Shown here one piece after another: positions 1 to 64,000 of a stretch of DNA of 64,000 nt. Made by a program: the position numbers and the translations under genes. This stretch comes from Marivita lacus (GTDB taxonomy: Bacteria; Pseudomonadota; Alphaproteobacteria; Rhodobacterales; Rhodobacteraceae). The notes under the pieces are model-generated. The model was given only the letters and a program-made list of their open reading frames with translations. It searched no databases and had not been told where the DNA came from. The stretch covers positions 622,632-686,631 of the forward strand of contig NZ_BMFC01000001.1 of NCBI RefSeq assembly GCF_014637725.1, given 5' to 3'. Within the stretch, counting starts at the first letter, position 1; each line of letters begins with the position of its first letter.

Positions 1-225
1 CGCGCGGTCTGGGGCACGGAAACGATCTATACCGGAGTGCAGATCATCCGGTCCGATATCGTCTCTGACACACCTGAAAACGTGTTTTCGCTCAAATCCG
101 TCTGGGAGAACCTTGAAACCAAGGGACAGCTCAAAGCGGTCACCTATCCCGGTCGCTGGTGCGATGTCGGGCGCCCCGAAGGCGTCACTCTGGCCGAAGC
201 CATGCTGAGGGATGCCGATGTTTGA
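1..225 (+). CDS. Nucleotidyltransferase, MurU-like, C-terminal part (5' end outside window)
   Basis: The window opens inside this gene; only the last 74 codons are present, in frame from base 1. The tail contains the run GRWCDVGRPEG, which resembles the W-x-DVGTPERL signature near the end of NTP-transferase family sugar-1-phosphate nucleotidyltransferases such as MurU (N-acetylmuramate-1-phosphate uridylyltransferase, cell-wall recycling). The following gene, addB, starts inside its last codons. In many alphaproteobacteria the order is tsaE, aminoglycoside-phosphotransferase-like kinase, this nucleotidyltransferase, addB, addA, which supports the family call. The substrate is inferred, not shown, because the catalytic N-terminus is missing. 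Confidence 0.8.
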   Translation, partial: RAVWGTETIYTGVQIIRSDIVSDTPENVFSLKSVWENLETKGQLKAVTYPGRWCDVGRPEGVTLAEAMLRDADV

Positions 226-3163
226 ACCAACGGACAAGCCACGCCTTTTCGCCCTGCCACCCGGCGCGGATTTTGCGCGCGAACTGGTGCATGGGCTGAA
301 ATCCCGACTTGCGGACCAGCCCCCCGAAGCGATGGCACGGGTCGAGCTGTTCCTGAACACGCGGAGGATGCAGCGGCGGGTCGAGGCGGTGTTCGACAGC
401 CTTGGTGCGGGGTTTCTACCCCGGATCAGGCTTGTCACCGATCTGGCCGATCCATTGGATCGCGCCCACCTGCCCCGTCCCACGCCCGCGCTGCGCCGCC
501 AGCTTGAGCTGGCGGAATTGGTCAGAAAGCTGATCGAGGCCGATCCTGGTCTGGCACCACGGTCGGCGGTCTACGATCTTGCCCAGAGCCTTGGCGCGCT
601 GCTCGATGAAATGCAGGCCGAGGCGGTGACACCCGACGATATCGCATCGCTCGACGTGACCGATCAATCCGGTCACTGGGAGCGGGCGCAACGGTTCCTC
701 AAGATCGTCACGCATTATTTCGATCCCGACAGCACCGCGCCGGATGCCGCGACGGTCAACCGCCTGGCGCTTCAGATGCGGCTGCACCGTTGGCAGATTG
801 CTCCGCCGCAGCATCCTGTCATCATCGCCGGATCGACCGGATCGCGGGGATCGGCCTTCCAGTTGATGACCGCCGCTGCCGACCTGCCGCAAGGCGCGGT
901 GATCCTGCCGGGCTTCGACCGCGACATGCCCGCATCGACATGGGATGTTTTGCGCAACGATGTGCGCAACAGCGAGGCGATGCAGGGCGAAGACCACCCG
1001 CAATTCCGGTTTGCCCGGCTGCTGGACCACTTGAACCTCAACCATCTCGACGTGGCGCACTGGACGCAAACAGCACCGCCGAACCCGGCTCGAAACGCGC
1101 TGGTTTCGTTGGCGATGCGCCCGGCACCCGTCACAGACCAATGGCTGCTCGACGGGCCGGGCCTGCCCTCGCTGAATGACGCAACACAGTCTCTGACCTT
1201 GCTCGAAGCCGCTTCTCCGCGAGATGAGGCGCGGGCCATCGCGATGCGGTTGCGGCAGGCGACAGAGGACGGAATCACAGCCGCGCTGATCACGCCGGAC
1301 CGGATGCTGACACGCCGGGTGACGGCCCTTCTGGACCGCTGGGGTATCCTGCCCGATGACAGCGCAGGCACCCCGGCGCAGTTGACCGCACCAGGACGCC
1401 TGCTGCGCCACATTGCGCAGCTGCGTGTCAACGGACCCACCGCCGATGCGCTTCTGACCATCCTCAAGCACCCTCTGTGCCACACCGGTGCCGACCGGGG
1501 GCAACACCGGCTCTGGACCTCTGAACTCGAACTGTTCATCCGCAAGACCGGCATTCCCTATCCGGACCTGTCAAAGCTGATGGCGTGGAAAGGTGCGGAT
1601 GACGCACAGGACTGGCTTGCGTGGATCGACCGTTGCCTGCTGCAACCTGCAATCACGGGCCAGGACCCGCTTGGCGCACATGTCGAACATCACATTGCGC
1701 AGGCCGAAGCGATCTGCGCGGGGACCACAAGCGATGACGCGTCGGAGCTGTGGAACCGCAAGGCCGGGGAAACCTGTCGCAAGGCGTTCCACATGCTGAC
1801 CGAGAACGCTGGTTTTGGCGGCGTGATTTCCGCTCGTGACTATGCCGATCTGGTGGACAGCCTCTTGCGCGCCGAAGAGGTGCGGGACCGTGATGCGCCG
1901 CATCCGCATATCCTGATCTGGGGCACGATCGAGGCGCGCGTCATGGGCGCTGATCTGGTCATCCTGGGCGGGCTGAACGAACAGTCCTGGCCCGATGCCC
2001 CGCCCGCTGATCCGTGGTTGAACCGTCGGATGCGGCAACAGGCGGGGCTGCTCTTGCCCGAACGCCGCATCGGACTTTCCGCACATGATTTTCAGCAGGC
2101 GATCGGGGCGAAAGAGGTGTGGCTCAGCCGTGCCGTCCGGTCCGAAGACGCCGAAACCGTCCCGTCGCGGTGGCTCAACCGTCTGACGAACCTGCTGCGC
2201 GGGTTGCCCGACACGGGCGGCCCCGACGCTTTGGCAGACATGAGACGGCGGGGGCAGCATTGGCTGGATCTTGGACGCGCTCTGGAAAAACCGATCAAGG
2301 CACCCGCAGCCCCCCGGCCCTCGCCCATGCCACCGGTCATTGCACGGCCCAGCGAATTGTCGGTGACCAATATCGAAAAGCTGATCCGCGATCCTTACGC
2401 GATCTACGGCTCCAAGATCCTGCGCTTGCACCAATTGCATCCGATCCAGCACGCGCCAAACCCGATGCACCGGGGAACGGTCCTTCACAAGGTATTTGAG
2501 GAATTCGTCTCTGACACGGCCCGAAACGGCGATCCGATCACAGTAGACCACCTTTTGTCCGTGGCCCGCCGCATCCTCGAGGCCGAGGTGCCGTGGCCCA
2601 CGGACCGCATCCAGTGGCGCGTTCGCATCGAAAAGATCGCGCGCTGGTTCGTGGAAAACGAGCGCGCCCGGCAGGCCGTTGCCAAGCCGGTTCTGTTCGA
2701 ACGCAAAGGCGCGATGGAGATTGCCGACCCGCCGTTCCGGATCACAGCCAAGGCTGACCGGATCGACCTGAACGACCGCGCCGAGGCATTTGTCTATGAC
2801 TACAAGACCGGAAACGCGCCGACAAAGGATCAACAGCTTCAGTTCGACGTTCAATTGCTGGTGACGGCCGCCCTGATCCTCGCGGGTGGCTTTGACGCGT
2901 TCAGCCCCCGCTTTGTCACTGACGCGCGCTACATCTCGCTGGCCGGTGACGGAAACGAGGTGCCCGCACCCTTGGAGGACTGTCCCCCCGAACGAACAAT
3001 CGCCATGCTGACGACCCTGATCAAAGCATACCGTGACCCGAATACGGGCTACACGGCGCGCAACAGGATGCACAAGGATGCGTTCGGGTCTGACTATGAC
3101 CAACTGTCCCGCTACGGCGAATGGACCGCATCGGACCCGGCGACCAAGGTGCCGCTCACATGA
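212..3163 (+). CDS. addB: Double-strand break repair protein AddB (alphaproteobacterial type)
   Basis: 983 aa. AddB is the partner of AddA in the AddAB helicase-nuclease, which resects double-strand DNA ends for RecA loading. The N-terminal part is a degenerate helicase-like domain without a convincing Walker A. The C-terminal third carries a RecB-type nuclease, with KADRIDL followed by VYDYKTG near residues 845-865. The position where Firmicute AddB has the first Fe-S cysteine reads LIRDPYAIYG here, and the last 300 residues have only one Cys (EDCPPER), so the iron-sulphur cluster appears to be absent. The start ATG at 212 overlaps the upstream gene by 14 bases; a second ATG at 218 is possible. 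The stop overlaps the addA start as ATGA. Confidence 0.95.
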   Translation: MPMFEPTDKPRLFALPPGADFARELVHGLKSRLADQPPEAMARVELFLNTRRMQRRVEAVFDSLGAGFLPRIRLVTDLADPLDRAHLPRPTPALRRQLELAELVRKLIEADPGLAPRSAVYDLAQSLGALLDEMQAEAVTPDDIASLDVTDQSGHWERAQRFLKIVTHYFDPDSTAPDAATVNRLALQMRLHRWQIAPPQHPVIIAGSTGSRGSAFQLMTAAADLPQGAVILPGFDRDMPASTWDVLRNDVRNSEAMQGEDHPQFRFARLLDHLNLNHLDVAHWTQTAPPNPARNALVSLAMRPAPVTDQWLLDGPGLPSLNDATQSLTLLEAASPRDEARAIAMRLRQATEDGITAALITPDRMLTRRVTALLDRWGILPDDSAGTPAQLTAPGRLLRHIAQLRVNGPTADALLTILKHPLCHTGADRGQHRLWTSELELFIRKTGIPYPDLSKLMAWKGADDAQDWLAWIDRCLLQPAITGQDPLGAHVEHHIAQAEAICAGTTSDDASELWNRKAGETCRKAFHMLTENAGFGGVISARDYADLVDSLLRAEEVRDRDAPHPHILIWGTIEARVMGADLVILGGLNEQSWPDAPPADPWLNRRMRQQAGLLLPERRIGLSAHDFQQAIGAKEVWLSRAVRSEDAETVPSRWLNRLTNLLRGLPDTGGPDALADMRRRGQHWLDLGRALEKPIKAPAAPRPSPMPPVIARPSELSVTNIEKLIRDPYAIYGSKILRLHQLHPIQHAPNPMHRGTVLHKVFEEFVSDTARNGDPITVDHLLSVARRILEAEVPWPTDRIQWRVRIEKIARWFVENERARQAVAKPVLFERKGAMEIADPPFRITAKADRIDLNDRAEAFVYDYKTGNAPTKDQQLQFDVQLLVTAALILAGGFDAFSPRFVTDARYISLAGDGNEVPAPLEDCPPERTIAMLTTLIKAYRDPNTGYTARNRMHKDAFGSDYDQLSRYGEWTASDPATKVPLT

Positions 3164-6100
3164 TCCGCAACGAAGCAACCGAGGCGCAGGTTCGTGCCGC
3201 CGACCCGTTGGCTTCGACCTGGCTTGGGGCGAATGCCGGTTCGGGCAAGACCCGGGTTCTGACCGACCGTGTTGCGCGCCTGCTGTTGGGGGACACGCGC
3301 CCGGAACACATCCTGTGCCTGACCTTCACCAATGCCGCCGCCAGCGAGATGCAGAACCGCCTGTTCAAGCGGTTGGGCGAGTGGGCGATGCTCGACAACG
3401 ACGCGCTGATTGCGCAGTTGCTGGAATTGGGCGAAGACCGGGACCGGCTGACAACCGACTTCCTGTCCCGCGCCCGCACCTTGTTTGCCCGTGCCATCGA
3501 AACGCCGGGCGGTTTGCGCATCCAGACAATCCACGCCTTCTGCGCGTCGATCCTGCGGCGGTTCCCGCTCGAGGCCGGTGTCAGCCCGCAGTTTCAGGAA
3601 ATCGACGACCGCGCGGCGCAATTGCTGCGCGAACATATCCTTGATGAGATGGCCAGTGGTACAGATGCCGACCTGATCGCGGACATCGCGCGGATTGCGT
3701 CAAATGAACCGCTCCAGAAACTGGCGGAATCGATCGTCGGAGACCGCGATGGGTTCACGCCCGCCCTGTCCCGCGACGAGCTTTTACAGCGCTACGGACT
3801 TGCGGGCCACCAGACTCTGAACAGCCTAGTGTCAGCGGTTTTCCCAGGCGATGAATTGGCGTTTTTGGCCGGATTGGTGCCTGATTTGCGAACGGGCGTG
3901 GTCATGGACAATGGTCTGGCCGACGCGATTGGGCTGGCTCAATCAGGCGGGATCAATGCGCTGCTGACACTTGAGGCCATCGTCTTCACGCAAAAGGGAG
4001 AGGTGCGCAAATCGCTGCCACCGTCGGTCAAGCTGCGCAAAGGCGCTTTGGCTGCAAGCGTCACCCGTTTGGAAGACCTCTACCAGCGGATCGAGGCAGC
4101 GCGCGAGACACGACTGGCGCTCGAGGCTGTAGACCGGGATGTCACGTTGCACCGGTTCGCGGATGTATTCCTCGGCCGCTATGAGAAAAGCAAGCAATCG
4201 CGCGGCTGGCTGGATTTTGACGACCTGATCACCCGCACGCGCGCCTTGCTGACGGACCGGCAACAGGCGCAGTGGGTGCTCTACCGTCTGGATGGCGGCA
4301 TCGACCACATTCTGGTGGACGAGGCCCAGGACACCAGCCCCGCGCAATGGGACGTGATCAACAAGTTGGCGCAGGAATTCACGTCAGGTGCCGGGGCGCG
4401 GGACGATGCCAGACGCACGATCTTTGTCGTCGGCGACAAGAAGCAGTCGATCTATTCCTTTCAGGGAGCGGACCCTCGCGAATTCGATAGGATGCGTGCC
4501 GCTTTCGGCGACCAGATGGAGGCGACAGAGGCACCGCTTCAGGACGGGCAGCTCAGCTATTCCTTCCGGTCCTCCGTGCCGATCCTCCGGCTTGTGGACG
4601 CGGTGTTCGAGGGTCGGGACAAGGCGGGGTTTCTGCAGGATCAGACCCACATTTCGTTCCATGACCGGATGCCGGGGCGCGTCGATCTCTGGCCGCTGAT
4701 CGAACCCGCCGAAAAAGACGACGACGATCTGCCGTGGGACACGCCCGTTGATCGCGTCAGCCCCACGCAGCACAGCGTGATCCTGGCCCAGCGCGTTGCG
4801 CGATTCATACACCGGACGATCGAGGACAAGACCGCTGTTCCGATCCGGGAAAAAGACGGCGTGGTCGAAGCGCGCGCCGTTCATGCGGGGGATTTCCTGA
4901 TCCTCGTTCGGAGCCGGGGCACCCTGTTTCACGAAATCCTCAAGGCCTGCAAGGCGCTCAGGCTGCCGATTGCCGGGGCTGACAAGCTCAAGGTGATGGC
5001 CGAATTGGCCGTCAAGGATCTGCGCGCGCTGCTTGCCTTTCTTGCGACACCCGAAGACAGCCTGTCGCTGGCTTCGGCCCTTCGATCCCCGCTGTTCGGG
5101 TTGGACGAACAGGCGATTTTCGACCTCGCACATCGGCGCAAGTCACCGCATCTTTGGGAAGAGTTGCGCAGGCGCAGAGCCGATTTTCCGGATGTCATGA
5201 CCGTGCTGGATGACCTTCGGGCACAGGTGGATTTTCTGCGGCCCTATGATCTCTTGGAGCGGGTTCTGATCCGCCACAAGGGCCGTCAGAAACTCCTCGG
5301 ACGCTTGGGAGAAGAGGCCGAGGACGGGATAGATGCGCTGCTCAACCAGGCGCTGGCCTATGAACAGACCGACATCCCCAGCCTGACCGGGTTTCTGCAC
5401 TGGATGGAAACCGACGATATCGAGATCAAGCGCACGGTGGACAGTGCAGGTGCCCGCATCCGGATCATGACGATCCACGGGGCCAAAGGGCTGGAGGCGC
5501 CCATCGTCATCCTGCCGGACACCCACAAGAAAGCCTCGCAATCCGGAAAGGAGGCGTTTGTCCGCGCGAACGGGTCCGCCCATTGGCGCGGGTCGGAAAA
5601 GACGCGTGCCGCGTATCAGCGTGCGGCACTTGAGCAGGCGAGGCAGGCCGAGGACGAAGAAAAGGACAGGCTGCTTTATGTCGCCCTGACACGCGCTGAA
5701 CGGTGGCTGGTTGTTGCAGCGGCCGGGACGGCGGACAAGAACGCGGAAAGCTGGCATGATCGCGTCAAGGCAACGTTGGACGCTGTTGGTGCCGTGCCGC
5801 ATGGCTTTGGTTTTGCCGATGACGCCCCCGAGGAAGGCTTGCGACTGGATCACATGGCATGGCCCGATGCGATCCCTGATGCTCCCGCGCCAATGCCCGT
5901 TGCAGAACCCGCCCTTCCCGCGATCTTCGACACCCCCTCGCCTCCGCCTGTGGGCGCGGCAGAGGTTCTGAGCCCCTCTGATCTGGGCGGCGCAAAGGCG
6001 CTTGCGGGGGCGGATGGGGACCTGACCGAAGTTGCTATGGAACGGGGAACCCTGATCCACCTGCTTTTGGAAACCCTGCCCGCAATCGCGCCCGAAGACA

Positions 6101-6552
6101 GGCACGAGGCAGCGCTTGCCCTTGTGGCGGATCACCCAATGGCAGAGGAACTGGTGGCCGAAGCGATGGCGGTTCTGGACACCCCGACCCTTCGTCCGTT
6201 CTTTCAGGATACTGCACTTGTCGAAGTTGCCTTGACCGCGACGATCGACGCTTTCCCGAGCAGACCACTTCGCGGCGTCATTGACAGGTTGCTGGTGTCG
6301 CGCGACAGCGTCATTGCCGTCGATTTCAAAACCAACCGGACCGTTCCCGAAACAGAGGTTGAAATGCCCGAGGGCTTGTTACGCCAGATGGGCGCTTATC
6401 ATGCCATGCTGCGCAAGATTTGCCCCGACAAGACCATCGAGACAGGCATCCTCTGGACCCGCACGGCCACCTATATGCCGTTGTCGGAAAACCGTGTGAC
6501 ACAAGCACTCGTGAGAGCGCGCCACCTTGACGCCCCTGCTGAGGGTACATAG
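3160..6552 (+). CDS. addA: Double-strand break repair helicase AddA
   Basis: 1130 aa UvrD/RecB-family superfamily 1 helicase with a C-terminal nuclease; with AddB it unwinds and degrades broken DNA ends. Walker A is ANAGSGKT at residues 24-31. Walker B and motif II (LVDEAQDTSPAQW) lie near residue 385, followed by motif III (GDKKQSIYSFQGA). The motif RIMTIHGAKGLEAP lies near residue 770, and motif VI (LLYVALTRAERWL) follows. The RecB-like nuclease is near residues 1040-1075 (GVIDRLL, then VDFKTN). The start was set at 3160 because ATG there overlaps the addB stop (ATGA), although the frame is open further upstream. Tight coupling suggests equimolar AddA and AddB. Confidence 0.96.
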   Translation: MIRNEATEAQVRAADPLASTWLGANAGSGKTRVLTDRVARLLLGDTRPEHILCLTFTNAAASEMQNRLFKRLGEWAMLDNDALIAQLLELGEDRDRLTTDFLSRARTLFARAIETPGGLRIQTIHAFCASILRRFPLEAGVSPQFQEIDDRAAQLLREHILDEMASGTDADLIADIARIASNEPLQKLAESIVGDRDGFTPALSRDELLQRYGLAGHQTLNSLVSAVFPGDELAFLAGLVPDLRTGVVMDNGLADAIGLAQSGGINALLTLEAIVFTQKGEVRKSLPPSVKLRKGALAASVTRLEDLYQRIEAARETRLALEAVDRDVTLHRFADVFLGRYEKSKQSRGWLDFDDLITRTRALLTDRQQAQWVLYRLDGGIDHILVDEAQDTSPAQWDVINKLAQEFTSGAGARDDARRTIFVVGDKKQSIYSFQGADPREFDRMRAAFGDQMEATEAPLQDGQLSYSFRSSVPILRLVDAVFEGRDKAGFLQDQTHISFHDRMPGRVDLWPLIEPAEKDDDDLPWDTPVDRVSPTQHSVILAQRVARFIHRTIEDKTAVPIREKDGVVEARAVHAGDFLILVRSRGTLFHEILKACKALRLPIAGADKLKVMAELAVKDLRALLAFLATPEDSLSLASALRSPLFGLDEQAIFDLAHRRKSPHLWEELRRRRADFPDVMTVLDDLRAQVDFLRPYDLLERVLIRHKGRQKLLGRLGEEAEDGIDALLNQALAYEQTDIPSLTGFLHWMETDDIEIKRTVDSAGARIRIMTIHGAKGLEAPIVILPDTHKKASQSGKEAFVRANGSAHWRGSEKTRAAYQRAALEQARQAEDEEKDRLLYVALTRAERWLVVAAAGTADKNAESWHDRVKATLDAVGAVPHGFGFADDAPEEGLRLDHMAWPDAIPDAPAPMPVAEPALPAIFDTPSPPPVGAAEVLSPSDLGGAKALAGADGDLTEVAMERGTLIHLLLETLPAIAPEDRHEAALALVADHPMAEELVAEAMAVLDTPTLRPFFQDTALVEVALTATIDAFPSRPLRGVIDRLLVSRDSVIAVDFKTNRTVPETEVEMPEGLLRQMGAYHAMLRKICPDKTIETGILWTRTATYMPLSENRVTQALVRARHLDAPAEGT

Positions 6553-6600
6553 TCTCATCAATCGACTGACACACGCGCTTGAACCGCAAGGAGAGCCCCA

Positions 6601-6921
6601 ATGCCCACCGTCGCCGTGACCGATGAAACCTTCGATGCCGAAGTCAAGAATTCCAGCGTCCCCGTTGTCGTGGACTTCTGGGCTGAATGGTGCGGCCCCT
6701 GCAAACAGATTGGCCCCGCGCTTGAAGAACTGGCTGCCGAATACGGCGATGCCGTGAAGATCGCCAAGGTCGATGTCGACAGCAACCCGAATTCGGCCGC
6801 GGCCATGGGTGTGCGCGGTATCCCGTCGCTGTTCATCTTCAAGGATGGTCAGGTCGTGTCGAACAAGACCGGCGCTGCACCGAAAGCCGCGTTGAAGGGC
6901 TGGATCGACGAAAGCATCTGA
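6601..6921 (+). CDS. trxA: Thioredoxin
   Basis: 106 aa, the normal length for thioredoxin 1. It reduces protein disulphides in the cytoplasm using electrons from thioredoxin reductase. The active site WCGPC is at residues 30-34, preceded by VVDFWAE, and the cis-proline loop GIPSLFIF is present. A Shine-Dalgarno-like AAGGAGA lies about 7 bases before the ATG. It is 48 bases downstream of addA and in the same direction, the usual alphaproteobacterial order, and a strong terminator follows. Confidence 0.97.
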
Positions 6922-6940
6922 TTTCAATTGAAATTCTGTG

Positions 6941-6968
6941 AAACGCCCGGTGCCAGTGCCGGGCGTTT
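6941..6968 (+). terminator. Rho-independent terminator after trxA
   Basis: A perfect 10-bp stem (AAACGCCCGG at 6941-6950 pairing with CCGGGCGTTT at 6959-6968) with an 8-base loop and T-rich end. It closes the addB-addA-trxA unit. A separate 14-bp palindrome, ATTTCAATTGAAAT (6921-6934), lies between the trxA stop and the hairpin. Confidence 0.85.
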
Positions 6969-6980
6969 TGCGTTGCAGGC

Positions 6981-7009
6981 CTTGTGTGATCTGACGCATC
7001 GGCCCATAT
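6981..7009 (+). promoter_or_regulatory. Candidate heat-shock (RpoH-type) promoter of hslV
   Basis: CTTGTG (6981-6986), a 15-base spacer, then GCCCATAT (7002-7009), 27 bases before the hslV start. This resembles the sigma-32 consensus CTTGAA-N13-17-CCCCATNT, with mismatches only in the -35 tail and at the first -10 base. hslVU is a classical heat-shock operon, so a match here is plausible, but it was found by eye. Confidence 0.45.
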
Positions 7010-7035
7010 CGGGACAAAGACGAAAGGGACGACCC

Positions 7036-7593
7036 ATGGCAGAAAACGACTTTCCCGGCTGGCACGGCACCACGATCATCGGCGTCCGCAAAGGCGGCAA
7101 GGTCGTGATCGCTGGGGATGGGCAGGTCAGCCTTGGCCAGACGGTCATAAAAGGCACCGCGCGCAAGGTGCGGAGGATTTCCCCCGGCGGGTACGATGTT
7201 GTCGCGGGATTTGCCGGGTCCACTGCTGATGCCTTTACCCTGCTGGAGCGGTTGGAATCAAAACTGGAAGCGACCCCCGGGCAGTTGCAGCGCGCAAGTG
7301 TCGAACTGGCCAAGGACTGGCGCACCGACAAGTATCTGCAAAAACTCGAAGCGATGCTGATCGTGTCAGATGGCAAGGATCTCTACGTCATCACAGGCGC
7401 TGGCGATGTGCTGGAACCCGAACATGACGTGACAGCCATCGGATCGGGCGGCAATTATGCCCTGGCCGCCGGTCGTGCGCTGATGGACAGCGACAAGGAC
7501 GCCGAACAGATCGCACGCGCTGCCATGGCGATCGCGGCGGATATCTGTGTCTACACCAACGGCAACCTGACGGTTGAGACGATTCAGGCCTGA
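7036..7593 (+). CDS. hslV: ATP-dependent protease subunit HslV (ClpQ)
   Basis: 185 aa proteasome-like Ntn-hydrolase that assembles with the HslU ATPase into the HslUV protease in the cytoplasm. The catalytic threonine is expected to be the first Thr of [11 protein letters not shown], at residue 12. This HslV therefore carries an 11-residue propeptide ([11 protein letters not shown]), unlike E. coli HslV where Thr directly follows Met. The core runs [14 protein letters not shown]. The ATG at 7036 follows AAAGGGA at good spacing; upstream in-frame codons in the terminator region were rejected. The last 10 bases overlap brnA on the other strand, which separates hslV from hslU. Confidence 0.97.
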
Positions 7594-7871
7594 CCCGCTT
7601 TTTTGGCTTCCATGTAGGCTCGCAGAACCGCGTTCATGCGGGTCTGATAGCCGCGACCTTGCGATTTAAAGAATTCGAGAACGTCGGGGTCAACGCGCAG
7701 CGAAATGGCTTGTTTTGCTTCCGGCGTTTCAATGCGGGCCTTGGACCAGTCGATCTCGAATTCCTGAGGGCCTTTGTGGTCACTTTGCTTGCGAAGACTA
7801 TTCCAATCCGTTTCCGTCTTCATTCTCCGGATTTCCTCCAGAGAATAACTCTTCATATTTCTCTCGCTCAT
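7584..7871 (-). CDS. brnA: BrnA family antitoxin
   Basis: 95 aa. The C-terminal half has the BrnA pattern: [21 protein letters not shown], then [13 protein letters not shown], a ribbon-helix-helix DNA-binding fold that neutralises the BrnT RNase toxin and represses its own promoter. The N-terminal half is charged ([13 protein letters not shown]), as in other BrnA proteins. Transcribed after brnT, it overlaps brnT by 74 bases in a different frame, so translation is probably coupled. I chose the ATG at 7871 (AAAGG upstream); the ATG at 7856 is a possible alternative. Its 3' end overlaps hslV by 10 bases. Base composition here is visibly lower in GC than in the flanking hsl genes, suggesting acquisition. 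Confidence 0.88.
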
Positions 7872-8103
7872 CTCGTCTTGCCTTTCGAGCCGTGATGACA
7901 CGGTAATTTTCCCCACGCATCGTGTAAATCACCGCGAAATAGCTTCCATCCAAGATACCGACTGCAATCTTGCGCTGTTCGATCTCACTCCGCGCCTCGA
8001 GTACGACATGGGGCGATACCAGGATTTCGACCATGTCCAGAAAGTCGATGTTCCGTTTTGCAAGCGTAATTAGACGTTTGTTCTCATCAAATTCGATTTT
8101 CAT
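7798..8103 (-). CDS. brnT: BrnT family toxin (ribonuclease)
   Basis: 101 aa. BrnT toxins are small RelE-like RNases. The sequence shows the family layout: IEFDENKRLITLAKRNIDF at the N-terminus, ERKIAVGI-like EQRKIAVGILDG in the middle, then [19 protein letters not shown]. The last about 15 residues ([13 protein letters not shown]) extend beyond the usual BrnT end and are the part overlapping brnA. The ATG at 8103 was chosen because GAGGAGG lies about 10 bases upstream; an in-frame ATG at 8127 would place that ribosome site inside the gene. The ribosome site sits in a small hairpin (8110-8125). Confidence 0.88.
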   Translation of the reverse strand: MKIEFDENKRLITLAKRNIDFLDMVEILVSPHVVLEARSEIEQRKIAVGILDGSYFAVIYTMRGENYRVITARKARRDEREKYEELFSGGNPENEDGNGLE

Positions 8104-8109
8104 GTCAGC

Positions 8110-8125
8110 GCCCCTCCTCAGGGGC
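8110..8125 (-). promoter_or_regulatory. Hairpin covering the brnT ribosome-binding site
   Basis: GCCCCT-CCTC-AGGGGC forms a 6-bp stem with a 4-base loop. Read on the minus strand it contains GAGGAGG, the Shine-Dalgarno sequence of brnT, partly in the loop and partly in the stem. It could lower toxin translation. Structure seen; effect inferred. Confidence 0.5.
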
Positions 8126-8153
8126 ATGACTGGCCGATATTTTTATATGCAAC

Positions 8154-8163
8154 TGTATATACA
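8154..8163 (-). promoter_or_regulatory. Candidate brnTA operator/promoter palindrome
   Basis: TGTATATACA is a perfect 10-bp palindrome 50 bases upstream of brnT in an AT-rich stretch (about 8135-8185) that also lies upstream of hslU. BrnA antitoxins bind inverted repeats at their own promoters, so this is a reasonable operator and -10 candidate. Confidence 0.4.
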
Positions 8164-8231
8164 ATTAGTCAAGCCTTTTAAATCAGTGTGACTCCCATTA
8201 TCTCAACATGACGAGAGTAAAGGACACCTTA

Positions 8232-9545
8232 ATGACCGACCTCACCCCCCGCGAAATCGTGTCCGAGCTGGACCGCTTCATCATCGGTCAGAAGGACGCC
8301 AAGCGTGCGGTCGCGGTGGCGCTGCGCAACCGGTGGCGGCGCAAGCAGTTGAGCGACGATCTGCGCGAAGAGGTGTATCCCAAGAACATCCTGATGATCG
8401 GCCCGACCGGCGTCGGCAAGACCGAGATCAGCCGACGTCTGGCCAAGCTGGCGCGCGCGCCGTTCATCAAGGTCGAGGCAACCAAGTTTACCGAGGTCGG
8501 CTATGTCGGCCGGGATGTCGAACAGATCATTCGCGATCTTGTGGATTCCGCCATCGCCATGACCCGCGACCAGATGCGTGAAGACGTCAAGGCCAAGGCG
8601 CACGAGGCCGCCCAGGAGCGTGTGATCGAGGCCATCGCAGGGGAAGGCGCACGCGAAGGCACGCGCGAGATGTTTCGCAAGAAGCTCAAGGACGGTCTGC
8701 TGGATGACACGATCATCGAACTTGAACTGCAGGACAGCTCCAGCCCCTTTCCGATGATGGACATTCCCGGACAACCCGGAATGGGCGGTGGTGCCGGGAT
8801 GATGAACCTGGGCGATCTGTTCGGAAAGGCGTTCTCCGGGCGGACGGTTCGCAAGCGGATGACCGTCGCCGAAAGCTATGAGACCCTCATCGCGGAAGAA
8901 GCGGACAAGCTGCTGGACGATGAGCAGGTCAAGGAACTGGCCCTCGAGGCGGTCGAACAGAACGGTATCGTGTTTATTGACGAGATCGACAAGGTCGCGG
9001 CCCGTCAGGAAACCCGTGGCGGCGACGTCAGCCGCGAGGGTGTGCAACGTGATCTGCTGCCACTTATCGAAGGAACGACCGTCAGCACCAAACATGGCCC
9101 GGTCAAGACCGATCATATCCTGTTCATCGCCTCAGGTGCGTTTCACATCGCCAAACCGTCAGACCTGCTTCCGGAACTTCAGGGGCGTCTGCCGATCCGC
9201 GTGAACCTGCGCGCGCTGACCGAAGAAGACTTCGTGCGCATTCTGACCGAAACGGACAACGCGCTGACGCTGCAATACACCGCCCTGATGGCGACCGAAG
9301 AAGTCACGGTAACCTTCACCGAAGACGGCATCGCGGCACTGGCCAAGATCGCGGCGGATGTGAACCAATCCGTCGAAAACATCGGCGCACGCAGGCTTTA
9401 CACGGTGATGGAGCGGGTCTTCGAAGAGCTCAGCTTCGAGGCGCCGGACAGGGCGGGCGATCAGGTGACGGTCGATGCGGACTTTGTGGAAACCCATCTG
9501 GGGGAACTCACCCGATCCGCCGATCTCAGCCGCTACGTGCTCTAG
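8232..9545 (+). CDS. hslU: ATP-dependent protease ATPase subunit HslU (ClpY)
   Basis: 437 aa AAA+ unfoldase that feeds substrates into HslV. Visible motifs: Walker [11 protein letters not shown] near residue 57-65, the pore loop GYVGRDVEQ near residue 90, Walker [13 protein letters not shown] near residue 248, sensor region [22 protein letters not shown], and the C-terminal [15 protein letters not shown] typical of HslU. The extended I-domain insertion is present (about residues 110-230), including a Gly/Met-rich stretch. The start at 8232 (AAGGA upstream) matches the family N-terminus [10 protein letters not shown]. Because brnTA lies between it and hslV, it may need its own promoter in 8128-8231. 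Confidence 0.96.
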
Positions 9546-9566
9546 TCCAAACCTGCTCGGTGGCCT

Positions 9567-9592
9567 GAAAGGCCGTGTGACATGGGCCTTTC
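9567..9592 (+). terminator. Terminator-like hairpin after hslU
   Basis: GAAAGGCC (9567-9574) pairs with GGCCTTTC (9585-9592), followed by TCGTTTGC. The T-run is weak, so termination efficiency is uncertain. Confidence 0.5.
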
Positions 9593-9644
9593 TCGTTTGC
9601 CCCTGCACAGCTATGTTAGCGCCATCATCACTGGAGAGGCGCTC

Positions 9645-10322
9645 ATGAAACGGTCCCGCATCAACGACATACTGCGCGAAAGCGACGCCTTCATCAGGTC
9701 ATTCGGCTATACCTTGCCGCCCTTCGCCTACCTGTCTCCCGACGCGCTGAAAGCCAGTGGCCACGCGGAAATCAAAGCCCGGCGCATGGGCTGGGACATC
9801 ACCGATTACGGCAAGGAAGACTTTGATGACATGGGTCTTTTCCTGTTCACCACAAGAAACGGGCTGAGTGCGGATCTGGGCAAGAAAAGCGCCATGCTCT
9901 ACGCGGAAAAGATCATGATCTCGCGTGATCGGCAGTTGAGCCCGATGCACCGGCACGATCTCAAGGTCGAGGACATCATCAATCGTGGGGGTGGCACGCT
10001 TGTGATCGAATTGTTCATGGCAGATGCCGAGGGCGGGATCGACCGTGATGCAGAGGTGTCGGTCATGGTGGATGGTGTCATCCGCACCCTGCCGGCGGGT
10101 GGGCATCTCAAACTTGTTCCCGGTGAATCAGTGACACTTTACCCGAACAACTGGCACGCGTTCTGGGGTGAAAACGGAGATGTCCTGATCGGCGAGGTCT
10201 CGACGGTGAACGATGATCTGACCGACAATATCTTTGATCAGCCGATCGGGCGGTTTTCCAATGTCGAGGAAGACGAAGCACCGTTGCACCTGTTGGTGTC
10301 GGATTACGACACACACCTGTAG
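9645..10322 (+). CDS. D-lyxose/D-mannose isomerase family protein (cupin)
   Basis: 225 aa, close to the length of characterised D-lyxose isomerases (EC 5.3.1.15; formerly DUF1498), which interconvert D-lyxose and D-xylulose and also act on D-mannose. The cupin core shows metal ligands in SPMHRHDLKVEDI and a later NNWHAFWGENGDVLIGEVSTVNDD. Start ATG at 9645 follows GGAGAGG. It stands alone: no sugar transporter or kinase flanks it except a distant ribokinase at 43.3 kb, so its physiological sugar cannot be inferred from context. The terminator downstream is shared with the convergent peptide transporter operon. Confidence 0.85.
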   Translation: MKRSRINDILRESDAFIRSFGYTLPPFAYLSPDALKASGHAEIKARRMGWDITDYGKEDFDDMGLFLFTTRNGLSADLGKKSAMLYAEKIMISRDRQLSPMHRHDLKVEDIINRGGGTLVIELFMADAEGGIDRDAEVSVMVDGVIRTLPAGGHLKLVPGESVTLYPNNWHAFWGENGDVLIGEVSTVNDDLTDNIFDQPIGRFSNVEEDEAPLHLLVSDYDTHL

Positions 10323-10336
10323 GCCCTCAAATGCAA

Positions 10337-10363
10337 AACGCCCCACCGATCTGGCGGGGCGTT
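10337..10363. terminator. Bidirectional terminator between the isomerase gene and the ABC importer
   Basis: AACGCCCCACC and GGCGGGGCGTT form an 11-bp stem with one mismatch and a 5-base loop, flanked by A-rich and T-rich sides, placed between two convergent units. Confidence 0.8.
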
Positions 10364-10385
10364 TCTTGTGTCCTTGCGGTGAGGC

Positions 10386-11933
10386 TTACGCCATCCACCA
10401 CCGCTCTGCCATGCGGGCATTGTCCATCTGCCACAGGTTGCCGACGGTGTCGCCTGTGGCAACCTTGGTCGACAGGGCCTGCACGTAGTTGGCGAACATC
10501 GGGATGATGGCCCCGCCATCGTCACGCAGGATCTGCTGCATCTCGTGGTACATTTCGCGGCGCTTGTTGCTGTCAAGCTCGGCACGGGCCAAAAGAAGAA
10601 GCTCCTGGAAGCGCGGTTCGTCCCACTGCGTGTCGTTCCACGGCACACCGGCCTCGTAGGCGGTGGCGAACATCCAGTCCTCGGTCGCACGGCCCGAGAA
10701 GTAGGATGCGCAGAACGGCTTTTTCAGCCAGACGTTCGACCAGTAGCCATCCGCCGGTTCCTGCACCACGTTGATGTTGATGCCCGCACCCTTGGCCGAT
10801 GCCTGGTAAAGCTGCGCTGCGTCAACCGCACCGTTGAAGGCCGCATCGGACACGTTGAGGTCGATGTTGAGCTCGGTCAGACCCGCTTCCTTGAGGTAGA
10901 ACTTGGCCTTGTCGAGATCATAGGTCAGCGGCTCCATGTCAGCATGGAAGTACTGGTTGGCAGGGCCAATCGGCGTGTCGTTGCCAGCCAAACCGTGGCC
11001 CAGAAGGATCTTGTCCACCAGTTCCTGACGGTTGATGCCGTACTTGAGCGCGCGGCGGATGTTCACATCGGTGAAGGGATCAACCTTGGTCAGCATCGGG
11101 AAGGTGTAGTGCTGGTTGCCCGTCACTTCCTGAATGCGGATCATCGGGTTTGCCTTGAGCAGCGCCTCGGTCTTGAAGTCGATGCGGTTGATCGCATCCA
11201 CCTGACCGGTCATCAGCGCGTTCATGCGGGCGGTCGAATCGTTGATCGCGATATATTCCAGCTCGTCGAAGAAGCCGGCGCTGTCACCCTTGTAGTGGCT
11301 GTCGACGCGGCGGGCTGTCATGCGGACACCCGGTTCGAACGAGGTTACCTCGTAAAGACCGGTGCCGATGCCCTTGGCGATCGCTTCTTCGATCTGACCC
11401 GCCGGATACATCAGCAGGTGATAGTCGGACATCAGGTAAGGGAAGTCGGCATTGCCTGCTTCCAGAGTAAACTGAACCTGATGCTCGCCGGTTTTCTTCA
11501 TCTCGCTGATCGCCGCGACGATGGGCTGTGCCGCGGATTTCGCACCTTCGGCCACGTGCATTTGCAGCGATTCGATCACGTCATCCGCACCAAACGGCTT
11601 GCCGTTGTGGAAGGTCACACCCTGGCGCAGGTTGAACGTCCATGTCTTTGCGTCAGGCGTCGCTTCCCAGTCGGTGGCAAGCTCACCGATCAGAGATCCA
11701 TCCGCAGCGACTTCGGTCAAGCTGTCGAACACGGCACCTTGCGCGGAGGCGATCATGTAGAGGTCGGAATGTGTTCGACCGTCCCAGCTGTCCGACGTGT
11801 TGGCGCCGTTCAGGCCAACGCGCAGACGTCCACCCCGTTTCGGCTGGGCGAACAGCGGCAGACCGCTGGCCGCCAATACACCAGCGGCAGCACCGGTTCG
11901 AAGTAGTCCACGTCTTGAAATGCGAGTCATCAT
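10386..11933 (-). CDS. ABC transporter substrate-binding protein, oligopeptide type
   Basis: 515 aa family 5 extracellular solute-binding protein (DppA/OppA-like). The N-terminus is a Tat signal: ISRRGLLRTGAAAGVLAASG (twin arginine RR), followed by LPLFAQPKRGG. Typical family blocks are present: LATDWEATPDAKTWTFNLR, VTFHNGKPFGADDV, then NIRRALKYGINRQEL. It would act in the periplasm, delivering peptides or similar ligands to the permeases encoded just upstream in the same operon. It is the last gene of the operon, 59 bases after the ATPase; more often the binding protein comes first. The ligand is unknown. Confidence 0.93.
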   Translation of the reverse strand: MMTRISRRGLLRTGAAAGVLAASGLPLFAQPKRGGRLRVGLNGANTSDSWDGRTHSDLYMIASAQGAVFDSLTEVAADGSLIGELATDWEATPDAKTWTFNLRQGVTFHNGKPFGADDVIESLQMHVAEGAKSAAQPIVAAISEMKKTGEHQVQFTLEAGNADFPYLMSDYHLLMYPAGQIEEAIAKGIGTGLYEVTSFEPGVRMTARRVDSHYKGDSAGFFDELEYIAINDSTARMNALMTGQVDAINRIDFKTEALLKANPMIRIQEVTGNQHYTFPMLTKVDPFTDVNIRRALKYGINRQELVDKILLGHGLAGNDTPIGPANQYFHADMEPLTYDLDKAKFYLKEAGLTELNIDLNVSDAAFNGAVDAAQLYQASAKGAGININVVQEPADGYWSNVWLKKPFCASYFSGRATEDWMFATAYEAGVPWNDTQWDEPRFQELLLLARAELDSNKRREMYHEMQQILRDDGGAIIPMFANYVQALSTKVATGDTVGNLWQMDNARMAERWWMA

Positions 11934-11992
11934 CGTCTCCCTGTGAATGGTAGCGGTCTCGGGCCGCCTGAAGGTTCTTCATGAACCGATTC

Positions 11993-13639
11993 TCATGACA
12001 TCTTATCAACAGCTGCATCGCCGATGTTATCAACTCCACGTTCGTTGAGCAGATTAGTTAACCAGTCCGGATCCATTTCGGGCACCGAACTGAGCAATAG
12101 GTCAGTGTAGGGATGGTGCGGGGGCGCGAACATGTCCTGTTTCGGGCCCTGCTCCACCACCTCGCCGTCTTTCATCACCACCACCTCGTCAGCGATGGCT
12201 TTGACCGTCGCAAGGTCATGTGTGATGAACATGTAGCTGAGTTTGAGATCATCCTGCAGCCGCGCCAGCAGTTTGAGGATACCTTCGGCCACCAGTTGAT
12301 CGAGTGCGCTTGTCACTTCATCGCAAATGATGAACTTCGGCTCGGCGGCAAGCGCGCGGGCAATGCCGATGCGCTGCTTCTGACCACCGGAAAGCTCTGA
12401 CGGCAGGCGGTCGATATACTGCGCAGCGGGCATTTCGATCTCGTCCAGCAGTTCTTCGACGCGGCGGCGCTTCTGCTTGCCGCTCAGACCCATGTAGAAC
12501 TGCACAGGCCTGCCGATGATCTCGCCCACGGTCTTGCGCGGGTTCAGCGCGGTGTCGGCCATCTGGTAGATCATCTGCGCCTGACGCAACTGGTCCTTGT
12601 TGCGCTGCTTGTAATTGGCCGGGAGCGATTGCCCGTCGAACTGGATCACACCCTGCGAGGGCGGCAGCAGCCCCGTGATGCAGCGCGCCGTGGTCGATTT
12701 ACCTGACCCGGACTCGCCCACAACGGCCACTGTACGCCCCTGGTGAATGTCGAAACTGACATCATGGAGCACGGCGATCTTGCCATAGGCGGCCGATACG
12801 TTCTGCACCGACAGGACCGGGGTTGCGCTGGTATGGACAGCGGGTTTCTGCGGCCTCTCGAACGCGCGCACGGCCCAGAGGCTCTTGGTGTAATCCTCTT
12901 TGGGGTGCGTCAGCATCGTGCGGGTGTCAGCGTCTTCGACCTCGTCCCCCTTGAGCAGAACCTTGATCCGATCCGCCATCTGCGCAACCACCGCAAGATC
13001 ATGGGTGATGTAGATCGCAGCGGTGTCGAACTGTTCGACAATATCGCGGATCGACGCCAGCACCTCGATCTGCGTGGTCACGTCAAGCGCCGTGGTCGGT
13101 TCGTCAAAGATAATCAGGTCAGGACGGCAGGACATCGCCATAGCCGTCATCGCGCGCTGAAGCTGACCACCGGACACCTGGTGCGGATAGCGGAATCCGA
13201 TCTCTTCGGGATTGGGCAGCCGCAGACGGCGATAAAGCTCGATCCCGTCCTTGACGCTTTCGGCACGTGACATGACACCGTGCTGCACCGGGCCTTCGGT
13301 GTGCTGATCCATCAGCTTGTGCGCCGGGTTGAAACTGGCAGCAGCCGATTGCGCGACATAGGCGATTCGCTTGCCCAGAAGCTCTCGTTTCTTCGAAGCA
13401 GAAGCCAGCGTCAGATCCACGCCGTCGAACAGGACCGTCCCCTTGGAAATGCGTACACCGTCGCGGGTGAACCCCATCGCCGCAAGCCCAAGCGTCGATT
13501 TGCCCGCACCGGATTCCCCGATCAGACCCAGTACCTCGCCCTTGTTCAGTGACAGGCTTGCGCCGTTGATGATCGGCGACCACGTCTCGTCGCTGCGCCC
13601 TTCGATCCAGAGATCGCGGATTTCGACCAGCGCGCTCAT
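11993..13639 (-). CDS. Dipeptide/oligopeptide ABC transporter ATP-binding protein with two fused nucleotide-binding domains
   Basis: 548 aa, a DppD-DppF type fusion similar in layout to GsiA or YejF. NBD1: Walker A GESGAGKST (about residues 40-48), signature VSGGQLQR, Walker B LIIFDEPTTALD. NBD2: Walker A GESGSGKST (about residue 312), signature LSGGQKQR, Walker B FIICDEVTSALD. The HPYTDLLLSSVPEMD near the end matches the oligopeptide-ATPase C-terminal motif. The ATG at 13639 overlaps the stop of the upstream permease (ATGA), which fixes the start. Confidence 0.95.
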   Translation of the reverse strand: MSALVEIRDLWIEGRSDETWSPIINGASLSLNKGEVLGLIGESGAGKSTLGLAAMGFTRDGVRISKGTVLFDGVDLTLASASKKRELLGKRIAYVAQSAAASFNPAHKLMDQHTEGPVQHGVMSRAESVKDGIELYRRLRLPNPEEIGFRYPHQVSGGQLQRAMTAMAMSCRPDLIIFDEPTTALDVTTQIEVLASIRDIVEQFDTAAIYITHDLAVVAQMADRIKVLLKGDEVEDADTRTMLTHPKEDYTKSLWAVRAFERPQKPAVHTSATPVLSVQNVSAAYGKIAVLHDVSFDIHQGRTVAVVGESGSGKSTTARCITGLLPPSQGVIQFDGQSLPANYKQRNKDQLRQAQMIYQMADTALNPRKTVGEIIGRPVQFYMGLSGKQKRRRVEELLDEIEMPAAQYIDRLPSELSGGQKQRIGIARALAAEPKFIICDEVTSALDQLVAEGILKLLARLQDDLKLSYMFITHDLATVKAIADEVVVMKDGEVVEQGPKQDMFAPPHHPYTDLLLSSVPEMDPDWLTNLLNERGVDNIGDAAVDKMS

Positions 13640-14838
13640 TCCTTGAGCCCCGAGCTTCTGTGCAGCATCCAGTCCACCACGAAGTTCACGCCAACCGTCA
13701 GCAGCGCAATCGCGCCAGCCGCCAACAGCGGCAAGGCGGCGGTCAGCGGCGAGAAGGCAGCGAAGTTGATGAACTGCGCGCTGTCGCGCACCATCGTGCC
13801 CCAATCTGCCAGCGGCGGCTGGATGCCGACACCAAGGAACGACAGCGACGCGATGGTCAGGAAGACGAAACAGAACCGCAGACCGAATTCAGCCAGCAGA
13901 GGCGCTGTGGCATTGGGCAGAATTTCCTTGAAGATCAGGTAAGTCATACCCTCACCCCGCAGCTTGGCCGCTTCGATATAATCCATCACGACGATGTTCA
14001 GCCCGACCGCGCGCGCCAGACGGAACACCCGTGTGCTGTCGATCACCGCGATGATGAGGATCATGTAGACCGTCAGCAACCAGCGTTCGGACCCGGCCCA
14101 TGCGCTGGCGATTGTCATCAGGAGCAAAGCAAAGATCAGTGACGGAATGGCCATCAGAACATCGACGGCGCGGCTGAGGACCTGATCCAGCCAGCCTTGC
14201 AAAGTTGCGGCCAGAAAGCCCAGTGACCCGCCGAGAAAGAACGCCAGACAGGTGGTAACGAACGCGATCCCTACAGTGTTCTGCGCGCCATAGATCAGAC
14301 GGCTCAGCAGGTCGCGCCCGATCTGATCGGTGCCCAGCGGGTGCAGCGGATCGCCCCCCGTGGCAGCATTTCCACCGGGCAGGACATTGACCTTGGCAAA
14401 GATCGCCTCCTGCCCATGCGGCGCAAGCCACGCTGCGAAGATCGCGGTGAAGGCATAGACGATTACCACCAGAACGCCGAAGCTGGCGGTCAGGGGCATC
14501 TGGCGAAACATTTTCTTGCTGAATTGAGTGCCCACTGTTCGGCCCAGGGCGCGAAACAGGAAGGCCGCGATTGTTGCGACGATGAAGAATTGAACGGCCC
14601 ATCTGAAGAACACCACACCGGCATTCGGCGTACCCGCCTCGGTCAGGGTCGGTTGAAAATAATACCAGACCGAGAAGGCCAGCAACCCCGCCCCGAGGAT
14701 GTAGCCAAAAGCCACGGCGAACGGCATGTCGCGAAATACCGGGGCATTGCCCGTCGCCTTTTGTCCGGCAAAACGCAGCACCCAACCCCCTGCCGCGACA
14801 CCCAACAGCAACAGCATCAATGTCGGAAGCGTGCTCAT
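13636..14838 (-). CDS. ABC transporter permease, DppC type, with N-terminal membrane extension
   Basis: 400 aa, about 100 residues longer than a usual DppC (near 300). The second half is a standard binding-protein-dependent permease: PLGTDQIGRDLLSRLIYGA, then DYIEAAKLRGEGMTY (the EAA loop) and ILPNATAPLL. Ahead of it is an extension of about 110 residues with three likely membrane segments (residues 1-24, 43-62, about 78-95) before the normal first helix, which begins around SFGVLVVIVYAF. Start ATG at 14838 overlaps the DppB stop. What the extra segments do is unknown. Confidence 0.92.
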   Translation of the reverse strand: MSTLPTLMLLLLGVAAGGWVLRFAGQKATGNAPVFRDMPFAVAFGYILGAGLLAFSVWYYFQPTLTEAGTPNAGVVFFRWAVQFFIVATIAAFLFRALGRTVGTQFSKKMFRQMPLTASFGVLVVIVYAFTAIFAAWLAPHGQEAIFAKVNVLPGGNAATGGDPLHPLGTDQIGRDLLSRLIYGAQNTVGIAFVTTCLAFFLGGSLGFLAATLQGWLDQVLSRAVDVLMAIPSLIFALLLMTIASAWAGSERWLLTVYMILIIAVIDSTRVFRLARAVGLNIVVMDYIEAAKLRGEGMTYLIFKEILPNATAPLLAEFGLRFCFVFLTIASLSFLGVGIQPPLADWGTMVRDSAQFINFAAFSPLTAALPLLAAGAIALLTVGVNFVVDWMLHRSSGLKE

Positions 14839-15830
14839 TTCGGATGCCTCAGACGCGGATTGGACAGGATCGACAGGATGTCCGCCGTCAGGTTCAGCAG
14901 GATATACGCCGCTGCAAAGATCAGGCAGCAGGCCTGCACCACCGGGATGTCCCGGATTTTGACGCTATCGACGAACAACTGCCCGATACCTGGATAGACG
15001 AACACCACCTCGACCACGACCACACCGGTGATCAGATAGGCAAGGTTCAGAGCGATGACGTTGATGATGGGCGCCAGCGCATTGGGCAACGCGTGTTTCA
15101 CGATCACCCGCATCGGAGACATGCCCTTGAGCCGCGCCATCTCGATATAGGGCGAGGCCAGCAAATTGATGATCGCGGCGCGCGTCATGCGCATCATGTG
15201 CGCAGTCACGACCAGCGTCAGGGTCAGCGCAGGCAGAAGCGTCTTTTCCAGCCGTTCCCCAAAGGACATGCCGTCGTAGATGTTGGAAAGCGACGGCAGA
15301 ACCGGGTTCAGAACCGCAAGGAACAGGATCAGCACATAGGCGAGAAAAAACTCGGGCGACGAGATGGATGTCAGCGTGGTGACATTGGTTGCGCGGTCGA
15401 ACACCGAATTGCGAAAGAGCGCCGCCAGGATGCCCAGAACAAGCGAGACCGGAACAGCAATGCAGGCGGTCACCGCCGCAAGGAACATCGTGTTCTCGAA
15501 TCGCGGGGCGATCTGTTGGGCGACTGTCGTGCGCACGCCACTGTCTGCACCGACGAAGCTCGCAAAATTGGCCTGCGCGAACGAATTGCCAAGGTCACCC
15601 TGCAGCGCACCACTCAGCCACTGGATGTACCGGGTGATCGGCGGTTGATCGAGACCAAGATCGCGGCGGATCGATTCGACTGCGGCGGGTGTCGCGCCCT
15701 GCCCCAGAATGGCCTGCGCGAAATCCCCCGGAAGCATGTTCACAGCCGTGAAAATGACGATGGACACGACGAACAGCGTAAGTAGCCCAAGCCCGAGCCG
15801 CTGCAGAATGATGCGAATAACCGATTGCAA
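14835..15830 (-). CDS. ABC transporter permease, DppB type
   Basis: 331 aa, normal DppB length. The first helix is in LGLGLLTLFVVSIVIF; GDFAQAILGQGATPAAVE is the usual periplasmic loop. The EAA loop is YIEMARLKGMSPMRV, followed by HALPNALAPIINVIA. First gene of the four-gene importer (DppB, DppC, fused ATPase, binding protein), so the promoter should lie in 15831-15911. It forms the inner-membrane channel with DppC. Confidence 0.94.
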   Translation of the reverse strand: MQSVIRIILQRLGLGLLTLFVVSIVIFTAVNMLPGDFAQAILGQGATPAAVESIRRDLGLDQPPITRYIQWLSGALQGDLGNSFAQANFASFVGADSGVRTTVAQQIAPRFENTMFLAAVTACIAVPVSLVLGILAALFRNSVFDRATNVTTLTSISSPEFFLAYVLILFLAVLNPVLPSLSNIYDGMSFGERLEKTLLPALTLTLVVTAHMMRMTRAAIINLLASPYIEMARLKGMSPMRVIVKHALPNALAPIINVIALNLAYLITGVVVVEVVFVYPGIGQLFVDSVKIRDIPVVQACCLIFAAAYILLNLTADILSILSNPRLRHPK

Positions 15831-15911
15831 CTTTTGGTTAACCTTGGTTCCCGTCGTTTGCTTACGTTAACGAGCGGGGACCACGTGTAAACATCAAATA
15901 GTGAGCAATTT

Positions 15912-16883
15912 CTAAGTCGTTGAAATTGTGTCCATAATCTTGACCAGCTCTGCGCTGATACCGGGCTCTGACAGGGCATGCCCGGCATTGCGCACCATGC
16001 GCAGGTCACAGTCGGGCCAAACCCGTGCCAGCTCCCATGCCCGGACGGGTGGGCAGATCATGTCATACCGTCCCTGAACGATTGCTCCGGGAATGCCCGA
16101 CAAACGGTCCATGTTGTTCAGAATCCAGCCATCGCTTTCCAGAAACCCGTTGTTGATGAAGTAATGGTTCTCGAGCCGGGCAAAGGCCCGCGCATAGTCA
16201 CCGGGAGATTCCCCGCCGGACCCGCTGGAATAGACGGAGGCCAACGCGTTTTCCCAAGCCGACCACGCCCGCGCAAACCTGGTTTCGGTGCGCAGATCGC
16301 CGCAGAACAACCGCCGGTGATAGGCCGCGATAAGGTTGTCGCGCTCGTCTTCGGGGATCATGTCGACAAATCGCGCCCAGGTCTCCGGCCAGAACTGACC
16401 CGCACCACCGCCGTAGAACCAGTCCAATTCGACCTTGGTCATGGTGAAGACGCCGCGCAGGACAAGGTGGCGCACATGCTCTGGATGGCTGATCGCATAG
16501 ATCAGGGCCAGAGTGGCGCCCCAACTTCCGCCGAAGACGATGAATTGATCAATGCCCAGCGTTGTCCGGATCTGCTCGATATCCGCGACCAGATCCCATG
16601 TCGTATTGTTGCTGACGCTGGCATGGGGACGCGACCGCCCACAGCCGCGCTGGTCGAACAGCACAACGCGAAACACCTTGGGATCGAAGTAGCGGCGCAT
16701 CGACGGGCTGCATCCGCCGCCCGGCCCGCCATGCAGAACGATCACGGGAATCCCGTTTTCCGCCCCGCATTGTTCCACATAGACACTATGCCCGTCCCCG
16801 ACCGACAGCATGCGCTGGTCGTAGGGATCGATGGGGGGATAAAGGTATTGCACTGCGCGCTTTTGGCTCGAGAATTTATCCAT
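15912..16883 (-). CDS. pip: Prolyl aminopeptidase (proline iminopeptidase)
   Basis: 323 aa alpha/beta hydrolase, peptidase family S33, releasing N-terminal proline from peptides. The oxyanion region is [20 protein letters not shown], followed by [11 protein letters not shown]. The nucleophile elbow is [10 protein letters not shown] (Ser in GGSWG), the acid is in [10 protein letters not shown], and the catalytic His is in NAGHALSEP. The start at 16883 (MDKFSSQKR) gives the family's usual N-terminus leading into YPPIDPY; upstream codons extend into the divergent ubiG promoter and were rejected. It sits next to the peptide importer, and a role in using imported peptides is possible but inferred. 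Confidence 0.94.
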
Positions 16884-16933
16884 ACACAATCTATATTGGC
16901 ACCAATTACCAAAAGACCATGGGGAAAAGTCTC

Positions 16934-17677
16934 GTGACAGCCACGACAACCGTCGATCCATCCGAAATCGCCAAGTTCGAAGCGATGGCTGCCGAATGGT
17001 GGGATCCCAATGGCAAGTTCAAGCCGCTGCACATGATGAACCCGGTTCGGCTGGACTACGTAACCACGCAGATCGCAGAGGAATACGACCGCGATCTGGA
17101 GCATGCCTTGCCCTTCACGGAGCTGCGCATTCTGGACATCGGTTGCGGCGGCGGGCTGCTGTGCGAGCCGATGGCGCGGCTGGGCGCGACTGTCGTGGGG
17201 GTCGATGCAGGCGGGAGCAACATTCCCGTGGCGCGCGCCCATGCGCAGCAGTCCGGGCTCGATATCGACTACCGTCACACGACAGCCGAGGCGATGGGTA
17301 ATGCCGGTGAGCTGTTCGATGTCATCCTGAACATGGAAGTCGTCGAACATGTCGCCGACCCACTAGCCTACCTGACCGCCTGCCAGCGTCTTTTGAAACC
17401 CGGTGGTTTGCACCTGTGTTCGACGATCAACCGCAACGCCAAAAGTTTTGCCGCTGCCATCGTCGGCGCTGAATTTATCATGCGCTGGCTGCCCAAGGGC
17501 ACGCATGACTGGGCCAAGTTCATCACGCCTGACGAATTATATGCCCTGCTGCGGCAGGCCGGGCTTGATCCGGTGGATCGCAAGGGATTCCAGTTCAACC
17601 CGGTGTCCTGGCGTTGGAACCTGTCTGACCGGGATCTGAGCGTGAACTACGTCACAGCCTCCCTGAAACCGATGTAG
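16934..17677 (+). CDS. ubiG: Bifunctional 2-polyprenyl-6-hydroxyphenol methylase / 3-demethylubiquinol 3-O-methyltransferase
   Basis: 247 aa. UbiG performs both O-methylation steps of ubiquinone synthesis with S-adenosylmethionine. Motif I is [19 protein letters not shown] (near residue 65-80); the N-terminal [20 protein letters not shown] is diagnostic of UbiG. Later blocks are [13 protein letters not shown] and [10 protein letters not shown], close to the family consensus. I prefer the GTG at 16934 because GGGGAAAAG lies just upstream and homologues begin near [10 protein letters not shown]. An in-frame ATG at 16919 has no ribosome site but cannot be excluded. Divergent from pip, convergent with marR. 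Confidence 0.95.
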
Positions 17678-17689
17678 GACAGGCGGCGC

Positions 17690-18139
17690 TCAGCCCCGGT
17701 TGTCCGGCTCTTCCAGTTTCACCCGCAATTCCCGAAGCACCGGGATTGCCGCGCGCACCTTGGTCTCGCCGAGTTCCTGAACCATCTCGTTGATCAGCGG
17801 CGTGATCGCGGCAATCGCAGCATCCCGCGCGGCAAGACCCGCTGTGCTGATCGACACCTGTTTGCGGCGCGCATCGTCCCAGTCGGGACGGATATGCACA
17901 TAGCCTGACGCCTCGAGCTTGCCCAAGGTGTTCGTCATGGCACCCCGCGTCACGTGAAACGCCTTGGCCAGCTGCGCCGGCGTCTTTTCCGACCCACCAC
18001 GCGCCAACTGGTTCAACACCGAGAAGTGCGAGATTTCCATCTTGTTCGGAAGCACCCGCGTCAACCGGTTCCGCAGCAACTGATCCGCGGTCAGCAGCTC
18101 GCTGAAAAGCGAAATGGCAAGGGGGCTGCTATCGGTCAT
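17690..18139 (-). CDS. MarR family transcriptional regulator
   Basis: 149 aa winged-helix regulator, normal MarR length. The recognition region is KTPAQLAKAFHVTRGAMTNT followed by LGKLEASGYVHIRPDWDDAR and the wing KQVSISTAGLAARDAA. The start ATG at 18139 shares its A with the TGA of the preceding nitrilase gene (TGATG), so the two are translationally coupled. MarR proteins usually respond to phenolic or oxidant signals; the target here is unknown but may include its own operon with the nitrilase, glutaredoxin and comF. Confidence 0.9.
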   Translation of the reverse strand: MTDSSPLAISLFSELLTADQLLRNRLTRVLPNKMEISHFSVLNQLARGGSEKTPAQLAKAFHVTRGAMTNTLGKLEASGYVHIRPDWDDARRKQVSISTAGLAARDAAIAAITPLINEMVQELGETKVRAAIPVLRELRVKLEEPDNRG

Positions 18140-18969
18140 CAAGGGCCAGAGAATTCTCTATCATGCTGTAAAGACGGAATTTTATGTCGCGCTTGTGCCA
18201 CGTGCGACAGGTCGAGGTCAACAAGATGCACCCCCGGCCGATCCCCGGCGTCCAAAAGCACCTCACCCCAGGGCGAAACGGCCAGCGAATGCCCATGGGT
18301 CGTGCGGGGCTTGCCGGTGATGGCAGCGTGCTGGCCAACCTGCGCCGGTGCCAGAACGAAACACCCGGTCTCGATCGCACGCGCGCGCAGCAGCGGTTCC
18401 CAATGCATCGGACCGGTAGCGGGTGAAAACGCCGCCGGAACGGTCAGGATCTCGGCACCGGCCTGCGCAAGGGCACGGTAGAGATATGGAAACCTCACGT
18501 CGTAACAAACGGTCAAACCGACCACGGCAAACGGGGTCTTGGCCAGAACGGCGCGGTCGCCCGGCGCAAAGCCAGCGGATTCGCGGAATGTCTCTTCCTC
18601 GGTCACCTGAACGTCAAACATGTGCAGCTTGTCGTATTGCGCGGCAATCGTGCCATCGGGCGCGATCAGAAAAGACCGGTTCACGAACCGCTCTTCCGGG
18701 GGCTCGGCCTTGAGCGCCAGCGACCCGATCAAAACCCAGACCCCAAGACGCGCGGCTTCGTCCTGCAGCCCGGCAAGCGTGGCATCTTCGTGCTGATGCA
18801 CAAGAACGCTGCGCTGGTGGCTGCGGCTGGTGCTGACGCAATTCGTCACCTCTGGCGTCAGGATGAACCCGGCCCCGTCAGACGCCGCCTCGCGGGCACG
18901 GTGTGTCGTCATGCGCAGGTTCTCCACCGGATCGTCCGACGAGGTGAGCTGAAGCAACGCCGCGCGCAT
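18139..18969 (-). CDS. Carbon-nitrogen hydrolase, Nit2-like (probable deaminated-glutathione/omega-amidase)
   Basis: 276 aa nitrilase-superfamily amidase. The catalytic Glu-Lys-Cys triad is visible: FILTPEVTNCV (Glu), AQYDKLHMFDV (Lys) and LTVCYDVRFPYLYRALA (Cys). The fold and length match the Nit1/Nit2 branch, whose members hydrolyse deaminated glutathione or omega-amides (metabolite repair). It is 5 bases downstream of grxC and overlaps marR. The neighbouring glutaredoxin fits a glutathione-related role, but substrate assignment is inference. Confidence 0.9.
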   Translation of the reverse strand: MRAALLQLTSSDDPVENLRMTTHRAREAASDGAGFILTPEVTNCVSTSRSHQRSVLVHQHEDATLAGLQDEAARLGVWVLIGSLALKAEPPEERFVNRSFLIAPDGTIAAQYDKLHMFDVQVTEEETFRESAGFAPGDRAVLAKTPFAVVGLTVCYDVRFPYLYRALAQAGAEILTVPAAFSPATGPMHWEPLLRARAIETGCFVLAPAQVGQHAAITGKPRTTHGHSLAVSPWGEVLLDAGDRPGVHLVDLDLSHVAQARHKIPSLQHDREFSGP

Positions 18970-18974
18970 CTGTG

Positions 18975-19232
18975 TCAGGCCGCCAGCATCGGATCGAGCT
19001 TACCCGCGCGGTCAAGCGCAAACAGGTCATCGCACCCGCCGACATGGGTGTCCCCGATGAAGATCTGCGGCACGGTGCGCCCGCCATTCGCGCGCTCGAT
19101 CATCTCGGGCTTGCGGTCAGGATGGGACAGCACGTCAATCTCGGTGAAGGTTGCACCCTTCTGGGTCAGCAGGCGTTTCGCAGCATGGCAGAAACCACAG
19201 AGCGGCGAGGTATAGATTTCGATATTCGGCAT
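18975..19232 (-). CDS. grxC: Glutaredoxin 3
   Basis: 85 aa, the normal length of GrxC. It reduces disulphides with glutathione. The redox site is PLCGFC near residues 10-15 (family more often CPYC; CGFC is a known variant). The GSH-binding TVPQIFIGDTHVGGCDDL is present. It lies between comF and the nitrilase on the same strand; the cluster is conserved in alphaproteobacteria. Confidence 0.94.
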   Translation of the reverse strand: MPNIEIYTSPLCGFCHAAKRLLTQKGATFTEIDVLSHPDRKPEMIERANGGRTVPQIFIGDTHVGGCDDLFALDRAGKLDPMLAA

Positions 19233-19262
19233 GTTTGATCCCCTTGAGTGAGTGTCGGGGAT

Positions 19263-19991
19263 TTAAGCCGCCTTTGCAACGCGCGCCAGAACCATGACAT
19301 AAATCTCTCTGCACTGTGCGGTCTGACAGGCCACTGCACAGGCCGCCAGCGTCGCACCGGACGTCATCACATCATCGACCAGCAGAACGGGCCTGTCGGC
19401 GAGTTGCGCCGCATGTTTGCTCCTCACCGAGATGGCATCGGACAGTTCGGAGAAACGTGCATCCCGGGTTTTCCCGTCCAGCGATGCCGTGCGACGCGCG
19501 CGGATCAGGATGTCAGGGAGGAACCTCAGGCCGAGACGCCGCGCAATGGCATGCCCCAGCAACGCCGACTGGTTGTAGCGCCGCGACAGCAGGCGAAACA
19601 GGTGCAAGGGCACCGGAACGACAACCGTATCGGCAGGTATGCCTGGCGGGAGCGCCCCAACCATCCAGTCGGCAGCCATATTGACGATTTCATGTCGGTC
19701 ACCGTGTTTGAGCCCCAGTACCAACCGTCGCGCCACACCTTCGTATCGAAGCGGTGCACGACCCTGCAACCACGGTCGCCCAATGGACAGGCAATCGTCG
19801 CAATGCACCGCGATATCCGAATCTCCCGGCAGCGCCGTTCCGCACAGGTCACAGACGAGGCCCGAGATAAACGGTGTCTGGGCAAAGCAACTGGCACAAA
19901 GCCCGTTGTCCTGCTGCACGAGACCGCCACAGCCAAGACACCTCGGCGGGTAGATCATGCGCAACGCGGTTTGCAATCCTAAGCGCAGCAT
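19263..19991 (-). CDS. ComF family phosphoribosyltransferase-like protein
   Basis: 242 aa. N-terminal zinc-ribbon-like cysteines: CLGCG, CASCF and CDLCG (residues about 18-55). The C-terminal type I PRTase fold has the PRPP loop VLLVDDVMTSGAT. ComF proteins are needed for natural transformation in several bacteria, where they act in the cytoplasm during DNA uptake; this lineage may use it for other purposes. Divergent from the methyltransferase at 20006 with only 14 bases between starts, so promoters must overlap coding sequence. Confidence 0.92.
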   Translation of the reverse strand: MLRLGLQTALRMIYPPRCLGCGGLVQQDNGLCASCFAQTPFISGLVCDLCGTALPGDSDIAVHCDDCLSIGRPWLQGRAPLRYEGVARRLVLGLKHGDRHEIVNMAADWMVGALPPGIPADTVVVPVPLHLFRLLSRRYNQSALLGHAIARRLGLRFLPDILIRARRTASLDGKTRDARFSELSDAISVRSKHAAQLADRPVLLVDDVMTSGATLAACAVACQTAQCREIYVMVLARVAKAA

Positions 19992-20005
19992 CCTATCTGC
20001 CGCTC

Positions 20006-20827
20006 ATGTCCGAAACTCCTGTCCTTACCGATCGGCTTGCACTGGCCCGGCACCGTGATCGCGCGCGGGCCAACCCGGCGCTGTTCCTGCATGAAGAGGC
20101 CATGGCCGATGTGCAGGATCGTCTGACATTGGTTAACAAAACCTTTACCGCCCCGGCGATCGTGACCCCTTTTCCCGATCTCTGGCGATCGGCATTCCCT
20201 AACGCTCATTTCGCTTCTGATGACGACGTGCTGGACCTGACAGAAGCCACCCATGACCTGGTCGTGCACGGGATGGCGCTGCACTGGGCAAACGATCCGG
20301 TGGGCCAGCTGATCCAGTGTCGTCGCGCCCTCAAACCCGACGGATTGCTGCTGGTGCTGGCGCTTGGCGGCCAGACCTTGCACGAGTTACGCGCTGCCCT
20401 TGGACAGGCCGAGATCGAGATCGCCGGAGGTTTGTCGCCCCGCGTTGCGCCGATGGGAGAGATTCGCGATCTGGGCGCGCTGTTGCAACGGGCCGGTCTC
20501 GCCTTGCCAGTGGCAGACAGCGCGGTTCTCAAGACCAGCTATGCAACGCCGCTGCACCTGATGCACGATCTGCGCGCCATGGGCGAAACCAATGCCATGA
20601 CCGCCCGGATCAGGACAGCAACCCGCAAGGCTGTCCTTCTTCGGGCAATGGAGCTTTATTCGGCTGCCTATTCCGACGGCGAGGGTCGCGTGAGCGCCAC
20701 GTACGAGATGATCACGCTTACCGGATGGGCACCCGATGCGTCGCAACCACAGCCCTTGCGGCCCGGATCTGCCTCGCAAAGACTTGCGGATGTCCTTAAC
20801 ACCGTGGAAACACCGCTCAATGATTGA
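20006..20827 (+). CDS. SAM-dependent methyltransferase, NDUFAF5/BioC-like
   Basis: 273 aa class I methyltransferase. The N-terminus TDRLALARHRDRA resembles the FDR-x-L-x-RxRxRA start seen in the alphaproteobacterial homologues of mitochondrial NDUFAF5, which hydroxylates an arginine in a complex I subunit. Other visible blocks: TEATHDLVVHGMALHWANDP and GLLLVLALGGQTLHEL. The usual glycine-rich motif I is weak. Start ATG at 20006; the open frame upstream runs antisense through comF and was rejected. Biochemical function in bacteria is unproven. Confidence 0.85.
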   Translation: MSETPVLTDRLALARHRDRARANPALFLHEEAMADVQDRLTLVNKTFTAPAIVTPFPDLWRSAFPNAHFASDDDVLDLTEATHDLVVHGMALHWANDPVGQLIQCRRALKPDGLLLVLALGGQTLHELRAALGQAEIEIAGGLSPRVAPMGEIRDLGALLQRAGLALPVADSAVLKTSYATPLHLMHDLRAMGETNAMTARIRTATRKAVLLRAMELYSAAYSDGEGRVSATYEMITLTGWAPDASQPQPLRPGSASQRLADVLNTVETPLND

Positions 20828-20881
20828 CGTGACCCGGATAGAGGTTAGTTAGGCCGCTAAACGACCAAGGATGCAGACCCG

Positions 20882-21946
20882 ATGTTGGATGCCACAAAGA
20901 CAGCTCAGCGCCCCACCCATGCCCCGTCCGATCACCCGAAGGTGGCCGCCGAGAAGGTGGGTGTGCTTCTCGCCAATCTTGGCACGCCGGACCACTACAC
21001 CTACTGGCCAATGCGCCGGTATCTGAACGAGTTCCTGTCGGACCGCCGCGTCATCGACTACAGCCCGTGGCTCTGGCAGCCGCTGTTGCAGCTCATCATC
21101 CTAACCAAACGTCCGTTCAGCTCTGGTGAAGCGTACAAGTCGATCTGGAACGAGGAACAGGGCGAAAGCCCGTTGATGACAATCACCAAGGACCAGACCG
21201 CCAAGATCACCAAGGCGATGCAGGACCGTTACGGCGATCAGGTTATGGTCGATTTCTGCATGCGCTACGGCAATCCCTCGACCAAGTCGAAGGTTCGCAA
21301 GATGATCGACGCCGGGTGCCGCAAGATCCTGTTCTTTCCGCTCTATCCGCACTACGCGGGTGCGACTTCGGCCACCGCGAATGACCAGTTCTTTCGCGTG
21401 CTGATGGACGAGAAATGGCAGCCGTCGGTGCGGACCGTTGACCCATATTACCAGCATCCGCTTTATATCGAGGCCCTGGCACAGTCAGTCGAACGCGCCT
21501 ATGCCAAGCTTGAAACGCGGCCGGACATCCTTGTGTGTTCCTATCACGGCGTGCCCAAGCGCTATCTGCTCGAGGGGGACCCCTACCATTGCCAGTGCCA
21601 GAAGACGACGCGCCTTCTGAAAGAGCGGCTGGGTTGGGGAGACACGGAAATCGCCACGACCTTCCAGTCCAAGTTCGGCCCCGAGGAATGGCTCAAGCCC
21701 TACACCGTTGAAGAGGTGGCGCGGCTGGCCGAGGAAGACGGCAAAAAGAACATTGCTGTGTGTGCCCCCGCGTTCTCGGCTGACTGCATCGAAACGCTGG
21801 AAGAGATCAACGAAGAGATCAAGGAAAGCTTTGAAGAAGCAGGCGGCGAGCATTTCACCTATATTCCCTGCCTCAACGACGACGATGCCCACATCAAGGC
21901 ACTGTCGGCGGTGATCGAAGAGAACCTGAACGGCTGGCTTGACTGA
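20882..21946 (+). CDS. hemH: Ferrochelatase
   Basis: 354 aa. It inserts Fe2+ into protoporphyrin IX as the last step of haem synthesis. Family blocks: VGVLLANLGTPD, GSSRVID-like LSDRRVIDYS, the active-site histidine in CSYHGVPKRYL (near residue 222), and the acidic CAPAFSADCIETLEEI near residue 300. The length is normal for the alphaproteobacterial enzyme. Start ATG at 20882. A strong terminator follows. Confidence 0.96.
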   Translation: MLDATKTAQRPTHAPSDHPKVAAEKVGVLLANLGTPDHYTYWPMRRYLNEFLSDRRVIDYSPWLWQPLLQLIILTKRPFSSGEAYKSIWNEEQGESPLMTITKDQTAKITKAMQDRYGDQVMVDFCMRYGNPSTKSKVRKMIDAGCRKILFFPLYPHYAGATSATANDQFFRVLMDEKWQPSVRTVDPYYQHPLYIEALAQSVERAYAKLETRPDILVCSYHGVPKRYLLEGDPYHCQCQKTTRLLKERLGWGDTEIATTFQSKFGPEEWLKPYTVEEVARLAEEDGKKNIAVCAPAFSADCIETLEEINEEIKESFEEAGGEHFTYIPCLNDDDAHIKALSAVIEENLNGWLD

Positions 21947-21985
21947 GCGTGGCGCAAACGCCGCTCAGCCATGCGTCAGGCAACA

Positions 21986-22015
21986 AAAAAGGCGGTGCAA
22001 GTGCACCGCCTTTTT
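21986..22015. terminator. Bidirectional terminator after hemH
   Basis: AAAAAGGCGGTGC pairs with GCACCGCCTTTTT around a 4-base loop, giving an A-tract on one side and a T-tract on the other. It lies between the convergent hemH and the small protein gene at 22037. Confidence 0.92.
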
Positions 22016-22036
22016 CGTTAGCTGATCTGCCGTGGA

Positions 22037-22243
22037 TCAATCAGCTGCAGCTGCAGCCACCAGAGCAATCAGGACCAGCGGGATGATGATCCCAGCGGCC
22101 GAAGAGCTTGCCTGAGCTTCTTCAACCACAACGACCGGCTCCATCACCACGTCGCCTTTAGCCATCTTGCCACCTTCGTGACCAGCGGCAAAAGCTGTTG
22201 TTGCAGCGCCAGCAAATGCAGCGGCGAGAACGAGTTTCTTCAT
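22037..22243 (-). CDS. Small exported or membrane protein of unknown function
   Basis: 68 aa. I do not recognise a named family. It starts with a clear signal peptide, MKKLVLAAAFAGAATTAFAA (cleavage likely after AFA), followed by a short hydrophilic stretch with HEGGKMAKGD, a valine-rich VVMEPVVVVEE, and a C-terminal hydrophobic helix (AAGIIIPLVLIALVAAAA). The mature protein of about 48 residues could be a tail-anchored periplasmic micro-protein. GGAGG lies 5 bases upstream of the ATG, so it is likely translated. The neighbouring terminator would end its transcript. Confidence 0.75.
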   Translation of the reverse strand: MKKLVLAAAFAGAATTAFAAGHEGGKMAKGDVVMEPVVVVEEAQASSSAAGIIIPLVLIALVAAAAAD

Positions 22244-22390
22244 ATTAACCTCCAGATATTTGCATGTCGGCGCGCGTAAACGCTACACGACAGGCACCCA
22301 AGACTTACCTCGTACGACTCTCTAACCAGTATATTGAGTCAAATGCAAACCTATCTTATCCCACGACTTTCCGGCTTCGACAGCTTGTCG

Positions 22391-22990
22391 TCAAATTAGC
22401 AACACCTGCGTGCCAACTTGTGCAAGCTCGTAAAGTTCTTCGATATGCTCGTTGTAAAGACCGATGCATCCGTTGGAAGAACGGCGCCCGATCTTGCGTG
22501 TGTCATGCGTTCCGTGAACGCGATAATATGTCCAGCTGAGGTGCAGCGCGCGGGTGCCAAGAGGGTTGTCCGGGCCCGGCGGAACATAATCCGGCCATTC
22601 GGGATTGCGGATTTTCATCGACGGCGTCGGGCGCCAATCTGGCGCAGGATCCTTCAGGATCACCTCCGTCCGACCGCGGCGGGTCAGGTCATCGGTCAGC
22701 GGCACGGAAGAGGGGTAAAGCCGATAATTCCCATTCTCCTCCCAGTAGTGCAGCGCCCGCGAATCGATGTCGACAAGAATCGCCCCATTTGTGAGGTTGC
22801 TGAAATAGGGCTGCCAGTCGAGCGTGCGGAAGCTCGAGATATTTCGGCGCGTGATGCGCGAAATGTCGCTCTCGAATTCGACGGTGGACTCGTCATTTAC
22901 GTTTTGTGCGATGGCTGGCGTCGCGACGAAGGCAGCGGTGCCGGCCAGAAAACTGCGGCGGTTGACGGGAAAATGCGGGTTATTTGCCAT
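22391..22990 (-). CDS. L,D-transpeptidase (YkuD domain), Tat-exported
   Basis: 199 aa. The N-terminus NRRSFLAGTAAFVATPAIAQ is a Tat-like signal (RR followed by a hydrophobic stretch and an AQ cleavage site). The catalytic region is YYRVHGTHDTRKIGRR followed by SSNGCIGLYNE, the H...S-x-GC motif of YkuD enzymes that cross-link peptidoglycan (3-3 bonds) or attach proteins to it. The ATG at 22990 follows GAGG at suitable spacing; the in-frame extension upstream is Arg-rich and promoter-like. A second L,D-transpeptidase lies 750 bases away on the same strand. Confidence 0.92.
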   Translation of the reverse strand: MANNPHFPVNRRSFLAGTAAFVATPAIAQNVNDESTVEFESDISRITRRNISSFRTLDWQPYFSNLTNGAILVDIDSRALHYWEENGNYRLYPSSVPLTDDLTRRGRTEVILKDPAPDWRPTPSMKIRNPEWPDYVPPGPDNPLGTRALHLSWTYYRVHGTHDTRKIGRRSSNGCIGLYNEHIEELYELAQVGTQVLLI

Positions 22991-23161
22991 TTTATGGCCT
23001 CTTCGTGTGTAAAAGGGTGTGAAACACTCACTCACCTGTATACGGCGTCGGCGCCTCAGTCGCAATTCAAAGGAATGTCATATCGGCAGTTCTCGGCTTT
23101 GTGTGTTTGATCCCGCCTGTGACAAAGGCTAAGCCCGCATACGATCAAACTTGGGTGACTG

Positions 23162-23719
23162 ATGATGAAGCGTTCGACTTTCCTTTTGGGTGCTGTAGCG
23201 ATGGCCCTGACCGCCTGTGCTGGCGCGCCGCCCGCGCCGACGCTTGGACCGGACGGAAGACCGCTTCCCAGGCTGTACCGCATCGGTCCGGGCGATACAG
23301 GCCGAATCCAGTTCCGGATGCTCGATGCGATCAACGCGCTCCGGCAAGCCTCGGGCGCGCCTGCGGTCGTACTCGACGCCCAGCTGAACGCCGCAGCAGC
23401 CACCCATGCCCGAGACATGAGCGTGCAGAATCGCCCGTGGCATTTCGGGTCCGACGGGTCATCGCCGATCACCCGCATCCAACGGGCCGGATACAATGGT
23501 CGTCTGGTCGGTGAAGCGATTTCCGAGACCTATGAGACAGAGCTCGAAACACTGGGCGCATGGATGGAAGCACCGAACACGCGCACCGTCATTCTTGATC
23601 CGACGGCCCGCGAAATGGGCTTTTCGTGGTTTCAGGAATCAAACGGCAAGATCTGGTGGAACCTTATTCTTGCAACGCGTGAAGATACCGGCTTCACCCC
23701 TGTGAACGCCCCGTCTTGA
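23162..23719 (+). CDS. CAP domain (SCP/PR-1-like) lipoprotein
   Basis: 185 aa. A lipoprotein signal with lipobox LTACAG puts the acyl-Cys near residue 19. The CAP fold is visible in IQFRMLDAINALRQASGAPA, then AAATHARDMS (His of the CAP tetrad), and GYNGRLVGEAI (Glu). The end DPTAREMGFSWFQ and WWNLILAT matches bacterial CAP proteins. Function of bacterial CAP proteins is mostly unknown (some bind sterols or lipids). It sits between two L,D-transpeptidases that point the other way, suggesting an envelope role. ATGATG at 23162/23165; either could be the start. Confidence 0.88.
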   Translation: MMKRSTFLLGAVAMALTACAGAPPAPTLGPDGRPLPRLYRIGPGDTGRIQFRMLDAINALRQASGAPAVVLDAQLNAAAATHARDMSVQNRPWHFGSDGSSPITRIQRAGYNGRLVGEAISETYETELETLGAWMEAPNTRTVILDPTAREMGFSWFQESNGKIWWNLILATREDTGFTPVNAPS

Positions 23720-23746
23720 ACCACGGAGCGTCCGGTTTCCGGGCGA

Positions 23747-24232
23747 TCAGGGGTTGATGGTAATCGGTGTGCCGTTCTGCACCATCGAATAAATCTCGCG
23801 CATCTCGCGATTGGTCACGGCGATACATCCCCAGGTCCAGTCGCGTCCACCCTTGCGGTTCGCCCGAGGGCGGCCGTGGATAAAAATGTCACCGCCCGGA
23901 GATTTTCCGATGCTGCGGGCATATTCGATGTCGCGCGCGCGTGGATAATCGATGCCGATGGACAGGTAGAAGGCGCTGTTCGGATTGCGGCGATCAATCA
24001 TGTACTCGCCTTCGGGCGTCCGGCCATCGCCTTCGACCTGCTTGTGGCCTTCAGGCGCGAAGCCCAGGCCGACATCATAGGATTTCAGGATCGCGTTGTG
24101 ATGCATCAGGTACATCTTGCGATGCGCTTTCTGCACAACGACCCGAGTCACCTCGGGGCCGGTATATGTCGGAAACTTCCCACAGGCCGTCAGGCCCAGG
24201 AAAAGCGCCAGAAGACACAAGATTCTCAACAT
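23747..24232 (-). CDS. L,D-transpeptidase family lipoprotein
   Basis: 161 aa. The ATG at 24232 gives MLRILCLLALFLGLTACGKF, a lipoprotein signal with lipobox LTAC; an upstream in-frame TTG at 24262 would add ten hydrophilic residues and is less likely. The YkuD catalytic block is IFIHGRPRANRKGGRD with DWTWGCIAVTN (His...Gly-Cys; the usual Ser before GC is Trp here, as in the YafK/DpaA-like group). By that similarity it may be a peptidoglycan amidase or transpeptidase anchored in the outer membrane. Convergent with the CAP gene. Confidence 0.88.
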   Translation of the reverse strand: MLRILCLLALFLGLTACGKFPTYTGPEVTRVVVQKAHRKMYLMHHNAILKSYDVGLGFAPEGHKQVEGDGRTPEGEYMIDRRNPNSAFYLSIGIDYPRARDIEYARSIGKSPGGDIFIHGRPRANRKGGRDWTWGCIAVTNREMREIYSMVQNGTPITINP

Positions 24233-24319
24233 TTGATGACACTGCCCGATTTGTTTTTTCAAACACTACCAGAACATGAGGGCGACAGGGAAACGAAAGC
24301 GTGACTCGGGACCGGCCGG

Positions 24320-25132
24320 TTACCGCTGATCCAGTCGCTTCTCGATCGATTCCAGCCGCGACAGGACCTCGTCACGATAGGCATCTGTCTTTTCATTGGA
24401 TTCCTCTGCATGGGCGTCCTGCATCGAGTTCACGATCAGGCCGACCAGAAGGTTCACCACCGCAAAGGTCGTGACCATGATGAACGGCACGAAAAATGCC
24501 CAGGCCCACGGGTAAATTTCCATCACCGGCCGCACGATCCCCATCGACCAGGACTCCAAAGTCATGATCTGGAAGAGGGAATAAGCGGACCGGCCGAGAT
24601 CTCCGAACCAGAGCAGAAGATCAGCATGCCGTTGTTCAGTACAGGCAGCGATCATCAGGTCGGCACATCCGTCGCCAAACAGCTTCGTGGCCATAACCGC
24701 GCCAATGTAGAAAATCAGCGCCATCAGCAGGAACACGCTGCCCATGCCGGGCAATGCGGTGATGAAGCCCTCGACCACCCGGCGCAGTCGCGGTGCCGCC
24801 GAGATGACGCGCAACACCCGCAGGACGCGCAGCGCCCGAAGCACCGAAAAGCCCTGAGTCGCAGGAACAAGCGCGATGCCGACAATGAAAAAGTCGAAGA
24901 GGTTCCAGCCGCTCTTGAAGAACCGCCAGCCATAGGCGAACAGCTTCAGCCCGATTTCCACAACGAAGATCATCAGGCAGACGAAGTCGAGCGCAAGGAT
25001 CAGCGGCCCGAAACGCGCCATGATCACGTCGGATGTCTCCATCCCCAGCAGGACCGCGTTGAAGAGGATCACCGCGATGATGAAATTCGTGAAAAAATCC
25101 CGCTCGATAAACGCGGCCACACTGTTGCGCAT
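24320..25132 (-). CDS. Voltage-gated sodium channel, NavBac family, with extended pore turret
   Basis: 270 aa, six membrane segments. S4 has arginine at every third position (R99, R102, R105, R108 in VLRALRVLRVLRVI). The selectivity filter TLESWSM (191-197), followed by GIVRPVMEIYPWAW, is identical in type to NaChBac/NavAb/NavMs sodium channels. S6 is FFVPFIMVTTFAVVNLLVGL, and the C-terminal DAYRDEVLSRLESIEKRLDQ looks like the tetramerising coiled coil. Unusual: between S5 (ATKLFGD) and the pore helix (WFGDLG) there is an insertion of roughly 15 residues containing two cysteines (C156, C164). The channel would sit in the inner membrane, likely for pH, motility or sodium sensing. Confidence 0.93.
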   Translation of the reverse strand: MRNSVAAFIERDFFTNFIIAVILFNAVLLGMETSDVIMARFGPLILALDFVCLMIFVVEIGLKLFAYGWRFFKSGWNLFDFFIVGIALVPATQGFSVLRALRVLRVLRVISAAPRLRRVVEGFITALPGMGSVFLLMALIFYIGAVMATKLFGDGCADLMIAACTEQRHADLLLWFGDLGRSAYSLFQIMTLESWSMGIVRPVMEIYPWAWAFFVPFIMVTTFAVVNLLVGLIVNSMQDAHAEESNEKTDAYRDEVLSRLESIEKRLDQR

Positions 25133-25144
25133 TGCGCTGCCTCT

Positions 25145-26365
25145 TCACTTGTTCCGGCGCAAAAGCGCCACCAGTTCCACATGGGTGGACCAACGGAACT
25201 GATCAACCACCCGGACCCATTCAAGGTCATAACCCGCCCGGATCAACGTGGCGGTATCCCGCGCAAAACTGGCCGGGCTGCACGAAACATGGGCAATCAG
25301 CGGAATTCTGGACCGACCCAGCTCTTCGATCTGTGCGGCCGCCCCGGCACGCGGCGGGTCGATGACGACCCCATCGAACCGTGTCAGGTCCTCGGGCAAA
25401 ATCGGATTGCGGAACAGGTCGCGCACCTCGTGGGTGATCCGCTTGAGCCCCTCGGCATTGCGCCACGCATGATCCAGCGCGTTGATCATGTCCCGGTCAC
25501 CCTCGACTGCGTGCACCAGCGCGTCTTTTGCCAGCGGCAGCGCAAATGTTCCGCATCCTGCAAACAGGTCTGCCACGCGTTTAGCCCCTGACAGAGCCTG
25601 CTTGACAGCGTCGATCAACGCGGTCTCGCCTTCTTTGGTGGCCTGCAGGAACGCCCCCGGTGGCGGCGTCAGGTCGGCAGGCCCAAGGCGCAGAACCGGA
25701 GCGCGGCGCTGCAGCGCGATCTCGCCATCCCACGCGATGCGGGCAAGGTCATGCTCGCGCGCCAGATCGGACAGCGCCTGATGCAGAGCGACATCCAGTT
25801 CCTTGCCGCCAGTGACTGACACGTCCAACCCGGTCTCCGTGCGTGTCAGCAGCACCGACAATTCGCCCTTGCGCGAGGCACCGAGAACGCCCAGCGCCTC
25901 GACCATGGGAAGGGCGGCGCTCAGGTCAGGGTGCACCAGCTGGCAATTCGGAACCGCGATGACCGTGTCTGACGCCTTCATGTGAAACCCGGCCAGCGCG
26001 CCCTTCTTGGTGCGACGGACCGAAAACGTGGCCCGACGCCGCGATCTTGGCGGCGACGTGATCGGCGCGCCAAGATCGACGGCAATCCCGTGGGCGGCCA
26101 AGGCTTGGCGCACCACGTCGCGCTTCCAATCCGAGACAAACACATCGGAGGCGTGCTGCAACTGGCATCCGCCGCAGGATTTCGCGTGGCTGCAGGGCGG
26201 TTTCACCCGGTTGTCCGACGGTGTGTCGATCTTGGGATCACGCAACTGGTCGCCGTCCAGAACGCCACTCACCACTTCGCCGGGAAGCGCGGCAGGCACA
26301 TAGATCGGCCCGTCGGCAATGCCGTCGCCCAGATGGCCCAGTCGTTTGATTTTCACTGTTGTCAT
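25145..26365 (-). CDS. Class I SAM-dependent RNA methyltransferase, RlmD/TrmA family (23S rRNA m5U1939-type)
   Basis: 406 aa. An N-terminal TRAM-like segment (GHLGDGIADG) is followed by a 4Fe-4S motif, CSHAKSCGGCQLQH, with a further Cys in PNCQLVHP. The methyltransferase core has LFAGCGTFALPLA and AVEGDRDMINAL. DPPRAGA and the catalytic VSCSPASFARD close the domain. These are the RumA/RlmD features; the exact target uridine is inferred from the family. It is 12 bases upstream of the ion channel on the same strand, so the two are probably co-transcribed. Confidence 0.92.
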   Translation of the reverse strand: MTTVKIKRLGHLGDGIADGPIYVPAALPGEVVSGVLDGDQLRDPKIDTPSDNRVKPPCSHAKSCGGCQLQHASDVFVSDWKRDVVRQALAAHGIAVDLGAPITSPPRSRRRATFSVRRTKKGALAGFHMKASDTVIAVPNCQLVHPDLSAALPMVEALGVLGASRKGELSVLLTRTETGLDVSVTGGKELDVALHQALSDLAREHDLARIAWDGEIALQRRAPVLRLGPADLTPPPGAFLQATKEGETALIDAVKQALSGAKRVADLFAGCGTFALPLAKDALVHAVEGDRDMINALDHAWRNAEGLKRITHEVRDLFRNPILPEDLTRFDGVVIDPPRAGAAAQIEELGRSRIPLIAHVSCSPASFARDTATLIRAGYDLEWVRVVDQFRWSTHVELVALLRRNK

Positions 26366-26404
26366 GACGCGGCTTGTGCCTCAGCCAAGGGCGTTGGTCG
26401 AGGG

Positions 26405-28234
26405 CTATTCCGCTGCTTCCGACCCGATAAAGCCGCCGGACTGCCGATCCCAGTACCGCGCATAAAGCCCGCCCCTGGCCAAAAGCGCATCATGCGTGCC
26501 GATCTCGACGATGCGCCCGTCATCCATCACCACGATCCGGTCCATGCTGGCGATGGTGGACAGGCGGTGCGCAATCGCCAGAACGGTCTTTCCCTGCATC
26601 ACCTCGTCCAGCGCCGACTGGATCTCGGCCTCGACCTCAGAATCCAGCGCGCTGGTTGCCTCGTCCAGAACGAGGATCGGCGAATCCTTGAGGATCGCAC
26701 GGGCCAGCGCGATCCGCTGCCGCTGACCGCCCGACAGCTTGACCCCGCGTTCGCCCAGATACGCGGCATATCCGGTGCGTCCCTTGTGATCGACGAGACC
26801 AAGAATGAAATGATGGGCTGACGCACGGCGCGCAGCCTCGAACACCTCTTCATCCGTCGCATCCGGCCTGCCGTAGCGGATGTTCTCCATCGCGGAGCGG
26901 TTGAACATCGACGTTTCCTGCCGCACGACGGAAATATCCTTGCGCAGCGCGATCTGCGTGATGTCCCGGATGTCGGTCCCGCCCAGAGTGATGCGCCCGT
27001 TTTCCACGTCATAGAGCCGCAACAGCAGCGACACGACCGTCGATTTTCCAGCACCAGACGCACCGACAAGCGCCACCTTTTCACCCTCGGCAATCCGCAG
27101 ATCAAACGCGCTCAGCGCGCGCGCGGCACGGCCATAGCCAAAGGTCACGGTGTCAAAATGGATCGGCCCGCGCGGCGCGGTCTCTTGCGCATGGGGGCGG
27201 TCGGTGATCGCGTGTTCGGGGGTCAGCGTACCGATGCCGTCCTCGACCTCGCCGATATTGGTAAAGATCGACATTGCAACGCGGCCAAGCCGGTTGGTCA
27301 ACATGGACAGGCGCGTTGTGATCATCGCGACCATGGCAATGTCCCCCGCCGTGGCACTGCCCCTGCTCCACAACCACAGCGCGCCAAGGATCGCAAACAA
27401 GGGCAGCATGCCACCCAGTGTCATCAGGACCATGCGGAACACCGCCGACAAGGTGCCGAATTCCAGCGACCGGTCCCGGTAGGCGTCAAGAGCTGCGCGC
27501 GTCGCGCTGTCTTCGTCGGCATCGCGGGCAAACAGCTTGACCGCGGCGATGTTGGAATAGATGTCCACCACCTGCCCGGTCACATGTGTCCGTGCGCCCG
27601 CCCGCGCCTTGGACCGTTTCTGGACCCGTGGAATGAAAAACCGCAGCGCGGCCCCATAGAACACCGCCCAGACCACGAAAATCAGCAACAGCCGTGCATC
27701 TATCGTCAGCATCAGGATGAACGCCCCGATGAACATCGCCACCGAATAGATCACCACATCCGAGACCTCGATCACCAGATCGGTCAGCGCACGCGCGGTC
27801 TGCAACGCCTTCTGGCTGAGCCTCCCGGCGAAATCATTCTCGAAGAACTGCATCGAATGACCCAGTGTGTGCTGGTTCAATCGCGCAAGGACCATCGGAT
27901 ACAGGTTCGGCCCAAGCAGGATGCTGGTCACACCCGCATCCATGACAAAGATCAGCGGCCGGATCACCAGAAAGAACGCAGACCCAACAACCACGATCGG
28001 CCAGAACGTGACCCAGAAAGCGCCCTGTTCGGCAATCGCGGTCTGGTCGATGACCCATCCGGTAAAGCGGGCCGCGACCAGTTCCGAGATGCCGGTGACG
28101 AAGGTGATTGCAAAGGCGATCAGGATTGCACGTTCCGCGCCCTGCAGCGCCCAGCGCATGAAAGGCAGGATGTCTTGCGGCGGTGGTCCGTCGGCAGGCT
28201 CGAAAGGTCGGATGAGGCCGGCGATCGCGTTCAT
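26405..28234 (-). CDS. ABC exporter half-transporter (TMD-NBD fusion), third of three
   Basis: 609 aa type I ABC exporter half-molecule: six membrane helices (about residues 35-320), then the ATPase. Walker A GASGAGKST is near residue 390, with signature LSGGQRQRIALARAIL, Walker B ILVLDEATSALDSEVEAEIQ and the H-loop AIAHRLST. The coupling-helix region has FFENDFAGRLSQK. The ATG at 28234 overlaps the stop of the upstream paralogue (ATGA). It ends YARYWDRQSGGFIGSEAAE, nearly the same tail as its two neighbours. Closest generic match is MsbA/MdlB-like multidrug or lipid exporters; substrate unknown. Confidence 0.93.
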   Translation of the reverse strand: MNAIAGLIRPFEPADGPPPQDILPFMRWALQGAERAILIAFAITFVTGISELVAARFTGWVIDQTAIAEQGAFWVTFWPIVVVGSAFFLVIRPLIFVMDAGVTSILLGPNLYPMVLARLNQHTLGHSMQFFENDFAGRLSQKALQTARALTDLVIEVSDVVIYSVAMFIGAFILMLTIDARLLLIFVVWAVFYGAALRFFIPRVQKRSKARAGARTHVTGQVVDIYSNIAAVKLFARDADEDSATRAALDAYRDRSLEFGTLSAVFRMVLMTLGGMLPLFAILGALWLWSRGSATAGDIAMVAMITTRLSMLTNRLGRVAMSIFTNIGEVEDGIGTLTPEHAITDRPHAQETAPRGPIHFDTVTFGYGRAARALSAFDLRIAEGEKVALVGASGAGKSTVVSLLLRLYDVENGRITLGGTDIRDITQIALRKDISVVRQETSMFNRSAMENIRYGRPDATDEEVFEAARRASAHHFILGLVDHKGRTGYAAYLGERGVKLSGGQRQRIALARAILKDSPILVLDEATSALDSEVEAEIQSALDEVMQGKTVLAIAHRLSTIASMDRIVVMDDGRIVEIGTHDALLARGGLYARYWDRQSGGFIGSEAAE

Positions 28235-30090
28235 TCTGCCGCTTGCGCCCCGATAAATCCGCCGGACTGCCTGTCCCAATACCGGGCATAAAGCCCGTTT
28301 TGCGCGAGAAGCGCGTCATGGGTCCCCACTTCGGCAATGCGCCCGTCATCCATCACGATGATCCGGTCCATGTTGGCAATCGTCGACAGCCGGTGCGCGA
28401 TGGCCAGAACCGTCTTGCCCTCCATCACGCGCTCCAGCGCCGACTGGATCTGTGCCTCTACCTCAGAATCCAGCGCGCTTGTCGCCTCGTCCAGCACAAG
28501 GATCGGTGCGTCCTTCAGAATCGCACGCGCCAGTGCAATCCGCTGGCGCTGACCCCCAGACAACTTGACCCCGCGTTCGCCCAGATGCACCGCATAGCCG
28601 GTGCGACCGTGATCATCTTCCAATCCAAGGATGAACTCGTGCGCTTCGGCCTTCTCGGCGGCGCGCATGACCTCGGCTTCACTGGCATCAGACCGACCGT
28701 AGCGGATATTGTCCAGCGCCGAGCGATTGAACATCGCGGTTTCCTGCGTGACCATCCCGATCTGCCGCCGCAAGCTGTCTTGCGTGACCTGCGACAGGTC
28801 CTGACCGTCAATCGTAATGCGCCCTTTTTCGGTGTCATAGAGCCGCAACAACAGCGAAACGAGTGTGGATTTCCCGGCACCCGACGCTCCGACCACCGCA
28901 AGCTTTTCGCCCGCAGCAATGTCGAGCGTCACATCCTCGATCCCGCCATCGCGCTGACCATAGGCAAAGGATACGTTCTCGAACCGGATATGCCCGTCCC
29001 TCACCTCAAGTTCGGCAGCACCGGACGCATCCTCGATGCGATTTGGCGGGGCAAGGGTGTTCATTCCGTCCTCGACCTCGCCGACATGGCTGTAGATCAC
29101 CATGATCGTGTAGCTGATCCAGCCGGTCATCTGCGACAGGCGTATCCCCACAGCCCCAACAGCAGCAACGTCACCGGGCGTGACGCCACCGCCATCACGC
29201 ATCGCAATGGCCATGCCCACCAGAATGACCGGCAGGGCACCTGCAATGAACATCAGACCAAGGCGAAACAGGGTCTGCGCTTCGCCAAACCGCAAAGCGG
29301 TGCGCCGCAGATGCTCCATTGCGCCCAGCGCCTTGCCGTCTTCGTACCGATCCCCGGCAAAAAGCTTGACCGTCTTGATGTTGCTGATCGTGTCCACCAC
29401 CTGCCCTGTGACCTGCGCCTTGGCTTCGGCACGTGCGGCGGACCGGGTGCGGATGATCGGCAGCATCACACGCAGAAAGGCGAGGTAAACCCCGAACCAG
29501 AGCACCAGCGCGAGGATCATCCAAGGGCTGACCGCGCCCACCAGAAAGGCGGTGCCCAGAACCGTCGCAAGGCCGAATGTCACCGCGTTGACGGTCTCGA
29601 TCACGATCTCGGTCAGCGAATTGGACGCCTGCATCTTCTTTTGCGCCAGACGCCCGGCGAAATCATTGTCGAAGAATGTCACCGATTGGCCCAGCGTCCA
29701 ACGGAACATCCGGGCCATGACCTGCATCCCGATGTTGGGACCGATCATCACCGACTGCGTCAGCGCCAACCCCCCGAACAGCAGCGGTCGCGCCACCAGA
29801 AGGACGAAAATGCAGGCCAGAACCAGACCCATGTGATTGGAGAGGAACGCCTCCGACGAGGTCTCTGCGACTGCATCAACGACATTCCCGAGCAATTGCA
29901 TCGACACCACTTCGGTCAAGCCCGCGAGCATCGAGATCACGACACCGAGCCAGACCACCCGCCAGCCGCCGCGCAGACACCACGCCATGAACGCCTGCAG
30001 CTTGAGCGGTGGCACACCCAGCGCCGGTGCATTCGGGTCGATCTGGTTGCCCGCACGCAGGATCAGGTTGTGGTAGAGCTGCCGCATCAT
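28231..30090 (-). CDS. ABC exporter half-transporter (TMD-NBD fusion), second of three
   Basis: 619 aa. Same architecture as the flanking genes: six-helix membrane domain with FFDNDFAGRLAQK, NBD with Walker A GASGAGKST (near residue 398), signature LSGGQRQRIALARAIL, Walker B ILVLDEATSALDSEVEAQIQ. The tail YARYWDRQSGGFIGAQAAE differs from that of the third gene in two residues, pointing to tandem duplication. Start at ATGATG (30090/30087) overlaps the first exporter's stop. As half-transporters, the three proteins could pair as homo- or heterodimers. Confidence 0.93.
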   Translation of the reverse strand: MMRQLYHNLILRAGNQIDPNAPALGVPPLKLQAFMAWCLRGGWRVVWLGVVISMLAGLTEVVSMQLLGNVVDAVAETSSEAFLSNHMGLVLACIFVLLVARPLLFGGLALTQSVMIGPNIGMQVMARMFRWTLGQSVTFFDNDFAGRLAQKKMQASNSLTEIVIETVNAVTFGLATVLGTAFLVGAVSPWMILALVLWFGVYLAFLRVMLPIIRTRSAARAEAKAQVTGQVVDTISNIKTVKLFAGDRYEDGKALGAMEHLRRTALRFGEAQTLFRLGLMFIAGALPVILVGMAIAMRDGGGVTPGDVAAVGAVGIRLSQMTGWISYTIMVIYSHVGEVEDGMNTLAPPNRIEDASGAAELEVRDGHIRFENVSFAYGQRDGGIEDVTLDIAAGEKLAVVGASGAGKSTLVSLLLRLYDTEKGRITIDGQDLSQVTQDSLRRQIGMVTQETAMFNRSALDNIRYGRSDASEAEVMRAAEKAEAHEFILGLEDDHGRTGYAVHLGERGVKLSGGQRQRIALARAILKDAPILVLDEATSALDSEVEAQIQSALERVMEGKTVLAIAHRLSTIANMDRIIVMDDGRIAEVGTHDALLAQNGLYARYWDRQSGGFIGAQAAE

Positions 30091-31931
30091 TCCGCTGCCT
30101 TCGTGTCCGGATCAAGAAAGCCGCCCGATTGGCGCGCCCAGAACCCGGCATATAGCCCATTTCGCGCCAAAAGCGCGTCATGACTGCCCTCTTCGACGAT
30201 CCGACCCTGATCTATCACCAGGATACGGTCCATCTGAGAGATGGTCGACAGGCGGTGCGCAATCGCGATCACGGTCTTGCCCTCCATCATGCCGTAAAGC
30301 GTGTCCTGAATGGCCGCCTCGACCTCTGAGTCCAAGGCGCTGGTCGCCTCGTCCAAAAGCAGGATCGGCGCATTCTTGAGGATCACGCGTGCAAGGGTCA
30401 CCCGCTGGCGCTGCCCACCCGACAGCTTGACTCCCCGTTCACCGACCTGCGCCTCATAGCCCGTGCGCCCCTGTGGGTCCTGCAGGTTGAGAATGAACTC
30501 ATGCGCCTGCGCCTGTCGCGCCGCTGCGATCACCTCGGTCTCGGTCGCGTCAGGACGGCCGTAAAGGATGTTGTCCCGCACCGACCGGTGCAACAGCGAA
30601 CTGTCCTGCTGCACCATGCCGATGGCAAGACGCAGACTGTCCTGAGTGACTTCCGTGATGTCCTGACCGTCGATCAGGATGCGCCCGCTTTCCGGATCGT
30701 AGAATCGGAGCAGCAGTTTGACCAACGTGGATTTGCCGGCACCGGAACGCCCGATCAGGCCAACCTTTTCGCCGGGATGAATCGTCAGATCAATGGCATC
30801 CAGACCACCCGTCTTGCGCCCGTAATGGTGTGTCAGAGCCTGAATCTCGATCCTCCCCGTTTTGATCTCAAGCCGTTTCGCCTGTGGCCGATCAACCAAC
30901 GTGATCGGCTGGGCAATGGTTTCCATCCCTTCGGCGACAACGCCCAATTGCCGGAAGAACGAGGTCAGCGCCCACATGATCCAGCCGGTCATCGCATTAA
31001 GCCGCAGGGTCAACGCAGTTGCCGCCGCAACCACTCCAACACTCGCCTGCCCCTGCATCCAGAGCCAGAATGCCCAGCCGACAACGGCGACGATCAGAAG
31101 ACCGTTCAGCGTGACAAGCACCACATCCATGATGGTGAACAGCCGCATTTCATACTGGAACGTACGGCGCGTGTTCTCGATCGCGTCCTTGGCATAGGTC
31201 AGTTCGGTTTCGTTATGCGCGAACATCTTGACCGAATGGATATTGGTGTAGCTGTCCACAACGCGTCCTGTCACCTCGGACCGCGCATCCGACGCCGCCT
31301 GTGAGGCAGGACCAACGCGTTTCACCGTCCACACGACAAGTGCCGCGTATAAAAACAGCCACCCGACCAGCGGAATCGCCAGACGCGGATCCGCCTGACC
31401 CAGCAAGATCAGCGCTCCCACGATATAGGCCAGTGAAAAGGTGATCGCGTCGAACACCTGGAACACAGCTTCACCGGCAGCGGGCGGTGTCTGCATGATC
31501 CGGTTGGCAATGCGCCCGGCAAAATCATTCTCGAACCATCCCACCGATTGCCGCAGCACATGCTTGTGCGCCCGCCACCGAATGAGCGTGCCGAAATTCG
31601 GCAGGATCGTGTTGTTCAGCAACAGAACATCCAACGCCTGCAACGCGGGCCGGATCAGCAGGATGAACACCGCCAACGCGATGAGCCATCCGCCATAGGT
31701 CTCCCAGACCTCGGTCGGATCACCGGCAAGAATATCGACGACCCAGCCCATCGCCCAGATCAGCCCGATCTCGATGGAGGCCACGATGATCGACAGGATC
31801 GTCGCGTAGACAAAGACACGTTTGAACGGCTGCGCGTAATCGAGCATGAACGGCAAAAGCCGCGATGGCGGGGTGTCCTTTTCATCATAGGGACAATACG
31901 GATCGACCAGATTTTCGAAGAAGCGGAACAC
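30087..31931 (-). CDS. ABC exporter half-transporter (TMD-NBD fusion), first of three
   Basis: 614 aa. The N-terminus VFRFFENLVDPYCPYDEKD precedes a six-helix domain with WFENDFAGRIANR. NBD: Walker A GRSGAGKST near residue 392, signature LSGGQRQRVTLARVIL, Walker B ILLLDEATSALDSEVEAAIQ, and a Q-loop VQQDSSLLHRS. The tail YAGFWARQSGGFLDPDTKAAE is related to but more divergent than the next two. The GTG at 31931 was chosen since AGGAG lies about 8 bases upstream; the long in-frame extension before it lacks a ribosome site. First gene of the transcript, so its promoter is in 31932-32071. Confidence 0.93.
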   Translation of the reverse strand: MFRFFENLVDPYCPYDEKDTPPSRLLPFMLDYAQPFKRVFVYATILSIIVASIEIGLIWAMGWVVDILAGDPTEVWETYGGWLIALAVFILLIRPALQALDVLLLNNTILPNFGTLIRWRAHKHVLRQSVGWFENDFAGRIANRIMQTPPAAGEAVFQVFDAITFSLAYIVGALILLGQADPRLAIPLVGWLFLYAALVVWTVKRVGPASQAASDARSEVTGRVVDSYTNIHSVKMFAHNETELTYAKDAIENTRRTFQYEMRLFTIMDVVLVTLNGLLIVAVVGWAFWLWMQGQASVGVVAAATALTLRLNAMTGWIMWALTSFFRQLGVVAEGMETIAQPITLVDRPQAKRLEIKTGRIEIQALTHHYGRKTGGLDAIDLTIHPGEKVGLIGRSGAGKSTLVKLLLRFYDPESGRILIDGQDITEVTQDSLRLAIGMVQQDSSLLHRSVRDNILYGRPDATETEVIAAARQAQAHEFILNLQDPQGRTGYEAQVGERGVKLSGGQRQRVTLARVILKNAPILLLDEATSALDSEVEAAIQDTLYGMMEGKTVIAIAHRLSTISQMDRILVIDQGRIVEEGSHDALLARNGLYAGFWARQSGGFLDPDTKAAE

Positions 31932-32071
31932 CGAAAGGTCTCCTGGAGAAATAGGCGAAGGGCAAAAAGCACGTGCCGAAGCGTGCGGCCCATGGTGACA
32001 GATATGCGATGTACGGTGTGGTCTGTGTGACAACACAACACTAGCGCGGGATTTTCCCAAGGGAAACCCGG

Positions 32072-33217
32072 CTAGCGCAGAAGATCATCCTTGCGCAGAG
32101 CAAATCCCGACGCGATCCAGCGGTCCTCGACCTCGCGCAGCTTTTCGCCCAGGGCGGCACCGGAATAGTCGGGCATCAGGTCGCCGGGTTTCACCGGGCA
32201 TCTTGCCTTGGCTGCGGTCCTGACGGTCTCTATCGCAACCGGATCAAGCGGCATCTCCAGCAATGCCGCCCGCAGCAAAAGAATGTCGCGCGCGATGTCT
32301 TCGCCATGCCGATAGCCCAGCTCGGGTGGATGTTCAGACGTGGATATCAGGCTCTGATACTGCGCAAGTCGCCTTTGGTCCTTTTTCGACAACCGCAATC
32401 CGGTTCCGTCCGAGACGGAAAGACTGGCCAGCCTGCGGATCGCATCCGGGCGCGCCCCAACCGATTGCTCCAGATGCACCAGCGGACCAATCCCCTGCGG
32501 CACGCTTCCCGGCAAGACGGCCTGCAACACGCCAGTCTGGGCCATGGTCGCAATCGCCGGAGCCGGATCAGATGCCGACAGCAGCTTGATCATCTCCGCA
32601 CCGATCCGTTCACGCGAGAGCCCGGCAAGCCCGTCCAGACTGTCGGCGATAGCGGCCAGCGCGTCGGGGTCGAACCCATGATCCGGATCACCGTACCACG
32701 CGGCAAACCGAAAAAAGCGCAGGATGCGGAGATAGTCTTCGGCAATGCGGTCATGTGCGTTGCCGATGAACCGCACGCGCCGCGCTTCAAGGTCAGGCAA
32801 GCCTCCCAACGGATCGATCACGCGGCCCGTTGCATTGGCATAAAGGGCGTTCATCGTGAAATCACGCCGCGCGGCGTCTTCGGCCATGTCGGTGGAAAAC
32901 CGGACAACGGCATGGCGACCGTCGGTCTCCATGTCCGCCCGGAACGTCGTGACCTCGTACCCCGTGCCGCCAGAAACCACCGTGATGGTCCCGTGTTCGA
33001 TCCCCGTGGGCACCGACTTGAGGCCCGCATCATGCGCCAGCGCCTGCACCATGTCCGGCGTTGCGTCCGTGGCGATGTCCACATCGGTGACCGGCACGCC
33101 CATCAGCGCATTGCGCACGCAGCCCCCGACGGCAAGAGCGCTGTTGCCATCCGCCTGCAAGGCGGCAAACACCGCCTGCGTGCTGTCCGACGTCAACCAG
33201 TCGCCCGTGATTTTCAT
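32072..33217 (-). CDS. cca: CCA tRNA nucleotidyltransferase
   Basis: 381 aa class II nucleotidyltransferase, which adds or repairs the 3' CCA end of tRNAs (possibly with poly(A) polymerase-like activity). The catalytic signature is VGGCVRNALMGVPVTDVDIA, followed by RRDFTMNALYANATGRVIDP and a conserved FIGNAHDRIAEDYLRILRFF. The stop lies 12 bases before the paired gene cluster; its start overlaps the Nudix gene's last codons (ATGA type), so they are co-translated. Confidence 0.94.
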   Translation of the reverse strand: MKITGDWLTSDSTQAVFAALQADGNSALAVGGCVRNALMGVPVTDVDIATDATPDMVQALAHDAGLKSVPTGIEHGTITVVSGGTGYEVTTFRADMETDGRHAVVRFSTDMAEDAARRDFTMNALYANATGRVIDPLGGLPDLEARRVRFIGNAHDRIAEDYLRILRFFRFAAWYGDPDHGFDPDALAAIADSLDGLAGLSRERIGAEMIKLLSASDPAPAIATMAQTGVLQAVLPGSVPQGIGPLVHLEQSVGARPDAIRRLASLSVSDGTGLRLSKKDQRRLAQYQSLISTSEHPPELGYRHGEDIARDILLLRAALLEMPLDPVAIETVRTAAKARCPVKPGDLMPDYSGAALGEKLREVEDRWIASGFALRKDDLLR

Positions 33218-33819
33218 TCGGCCTCCATACGCTGGGCCAATCCGCGCAGAATCCGCGCTGTTGCCCCCCAGATGTAGTAAGGCCCAAATGGCACAGTGTA
33301 ATAGTTCCGACGCGTCCCTCGCCAGCGCCGAGACTGGACGCTGAACAGGCCTGCATCCGTGACATGCGCCAGCGGAACGCGAAACACTTCAGCCACTTCG
33401 CCCACTTCGGCACGAACCTCGAAGTCGCGGTCGATCCAGCCGATCACCGGGGTCATCAGGAAACCGGTGACAGTCTCATGCGTCGGCAGGGTTCCAAGCA
33501 CCTCCACCTGACCACGTGGCAATCCCACCTCTTCCTCGGCTTCGCGCAAAGCAGCCGCGATCACATCGGCATCGCCCTCGTCCTGCTTGCCACCGGGAAA
33601 CGCAATCTGCCCCGGGTGATGCTTGAGCCGCGATGACCGTTTGGTCAAAAGCACATCCGCACCCTGCGCCGTGGCGATGACAGGAACCAAGACACCCGCA
33701 GGGCGCAGCTTGCGCCCCACGGGAAGAACCACATCGGGGTTCAGATCGAAATCGGACGATGCGGTGCTGTTGTGCAAAAGCGCCGCTTCAAGCCGGTTTC
33801 TGTCAGTCACCCGACACAT
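33214..33819 (-). CDS. CoA pyrophosphatase, Nudix family
   Basis: 201 aa. The Nudix box GGKQDEGDADVIAAALREAE leads into EEVGL. Upstream is the CoA-specific UPF0035 pattern LLTKRSSRLKHHPGQIAFPG, so hydrolysis of coenzyme A to 4'-phosphopantetheine and ADP is likely. I chose ATG at 33819 (GAGG 6 bases upstream); a GTG at 33810 is also in frame. The start lies inside the end of hslO (17-base overlap), and its end overlaps cca. Confidence 0.92.
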   Translation of the reverse strand: MCRVTDRNRLEAALLHNSTASSDFDLNPDVVLPVGRKLRPAGVLVPVIATAQGADVLLTKRSSRLKHHPGQIAFPGGKQDEGDADVIAAALREAEEEVGLPRGQVEVLGTLPTHETVTGFLMTPVIGWIDRDFEVRAEVGEVAEVFRVPLAHVTDAGLFSVQSRRWRGTRRNYYTVPFGPYYIWGATARILRGLAQRMEAE

Positions 33820-34792
33820 CTTGGGCCTCGAACCCCACGGTCGCCGGATCCAGATCGTAATGCGCACCGCAGAACTGGCAATCAGCAGTAACCCGACCCT
33901 CGTCAGTCGTCATGGTCGCGATGTCCTTGGCCGAATAGATCGACAGGCTCTGGCGCACGCGTTCCTCGGAACAGGTACACCCAAAGCGGACAGGCAGCGG
34001 ATCGAACACGCGCGGGCGTTCCTCGTGGAACAGGCGGAACAGCAGATCCGTGGCCGGCAGCGACGGGCCGATCAACTCCATGTCATCCACCGTTTCGAGG
34101 TGGAAGTTCACCCGTCTCCAGTGTTCGCCCTCATCCTCGTTCAGCAGATCCTCGGCATGCAGCAACCCGCCTTCACCAGACCCACCGTCCGTGGCAAAGG
34201 GAGATGCCTTGGGCATGTGCTGCACCATGATCCCGCCCGCGCGCCAATGCTGCGGCACACCCGGCTCTGTCGACTGACCAAAGCTCAGCGCGAACTTTGT
34301 CGGCAACTGTTCGGACTGTGCAAAATAGGCCTCGGCACAGCTGGACAGGGTTGTCCCGGCAAGCGGTGTGATCCCCTGATACGGCTGCATGCCTTGCCCC
34401 TGATCCATCAGGATGGCGAAATAGCCGTTACCGATCTGCTCCATCGCAGGACCGTCCGTGAGCTTCTCGGGGTCAAAGCTCGCGTAGGCGCGGATGCGTG
34501 CGGGCTCCCCATCGGCCTCAGGCGCATAGAAATCCGTGGCGATCATCCGCACCGCACCCTTGGTCTGGATCTGCAGCGACAGCTTCCACCGCAGCTTGAT
34601 CGTTTGCCCGATCAACGCAGTCAGCAAGGCCATCTCGGCCACCAGCGCCTCCACGGCGGGCGGGTAGTTGTGCTGCCTGAGAATGCCGCTCAACACCCCG
34701 TCAAGACGGGCCACGCGGCCACGAATGTCCGAACGGTCAAGTTGAAAGGGCAGGACGGTGTCGTCCCAGGCGATTTTAGATCCGAGAGTCAT
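33803..34792 (-). CDS. hslO: Redox-regulated chaperone Hsp33
   Basis: 329 aa holdase chaperone activated by oxidation of a zinc-bound cysteine cluster. The C-terminal zinc motif is GCTCSEERV followed by CQFCGAHYDL (CxC...CxxC), with FGCT preceding it. The N-terminal LDRSDIRGRVARLDGVL is typical. The start at 34792 (MTLGSKIAWDD) agrees with the family N-terminus; the open frame further up crosses the divergent promoter and was rejected. It heads the hslO-Nudix-cca unit. Confidence 0.94.
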   Translation of the reverse strand: MTLGSKIAWDDTVLPFQLDRSDIRGRVARLDGVLSGILRQHNYPPAVEALVAEMALLTALIGQTIKLRWKLSLQIQTKGAVRMIATDFYAPEADGEPARIRAYASFDPEKLTDGPAMEQIGNGYFAILMDQGQGMQPYQGITPLAGTTLSSCAEAYFAQSEQLPTKFALSFGQSTEPGVPQHWRAGGIMVQHMPKASPFATDGGSGEGGLLHAEDLLNEDEGEHWRRVNFHLETVDDMELIGPSLPATDLLFRLFHEERPRVFDPLPVRFGCTCSEERVRQSLSIYSAKDIATMTTDEGRVTADCQFCGAHYDLDPATVGFEAQDVSGD

Positions 34793-34878
34793 GGAATTTC
34801 CTTGCTTGCCGCCTTCCGGCATGTTCCGGACTATATATGGGACGATGCGGCAGGTCCAAGGGGCAGAAGGGGAATGAC

Positions 34879-35343
34879 ATGATGCGCAGGTTTGGTGACG
34901 CACCGGAATCAGGGCGAACCTACAGGATTCGCACGGGCGCCTATGCCATCCTGCCCGCGGGCGACGGGCTGCTTCTGACCCATCAGGACGCGCCCGAACC
35001 CGAAGTTCAATTGCCCGGTGGAGGCATCGACCTTGGTGAATCGCCGGTTCAAGCGTTGATTCGCGAGGTCTACGAAGAAACCGGCTGGCGGATTGCCCGC
35101 CCAAAGCGTCTGGGGGCGTATCGCCGATTCACCTACATGCCGGAATACGATCTCTGGGCGGAAAAGATCTGCCTGATCTACATGGCCGCTCCCGTGATGC
35201 CCTACGGCGATCCGACCGAAATTGGCCATACCGCGCTCTGGATGCATGTTGACGAGGCGCTGGACACGCTGGCCAATACCGGCGATCGCGATTTCGTGGC
35301 GCGCCACGCCTCACTGATCACCAAATTCCAGCAGCGCGGCTGA
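34879..35343 (+). CDS. Nudix hydrolase, unknown substrate
   Basis: 154 aa. The Nudix box is GGGIDLGESPVQALIREVYE leading into ETGW. The rest (RRFTYMPEYDLWAEKICLIY) matches roseobacter Nudix proteins related to 8-oxo-dGTP or (di)nucleoside-polyphosphate hydrolases, but I cannot name the substrate. ATGs at 34879 and 34882, with AGAAGGGGA just upstream. Divergent from hslO by 86 bases. Its last 33 bases overlap the end of the convergent response-regulator gene. Confidence 0.88.
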   Translation: MMRRFGDAPESGRTYRIRTGAYAILPAGDGLLLTHQDAPEPEVQLPGGGIDLGESPVQALIREVYEETGWRIARPKRLGAYRRFTYMPEYDLWAEKICLIYMAAPVMPYGDPTEIGHTALWMHVDEALDTLANTGDRDFVARHASLITKFQQRG

Positions 35344-36582
35344 AATATCGTCGTCGAACTCTGTGCGGCCGTCCAACCGATTCTTGAGCCCATCGTAAAG
35401 CGCGTCTAGGAAATCTGGCCCAGTGCGATCGGCCGGAATGGACAGGACCAGCTTTAGCAACCCGGCTTCGTCGAGCATCGATCCATCGGGCAGAACCGCC
35501 TCGGTAAACCCGTCGGTATAGAGCAAGAGCCGGTCACCGGGGGCAAGCTGGACCGCGTGATCCTCGAACGGCGCGTTCTCGATCAGCCCGACCGGCAATC
35601 CCCCCGATCCGATGAATTCAGCACCTCCATCCTTTCGCAGCAACAGAGGTGGCGGATGCCCGGCCTGCACGAACCGCGCCAGACCTGTGTCCTGCGCAAC
35701 GTGAACATAGGCCATCGTCAGATACTCGGTCACGCCTTGCTGGCCAACGACACGCGCATTCAGCCGCCCAGCCAGTTCCGATGGCGGCACGAATGCGAAA
35801 CCGGTCACTGATCGCGTGAGTGCAAGATTTTCGTCCGGATAGTCCGAACTCAGGTACCCGGCGACACGGGCGGTCATCATGGCCGAAGTGATCCCGTGCC
35901 CCGACACATCGAGACTGAACAGGCCGAAATCGCCATTCTGGATCGCGAACATCCCCGCCAGATCACCACCAACGTGACCACAGGACCGCAACAAGAGGCT
36001 GACCCGGCTTTGACCAAAGATCGCAGACCGCACCGGCATCAGCGATTGCTGCAGCACACGCGCCTGTTGCAGGTCCTTGTCGATGGAGGCGTGGATCATC
36101 TGCAGTTCCGCCAGCGTGTCGGCAATCATCGCGTTCTTCGCCCGCAGTTCCTGTTCCATCATCAGGATACGGGCACCGGCATTGATCCGGGCGCGCAATT
36201 CATCACCGTTCACGGGCTTCGTCAGGAAATCATCCGCCCCCGATTCCAGCCCCTTGGCCACTGCCGCCTTTTCCGATTTCGATGTCAGCAGGATGAAATA
36301 CCCATAGGCCGCGCGTTGGGTCGCCCGAAAGGCGGCACAAAACTCCGGCCCGCTCAATCCCGGCATCATCCAGTCCGAGATGATGAAATCTGGCTGGAAA
36401 ATGTCGCACAGCACAAGACCGCATTCGGCGTCTTCCGCCTCGACCACGTCAAAGCCCCAACGCCGCAACATCAGGGTGAGGATCCGACGCTGTGCACGAC
36501 TGTCATCCACGACAAGCACACGGCGCAGATGCGCGTCCTGCACATCGGGGAACGCAAACTTCGCGTTCTCAAACATAACCAT
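35311..36582 (-). CDS. Response regulator with PP2C-type (SpoIIE/RsbU) serine phosphatase domain
   Basis: 423 aa. Receiver domain (residues 20-140): acidic pocket D26/D27, phospho-acceptor D70 (IISDWMMPG), T100 and K122 (FLTKPV). A helical linker (ARILMMEQELRAKNAMIADT) joins it to a SpoIIE-like PP2C phosphatase, with GGDLAG near 210, LDVSGHGITSAMM, LLYTDGFTEA and FDDDISA near the end carrying the metal-binding aspartates. Such proteins dephosphorylate anti-sigma-factor antagonists in partner-switching pathways. The gene is divergent from an Hpt phosphotransfer protein (146 bases between starts), an attractive signalling pair. No kinase, anti-sigma or antagonist gene is nearby. Confidence 0.93.
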   Translation of the reverse strand: MVMFENAKFAFPDVQDAHLRRVLVVDDSRAQRRILTLMLRRWGFDVVEAEDAECGLVLCDIFQPDFIISDWMMPGLSGPEFCAAFRATQRAAYGYFILLTSKSEKAAVAKGLESGADDFLTKPVNGDELRARINAGARILMMEQELRAKNAMIADTLAELQMIHASIDKDLQQARVLQQSLMPVRSAIFGQSRVSLLLRSCGHVGGDLAGMFAIQNGDFGLFSLDVSGHGITSAMMTARVAGYLSSDYPDENLALTRSVTGFAFVPPSELAGRLNARVVGQQGVTEYLTMAYVHVAQDTGLARFVQAGHPPPLLLRKDGGAEFIGSGGLPVGLIENAPFEDHAVQLAPGDRLLLYTDGFTEAVLPDGSMLDEAGLLKLVLSIPADRTGPDFLDALYDGLKNRLDGRTEFDDDISAALLEFGDQ

Positions 36583-36728
36583 TCACCAACCCATGCGTCG
36601 GCCCCCGTCACCTCTGTAAAGACCACGGATTAACAAGCAATGAAGGCTCAAATTTGCGGCATTTCGAGCCAGACTGTTGCAGAGTCTTCATCTTTGCTTG
36701 GTATCGCAGCCCGGTGATGGAGGTTCCC

Positions 36729-37061
36729 ATGATCGACTGGACACGCGTTTCAGAACTGCGCAACGAAATCGGCCCCGAAGATTTTGCCGAAGTGGCAGAA
36801 CTCTTCCTGATGGAGGTCGAGGATACGCTGTCCCGGCTCAATAGGGCCGAGAACACCGCGCGTGACATGCAGGACCTGATGCACTTCCTTAAAGGTTCCG
36901 CGCTCAATCTCGGGTTTTCGGATCTGTCGGACATTTGCAGCAGGGCAGAGTCCGCAGCGGCACAAGGCAAACTCACAGTCGATATTGCTCACCTCAACAG
37001 CCTCTACCGCCAATCCCGCACTTTGTTCGAAACGGAATTTGCGCAGCGCTTTGCTGCCTAG
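36729..37061 (+). CDS. Hpt domain phosphotransfer protein
   Basis: 110 aa, a single Hpt four-helix domain. The phospho-histidine is H52 in MHFLKGSALNLGF, the canonical HxLKGSA motif. It is predicted to pass phosphate between a hybrid sensor kinase and a response regulator in the cytoplasm. The start at 36729 follows GGAGG by 5 bases; an in-frame ATG at 36717 lies within that ribosome-site region and is less likely. The nearest receiver protein is the divergent phosphatase, 146 bases away. The 3' end overlaps the SDR gene by 4 bases. Confidence 0.9.
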   Translation: MIDWTRVSELRNEIGPEDFAEVAELFLMEVEDTLSRLNRAENTARDMQDLMHFLKGSALNLGFSDLSDICSRAESAAAQGKLTVDIAHLNSLYRQSRTLFETEFAQRFAA

Positions 37062-37870
37062 ATGAACCGGTGGATCGACGCCGGATCCGTTCCGTCGGTC
37101 TGCTCGGACACCCGGTCGCGCAACCGCTGCATCCCGGCGATCCAACGGTCTGTATCGGCAGCACGCTGCACGAAATAGGTCTGCGCCTCGGGATGAGGCA
37201 GGATCAGGAACCGCCTCTCCGCGACACCCTGCAATGTCACCTCGGCCACCACTTCAGGCGCGATCACGCCCTCAGGGAGCTCCGCCTGCGCACCCTCATA
37301 CCCCAAAAGCGGCGTTGCGACGTAGAGCGGACACACGACCGAAACCTGTATTCCGTCCTTCCCATGGTCGATTGCCAGGGACTGCGCCAGGCTGACTGCC
37401 GCGTGCTTGGTCGCGGAATAGGCCGCGTCGCCGATCTGCGAAAGCATCCCCGCAGCCGAGGCCACGTTGACCAGAACGCCCGATCCGCGTGCGATCATCT
37501 GCGGCACGACCAAGCGCGACGCCCGCAGATGCGCCATGACGTGCAGATCCCAGCTTTTCTGCCAATGCGAGTCCGTTTGCGATGTCGGACCGTCCGGTTC
37601 GCCCAACGCGAAACCGGCGTTTGAAAACAGCATGTCCACCGGACCGAACGCCTTTTGCGCCGCAGCCACCAGAGCCTCGATCACACGCGGATCACACAGG
37701 TCGCCATGGTGCGGAACGCCTCCGATCTCGCCTGCGATCCTCTCCGCCAACGCTGCTGACAGATCTGAGACTACAACCTGCGTCCCCCGCGCGGACAAAG
37801 CGCGAGCGATCGCCGCACCGATGCCCTGCCCGGCACCCGTGACAATCGCCGTTGCGCCGTCGAACCGCAT
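37058..37870 (-). CDS. Short-chain dehydrogenase/reductase (SDR family)
   Basis: 270 aa. Classical SDR: cofactor loop TGAGQGIGAAIARAL (TGxxxGIG), DLCDPR with an acidic residue after strand 2, NAGFAL, and the catalytic YSATKHAAVSLAQSL (YxxxK). NAD(P)H-dependent, substrate not identifiable. Its start ATG shares a base with the ilvA stop, so it is translated behind ilvA; a role in amino acid or ketone metabolism is possible but speculative. Confidence 0.9.
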   Translation of the reverse strand: MRFDGATAIVTGAGQGIGAAIARALSARGTQVVVSDLSAALAERIAGEIGGVPHHGDLCDPRVIEALVAAAQKAFGPVDMLFSNAGFALGEPDGPTSQTDSHWQKSWDLHVMAHLRASRLVVPQMIARGSGVLVNVASAAGMLSQIGDAAYSATKHAAVSLAQSLAIDHGKDGIQVSVVCPLYVATPLLGYEGAQAELPEGVIAPEVVAEVTLQGVAERRFLILPHPEAQTYFVQRAADTDRWIAGMQRLRDRVSEQTDGTDPASIHRFI

Positions 37871-39096
37871 CAGATCACGAATTGCGACAGCAGATCGTCG
37901 TCGGTGATGTCCTGATAGGTAAAGCCCGCCGCATCCAGCTGGGCGAAGAGCTTTTGAAAATTGCCAGCATTCCGCGTTTCGATCCCGATCAGCACTGACC
38001 CATAATTCCGCGCCGATTTCTTGAGATACTCGAACCGCGCGATGTCATCTTCGGGACCAAGGAAATTCAGAAAATCCTTCAGAGCCCCCGGTCGCTGCGG
38101 CAGGCGCAAGATGAAGTATTTCTTCAGACCCAGGTATTTCTGCGCCCGTTCCTTGACCTCGGGCAGGCGTTCGAAATCGAAATTCCCGCCCGTCGTGACA
38201 CAGACGACCGTCCGCCCCTTGATCGACTGTCCCAGATCCTGCAAAGCATCGACCGACAGCGCGCCCGCGGGTTCAAGAACGATCCCTTCAACGTTCAGCA
38301 TTTCAAGGATCGTCGTGCACAGACGGTCCTCCTTGATGGTCAGCGTGTTCGCCAAACCGATCCCGTTCAGCCGCGCAAAGGTCTTTTGCCCGATCTGCCC
38401 CACCGCCGCGCCATCGGCGAACGTGTTCACATGGTCCAGTCGCACCGGCTTGCCCGCCTCCAGTGCCGCGCGCAGGGAGGCACCGCCTGCCGGTTCGACA
38501 AAGGTATATTGGCAACCCGTGCCCAGATAGCTCAGCATCCCGGCAGACAGGCCACCACCGCCCACGGGCAAGACGATGTGGTCCGGCAACTTTCCCAACT
38601 GCTCGACCATTTCGACCGCAACGCTGGCCTGACCTTCGATGACATCCTCATCGTCGAACGGTGACAGGAAATGCCCACCCGCCTCGGCACAGAAGGCCTG
38701 CGCCGCGGTCAGGGTATCGTCGAAATAATCGCCGGTCAGGCGGATCTCGATACTGTCGCCCCCGAACATCGCGGTTTTCTGGATCTTCTGCTGCGGCGTC
38801 GTCACCGGCATGAAGATCACGCCGGTCTTGCCGAAATGCTTGCACATGAAGGCGACACCCTGCGCATGGTTGCCGGCACTGGCACAGACGAACAGCCCGG
38901 CATCGGGGCGCTTGCGCATCGCGTTGAACGCACCCCGCAGCTTGTAGCTGCGCACCGGCGAAAGGTCTTCGCGCTTGAGATAGATGTCGGCATCGTACTG
39001 GTCGGACAGATGCGCATTGCGCAACAATGGCGTCGGCGGGAACACGTCGCGCATCGCATCTGTCGCGTCACGCGCGCATTGGGCAAAATCAGTCAT
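37870..39096 (-). CDS. ilvA: Threonine ammonia-lyase (biosynthetic)
   Basis: 408 aa. PLP-dependent deamination of threonine to 2-oxobutanoate, the first step toward isoleucine. The Schiff-base lysine is K52 in SPVRSYKLRGAFNAM, with the phosphate-binding VGGGGLSAGML further on. The C-terminal 85 residues (YFILRLPQRPGALKDFLN onward) form one ACT-like regulatory domain, as in the single-ACT type with isoleucine feedback. ATG at 39096 preceded by GAGGGGG. Followed directly by the SDR gene. Confidence 0.94.
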   Translation of the reverse strand: MTDFAQCARDATDAMRDVFPPTPLLRNAHLSDQYDADIYLKREDLSPVRSYKLRGAFNAMRKRPDAGLFVCASAGNHAQGVAFMCKHFGKTGVIFMPVTTPQQKIQKTAMFGGDSIEIRLTGDYFDDTLTAAQAFCAEAGGHFLSPFDDEDVIEGQASVAVEMVEQLGKLPDHIVLPVGGGGLSAGMLSYLGTGCQYTFVEPAGGASLRAALEAGKPVRLDHVNTFADGAAVGQIGQKTFARLNGIGLANTLTIKEDRLCTTILEMLNVEGIVLEPAGALSVDALQDLGQSIKGRTVVCVTTGGNFDFERLPEVKERAQKYLGLKKYFILRLPQRPGALKDFLNFLGPEDDIARFEYLKKSARNYGSVLIGIETRNAGNFQKLFAQLDAAGFTYQDITDDDLLSQFVI

Positions 39097-39134
39097 ACAT
39101 CCCCCTCGGGGCAATAGCGCACGGGCGCAAGCGA

Positions 39135-39896
39135 TCAGTCAATGGGGCGGTTTTCGACGAAATGCCCGTAGAGCGTGGTCAGTACCGAGATCCCGATCAT
39201 CGTGGCGAACCAGTTGACCACCAGCGAATAGACCACGTTGATGACCGAGGTCGGGTCGTCGTTGAGCCATGACGGAAGCTGCACGACGACGCTTGCGCCC
39301 ACCACGATCAGCGACAGGATCAAGATCGTGCTGCTCTGTCCCTTGGTTGCGTCCCAAGCGCTGCCAAGGGTCAACTTGTCGTCCATCGCGGCCGCGGGCA
39401 GCATGATGCCCAAACGGAAAAACAGGTAGGCCGCGACCCCGATCAGGATCAGCGACATGATCCCGGCAAGGCTGGGCAACCCGATCGAGATGATGCCCAC
39501 CGGGATCGACAGAACCATCACTCCAAGAACCACCAGAACGCCGATCAGGATTGACCGCCCGAGATATCCCATGACAGCCGATCCGTGAAACTGCGGCAGC
39601 CAGCCGGACGTTGTTTCGCCCGTCAACGCATAGCGATGCCACGCCACAGCGATCCACAGGCTGGCGATCACGGCAAGCAAGCCCAGAACGATGGTCGGCA
39701 GGATCGTTTCAGGCGACATCATCGGGACCTGCGTGCCCTCGACATCCATCGTCTGGGGCGGATTGTAGAAACTGTAGACCGTGTAGGTGCTCTGGACGAG
39801 ATACAGAACCAACGACAGACGCAGCGCCTGGTCCAGGTTGGTTATCACCAGATTGAACGAATGCCGGAAAATCTGCCAACCCTTGATCGCACCCAC
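39135..39896 (-). CDS. Integral membrane protein of unknown function
   Basis: 253 aa with about six hydrophobic segments. GTG at 39896 is the best start (GGAG 9 bases upstream, beginning VGAIKGWQIFRHSF); the frame stays open upstream only as antisense of argG. A motif RLGIMLPAAAMDDKLTLGSA followed by WDATKG resembles the LPAAA...A-W-x-T+G pattern seen in YciC/UPF0259-like membrane proteins. No catalytic motif. Divergent from argG. Confidence 0.82.
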   Translation of the reverse strand: MGAIKGWQIFRHSFNLVITNLDQALRLSLVLYLVQSTYTVYSFYNPPQTMDVEGTQVPMMSPETILPTIVLGLLAVIASLWIAVAWHRYALTGETTSGWLPQFHGSAVMGYLGRSILIGVLVVLGVMVLSIPVGIISIGLPSLAGIMSLILIGVAAYLFFRLGIMLPAAAMDDKLTLGSAWDATKGQSSTILILSLIVVGASVVVQLPSWLNDDPTSVINVVYSLVVNWFATMIGISVLTTLYGHFVENRPID

Positions 39897-39989
39897 AAGC
39901 CCGTCTCCTTTGCCCTGTTCCAAGGCAACTTCTTGCCCCTGCCTTGAAAAACAAGTAATCGCCCCGGCAAACCCGTTAAAGGAAAACCC

Positions 39990-41216
39990 ATGTCTGCGCC
40001 CAAAAAAGTTGTGCTGGCCTATTCCGGTGGCCTTGATACCTCGATCATTTTGAAATGGTTGCAAACCGAATATGGTTGCGAGGTCGTGACCTTCACCGCC
40101 GATCTGGGTCAGGGCGAAGAACTGGAACCGGCGCGCGAAAAGGCGATCCTGCTGGGGATCGATCCCTCGAACATCTACATCGAGGATGTGCGCGAGGAAT
40201 TCGTGCGCGACTTCGTCTTCCCGATGTTCCGTGCCAATGCGCTTTACGAAGGTCTGTACCTGCTGGGCACCTCCATCGCGCGCCCGCTCATTTCCAAGCG
40301 TCTGGTCGAAATTGCGGCGATGACGGGTGCCGATGCCGTGGCGCATGGCGCGACCGGCAAGGGCAATGATCAGGTGCGGTTCGAATTGGCGGCCTATGCC
40401 CTCAACCCCGAGATCAAGGTGATCGCACCTTGGCGCGAATGGGATCTGACGTCGCGCACCAAGCTGCTGGATTTCGCCGAACAGAACCAGATCCCGATCG
40501 CCAAGGACAAGCGCGGCGAAGCGCCGTTCTCGGTCGATGCGAACCTGTTGCACACCTCGTCCGAGGGCAAGGTGCTGGAAGACCCCGCGCAGGAAGCGCC
40601 CGACTACGTCTACCAGCGCACCGTGCGTCCCGAAGATGCGCCCGACACGCCGGAAATGGTCGAAATCACGTTCGAAAAGGGCGATGCCGTGGCCATCAAC
40701 GGCGAGGCGATGTCGCCCGCCACGATCCTGACCAAGCTGAACGAGCTGGGCGGCAAGCACGGCGTCGGCCGTCTGGACCTCGTCGAAAATCGCTTTGTTG
40801 GGATGAAGTCGCGCGGCATTTATGAAACACCCGGCGGCACTGTGTTGCTCGAGGCGCATCGCGGGATCGAACAGATCACGCTCGACTCCGGCGCAGGCCA
40901 CCTGAAGGATTCGATCATGCCGCGCTATGCGGAGCTGATCTATAACGGCTTCTGGTTCAGCCCAGAACGCGAGATGCTGCAAGCCCTGATCGACAAGAGC
41001 CAGGAACACGTCACCGGTACGGTCCGCGTCAAACTCTACAAGGGCTCGGCCAACACCGTTGCGCGCTGGTCGGATCACTCGCTTTATTCCGAGGCGCATG
41101 TGACGTTCGAAGAAGACGCCGGCGCTTACGATCAGAAAGACGCGCAGGGCTTCATCCAACTCAACGCGCTGCGCCTCAAGCTTCTAGCGTCGCGGAACCG
41201 TCGTCTGAAAAAGTAA
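39990..41216 (+). CDS. argG: Argininosuccinate synthase
   Basis: 408 aa. It joins citrulline and aspartate with ATP in arginine synthesis. The PP-loop is [17 protein letters not shown]; later blocks are [13 protein letters not shown] and RNRRLKK at the end. Length and blocks match the alphaproteobacterial enzyme. The start at 39990 is preceded by AAAGGAAAA. A very strong terminator follows. Confidence 0.97.
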
Positions 41217-41235
41217 ATCAGTCTCTGTTCAGGCA

Positions 41236-41266
41236 GAAAGGCCCGCCTTCTGGCGGGCCTTTTTTA
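41236..41266. terminator. Bidirectional terminator after argG
   Basis: GAAAGGCCCGCC-TTCT-GGCGGGCCTTTTTT: an 11-bp stem with TTCT loop, closing argG and the convergent gene at 41269. Confidence 0.93.
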
Positions 41267-41268
41267 TG

Positions 41269-41682
41269 TCACTTCGCGGTCACAACCGTCATCACCAGCT
41301 TGTCGTCAACGCGGATCGGACCGTCTTCCTTGGCACCCAGCGTATATTCGAACACACCGGTGGACATGCCACCGTCTTCGGCGTGAACCATCAGCATCAG
41401 CATGTCACCTGACGCGACCTCTTCCTGCAGGATCGCGGCGACATCCATGTTCTCGCCTTCCTTGAGCGAGGCATAACCGACCACGGGGCCCGGCTTCATC
41501 TCGGCATCGGTGCGGTGCACGACCAGCCAACCATTCGCCGGTGCCACGACGCTTGCGGCGGTCACGGTGCCCGCCGACACATCCTGATCCATCGCTTCGA
41601 CGCCCGGTGCCATGGAATGACCCGCAGCCATGGCAGCAGTTGCGGACAGGGCGAAAATCAGGGTCGAGAGTACATATTTCAT
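41269..41682 (-). CDS. Exported protein with DUF7282-like domain
   Basis: 137 aa. Signal peptide MKYVLSTLIFALSATAAMAA (cleavage after AMA). The mature part resembles DUF7282 (VSAGTVTAASVVAPANGWLV, then VHRTD, GYASLKEGENMDV), a small beta-rich domain of unknown function found in surface and periplasmic proteins. Another recognisable part is GVFEYTLGAKEDGPIRVDDK. ATG at 41682 follows AAGGAGA. Convergent with argG; no obvious functional partner. Confidence 0.82.
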   Translation of the reverse strand: MKYVLSTLIFALSATAAMAAGHSMAPGVEAMDQDVSAGTVTAASVVAPANGWLVVHRTDAEMKPGPVVGYASLKEGENMDVAAILQEEVASGDMLMLMVHAEDGGMSTGVFEYTLGAKEDGPIRVDDKLVMTVVTAK

Positions 41683-41749
41683 TGTCAGTCTCCTTGTTGA
41701 TGCGGGAACGACTTTCCCGCCGACCCCAACAGTCACGGAGCACGACCGG

Positions 41750-42481
41750 TCAGAGTTTCACGACCTGCGAAATTTTTTGTGCCTCAAGGATTTGGTAAGC
41801 TGGCATCGTCCGTTCTACCAACTCCGCCAGATGCCCGGTCAGATCCGGCAACGGCCCTTCGGCACCGGCAAAACCCGTGGTCTCGTGCAACGACCGATAC
41901 CAATGCGGCGCCCAGACGCCGTCGTAAAGTTTCGGTCCCGCAGGCCAGTGCAACATCGCGGGATCGAACGCCAACCCGATCGCGGCACACAAGGCCCGCA
42001 ACATGCCCTCCGGATCGTCGCGGATATCGGCGCTGTCGATCACGACGGGTGTTTGACCCAGCGACCGGACATGCGCGAACAACTCCGCTTGCGCCTCGAA
42101 CCCGATATCGTCGGCGGTCAGGTCTGGATAGCCCCTGGCAAAACTCGCCACCACCCGCGCAGGATGGCGGATCAGAAACACGTTCACGCATGCGCTCATG
42201 AACCCGCGGGGAATCCCGTCGATCATGTGCTGGCACATATGCTTGTGATACACATGCGGCCTTCCATCCGGGATCGGCCCGATCAGAGATCGTTCCACCG
42301 CGAACGCGTCTTCCGTGCGGTCTTCCAGAATGGCATCGCGCATCGGATGGTTCAAAGCGGTCAGGCGCAGGTACGGGCCGTAGAAGGGTTCATCGATCAC
42401 CGCAAAATCGGCGCGCTGCGCAAAGGCGTACATCATTGCCGTCGACAGGTTGCGCGGGCCGGACCACATTGCCACTCTCAT
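41750..42481 (-). CDS. Sulfotransferase-like P-loop protein
   Basis: 243 aa. N-terminal 5'-phosphosulfate-binding loop candidate AMWSGPRNLSTAMMYAFAQR and a later VFLIRHPARVVASF, which matches the 3'-PB motif (R..P...), both typical of PAPS-dependent sulfotransferases; CWHP-type end YRSLHETTGF. The acceptor substrate cannot be told. The start at 42481 has GGAGG 8 bases upstream; ATG at 42487 is only 2 bases from the ribosome site. Divergent from msrA. Confidence 0.85.
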   Translation of the reverse strand: MRVAMWSGPRNLSTAMMYAFAQRADFAVIDEPFYGPYLRLTALNHPMRDAILEDRTEDAFAVERSLIGPIPDGRPHVYHKHMCQHMIDGIPRGFMSACVNVFLIRHPARVVASFARGYPDLTADDIGFEAQAELFAHVRSLGQTPVVIDSADIRDDPEGMLRALCAAIGLAFDPAMLHWPAGPKLYDGVWAPHWYRSLHETTGFAGAEGPLPDLTGHLAELVERTMPAYQILEAQKISQVVKL

Positions 42482-42641
42482 CACCATCGCCTCCGAAAAC
42501 CGTGAACTTGCACAAACGCTATCGCCCCTCCTCACACACGCAAGCGGTAACTCACTTTCACCTTCGAGTGAGATCCCCAGACAGAAATTGCGCGGCATCC
42601 CGCTTTCATCGCAGGTTCGGGGCATCTTTCAGGAGGTTTCC

Positions 42642-43304
42642 ATGCGCACACTTCGCCGTTCCCGCCCGCTCATTCTCACTCTGGCCATTCTTGCCGGGCT
42701 GTTCCTTCAATCGCGCGACGCCCACGCAGGCGAAACCCGCGAAATCATCGTGGCCGGAGGCTGCTTCTGGTGCGTCGAAGCCGATTTCGAACGCGTGCGC
42801 GGCGTCAAGGAAGCGGTGTCAGGCTATACCGGCGGCAACGTCGCCGACCCCAGCTACAAACAGGTGACCGGCGGCGGAACCGGCCATTACGAGGCAGTCA
42901 GGATCATCTATGACAGCGGCACCGTCGACCGGAACAGGCTTTATGACCTGTTCTTCCGCTCGATCGACCCGACCGATGCTGGCGGGCAGTTCTGCGACCG
43001 GGGCCAAAGCTATGCAACAGCGATTTTCGTCTCTAACCCTGCCGAACGCGCTGCGGCGGAAAAGGCCAAGGCAGACGCCCAAGCGCAACTGGACCAAAAA
43101 ATCGTGACGCCCATCCTCGATGCAAAAGCCTTCTACGAGGCAGAAGACTATCATCAGGATTACTACAAGGGCACGAATCTCGTGCTCACGCGCTTTGGCG
43201 CCATCCAGCAAAAAGACGCGTACAAGCGTTACCGCGACGGCTGTGGCCGCGATGCGCGCATCAAACAGCTTTGGGGCAGCGACGCGCCGTTCGTTGGCAA
43301 CTAA
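42642..43304 (+). CDS. msrA: Peptide methionine sulfoxide reductase MsrA, predicted exported
   Basis: 220 aa. The catalytic motif GGCFWCVEADFE (C41) and HQDYYKGTN are diagnostic of MsrA, which repairs Met-S-sulfoxide in proteins. A signal peptide precedes it: RRSRPLILTLAILAGLFLQS with likely cleavage after DAHA, so the enzyme is periplasmic or membrane-attached rather than cytoplasmic. C-terminal cysteine DGCGRDARIK could be the resolving Cys. Start ATG at 42642 has AGGAGG 5 bases upstream. Confidence 0.94.
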   Translation: MRTLRRSRPLILTLAILAGLFLQSRDAHAGETREIIVAGGCFWCVEADFERVRGVKEAVSGYTGGNVADPSYKQVTGGGTGHYEAVRIIYDSGTVDRNRLYDLFFRSIDPTDAGGQFCDRGQSYATAIFVSNPAERAAAEKAKADAQAQLDQKIVTPILDAKAFYEAEDYHQDYYKGTNLVLTRFGAIQQKDAYKRYRDGCGRDARIKQLWGSDAPFVGN

Positions 43305-44176
43305 GCCAGACGCGCGTCCTGAATGTCTTTCAGATCGGGGATCACGTCTGCCGTTCCGTGGCGCGTGACCATGATCGCGCCCGCTTGTTGACCAAGCGAG
43401 ATCGCCTGTTCCATCGGCAAGCCGCGATCAAGCGCTGCCACGAGGAACCCGGTGAAAGTGTCACCAGCCCCGGTCGTGTCAACCGCTGTGACAGGGATGG
43501 CCGGAAAGGTCTGTTCCGTTCCTTCGTCCGTGTTGATCCACCGACAGCCGTCGCCGCCCAGCGTCACGATCACGTCCCGCACCGGCAGATCCGCCAGTGC
43601 CACGCCCAGTTCATCGGTCAATTGCTGCGCTTCGACAGCGTTGACCACGAGGATATCCAGCATCGGCAGCACCGCCTCCACCGCCTTGGCGTCAAACGGC
43701 GCGGCAGCATAGACGACCCGCATCCCCCTGGCCGACGCCAGGGTCGCACCCTCGACCTGACCAGAGGTTTCGTTCTGGAACAGGAAGAAATCTTCCTCGC
43801 TCGCAGCCCCAAGCGCGCTTGCGATATGTGTCTCTGTCAAAGCACGATTTGCACCGGGATGGATCAGTATCGCGTTCTCGCCCTGATCGTCCACCATGAT
43901 GACGGCATGTCCCGTGACCGTATCCAGTTCGACGATGCTGCGCGTATCGACCCCGTATTCCAGCAACCGTTCCACAGCCCAGCGTCCATCAGATCCGACA
44001 GCGCCGATATGCACGGCGCGGGCAGCGGCGCGGGCAATCGCAACGGACATGTTCGCACCCTTGCCGCCCAACCCTCGGCTGTGCTTTGTCGACGCCAGCG
44101 TTTCACCGGGCGCGAGAAGATGCGGCACGCGGTAAAACAGATCCGCGTTGATGGACCCAAGGTTGAAGACCGTCAT
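43301..44176 (-). CDS. Ribokinase family sugar kinase
   Basis: 291 aa PfkB-family carbohydrate kinase. Substrate and ATP signatures: LGGKGANMSVAIARAAA near residue 40 and DTTGAGDTFTGFLVAAL near residue 240 (catalytic Asp in GAGD). The start fits ribokinase (FNLGSINADLFYRVPHL). Probably phosphorylates ribose or a similar sugar; specificity is not certain. It begins 2 bases after the stop of the malic enzyme gene, so the two are probably co-transcribed. Converges on msrA with 4 bases overlap. Confidence 0.9.
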   Translation of the reverse strand: MTVFNLGSINADLFYRVPHLLAPGETLASTKHSRGLGGKGANMSVAIARAAARAVHIGAVGSDGRWAVERLLEYGVDTRSIVELDTVTGHAVIMVDDQGENAILIHPGANRALTETHIASALGAASEEDFFLFQNETSGQVEGATLASARGMRVVYAAAPFDAKAVEAVLPMLDILVVNAVEAQQLTDELGVALADLPVRDVIVTLGGDGCRWINTDEGTEQTFPAIPVTAVDTTGAGDTFTGFLVAALDRGLPMEQAISLGQQAGAIMVTRHGTADVIPDLKDIQDARLA

Positions 44177-44178
44177 GC

Positions 44179-46434
44179 TCAGCCCCCCTTGCAGGCCGCC
44201 AATACCGCCATGTTGAGGATATCGCTGGCGGTGCTGGCGGTGGAGCAAATCTGGATGGATTTATCGACTCCGGCCAAGATCGGCCCGATCACGGTCGCCC
44301 CTGCCATTTCCTGCATCAACTTGACCGAGATCGACGCGGAATGGCGCGCAGGCACCACGAGGATGTTCGCAGGCCCCGTCAGCCTCTGGAATGGATAGAA
44401 TTTCTGCGCCGTGCGGTTCAACGCCACATCGACCGTCATTTCGCCTTCGTACTCGAAATTCGCACCGCGCCGGTCCAGAACATGCGGCGCAAGATGCATC
44501 TTTTCGGCCCGTTCGGACACCGGGTACCCGAAGGTCGAGAATGACACGAACGCCACCCGCGGCTCCAACCCGATAAGGCGCGCCACTTCTGCGGCGCGTT
44601 CCGCGATATTGGCGAGATCTTCCTCGTCTGGCCATTCATGCACAAGCGTGTCCGCGATCAGCACGATCCGACCCTTGAGCAACAACGCCGTCACACCCGC
44701 AGCACCATGCGAAGCGTCGGCATCAAAAACGTGATTGATCAGCTCCATGACATGTGCGGATTTCCGGGTCGCCCCTGTGACCAGCGCATCGCCATGCCCC
44801 TGTTGCAGCATCAAGGCCGCAAACACGTGCCGGTCGCGCGCGGCCAGACGGTGAATGTCCTGCCGGTCATGCCCCTTGCGCTGCAACCGCTCGTACAGGA
44901 ACTGCTTGTAGCGATCGAGGTGCTGGGTGTTTGCCGCGTTGACGACTTCGATCTCGCGCACCGCGTCGCCCAGACCAGCCTCTTCCAGCTTGGTCTTCAC
45001 ATCGGCGGATCTGCCCACGACCAGCGCCTTGCCGAAACCTGACCGCTGATACATGACCGCCGCGCGCAACACACGCGGGTCATCGCCCTCGGCAAAGATC
45101 ATCCGCGCCTGCGCCGTGCGCGCCCGTGCGTTGATGCTGCGCAAAATGCTGGCGGTCGGATCCATCCGCGACTTGAGCGATTCCTCATAGGCGACAAGGT
45201 CGATGATCGGCCGCCGCGCGGCCCCGGTGTCCATCCCCGCCTTGGCCACGGCAGGAGGAATGCGGTGGATCAGTCTCGGATCAAAGGGCGTCGGGATGAT
45301 GTAGTCGCGCCCAAAGCTCAGGTTCTTGCCATAGGCCAGCGCGACCTCATCCGGCACATCCTCGCGCGCGAGATCGGCAAGCGCCTGCGCGCAGGCGATC
45401 TTCATCTCGTCATTGATCGCCCGCGCGTGAATGTCGAGCGCACCCCGGAACAGGTAGGGAAAGCCCAGAACGTTGTTCACCTGGTTTGGATAATCGCTGC
45501 GCCCGGTGGCGACGATGGCATCCATCCGCACCTCGTGCGCCTCTTCCGGCGTGATCTCCGGGTCAGGGTTCGCCATCGCGAAGATCACCGGATTGTCAGC
45601 CATCGACCGCACCATGTCCTGCGTGACTGCACCCTTGGCGCTCACGCCAAGGAACACATCGGCCCCCACCATTGCCTCTTCCAGCGTCCGCGCGTCGGTC
45701 TTGACCGCATGGGCCGATTTCCACTGGTTCATGCCGTCGGTGCGGCCCTGGTAGATCACACCCTTGGTGTCCGCGACGATACAATTGTCATGCCGCGCGC
45801 CCATCCGCTTGAGCAACTCGATGCAGGCGATCCCAGCCGCACCCGCGCCGTTCAGAACAATCTTCACATCCTCGATCTTCTTGCCCGACAGATGCAGCGC
45901 GTTGATCAAACCTGCGGCGCAGATCACCGCCGTTCCGTGCTGGTCGTCATGGAAGACGGGAATATCCATTTCTTCCTTGAGCCGCTGCTCGATGATGAAA
46001 CACTCGGGCGCCTTGATGTCTTCGAGGTTGATGCCCCCAAAGGTCGGCCCCATCAGGCGCACCGCCTTGCAGAACTCGTCGGGGTCTTCGGTGTCCAGTT
46101 CGATGTCGATGGAGTTCACGTCCGCAAACCGCTTGAACAGAACAGCTTTCCCCTCCATCACCGGCTTGGAACCCAGCGCACCCAGATTGCCCAGACCCAG
46201 AACCGCTGTCCCATTCGAAATCACCGCGACGAGGTTGCCCTTGTTGGTGTAATCATAGGCCAGACCGGGATCCTTCGCGATGTCCTCGCACGGCACGGCC
46301 ACACCGGGCGAATAGGCCAGCGACAGGTCGCGCTGCGTGTTCATCGGAACGGTTGGCGAGACCTCCCATTTGCCGGGGGTCGGTTCGAGGTGAAATGCCA
46401 GCGCTTCTTCGCGGGTGAACTTGGGATTGGACAT
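44179..46434 (-). CDS. maeB: NADP-dependent malic enzyme (fused malic-phosphotransacetylase type)
   Basis: 751 aa, typical of MaeB. Residues 1 to about 430 form the malic enzyme: [55 protein letters not shown] and the NAD(P) loop [15 protein letters not shown]. From about residue 440 a phosphate acetyltransferase-like domain runs to the end ([40 protein letters not shown]). The fused domain is regulatory in known cases (acetyl-CoA response). It makes pyruvate and NADPH from malate. Divergent from mutS with 85 bases between starts. Confidence 0.96.
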
Positions 46435-46519
46435 GCGGTTGCGGCCTCATTCGTCAAAATCGGGTTTTCCACCCGGGTCGGCCGTCTTAATGTCACGCGA
46501 AAGCACCGAGGGGAAGCTT

Positions 46520-49177
46520 GTGAACGCGAATAAATCACCCGTCACACCCATGATGGCGCAATATCTGGAAATAAAATCCCAGTATGCGGATGCATTGTTG
46601 TTCTACCGCATGGGTGACTTTTACGAATTGTTCTTTGACGATGCTGCAGCTGCATCCGAGGCGCTCGACATCGCGCTCACCAAACGCGGCAAACATGACG
46701 GTGACGACATTCCCATGTGCGGCGTCCCCGTTCACGCCGCCGAAGGCTATCTGCTGACGCTCATCCGCAAGGGATTTCGCGTTGCGGTCTGCGAACAGAT
46801 GGAAAGCCCGGCCGAGGCGAAAAAGCGCGGGTCCAAATCCGTCGTCAACCGCGATGTGGTGCGGCTGGTGACCCCCGGCACCCTGACCGAGGAAACCCTG
46901 CTCGAGGCGCGGCGTCACAACTTCCTGGCCGCTTTGGCCTGTGTCAGAGACAATTGGGCCTTGGCCTGGACCGATATTTCCACGGGCGCGCTGCACGTCC
47001 TGCCCCTGACATTGGCCCGTGTCGGCCCCGAACTCGCGCAGCTGTCCCCCGCCGAGATCCTGATGGCCGAAGGTACCGAAACCGCAGTCTCAAACGTGCT
47101 TGAAGACCTTGGGCTTGAGCCGACATGGCTTGGAAAATCGAGCTTTGATTCCACAGGCGCCCTGACCCGCCTGACGCAACAGTTCGGCGTGTCCTCGCTC
47201 GATGCCTACGGTCAGTTCTCGCGACCGGAACTGTCAGCCATGGGCGCTTTGATCGACTATCTCGACCTGACGCAAAAAGGCCGCCTGCCCTTGCTGCGCA
47301 CGCCCCAGCAGGAAAAGCTGGGCAATTCGATGCATATCGACGCTTCCACGCGCCGAAACCTCGAATTGACACACGCCTTGCAGGGAGGGCGTGCCGGTTC
47401 GCTTTTGTCCGTCATCGACCGCACGGCAACGGCAAGCGGTGCACGGCTTCTGGAACGGCGCTTGTCCACTCCGTCGCGCGATCTGTCGGTGATCCGAAAC
47501 CGGCAGGACGCGATCACCTGGGCCATGTCAGAGCCGGTTGTTGCCCGTCAGATCCGCGATGCACTCAAACGCGTGCCCGATCTGGACCGCGCCTTGTCGC
47601 GTCTTGGACTCGACCGCGGCGGACCCCGGGACATGGCGGCGATCCGCAACACCTTGGAGCAAGCCGATGCGATCTCGGGCATGTTAGAGCCGCTTGACCT
47701 GCCCGACATGCTCACCACCGCAGTTGCGGCCTGCAAGGGGCACGAAGACCTTATCGCCTTTCTGGACGAAACGCTGATTGCCGAACCCCCGCTGCTGGCG
47801 CGTGACGGTGGCTTCATAGCACCCGGATACGATGCCGAGCTGGACGAGGCGCGCAAACTGCGGGACGAAGGCCGCAGCGTTGTTGTCGGACTGCAAGCGC
47901 AATATGCCGAGATGGCAGGCGTGTCCTCGCTCAAGATCAAGCACAACAACGTGCTCGGTTACTTCATCGAAACCACGTCGACCCACGCTCAAAAGATGAT
48001 GGCCCCACCGCTGAATGAAACCTTCATTCACCGGCAGACGACGGCGAACCAGATCCGCTTTACCACTGTGGAACTTTCCGAACTGGAACGCCGCATCCTG
48101 AACGCGGGGTCCGAGGCGATCGAGATCGAAAAGCGGCTCTATGCCACCTTAAGCCGTGCCATTCTCGATCAACAGCCCGCTTTGAACGCCCTTGCGACAG
48201 GATTGGCCGAACTTGACCTCGCCACAGCCTTGGCCGACCTTGCCACCGATCTGGACTGGTGCCGCCCCACCGTCGATGAAAGCCGTGCATTCGCCATCGA
48301 AGGCGGGCGGCATCCCGTGGTCGAACGCTCCCTCAGGGCGCAGGGCGAAACCGGTTTCGTGGCCAATGACTGCGACCTCTCTGCAGACACCGATCAGGCG
48401 GCGATCACGCTTCTGACCGGTCCCAACATGGCAGGTAAATCGACCTATCTGCGCCAGAACGCCCTGATCGCGCTGCTTGCGCAGATCGGGTCTTACGTGC
48501 CCGCCAAATCGGCCCATATCGGCCTTGTCAGCCAGATTTTCAGCCGTGTCGGCGCGTCAGACGACCTTGCGCGCGGGCGGTCCACCTTCATGGTGGAAAT
48601 GGTGGAAACAGCCGCAATCCTGAACCAGGCCGATGATCGCGCCTTGGTGATCCTTGACGAGATCGGGCGCGGCACCGCGACCTATGACGGCCTGTCGATC
48701 GCATGGGCCACGCTGGAACACCTACAATCGGTCAACAAGGTTCGCGCCCTTTTCGCCACGCATTACCACGAGCTGACCGCACTGGCGGCAAAACTGGACG
48801 GCGTTGGCAACGCGACTGTCGCTGTGCGCGAATGGGAGGGCGAGGTGATCTTCCTGCACGAGGTTCGCGAAGGTGCGGCGGATCGGTCCTATGGTGTCCA
48901 GGTCGCGCAGCTTGCCGGTTTGCCACCCGCCGTCATCACCCGCGCCCGATCTGTCCTCGATGCGTTGGAGAAAGGAGAGCGCGAGAACACGTCGCCCAAG
49001 GCGCTGATCGACGACCTGCCCCTCTTTTCGGCGGTTGCGCGCCCGCCACAACCGGCAAAACCGGCCGGGGAAAACAGGATCGAGGCGCAGATCAAGAACC
49101 TGCACCCCGATGAAATGTCGCCAATGGAGGCGTTACAGGCTCTGTATCACCTGAAAACGCTCCTGTCGGACAGTTAG
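46520..49177 (+). CDS. mutS: DNA mismatch repair protein MutS
   Basis: 885 aa. Mismatch recognition: the Phe-x-Glu wedge is in [12 protein letters not shown] near residue 35. ATPase: Walker [16 protein letters not shown] near residue 632, [16 protein letters not shown] (signature), Walker [17 protein letters not shown] near 712, and [11 protein letters not shown]. The C-terminal [18 protein letters not shown] matches the tetramerisation tail. GTG at 46520 was chosen (GAGGGGA 5 bases upstream); ATG at 46490 has no ribosome site. The last 4 bases overlap grpE on the other strand. Confidence 0.97.
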
Positions 49178-49746
49178 TTTGAGGATTTCGGCATCGAGCT
49201 GACGCCAACCTGCGCCGGCCGCAACAGGCGATCATAAAGCATGAAACCCTCGGTCGAGACCTGGATGATCTCGCCCGCCGTAGTGCCCGGAACTGGTGCC
49301 TCGAACATCGCCTCGTGATGCTGCGGATCAAACTTGTCGCCCACTTCGGGCCGGATCGCGGTGAGCCCGTGCTTGTTGAACACGTTCAGCAATTCACGCA
49401 TCGTCAGCTCCACGCCTTCGATGAACGCCTTTGACGCCTCGCGCTGGTCTTCGGTAATCGAATCCAGGGCGCGCTGCAGATTGTCATAAACTGGCAGCAA
49501 ATCCCGGGCGAGCCGTGACCCGCCATATTGCTGCGCCTCGCGACGATCCTTGTCAGACCGCTTGCGCGCGTTCTCGGCTTCGGCCAAGGCGCGCATGAAC
49601 TTGTCTCTCAGATCATCGCGCTCTGCACGCAAGGCATCCATTTCCGCCTCCTCGCTGTCGATCTCTTCTTCGAGCGCTTCGTTTTCCTCCGCCTCGGCCT
49701 CGGCCAGGCTATCGAGGAAATCTTTGGTGTGATCCGTTTCGGCCAT
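49174..49746 (-). CDS. grpE: Nucleotide exchange factor GrpE
   Basis: 190 aa. Co-chaperone of DnaK that releases ADP. N-terminal acidic coiled coil ([20 protein letters not shown]) followed by [18 protein letters not shown] and the beta-domain [11 protein letters not shown]... [20 protein letters not shown] near the end. It lies 4 bases after hrcA, so the two form an hrcA-grpE operon. ATG at 49746. Confidence 0.95.
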
Positions 49747-49750
49747 TTCG

Positions 49751-50821
49751 TTACCCTTGGTTGCGGTCGCCGAGCAGTTTCCCGACGAGCTGCGCTGTGT
49801 AGTCCACAATCGGTACGATGCGCCCGTAATTCAAACGGGTCGGGCCAATGACCCCCACCGCACCGATAATTTTACGATCAGCGTTCATATATGGAGACAC
49901 GACCAAAGAGGAACCCGAAAGTGAGAAAAGTTTGTTTTCTGAGCCAATAAAAATGCGCACACCGTCGCCTTGTTCCGTGAGTTCGAGGAATTCGGCAATG
50001 TCCCGCTTACGCTCCAGATCGTCGAACAACTCGCGGATCCGGTCCAGTTCATCCGCATGGGTGTCTTCGGCCAGCAGGTTCGAACGCCCGCGCACGATCA
50101 GGCGTCCCGACATGTCGGCATGTTCGTCCCAGATCGCCAATCCCTGCTCGACCAGTATGGCCGCCAGCGAATCAAGCTCGCGGCGTTTCTGCGCAATGTC
50201 GCTCTTGATGGTCCTGCGCAGATCCGACAGGGTCTTGCCCTCGACCAGCGCATTGAGGAAATTCGCCGCCTCCCGCATGGAGCTTGGAGTCTGTCCGGGC
50301 GGCGGAGTGAACAGACGATTCTCCACATGCCCATCAGTAAAGACCAGCACCACCAGCGCCTGATTGCCTCCGACAGGCAGGAATTCGATATGCTTGATCG
50401 CCGCCTCGTGTTTCGGCGTCAGAACCAGCGATGCCCCTTGCGTCACACCCGACAGCGCCGATCCCACCCGATCAAGGATCGTGCCCACGTCCTGACTGTT
50501 GCTGGTCACGGTCGCATCGATCTTCTGACGATCGTCCTGATCCAGATCGCGAACCTCGAGCAACCCGTCCACGAACATCCGAAGCCCAAGCTGCGTCGGA
50601 ATGCGACCCGCGCTGATATGCGGGCTGCCCAGAAGTCCGAGGAACTCCAGGTCCTGCATCACGTTTCGAATGGTCGCGGCCGACACCTTTTCCTCAAGCG
50701 TTCGCGTCAGAGTCCGGGACCCGACAGGTTCACCGCTTGACAGGTAGCCTTCGACCACCTTGCGAAAGACCTCCCGAGAGCGGTCGTTCATTTCATCCAG
50801 AAGTTTCGATCCATCGTTCAA
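49751..50821 (-). CDS. hrcA: Heat-inducible transcriptional repressor HrcA
   Basis: 356 aa. HrcA represses groEL/dnaK operons through CIRCE elements. N-terminal winged helix: [40 protein letters not shown] and [20 protein letters not shown]. The end [16 protein letters not shown] is also characteristic. TTG at 50821 is preferred (GAGGT 6 bases upstream, giving a 10-residue lead before MNDRSREVF); ATG at 50791 is the alternative. No CIRCE inverted repeat is visible near it, so its targets lie elsewhere. Confidence 0.94.
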
Positions 50822-50927
50822 TCGCGCACCTCGTTTCGCTGATGACAGCCACTCGTACGCCAGACTATCGGCTTGCGAAACCGCAAAGGCTGCCTGTATC
50901 CGTACACGGCAATCAAAGGGACATACC

Positions 50928-51641
50928 ATGCGACCGTCAGGACGGAAATTAAGCGAAATGCGCGCGGTTTCAATCGAAACCGGGATCAGCAAGCACGCAG
51001 AGGGATCTTGCATGATCCGCGTGGGCGACACTCATGTGCTCTGCACAGCGACAATCGAAGACCGCGTCCCCCCGTTCATCAAGGGATCGGGTCTTGGTTG
51101 GGTGACCGCCGAATACGGCATGTTGCCCCGTTCCACCACCAGCCGGATGCGCCGCGAAAGCACCACCGGCAAGCAAGGTGGTCGCACCGTTGAAATCCAG
51201 CGCCTGATCGGGCGCAGCCTGCGCGCGGGCGTTGACCGCGTTGCCCTTGGTGAACGCCAGATCACCATTGATTGTGACGTGATCCAGGCCGACGGCGGCA
51301 CGCGCTGTGCGTCGATCACCGGTGGTTGGGTCGCGCTCAAGCTGGCTGTCAACAAACTGATGAAGGCCGGCGACGTGATCAGCGATCCTCTGATTTCCCC
51401 CGTCGCTGCGGTCAGCTGCGGGATTTATGCGGGTCAAGCCGTGCTCGACCTCGACTACCCCGAGGATTCTGAGGCAGGCGTCGATGGCAACTTCATCCTG
51501 CGTGGCGACGGGCAGTTGATCGAAATCCAGATGTCCGCCGAAGGCTCAACCTTTTCGCGCGACCAGATGAACCAGCTTCTTGATCTCGCCGATTCTGGCG
51601 TTCAGGAACTTGTCGCCCTTCAGCTTCAGGCGGCAGGATGA
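50928..51641 (+). CDS. rph: Ribonuclease PH
   Basis: 237 aa phosphorolytic 3'-5' exoribonuclease that trims tRNA 3' ends. [18 protein letters not shown] opens the family consensus; [19 protein letters not shown] carries the phosphate-binding arginines, and [20 protein letters not shown] is diagnostic. Normal length. ATG at 50928. Stop overlaps the rdgB start (ATGA). Divergent from hrcA. Confidence 0.97.
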
Positions 51642-52249
51642 CACGCAAGTTCGAAGGAAATCGTCTCCTCGTCGCAACCCACAACGCGGGTAAGCTCGAA
51701 GAGATCGCTGATCTTTTGAAGGACTACGGAGTCTCGGTCGTGGGTGCGGCCGAGATGAACCTGCCCGAACCCGTCGAAGATGGGACCAGCTTTGTCGAAA
51801 ACGCCCGGATCAAGGCGCATGCGGCTGCTAAGGCAACGGGGCTTCCTGCGCTTTCGGATGACAGCGGGCTTGAGATCGACGCTCTGGATGGCGCACCGGG
51901 TGTTTATACGGCGGATTGGGCAGAAACAGAGACTGGTCGTGACTTTGTCATGGCGATGGAAAAGGCCCACAAGGCCGTCCTGGAGACCGGCATGGCGCCT
52001 CCCTGGACCGCACGGTTCTGCTGCACTCTGGTCCTCGCCTGGCCCGATGGCCATGACGAGGTGTTCGCCGGCACAATGGAAGGCCAGATGGTCTGGCCGA
52101 TGCGTGGAGATCAGGGCCACGGCTATGACCCGGTCTTCCAACCCAAAGGTCACGACCTCACATTCGGGGAAATGGATCGCTGGGCCAAGAACAAGATCAG
52201 CCACCGCGCCGATGCGTTCCGCAAATTCGTGGCCGGGTGTTTTGACTGA
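51638..52249 (+). CDS. rdgB: dITP/XTP pyrophosphatase (RdgB/HAM1)
   Basis: 203 aa. House-cleaning of non-canonical purine nucleotides. Blocks: [38 protein letters not shown] and [20 protein letters not shown], followed by [10 protein letters not shown], all matching HAM1. Overlaps rph upstream by 4 bases and hemW downstream by 8 bases, an rph-rdgB-hemW translational unit conserved in alphaproteobacteria. Confidence 0.96.
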
Positions 52250-53387
52250 ACTTTGGCAGGACCGCGGTTTCGGGCTGTACGTCCACTGGCCGTTCTGCGC
52301 CGCCAAATGCCCCTATTGCGACTTCAACAGCCATGTTCGATCCGCTGTCGATCAAACACTCTGGGCCGAAGCGCTTGCGCGTGAAATCCGCCGCACCGGC
52401 CTCGAGACAGGCCCCCGCGTTCTGACCTCCATCTTTTTCGGCGGCGGCACACCCAGCCTGATGGAACCGGATACAGTCAATGCCGTCCTGTCCGCCGCAC
52501 GCGATGTCTGGAGCTTTTCCAACGACATCGAAATCACCCTCGAAGCCAACCCGACATCTGTCGAAGCGCACCGTTTCGAGGGCTATTCCCGCCACGGCGT
52601 AAACCGTGTCTCACTGGGCGTTCAGGCTCTGAATCCCGACGATCTGCGCAAGCTTGGACGTATGCACAGCGTCCCCGAAGCCCAGGCAGCGTTCAGCATC
52701 GCCCGTCAATTTTTTGACCGTGTCAGTTTCGATCTGATCTACGCCCGCCAAAACCAGTCGCTCGACGATTGGGAACGCGAACTTGGCACAGCACTTGATA
52801 TGGCAGTCGATCACCTGTCGCTTTACCAACTGACAATCGAAGAAGGCACCGCGTTTTGGGATCGCGCCGAACGCGGATTGCTGCGCGGTCTTCCATCAGA
52901 CGATCTTGGCGCTGATCTGTATGATCTGACGCAGCGGCTGTGCGAAGACGCGGGCTATATCGCCTACGAAATCTCAAACCATGCCAAGCCCGGTGCGGAA
53001 TCGAAACACAACCTGCTCTATTGGCGCGGCGGAGATTACGCCGGCATCGGCCCGGGCGCGCATGGTCGTCTGACGATCAACGGTCAGCGCCGCGCGACGG
53101 AATGCTGGAAACAACCCGAAGCTTGGCTCAAGGCTGTCGCCTCCGGCAGCGGCATACGGGAAGAAACGCCTCTGCCCCCACAAGATATAGAGGACGAACG
53201 CCTTATCATGGGGTTGCGGCTGCTTGAAGGTCTACAAATTGACGACGTGTCCAACGTCATTGATTGGGACCGATTTGCAAACCTCAAGAGCCAAGATTTG
53301 GTTTGGATTGAGAGTGGGCGAATTGGAGCCACAGCAACCGGCCGCCCCGTGTTGAACTACATCATCGCCCAACTTGCCAAAAGCTGA
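52242..53387 (+). CDS. hemW: Radical SAM family haem chaperone HemW
   Basis: 381 aa. The radical SAM cluster motif is CAAKCPYCDFNSH (CxxxCxxCxF), the HemW form; HemN would have CxC after the third cysteine. GGGTPSLMEPDTVNAVL and RVSLGVQALNPDDLRKLGR follow. HemW carries haem to acceptor proteins rather than making it. TTG at 52242 is the most likely start, overlapping the end of rdgB by 8 bases; no ATG or GTG in frame gives the normal N-terminus LYVHWPFC. The stop abuts the parB stop (bases 53387/53388). Confidence 0.93.
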   Translation: MTELWQDRGFGLYVHWPFCAAKCPYCDFNSHVRSAVDQTLWAEALAREIRRTGLETGPRVLTSIFFGGGTPSLMEPDTVNAVLSAARDVWSFSNDIEITLEANPTSVEAHRFEGYSRHGVNRVSLGVQALNPDDLRKLGRMHSVPEAQAAFSIARQFFDRVSFDLIYARQNQSLDDWERELGTALDMAVDHLSLYQLTIEEGTAFWDRAERGLLRGLPSDDLGADLYDLTQRLCEDAGYIAYEISNHAKPGAESKHNLLYWRGGDYAGIGPGAHGRLTINGQRRATECWKQPEAWLKAVASGSGIREETPLPPQDIEDERLIMGLRLLEGLQIDDVSNVIDWDRFANLKSQDLVWIESGRIGATATGRPVLNYIIAQLAKS

Positions 53388-54302
53388 TCAGCGCCCAGAG
53401 CTGAGAACCATGCACAACGCATCGAGGTCTTCAAGAGTGTCGTAGTTGATCGTGACAGTCCCGTCTTCCCCACCAGCGCTGTGATTGATCGACACTTTCA
53501 TACCCAGAGCCGCAGAAAGATCGCCTTCCAGCGCCTTTGTGTCCGCATCCTTTTCGCCAGAACTGCCGGAGGATTTCGATGTGGTCTTTGTCTTTTTCTG
53601 ACCGTCGGGGTCCTGCGCTTCCCGGACAAGGCGCTCCGTGTCCCGCACAGACAGCCCATTCCGCACAATCTGACCGGCCAAAAGGACAGGATCGGGCGCA
53701 GTGACCAAGGCGCGTGCATGGCCAGCCGACAGCTTACCATCCGTGACCGCCTTCTTGACCACGTCGGGCAGATTCAACAACCGCAGCAGATTGGCTATAT
53801 GGCTGCGGCTTTTGCCCAAGGCCTGTGCCAGCTTTTCCTGCGTGTGACCAAAGCGCGTCATGAGCTGCTCATAGCCAGCCGCTTCTTCAATCGCGTTCAG
53901 GTCGGCCCGCTGAATGTTTTCGATGATCGCAATTTCAAGAACGTCCTCGTCCGAGAATTCCCGAATGACAACGGGCACCTCGTGAACGGCCGCCGCCTGT
54001 GCTGCGCGCCACCGTCGTTCGCCGGCAACAATTTCGTACTGGTTTTCGGCATCTCCCCGCCGACGAACGATCAATGGCTGGATCACACCCTTGCTCTTGA
54101 TCGAATTTTTCAGTTCTTCCATTGCTTCGGCATCGAACTGACGCCGCGGCTGGTTCGGATTAGGGAAAAGCTGATCAACAGGAAGCATGCGTGTCGCGCG
54201 TTGCTGTGTTGGTGAGTCAGCTGCAGTCGTGGGCTCGATATCCGCCATCAGCGCGGACAAACCACGCCCCAAGCCACGCCGTTGTTCCCTTTTTTCGGAC
54301 AT
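53388..54302 (-). CDS. parB: Chromosome partitioning protein ParB
   Basis: 304 aa. CTP-dependent clamp that binds parS. The lead RRGLGRGLSALMADIE is typical. CTP-binding motifs: IVAGERRWRAAQ and IENIQRADLNAIEEA. Helix-turn-helix: TQEKLAQALGKSRSHIANLL. Lys/Ser-rich linker near residues 235-255, then the dimerisation domain. Three parS sites are within 4.2 kb of the gene. Nine bases after parA. Confidence 0.97.
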   Translation of the reverse strand: MSEKREQRRGLGRGLSALMADIEPTTAADSPTQQRATRMLPVDQLFPNPNQPRRQFDAEAMEELKNSIKSKGVIQPLIVRRRGDAENQYEIVAGERRWRAAQAAAVHEVPVVIREFSDEDVLEIAIIENIQRADLNAIEEAAGYEQLMTRFGHTQEKLAQALGKSRSHIANLLRLLNLPDVVKKAVTDGKLSAGHARALVTAPDPVLLAGQIVRNGLSVRDTERLVREAQDPDGQKKTKTTSKSSGSSGEKDADTKALEGDLSAALGMKVSINHSAGGEDGTVTINYDTLEDLDALCMVLSSGR

Positions 54303-54311
54303 GTTCCCTAC

Positions 54312-55124
54312 CTACGCTGCTGTCATCGTTTCATTTTTACCCAGGAATTCCCGCGCCAAGGCGCGATAGGCAATGGCCCCTTTGGAATTGGTGTCATACT
54401 CCAGAACCGGCATCGCGTATGAGGGCGCCTCGCTGACCCTGACATTCCGTGGAATGACCGTCTTGAAAACAAGATCGCCGAGATTGTCGCGTGCATCCGT
54501 TTCAACCTGCTGAGACAGATTGTTCCGGGCATCGTACATCGTCAGGACCACACCCTCGATCCGCAAATTCGGGTTCGCAGATTGCCGAACTTCGCGGATG
54601 GTCAGCATGAGCTGGCTCAGACCTTCCAGGGCAAAGAACTCGCTCTGCAACGGAACAAGCACGGAATGTGCCGCGACCATAGCGTTCACGGTGAGCAAGT
54701 TCAGCGAGGGTGGACAATCAATCAGAATGAAATCGAAGGCAAACTGATCCATATCCGTCTGCCGCAACGCGTCATGCAGCAGGTAGATCCGTTTTTCATT
54801 GGCGATCAATTCGATATCGGCAGAACTGAGGTCCGTCGTGGATGGCACCAGAAACAGATTGTCCTGCCCGGTCGTGCAGATGATGTCCGACAAAGGAAAA
54901 TCATCCAGAAGAAGATCATAGGTCGTCGCGCGCCGATCCTCCGGCATGACGCCCAGGCCGGTTGATGCGTTTCCCTGCGGATCGAGATCCACGATGAGAA
55001 CTTTCTGACCAATCTCAGCCAAGGCGGATGCAAAATTGATGGCAGTCGTTGTCTTGCCAACACCGCCCTTCTGATTTGCGATCGCGATGATTTTCGGGCC
55101 AACCGGGCGCGTGGGATCAAACAC
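54312..55124 (-). CDS. parA: Chromosome partitioning ATPase ParA
   Basis: 270 aa. Deviant Walker A KGGVGKTTTAINFASA at residues about 20-28, Walker B-type DFILIDCPPSLNLL, and LVPLQSEFFALEGLSQLM. ATP-driven dimer that binds DNA and pulls ParB-parS complexes. GTG at 55124 is preferred (GGAGG 8 bases upstream) and overlaps the end of rsmG by 8 bases; longer upstream starts lie inside rsmG. Confidence 0.96.
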   Translation of the reverse strand: MFDPTRPVGPKIIAIANQKGGVGKTTTAINFASALAEIGQKVLIVDLDPQGNASTGLGVMPEDRRATTYDLLLDDFPLSDIICTTGQDNLFLVPSTTDLSSADIELIANEKRIYLLHDALRQTDMDQFAFDFILIDCPPSLNLLTVNAMVAAHSVLVPLQSEFFALEGLSQLMLTIREVRQSANPNLRIEGVVLTMYDARNNLSQQVETDARDNLGDLVFKTVIPRNVRVSEAPSYAMPVLEYDTNSKGAIAYRALAREFLGKNETMTAA

Positions 55125-55704
55125 GGGAAAGACCTCCAATCTCCAAGATGGCAGCATCAGGATGTGTCACACTTGTATGCGCTTCACAGGCGAATCGCCA
55201 CTTCTTTTGCGCAGCATCCACCTCGGCACGCCACGATTCACCCTTCATGAAAAAAGCAACGCCTGTCGGAGCGAGGTGTTGTTCGGCAAATCCAAGCAGT
55301 TCTTCCAAAGGCGCAAGCGCACGGGCACTGATGACATCTGATTTCATGGGCGGAACGTTTTCAATCCTCTCGGCAATTACGGCAAACGGCGTTTTTGTTT
55401 CACGTGAAACAGTGCGCAAGAACGTGGCTTTCCGCTGATCGCTTTCAATCAGCGTGATATCAATGTCGCGATCCCCCAGAGCAATCGCGACAACTGCGCC
55501 TGGGAAACCCCCACCAGAACCAAGATCGACCCAGGATTTCGCATCCTTTGGGCACAGCGAGGCAACCTGCAGGGAATCACCGAAATGCCGATTACCAGCG
55601 TCCTTCAAAGAGTCCTGCGAGACGAGGTTTATCTTGGGCGACCACTTACGCAGCAATTCAAGGTAAATTTCCAAGCGCTCTTTTGTTTCACGTGAAACAT
55701 TCAT
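55117..55704 (-). CDS. rsmG: 16S rRNA (guanine527-N7)-methyltransferase
   Basis: 195 aa (GidB). Motif I is [32 protein letters not shown] follows, as in RsmG. ATG at 55704 overlaps the mnmG stop by 4 bases. Codons 3-7 (VSRET) and an internal copy (TVSRET) are encoded by perfect parS palindromes, so DNA-binding sites constrain this protein sequence at two places. Confidence 0.96.
55396..55411. promoter_or_regulatory. parS: parS site 1 (inside rsmG)
   Basis: TGTTTCACGTGAAACA, identical to the canonical 16-bp ParB-binding palindrome. It lies within rsmG coding sequence. Confidence 0.95.
55684..55699. promoter_or_regulatory. parS: parS site 2 (start of rsmG)
   Basis: Second exact copy of TGTTTCACGTGAAACA, covering codons 2-7 of rsmG, 288 bases from site 1. 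Confidence 0.95.
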
Positions 55705-57584
55705 CCTGCTGCGCGTTCCCGAGAACCAAACGATTTGAGGCGCGACAAGATCAAAAGCAAAGCGGACGGTGTCATTCCATCAATTCGGGAGGCCTGAGCG
55801 ATATTCGCCGGCTTCGACGCGGTCAGCTTCGTTTTCAACTCGTTTGAAAGCCCTTCAATATTTGCGAACGCAAAATCCGCCGGGATAACCTGCGCTTCAT
55901 CGCGGCGGAGTACTTCAATGTCTTTCTGCTGCCGTTCGATGTAATTGGCGTAAAGCGCATCTTTACCAAGCTGTTCTCGCGTTTTCTCATCGATGATCGC
56001 AATATCTGGCGCGACATCCAGAAGAGCTTCCCAAGTCACAGCCTCGATTGCCAGCGCTTCAAAGCCAGTCCGTTTTGAGCCATCCTGAGAAATCGGCACA
56101 CCGGCATCGACAAGCTGACGCGCTGAAATGATCAAGCCATCCAGAAGAGCACGGCCTTTTTTCAACCGGACCACTTTCTGTTCGAAGGCTTCCTGTCGTT
56201 CACCACTGACGCACCCAAGCAAGATCGCTTTGGGAGTCAGTCGCTGGTCTGCGTTATCCGCCCTGAGCGACAGACGATACTCGGCGCGGGAGGTGAACAT
56301 GCGGTAGGGCTCCGCAACGCCACGCGAAGTCAGATCGTCGATCATGACGCCAATATAACTGTCCGACCGGCTGAAGGTGAACGGATCCCGCCCAAAAGCG
56401 CGATGTGCCGCGTTCACCCCGGCAACGAGCCCCTGAGCTGCCGCTTCTTCATACCCCGTCGTACCGTTGATCTGACCCGCGAGGAAAAGCCCGCTACGGG
56501 ACTTCAATGACAGGTCGAGATTAAGTGCCCGAGGATCGACGTAATCATATTCGATAGCGTAGCCTGGTTGCAGGATTTCGGCCTGCTCTAACCCCTTGAT
56601 GGATCGCACGTAGTCTAGTTGCACATCTTCGGGCAGCGAGGTGGAAATTCCGTTCGGATAGATCGTGTGATCATCCAGCCCCTCGGGCTCAAGGAAAATC
56701 TGATGCGAGGTTTTGTCCGCGAAGCGCACAACCTTGTCTTCGATCGATGGGCAATATCGCGGACCGACACCTTCGATGTGACCACCGTACATGGCAGACC
56801 GAGAGAGATTGTCCCGAATGATCTGATGTGTCTTTTCGTTGGTATGCGTAATCGCGCAGGAGACTTGACGCGCAGTTGGTGCCTCGGAAAGGAATGAAAA
56901 CATCACCGGGTCATCATCGCCGGGCTGTTCGTCCAACCCATCCCAATTGATGGTTCGCCCGTCCAGCCGAGGTGGCGTTCCAGTTTTCAGACGGCCAAGC
57001 GGAAGGTCAAATGAATCCAACGTCTTTGCGAGGTCATTGGACGGACGTTCGCCCATCCGACCCCCGGAAATCTGGCGGTCCCCAATGTGAATAATCCCGC
57101 GTAGAAAAGTCCCCGTTGTCAGAACAACACAGGGAGCGGTCACCTTGCGGTCCCCGTCAATCATGACACCAGTTACAGACGTCCCGTCCAGGACAAGATC
57201 GGTCACCTCACCTATGACAATATCAAGATTCGGTTGAGACTTGGTGATCTCCAACATCTCGTTTTGGTAAATCTTGCGGTCCGCCTGCGTGCGCGGCCCT
57301 TGAACGGCCGGGCCCTTGCGTCGGTTCAGCAAGCGGAACTGGATACCCGCCTTGTCAGCAACGCGACCCATCACACCGTCGAAGGCGTCAATCTCGCGAA
57401 CAAGGTGCCCTTTCCCAAGACCACCGATAGCTGGATTGCAGGACATCACTCCGATACCAGCCTCGGTCAGTGTAACCAAAGCTGTGCGCGCGCCAAGGCG
57501 GGCTGCCGCATGGGCAGCTTCGCATCCTGCGTGTCCGCCACCGACAACAATGACATCGAAATCAAATTGTTTCACGTGAAACAC
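55701..57584 (-). CDS. mnmG: tRNA uridine-5-carboxymethylaminomethyl modification enzyme MnmG
   Basis: 627 aa (GidA). FAD-binding [20 protein letters not shown] and the GidA signatures [16 protein letters not shown] and [20 protein letters not shown]. With MnmE it builds the cmnm5 modification on wobble U34. The first codons MFHVKQ are encoded by parS site 3. Three bases downstream of mnmE and overlapping rsmG. Confidence 0.97.
57568..57583. promoter_or_regulatory. parS: parS site 3 (start of mnmG)
   Basis: Third exact copy of TGTTTCACGTGAAACA, spanning the first six codons of mnmG (MFHVKQ) and ending one base short of the start of its ATG. Confidence 0.95.
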
Positions 57585-57587
57585 TCC

Positions 57588-58871
57588 TTACTTTCCGATG
57601 CAGAAACTTGAGAAGACTTTGTCTAGCACATCTTCAACATCGACACGACCCACCAGTCTTTCAAGAGTGAAGATTGCTGAGCGGAGTTCTTCAGATGCAA
57701 GCTCATACTGAATGGGTCCGGACTGAGCGAAACCAAGCGCTTTGTGCAACGCGGCCCGACCTTGATCCAGAACCAGCTTTTGGCGTTCGTGGGAAACGAG
57801 ACCAGCAGACATCGCATGTGACAACAGATAGGTTTTTACGTCATCCATCAATTTCTGGACGCCTGCCCCAGTGACTCCGGACACCCCCTGCCCGTCATTC
57901 CGAAGATCGGATTTTCCCTCGATGACGATGTCATGACCCAGCGGAATCAAGTCGCCAAAACCGCCGGAGCCTTTGAGAAATATCCGAAGGTCCGCCGCTT
58001 CGGCTCGGTCCATTGCACGTTGGATGCCGATCGTTTCAATCACGTCACTGCTTTCACGAAGACCGGCTGTATCGAGAAAAGTCACCGGCAAGGAGTCGAG
58101 ATCCATCCGTACTTCGATGACATCCCGTGTTGTCCCAGCGATTTCAGAGGTAATCGCGGCATCGCGCCCGGCCAACATGTTGAGAAGCGTGGACTTGCCC
58201 GCATTGGGCGGACCGACAATCGCCACTTCAAAACCCGTTCTGACACGTTCCGCGACGCCAAAACCGCTGATTTCCAGATCCATGGTCTGGATGACTCCCG
58301 TCAGCAGACGTTCGACATCGGCCGAGACATCGACAGGCACCTCTTCATCGGCAAAGTCGATGGTCGCCTCTAGAAGTGACAGCGCATGGATAAGGTCAGC
58401 CCGCCAGGTTTCCGACTTTTCCCGCAGACGACCGGTAAATCCCTTGAGCGCCTGCTTGCGCTGCATTTCGGTTTCCGCGTCGATCAGATCTGCCAACGCT
58501 TCAACCTGAGTGAGGTCGAGCCGACCGTTGTTCAACGCACGCCGTGTGAATTCACCAGCCTCTGCAAAACGGTAGCCGGGGATGGATTTCAGGCAATCCA
58601 GTATGCTGTTGATGATGGCAATGCTGCCGTGGACATGAAATTCGACAACAGGTTCGCCAGTAAAACTCGCGCCATCCTCGAAGGTCAGAACCAGCGCTTC
58701 ATCGAGAAAGCCGCGTTCTTCGTGGACGAGTTTCCGAAGCGCGGTTTTCCTCGGTTGCGGAGGTTCAAACCCAAAGGACGTGCAACTGGTAAAGGCATCT
58801 GGCCCAGACACCCGGATGACAGCAACGCCTGATTTTCCTGGCACGGTGGCCAGGGCAAAGATCGTGTCCAT
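57588..58871 (-). CDS. mnmE: tRNA modification GTPase MnmE
   Basis: 427 aa (TrmE). N-terminal folate-binding domain (DTIFALATVPGKSGVAVIRV), helical domain, and an inserted G domain: G1 GPPNAGKS (220-227), G2 GTTRD, G3 DTAG (267-270). The G4 position reads GKSD (319-322) in place of the usual NKxD, so guanine recognition may be modified. It ends with the catalytic CxGK tail (FCIGK, C424). Works with MnmG on U34. Preceded by rho on the same strand. Confidence 0.96.
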   Translation of the reverse strand: MDTIFALATVPGKSGVAVIRVSGPDAFTSCTSFGFEPPQPRKTALRKLVHEERGFLDEALVLTFEDGASFTGEPVVEFHVHGSIAIINSILDCLKSIPGYRFAEAGEFTRRALNNGRLDLTQVEALADLIDAETEMQRKQALKGFTGRLREKSETWRADLIHALSLLEATIDFADEEVPVDVSADVERLLTGVIQTMDLEISGFGVAERVRTGFEVAIVGPPNAGKSTLLNMLAGRDAAITSEIAGTTRDVIEVRMDLDSLPVTFLDTAGLRESSDVIETIGIQRAMDRAEAADLRIFLKGSGGFGDLIPLGHDIVIEGKSDLRNDGQGVSGVTGAGVQKLMDDVKTYLLSHAMSAGLVSHERQKLVLDQGRAALHKALGFAQSGPIQYELASEELRSAIFTLERLVGRVDVEDVLDKVFSSFCIGK

Positions 58872-58892
58872 GACATTGCACGCCCGCCAGGT

Positions 58893-60161
58893 TTACGAAT
58901 TCATCGAGTCGAAGAACTCCGAATTGTTCTTTGTTTGCTTCAGCTTGGAGATCAGGAATTCGATCGCGTCCGTGGTGCCCATCGGGTTGAGGATACGGCG
59001 CAGCACGAATGTCTTTTGCAGGTCAATCTTGTCGACCAGCAGCTCTTCTTTGCGGGTGCCGGACTTGAGAATGTCCATTGCCGGGAATACGCGCTTGTCC
59101 GCGACCTTGCGATCCAGAACGATTTCCGAGTTACCCGTGCCTTTGAATTCTTCAAAGATCACTTCGTCCATGCGGCTTCCGGTGTCGATCAGCGCGGTTG
59201 CGATGATGGTCAGCGATCCGCCCTCTTCGATGTTGCGAGCCGCACCAAAGAACCGCTTGGGCCGCTGGAGCGCGTTTGCGTCCACACCACCGGTCAGAAC
59301 TTTGCCCGACGACGGGACAACTGTGTTGAAGGCTCTACCAAGTCTTGTGATCGAATCGAGAAGGATAACGACATCTCTCTTGTGTTCGACAAGGCGCTTG
59401 GCCTTTTCGATGACCATTTCAGACACAGCAACGTGACGCGTCGCAGGTTCATCAAAGGTGGACGACACGACTTCGCCTTTAACCGAACGCTGCATGTCGG
59501 TGACTTCTTCCGGGCGTTCGTCGATCAGCAGGACGATAAGGTAGCATTCCGGGTGATTGCGTTCGATGGAATGCGCGATGTTCTGCAGGAGAACGGTTTT
59601 ACCGGTACGCGGTGGCGCGACAATCAAGGAGCGCTGGCCTTTGCCGATGGGTGCTACGAGGTCGATGATGCGCGCGGACCGATCCTTGGCGGTGGGATCT
59701 TCGAATTCCATCGTCAGACGCTCGTCGGGATAAAGCGGCGTCAGGTTGTCGAAGGCGATCTTGTGACGGGCACGTTCCGGATCCTGGAAGTTGATCTGTG
59801 TGCAATCCATCAAGGCAAAATAGCGTTCGTTGTCTTCCGGTGCCCTCATTTCCCCGTCGATCGTGTCGCCTGTACGCAGCGAGAACTTCCGGATCATCTC
59901 GGGTGAGACGTAAATGTCATCGGGACCGGGCAGGTAGTTCGCTTCGGGGGAGCGCAGGAAACCGAACCCGTCCTGAAGCACTTCGAGAACGCCGTCACCG
60001 AAGACTGTCCAGCCCTCGTCCGCACGCTCGCGCAGGATCTGGAACATGATCTCGCCTTTGCGCATCGTCGATGCGTTTTCGATTTCGAGCTCTTCGGCCA
60101 TCGCCAGAAGGTCTTTGGGGCTTTTTGCCTTCAGATCGGCAAGGTTCAGCTTTTCAGTCAT
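58893..60161 (-). CDS. rho: Transcription termination factor Rho
   Basis: 422 aa RNA-dependent helicase. N-terminal [20 protein letters not shown] and the cold-shock-like RNA-binding domain ([20 protein letters not shown]). Walker A is [15 protein letters not shown], and [23 protein letters not shown] and [16 protein letters not shown] follow. ATG at 60161. Sits at the left edge of the presumed origin and points away from it. Confidence 0.97.
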
Positions 60162-60670
60162 GAAAAATCCCGGACCACGGATGTTCGCAGTCATTTTTTC
60201 TATGTGTCAGGAAAGTATCGCCCAGAACAGGACTGTTTTGCTCTTAGCCGAGGGGAGCTAGCCTGTCAAACACCTCCTAATTCTTAATAAAATAAGAAAT
60301 TTAGAAAGGATTTCGATGTTGTGGTGTGGTCTGTCTGCTGTGGATTATTGGATTGTACAGGATTAACCCCCAAGCCGTTGATCTGTGGGTAGATGTGGGT
60401 ATGAATGTGAATAACCCTATCCATGATCTATAAGTCATTGTTTAGTATTAATTAAAATACAGTGATCATGGGGATAACTCCGGTATGCAATGGTGGCGAC
60501 CTGCCGACAAGGGTGATTATACCCACACCCGACTTATCCCTTGCACAGCCCGTAAAACCTGTCCGCCCATCAAGAGTAACTTGCCGAGATCTCTACAGGC
60601 TTGCTGACGCGCCCGGATTTCCCCAAAACACTCATGTAAAGAAACCGACCTTGTCCGAAGAGTTGTCCAC
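60162..60670. other. oriC: Candidate chromosomal replication origin (oriC) between rho and maf
   Basis: About 0.5 kb without a credible gene, much richer in A+T than the rest. One perfect DnaA box on the minus strand, TGTGAATAA (60406-60414, i.e. TTATTCACA). Single-mismatch boxes: TGTGGATTA (60339-60347), TGGGGATAA (60469-60477), TTATACCCA (60517-60525) and TTGTCCACA (60663-60671). ATACCCACA also occurs at 60519-60527 and inverted at 60393-60401. AT-rich tracts at about 60277-60310 and 60439-60460 could be the unwinding element. Flanking genes point outward. In Caulobacter the origin also lies close to the maf-aroE-coaE-dnaQ cluster. Confidence 0.7.
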
Positions 60671-61270
60671 ATGAATCTCGACCTCGTCCTCGCCTCCGGC
60701 TCCCAGATCCGCGCCGATCTGCTGCGCAATGCGGGCATTCGATTCGATGTGCAGGTGGCTCGAATCGATGAAGAGGCCATTCGGAGCGCGCTCGAGGCCG
60801 AGGGTGCGTCGCCACGCGACATCGCCGACACTCTGGCCGAGATGAAGGCGCGCAAGGTATCGGACAAGACGCCCGGCGCGCTGGTGCTGGGGTGCGACCA
60901 GGTTCTGGCACTGGGCAACACCGTCTTCGCGAAACCGAACAGCCCAGATGAGGCGCGCGAGCAACTGAAAGCGTTGCGCAACCAGTCCCATACGCTTTTG
61001 TCGGCGGCGGTGCTCTACGAGAACGGAGAACCGAAATGGCGGCATGTCGGAGTTGTCCGGTTGCGGATGCGCGATGTCTCGGACAGCTATCTGGATGATT
61101 ACATAGAACGGAACTGGGACAGCGTTCGCCACTCTGTCGGCGGCTACAAGCTCGAGGAAGAAGGCGCGCGGCTGTTCACGCAGGTGCAAGGCGACTATTT
61201 CACGGTGCTTGGACTTCCGTTACTGGAACTTCTGAACCACCTTGTTTTGACCGGACGGATCGACGGATGA
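60671..61270 (+). CDS. maf: Maf family nucleotide pyrophosphatase
   Basis: 199 aa. Hydrolyses non-canonical or modified nucleoside triphosphates. The opening [19 protein letters not shown] corresponds to the Maf phosphate loop SGSPRR, here [17 protein letters not shown] and [14 protein letters not shown] follow the family. ATG at 60671, overlapping a DnaA-box-like TTGTCCACA. First gene right of the origin candidate; ends overlapping aroE. Confidence 0.92.
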
Positions 61271-62100
61271 GTGACAGTAAAATACCCTTGGCCGCGGTTA
61301 TCGGCCATCCCGTGGCGCATTCCAAAAGCCCGAATGTGCATGGCTACTGGCTTCGGAAATATGGACTCAAGGGTCACTATATCCCGATGGATATCGAACC
61401 TGACAAGCTGGCGGATCTGTTGCCACGTCTGGCAGACCTTGGGTTTGTCGGGGCGAATGTCACCATTCCGCACAAGGAACGCGTGATGGAGATTGCTGAT
61501 CTGATCACCGACCGTGCCACGCTGATCGGTGCTGCGAACACGTTGATCTTCCGCAAGGATGGCCGGATTCATGCCGACAATACAGACGGTTATGGTTTTA
61601 TCGAGAATATCCGCCAGGCGATCCCCGACTGGAACCCGAAATCCGGTCCTGCCGTGGTGTTCGGGGCCGGCGGTGCCTGCCGCGCTGTTCTGGCATCGCT
61701 GCTCGATGTTGGTGTCCCGCGCATCATCCTGAGCAACCGGACCCGCATCCGCGCCGAAAAGCTGCGCGAGGATTTTGGCAACCGTGTTCAGGTCGTGGAA
61801 TGGGTGCAGGCGGGTAATGTTCTGGAAGAAGCGGATCTCGTGGTCAACACGACGTCGCTGGGCATGACCGGCAAGCCCGAGATGCGCGTGCCGCTGGATG
61901 GGTTGCGCCCAGGCGCCATCGTCAATGATCTGGTCTACACGCCGCTTCAGACTCGTTTGCTGGCCACGGCCGAGGATCGCGGCTGTCGCGTCGTCGATGG
62001 GTTGGGCATGTTGCTGCACCAGGCGGTGCCCGGTTTTGAACGCTGGTTCGGAAAGCGGCCCGTTGTCGACGAAAACGTGCGCGCGGCAGTTTTGCGGTGA
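61267..62100 (+). CDS. aroE: Shikimate dehydrogenase
   Basis: 277 aa. NADPH-dependent reduction of 3-dehydroshikimate. Substrate-site block [17 protein letters not shown], catalytic lysine in VTIPHKERV, aspartate in ADNTDGYGF, and the NADP loop [17 protein letters not shown] followed by [11 protein letters not shown]. Overlaps maf and coaE by 4 bases each. Confidence 0.96.
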
Positions 62101-62690
62101 CCTTCAAGCTGGGCCTCACCGGATCCATCGGCATGGGCAAATCCACCACCGCCCGATTGTTCGCCGAGGCCGGCTGTGATGTGTGGGACGCGGATGTCGC
62201 GGTGCACCGGCTTTATGCCAAGGATGGTGCTGCGGTGTCACCGATGCAGGCCTTGTTCCCCGATGCGATTTCCGGCGGCATCGTTGACCGGGCGGCCTTG
62301 CGCGTGATCATCGGCAAGGAGCCTGACGCGTTGAAACGGATCGAAGCCATTGTGCACCCTTTGGTGCAGGCAGATCGAGCGCAGTTCGCGACGAGTTCCG
62401 ATGCCGATGTTCTGGTGTTCGACATTCCGCTGCTGTTCGAAACCGGCGCGGATGCCGCGATGGATGCGGTGGTATGTGTCACTGTTTCACCGCAAGAGCA
62501 GGAAAAACGCGTGCTGGAGAGGGGGACCATGACGGTCGATCAGTTCCGCGCGATCCGCGACAAGCAAATGCCGAATGACGAAAAATGTGCGCGGTCGGAT
62601 TTCGTGATCGAGACCGATACGCTTGATCATGCGCGCCAGCAGGTCCAGGATATATTGGCACAGATCAGGAAACAGATGACCCATGCGTGA
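62097..62690 (+). CDS. coaE: Dephospho-CoA kinase
   Basis: 197 aa. Last step of CoA synthesis. P-loop [18 protein letters not shown], then [11 protein letters not shown] and [17 protein letters not shown] at 62097 overlaps the aroE stop (GTGA). It overlaps dnaQ by 8 bases. Confidence 0.95.
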
Positions 62691-63372
62691 GATTGTTCTC
62701 GATACGGAAACAACAGGTTTTGAGCCGGATCAAGGCGACCGGATCGTCGAGATCGGCGCGGTCGAGCTGTTCAATCACGTGCCGACGGGCAAGACGTATC
62801 ACCAATACATCAACCCCGAGCGCGCCATGCCTCCAGAAGCGTTTGCGGTGCATGGTCTGGGCGATGACTTTCTCCGGGACAAGCCGGTCTTTGCGACGAT
62901 TGCGCAGGCCTTTGTCGATTTCATCGGAGATTCAAAACTTGTGATCCACAACGCCGCGTTCGACATGAAGTTTCTCAACGCGGAACTGTCCTGGGTCAAA
63001 CGCGCGCCGATTCCGAATGATCGTGCGGTCGATACGCTTGCCATTGCGCGTCGGAAATTTCCGGGCTCGCCAGCCTCGCTTGACGCGCTGTGTCGTCGGT
63101 TCGGGATCGACAATGCGTCACGGACCTTGCACGGCGCGTTGCTCGATTCCGAGATCCTCGCCGAAGTGTACCTTGAGCTGATTGGCGGCAAACAGCCGGA
63201 CTTTGCATTGAACGTGTCGCAGGACAGGTCGGCACCCGGACAAGAAGCTGCGGCTTGGCGGCCTAAGCCGCGCCCTGCCCCGTTGCCGTCGCGCCTGTCA
63301 GACAGCGAAAAGGCGGCACATGCCGCCTTTGTCGACAAGCTTGGGGATACCGCCCTGTGGAAGCGGCTGTAA
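62683..63372 (+). CDS. dnaQ: DNA polymerase III epsilon subunit (3'-5' proofreading exonuclease)
   Basis: 229 aa. DEDDh exonuclease: ExoI motif [20 protein letters not shown] (D, E), Exo[15 protein letters not shown] (D), ExoIII with [14 protein letters not shown] (H, D). C-terminal tail for polymerase binding. Placement next to the origin is conserved. Stop one base from the convergent secB stop. Confidence 0.95.
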
Positions 63373-63373
63373 C

Positions 63374-63880
63374 TCAGGCGTTCGCCGTTTCCGATGACTT
63401 CGCGCTCGCGCGACGGGCCAGTTCCGAACGGTAAAGCTGCAGGAAATCAATCGTTTCCAAGTTCAGCGGCGGGAAGCCACCGTCGCGGGTCACGTCGCTG
63501 ACGATCCGACGCACAAACGGGAAGAGCATCCGCGGGCATTCGATCAGAAGGAACGGGTGAAGCTGTTCGTCCGGCACGTTTTCCACGTGGAAGACACCGG
63601 CATATTCCAGTTCGAGCACGAACAGCGTGTCCCCGCTTTCCTTGGCCTTTGATGTGACCTGCAGCTTCAGGATCACTTCGTACTGGCCCTCGGCGGTGCG
63701 CTTTTTCGCATCCAGGTTGACCTGAAGCTGAACGTCGGGCTGCACTTCTCCCTGAACACCCTTCTGGGCGAGGATGTTTTCGAACGACATGTCGCGCACG
63801 AATTGCGCAAGAACGTTCATCTTGACGGGTGCAGCTTGCGGTGCGGCCCCGTTGCCAGTGGTTTCCGGCGTGTCAGCCAT
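63374..63880 (-). CDS. secB: Protein-export chaperone SecB
   Basis: 168 aa. Holds preproteins unfolded and passes them to SecA. Recognisable parts: VKMNVLAQFVRDMSFEN, VQLQVNLDAKK, VLELEYAGVFHVENVPDEQL and LLIECPRMLFPFVRRIVSDV, all SecB consensus. ATG at 63880. Convergent with dnaQ. Confidence 0.97.
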   Translation of the reverse strand: MADTPETTGNGAAPQAAPVKMNVLAQFVRDMSFENILAQKGVQGEVQPDVQLQVNLDAKKRTAEGQYEVILKLQVTSKAKESGDTLFVLELEYAGVFHVENVPDEQLHPFLLIECPRMLFPFVRRIVSDVTRDGGFPPLNLETIDFLQLYRSELARRASAKSSETANA

Positions 63881-63946
63881 GTCTATCTCCCTCGGATCGA
63901 GCGGTTGCCAAAGTTGCCTGTTGCTTAACAGCCGATCTGCGCAGCC

Positions 63947-64000
63947 TCAATGCTTTGTCCACCCAGAACCCTGATGTGTGGGTTTTTTCGGATCGGAGAT
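63947..64000 (-). CDS. C-terminal tail of an upstream gene, probably FxsA-like (start outside window)
   Basis: Seventeen codons plus TGA are open in one minus frame from the window edge, reading ISDPKKPTHQGSGWTKH. FxsA-type membrane proteins lie before secB in many Rhodobacteraceae and often have such a short Pro/Gly tail. The identity rests on position and on this tail alone. Confidence 0.4.
   Translation of the reverse strand: MSDPKKPTHQGSGWTKH

What the first reader, a model, noticed from the sequence alone, without database searches (positions are those of the whole stretch)
60162..60670. Likely chromosomal origin of replication between rho and maf
The only long non-coding stretch in the window, AT-rich, with one exact DnaA box (60406-60414) and at least four one-mismatch boxes (60339, 60469, 60517, 60663). 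Genes on both sides point outward (rho/mnmE/mnmG left; maf/aroE/coaE/dnaQ right), and three parS sites and parAB lie within 7 kb. The DnaA box set includes a recurring variant, ATACCCACA/TACCCACA (60384-60401 twice on minus, 60519-60527 on plus), spaced 10-12 bases from the perfect box, which may be a lineage-specific DnaA motif.
Basis: partly seen in the sequence, partly recalled or inferred. Interest (0 to 1): 0.75.

Follow-up and report, generated by a model that had tools for sequence, protein, structure and literature searches.

The report
Chromosome replication origin of a Marivita
This short AT-rich gap between the genes rho and maf is very probably where the chromosome of this marine bacterium starts to be copied, at the place where its family is already known to keep it; the one unusual detail is a conserved initiator site that sits right on the start of the neighbouring gene.

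Summary
The finding is essentially right and mostly ordinary: 60195-60670 is the probable chromosomal origin (oriC) of a Marivita species. That oriC lies next to maf in Rhodobacteraceae is already in print (PMC4793288, from DoriC). Support here: GC skew changes sign in this genome and at the orthologous place in relative G029 (a second relative, G019, agrees only loosely); three exact parS and parAB lie within 7 kb; DnaA-box-like 9-mers far exceed shuffles here and in related loci.

Corrections. No exact TTATCCACA is present; the 'exact' box fits only TTATNCACA and is poorly conserved (at most one mismatch in 2 of 14 Marivita). The TACCCACA tandem is in 4 of 14 Marivita and 0 of 83 others; the variant TTACCCACA is enriched family-wide, so this looks like a tolerated box variant, not a new motif. 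Conserved elements: TAATCCACA at 60339 (13 of 14 Marivita), TTATCC at 60534 (13 of 14; 40 of 83 others), and TTGTCCACA at 60663, overlapping the maf ATG at exactly -8 (13 of 14; 49 of 83 others). This box on the maf start codon is the most interesting part. Binding and replication were not tested.

The parts
60195..60670 (.). oriC: intergenic region between rho and maf
   Evidence: GC-skew flip, box enrichment, conserved place in relatives
58893..60194 (-). rho, transcription terminator Rho; left flank
   Evidence: Pfam Rho_RNA_bind, ATP-synt_ab, Rho_N
60671..61270 (+). maf; right flank
   Evidence: Pfam Maf E 6.8e-44
60221..60268 (-). conserved rho-side block, perhaps the rho promoter (TTGACA-N17-TAAGAG on the minus strand)
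   Evidence: conserved in the 14-row Marivita alignment (by eye); promoter reading is inference; the consensus scan found none
60275..60318 (.). AT-rich tract, probable unwinding element
   Evidence: 23% G+C; AT-rich at this place in the Marivita alignment (by eye)
60339..60347 (-). anchor DnaA box TAATCCACA
   Evidence: at most 1 mismatch in 13 of 14 Marivita and 29 of 83 others, within 13 bp of this place
60384..60414 (-). weak tandem boxes CTACCCACA, ATACCCACA, TTATTCACA, 10 and 12 bp apart
   Evidence: TGTGGN5TGTGGGTA in 4 of 14 Marivita, 0 of 83 others
60469..60477 (-). DnaA box TTATCCCCA
   Evidence: at most 1 mismatch within 6 bp in 7 of 14 Marivita and 6 of 83 others
60519..60527 (+). 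weak box ATACCCACA
   Evidence: the overlapping 60517 9-mer has at most 1 mismatch in 0 of 14 Marivita
60534..60547 (+). TTATCC-N4-CACA element at -137 of maf
   Evidence: TTATCC starting -139..-129 in 13 of 14 Marivita and 40 of 83 others; TTATCCN4CACA in 13 of 14 and 0 of 83
60663..60671 (+). DnaA box TTGTCCACA whose last A is the A of the maf ATG
   Evidence: at most 1 mismatch at exactly -8 in 13 of 14 Marivita and 49 of 83 others
55396..55411 (+). parS
   Evidence: exact 16-mer
55684..55699 (+). parS
   Evidence: exact 16-mer
57568..57583 (+). parS
   Evidence: exact 16-mer
53388..55157 (-). parA-parB
   Evidence: Pfam ParB_N, HTH_ParB, AAA_31

Best explanation
The rho-maf gap is the chromosomal oriC. 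Proposed working: DnaA first binds the conserved sites (TAATCCACA at 60339, the box at 60469, the box on the maf start at 60663), then fills the weak, roughly helically phased sites between (60384, 60394, 60406; 60519; TTATCC at 60534). From the 60339 box a DnaA-ATP filament runs left into the AT-rich tract 60275-60318 and opens it, the helicase is loaded there, and two forks leave, co-directional with rho/mnmE/mnmG/parAB on the left and maf/aroE/coaE/dnaQ on the right. Shown here: place, composition, box excess, conservation of position, skew inversion. Inferred: DnaA occupancy, order of binding, site of melting, helicase loading.
For: Own genome: GC skew negative or zero in 10 of 13 sampled 8-kb stretches left of the window and positive in 5 of 7 stretches right of it, on the 968-kb contig; local cumulative G-C minimum at 58570, 1.6 kb from the gap (window profile). 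Relative G029 (4.33-Mb contig): negative in 7 of 8 sampled stretches before maf, positive in 8 of 10 from there to 3.35 Mb, negative in the last two. Boxes with at most one mismatch: 30 in 14 Marivita (1.9 expected) and 186 in 83 others (10.7 expected), reached by 0 of 200 shuffles each (shuffles do not remove relatedness). Conserved places -332, -137, -8. GTAG stands 17 or 18 bases before the anchor box in 9 of 13 Marivita and 35 of 41 other boxes, and GATGATG, TAGTAG or GATGAT occurs in -400..-260 in 57 of 83 others and 4 of 14 Marivita, resembling the basal unwinding system of PMC8287927 (passages read). parS and parAB nearby; nearness to parAB, the GC-disparity minimum and a local G+C minimum were the criteria used to choose among predicted oriCs in a study of 101 Rhodobacteraceae strains (PMC6699656, passages read). 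PMC4793288 (passages read) says that oriC next to maf is conserved in Rhodobacteraceae in DoriC. The confidence went from 0.93 to 0.95 because.
Against: No perfect TTATCCACA in the gap. Skew is weak and noisy (3 of 13 left and 2 of 7 right stretches go the other way), and its local minimum is 1.6 kb to the left. In G019 skew is negative in 13 of 13 samples from 1.4 to 3.49 Mb, including the one just right of maf (3.478 Mb), so a flip there is not seen at the gap itself, only somewhere in the last 70 kb before the contig end, if the contig is circular. The GTAG/trio-like element beside the anchor box, common in relatives, is degenerate in this window. No CtrA (TTAAN7TTAA) or IHF site by the consensus used. 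Only 29 of 83 other loci have the anchor box with at most one mismatch near that place.
Confidence: 0.95

Rival explanations
1. The gap is only a divergent promoter region of rho and maf with DnaA as a transcription regulator; the true origin lies elsewhere nearby, for example at dnaA 90 kb away.
For: Conserved promoter-like block on the rho side; a box on the maf start codon is a typical place for a repressor; the skew minimum is 1.6 kb off and G019 shows no flip at the gap.
Against: Skew inversion here and in G029, parS cluster, several boxes at fixed places over 330 bp in relatives, DoriC statement. Around dnaA I fetched about 3.5 kb but made no search for an origin.
Confidence: 0.04
2. TACCCACA is a separate, lineage-specific initiator motif read by an altered DnaA or by another protein.
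For: 3 copies in the gap and none elsewhere in the window; enriched in the other 13 Marivita (6 seen, 0.16 expected) and in the 83 others (14 seen, 0.94 expected).
Against: It is one of many box variants with like enrichment; the tandem is in 4 of 14 congeners; the DnaA recognition helix looks ordinary.
Confidence: 0.05
3. The box on the maf ATG is conserved for maf translation or transcription and not for DnaA.
For: It overlaps the start codon, where sequence is constrained anyway; TTNTCCACATG occurs at 8 places in this genome; 34 of 83 other loci do not have it at -8 with at most one mismatch.
Against: The four commonest forms in the others (TTTTCCACATG 20, TTATCCACATG 16, TTATCCCCATG 5, TTGTCCACATG 3 of 83) are DnaA-box variants, and a one-mismatch box starts within -35..0 in 68 of 83 others.
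Confidence: 0.15

Closest known systems
oriC of other Rhodobacteraceae (PMC4793288 for Ketogulonicigenium vulgare and DoriC; PMC6699656 for 101 strains; passages of both read)
   Same: Next to maf; near parAB, GC-disparity minimum and a local low in G+C; degenerate DnaA boxes
   Different: The passages read give no map of the boxes; here the rho side lacks the hemJ-like gene seen in the relatives read
Caulobacter crescentus Cori (between hemE and COG1806; PMC1914354, PMC4468827, passages read)
   Same: AT-rich tract, few and weak DnaA boxes; neighbouring genes in part (recalled)
   Different: No TTAAN7TTAA and no TGATCCACA in the gap; hemE and COG1806 are not the flanks
Basal unwinding system (BUS) of bacterial origins (PMC8287927, passages read)
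   Same: A-rich trinucleotides, spacer and DnaA box in this order on one strand, clear in many relatives
   Different: In this window the trinucleotide part beside the box is degenerate and, by eye, further from the box than the 16 bp that the paper allows

Membership tests
Bacterial chromosomal oriC | Cluster of DnaA boxes above chance | tested here: met
   3 one-mismatch boxes in 480 bp, 1 of 1000 shuffles reaches this; none is exact
Bacterial chromosomal oriC | GC-skew minimum | tested here: met
   Sign change within 2 kb of the gap, from sampled stretches of one contig; G029 agrees; G019 only loosely. The whole genome was not summed.
Bacterial chromosomal oriC | AT-rich unwinding element | tested here: met
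   60275-60318, 23% G+C
Bacterial chromosomal oriC | Replication starts there | not testable with these tools
   needs marker frequency or a plasmid test
Rhodobacteraceae oriC | Directly next to maf | tested here: met
   maf starts at 60671; feature stated in PMC4793288
Caulobacter-type Cori | CtrA sites TTAAN7TTAA | tested here: not met
   0 in the window gap; in 1 of 14 Marivita and 11 of 83 others
Caulobacter-type Cori | G-boxes TGATCCACA (letters recalled) | tested here: not met
   0 in the gap
Basal unwinding system | DnaA box and, within 16 bp, three or more NAN trios | tested here: inconclusive
   GATGATG/TAGTAG/GATGAT in 57 of 83 others and 4 of 14 Marivita; degenerate in the window; the published search program was not run

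The most novel reading that the evidence does not exclude
In Rhodobacteraceae the right edge of oriC is a DnaA box built into the maf start codon (TTNTCCACATG), held at exactly -8 in most of the loci compared while the DNA between it and the next conserved site diverges. DnaA loading would then shut maf (a nucleotide pyrophosphatase tied to septum formation in Bacillus, recalled) while the origin is armed, coupling initiation to division or nucleotide clean-up. With the pair of perfect DnaA boxes before nrdJ in this genus, DnaA would govern both dNTP supply and maf.
Probability: 0.3. Interest if true: 0.55.

Novelty: new member of a known kind. Interest (0 to 1): 0.25.

Why it matters
It places the origin of a Marivita chromosome, shows which of its weak sites look selected, and offers a simple test: does DnaA at the edge of the origin control maf? 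That the family keeps oriC beside maf is known. A search for papers holding both Marivita and DnaA gave two; in the passages read neither deals with a Marivita origin. A search for papers holding DnaA box, start codon, maf, Alphaproteobacteria and origin together gave none.

Tried and rejected
Lineage-specific DnaA motif: rejected. CtrA and IHF control: no consensus sites in the gap. GANTC: 0 in this gap, 5 in 14 Marivita against 153 in 83 others (one search counts each palindrome twice); set against the GANTC rate of the 64-kb window the Marivita figure is about half of the expectation, so it is only a note. Structured RNA: no Rfam match in 59800-61000 or in the whole window. Consensus promoters: 0. 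Maf-start box in more distant loci: of 15 further loci fetched (4 same family, 11 other families of the class), L164, L165 and L169 have an exact box just before the maf start, 12 do not; whether maf is at the origin in those 12 was not tested, so this settles nothing.

Rows. The 97 loci are the window, 80, and 16 (L084, L098-L112). Fourteen rows (L083, L085-L097) were dropped as copies of the window or of loci already held, judged by equal contig lengths. Rows kept in the 83 others although faulty, mostly counting as misses in place tests: L022 (contig cut at maf, so its upstream piece is wrong) and L037, L108, L109 (no rho found). Shuffles do not remove relatedness; with loci merged at 5% shared 11-mers the maf-start box is in 38 of 71.

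Full report
Where it is. The window lies on a 968-kb contig (C1:622632-686631) of a 4.77-Mb, 65-contig assembly. The nearest named relatives of its Maf are Marivita (77-86% identity for those bearing the name); the genome search puts 16 of 60 relatives in the same genus. The gap between rho and maf is 60195-60670, or from 60162 if rho starts at its second in-frame ATG.

Composition. G+C is 45% in the gap against 59.9% in the window; the lowest 300-bp stretch of the window is here. In 2-kb bins GC skew is negative from 16 to 58 kb except one bin near zero (+0.002 at 22-24 kb), and positive from 58 kb on. In sampled stretches of the contig 10 of 13 left are negative or zero and 5 of 7 right are positive; the local cumulative minimum is at 58570, 1.6 kb left of the gap. 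In G029 the sign changes at maf: 7 of 8 samples negative before, 8 of 10 positive after up to 3.35 Mb, the last two negative. G019 agrees only broadly: 13 of 13 samples from 1.4 to 3.49 Mb negative, 5 of 7 from 0 to 1.2 Mb positive, with maf at 3.478 of 3.559 Mb; no flip is seen at the gap itself. Three exact parS and parAB lie 3-7 kb to the left.

Boxes. No TTATCCACA occurs in the window; four one-mismatch copies lie in or at the edge of the gap, of 12 in 64 kb. The genome has 18 exact copies, none at the gap. All three TACCCACA of the window are in the gap.

Relatives. I compared 97 loci (14 Marivita with the window, 83 others; dropped and faulty rows are named in Tried and rejected). Boxes with at most one mismatch are about 16 times the shuffled expectation in Marivita (30 against 1.9) and 17 times in the others (186 against 10.7). 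Five sites followed by place, at most one mismatch, Marivita of 14 and others of 83: 60339, 13 and 29; 60663, 13 and 49; 60469, 7 and 6; 60406, 2 and 8; 60517, 0 and 6. At random places in -700..-345 the rate is 0.0001 at a fixed position, 0.0011 with 6 and 0.0014 with 13 bases of tolerance. The word GTGGATTA is present anywhere in the 480 bp in 58 of 97 loci, one of them (L108) without rho. TTATCC near -137 stands in 13 of 14 and 40 of 83; in Marivita as TTATCC-N4-CACA (13 of 14; 0 of 83 others).

The maf-start box. The 9-mer ends on the A of the maf ATG. Marivita: TTGTCCACATG 9, TTATCCACATG 2, TTCTCCACATG, TTTTCCACATG and TTGTCCCCATG 1 each. Others: TTTTCCACATG 20, TTATCCACATG 16, TTATCCCCATG 5, TTGTCCACATG 3, the rest other words. 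In 77 of 97 loci an ATG stands at the start inferred from the alignment; 60 of these 77 have the box with at most one mismatch. With loci merged at 5% shared 11-mers it is in 38 of 71. TTNTCCACATG is found at 8 places in this genome, so the word alone proves nothing; its constancy at one gene is the point. No paper held all of the terms DnaA box, start codon, maf, Alphaproteobacteria and origin.

Layout of unwinding. In many of the relatives printed (about half of the others with the word) the strand reads AT-rich, GATGAT words, GTAGGG, some ten bases, then CTGTGGATTA or CCGTGGATTA. GTAG lies 17 or 18 bases before the box in 9 of 13 Marivita and 35 of 41 other boxes; the window is among those without it. 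This resembles the basal unwinding system.

DnaA. PF00308 matches twice in the genome: a full-length dnaA at C1:773146-773631 (match), 90 kb right of the gap, and a weak match in a 240-aa frame on C13. The first has all three DnaA domains of Pfam and reads FGGRDHTTV in the C-terminal helix, as does the solved DnaA 8btg, which argues against a changed specificity.

hemJ. In four relatives read (L014, L020, L039, L067) the extra DNA between rho and the origin is an ORF of family PF03653 (UPF0093; E 9e-52 or better), which I call hemJ-like from recall. In the window's genome the best PF03653 match is at C1:467677-468090, 215 kb away. The rho-maf gap is 470-496 bp in 14 of 14 Marivita, 914-1122 bp in 69 of 79 others and 513-578 bp in 10 of 79, so a short gap is not unique to Marivita.

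Literature. PMC4793288 (passages) states that the origin next to maf is conserved in Rhodobacteraceae according to DoriC; PMC6699656 (passages) placed oriC in 101 strains of the family by Ori-Finder and curation. So the place is known. What I add is the ranking of sites by conservation and the box on the maf start codon.

Noticed in passing
L153:2198-2248 (G000:C2:379197-379247): Two exact convergent DnaA boxes, 51-52 bp from end to end, lie about 300 bp before nrdJ (B12-dependent ribonucleotide reductase, checked in this genome only). The exact pair with 20-45 bases between is in 13 of 61 genomes, all of this genus (13 of 17), one place each, 0 for the reversed control. The origin itself has no exact box.
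   Followed up: partly
window 60195-60670 and G000:C1:467677-468090: A hemJ-like gene (PF03653) stands between rho and the origin in relatives (4 of 4 read) but is 215 kb away here. Short gaps also occur in 10 of 79 other loci, so it has perhaps left this place more than once.
   Followed up: partly
window 60195-60670: GANTC (CcrM site, recalled) is absent from this gap and the rarest of eight like palindromes in Marivita (5 in 14 loci) but the commonest in the other loci (153 in 83).
   Followed up: no
window 60171-60192: A terminator-like hairpin with T-run at the very start of rho (both strands; 2 found, 0.5 expected in shuffles); perhaps a leader element of rho if translation starts at the second ATG.
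   Followed up: no
window 22037-22243 (-): A 68-aa ORF with a signal-peptide-like start in the only other stretch of 150 bp or more without an ORF of 100 aa.
   Followed up: no
L164 (G056): A relative of another family with eight boxes of at most one mismatch, four exact, in the 331 bp before maf: a candidate origin at maf outside the family; skew not checked.
   Followed up: no
L002 (G000:C13:69657-69959): Second, weak Bac_DnaA match in a 240-aa frame; could be an Hda-type protein or a DnaA-like plasmid replicase (both recalled); not looked into.
   Followed up: no
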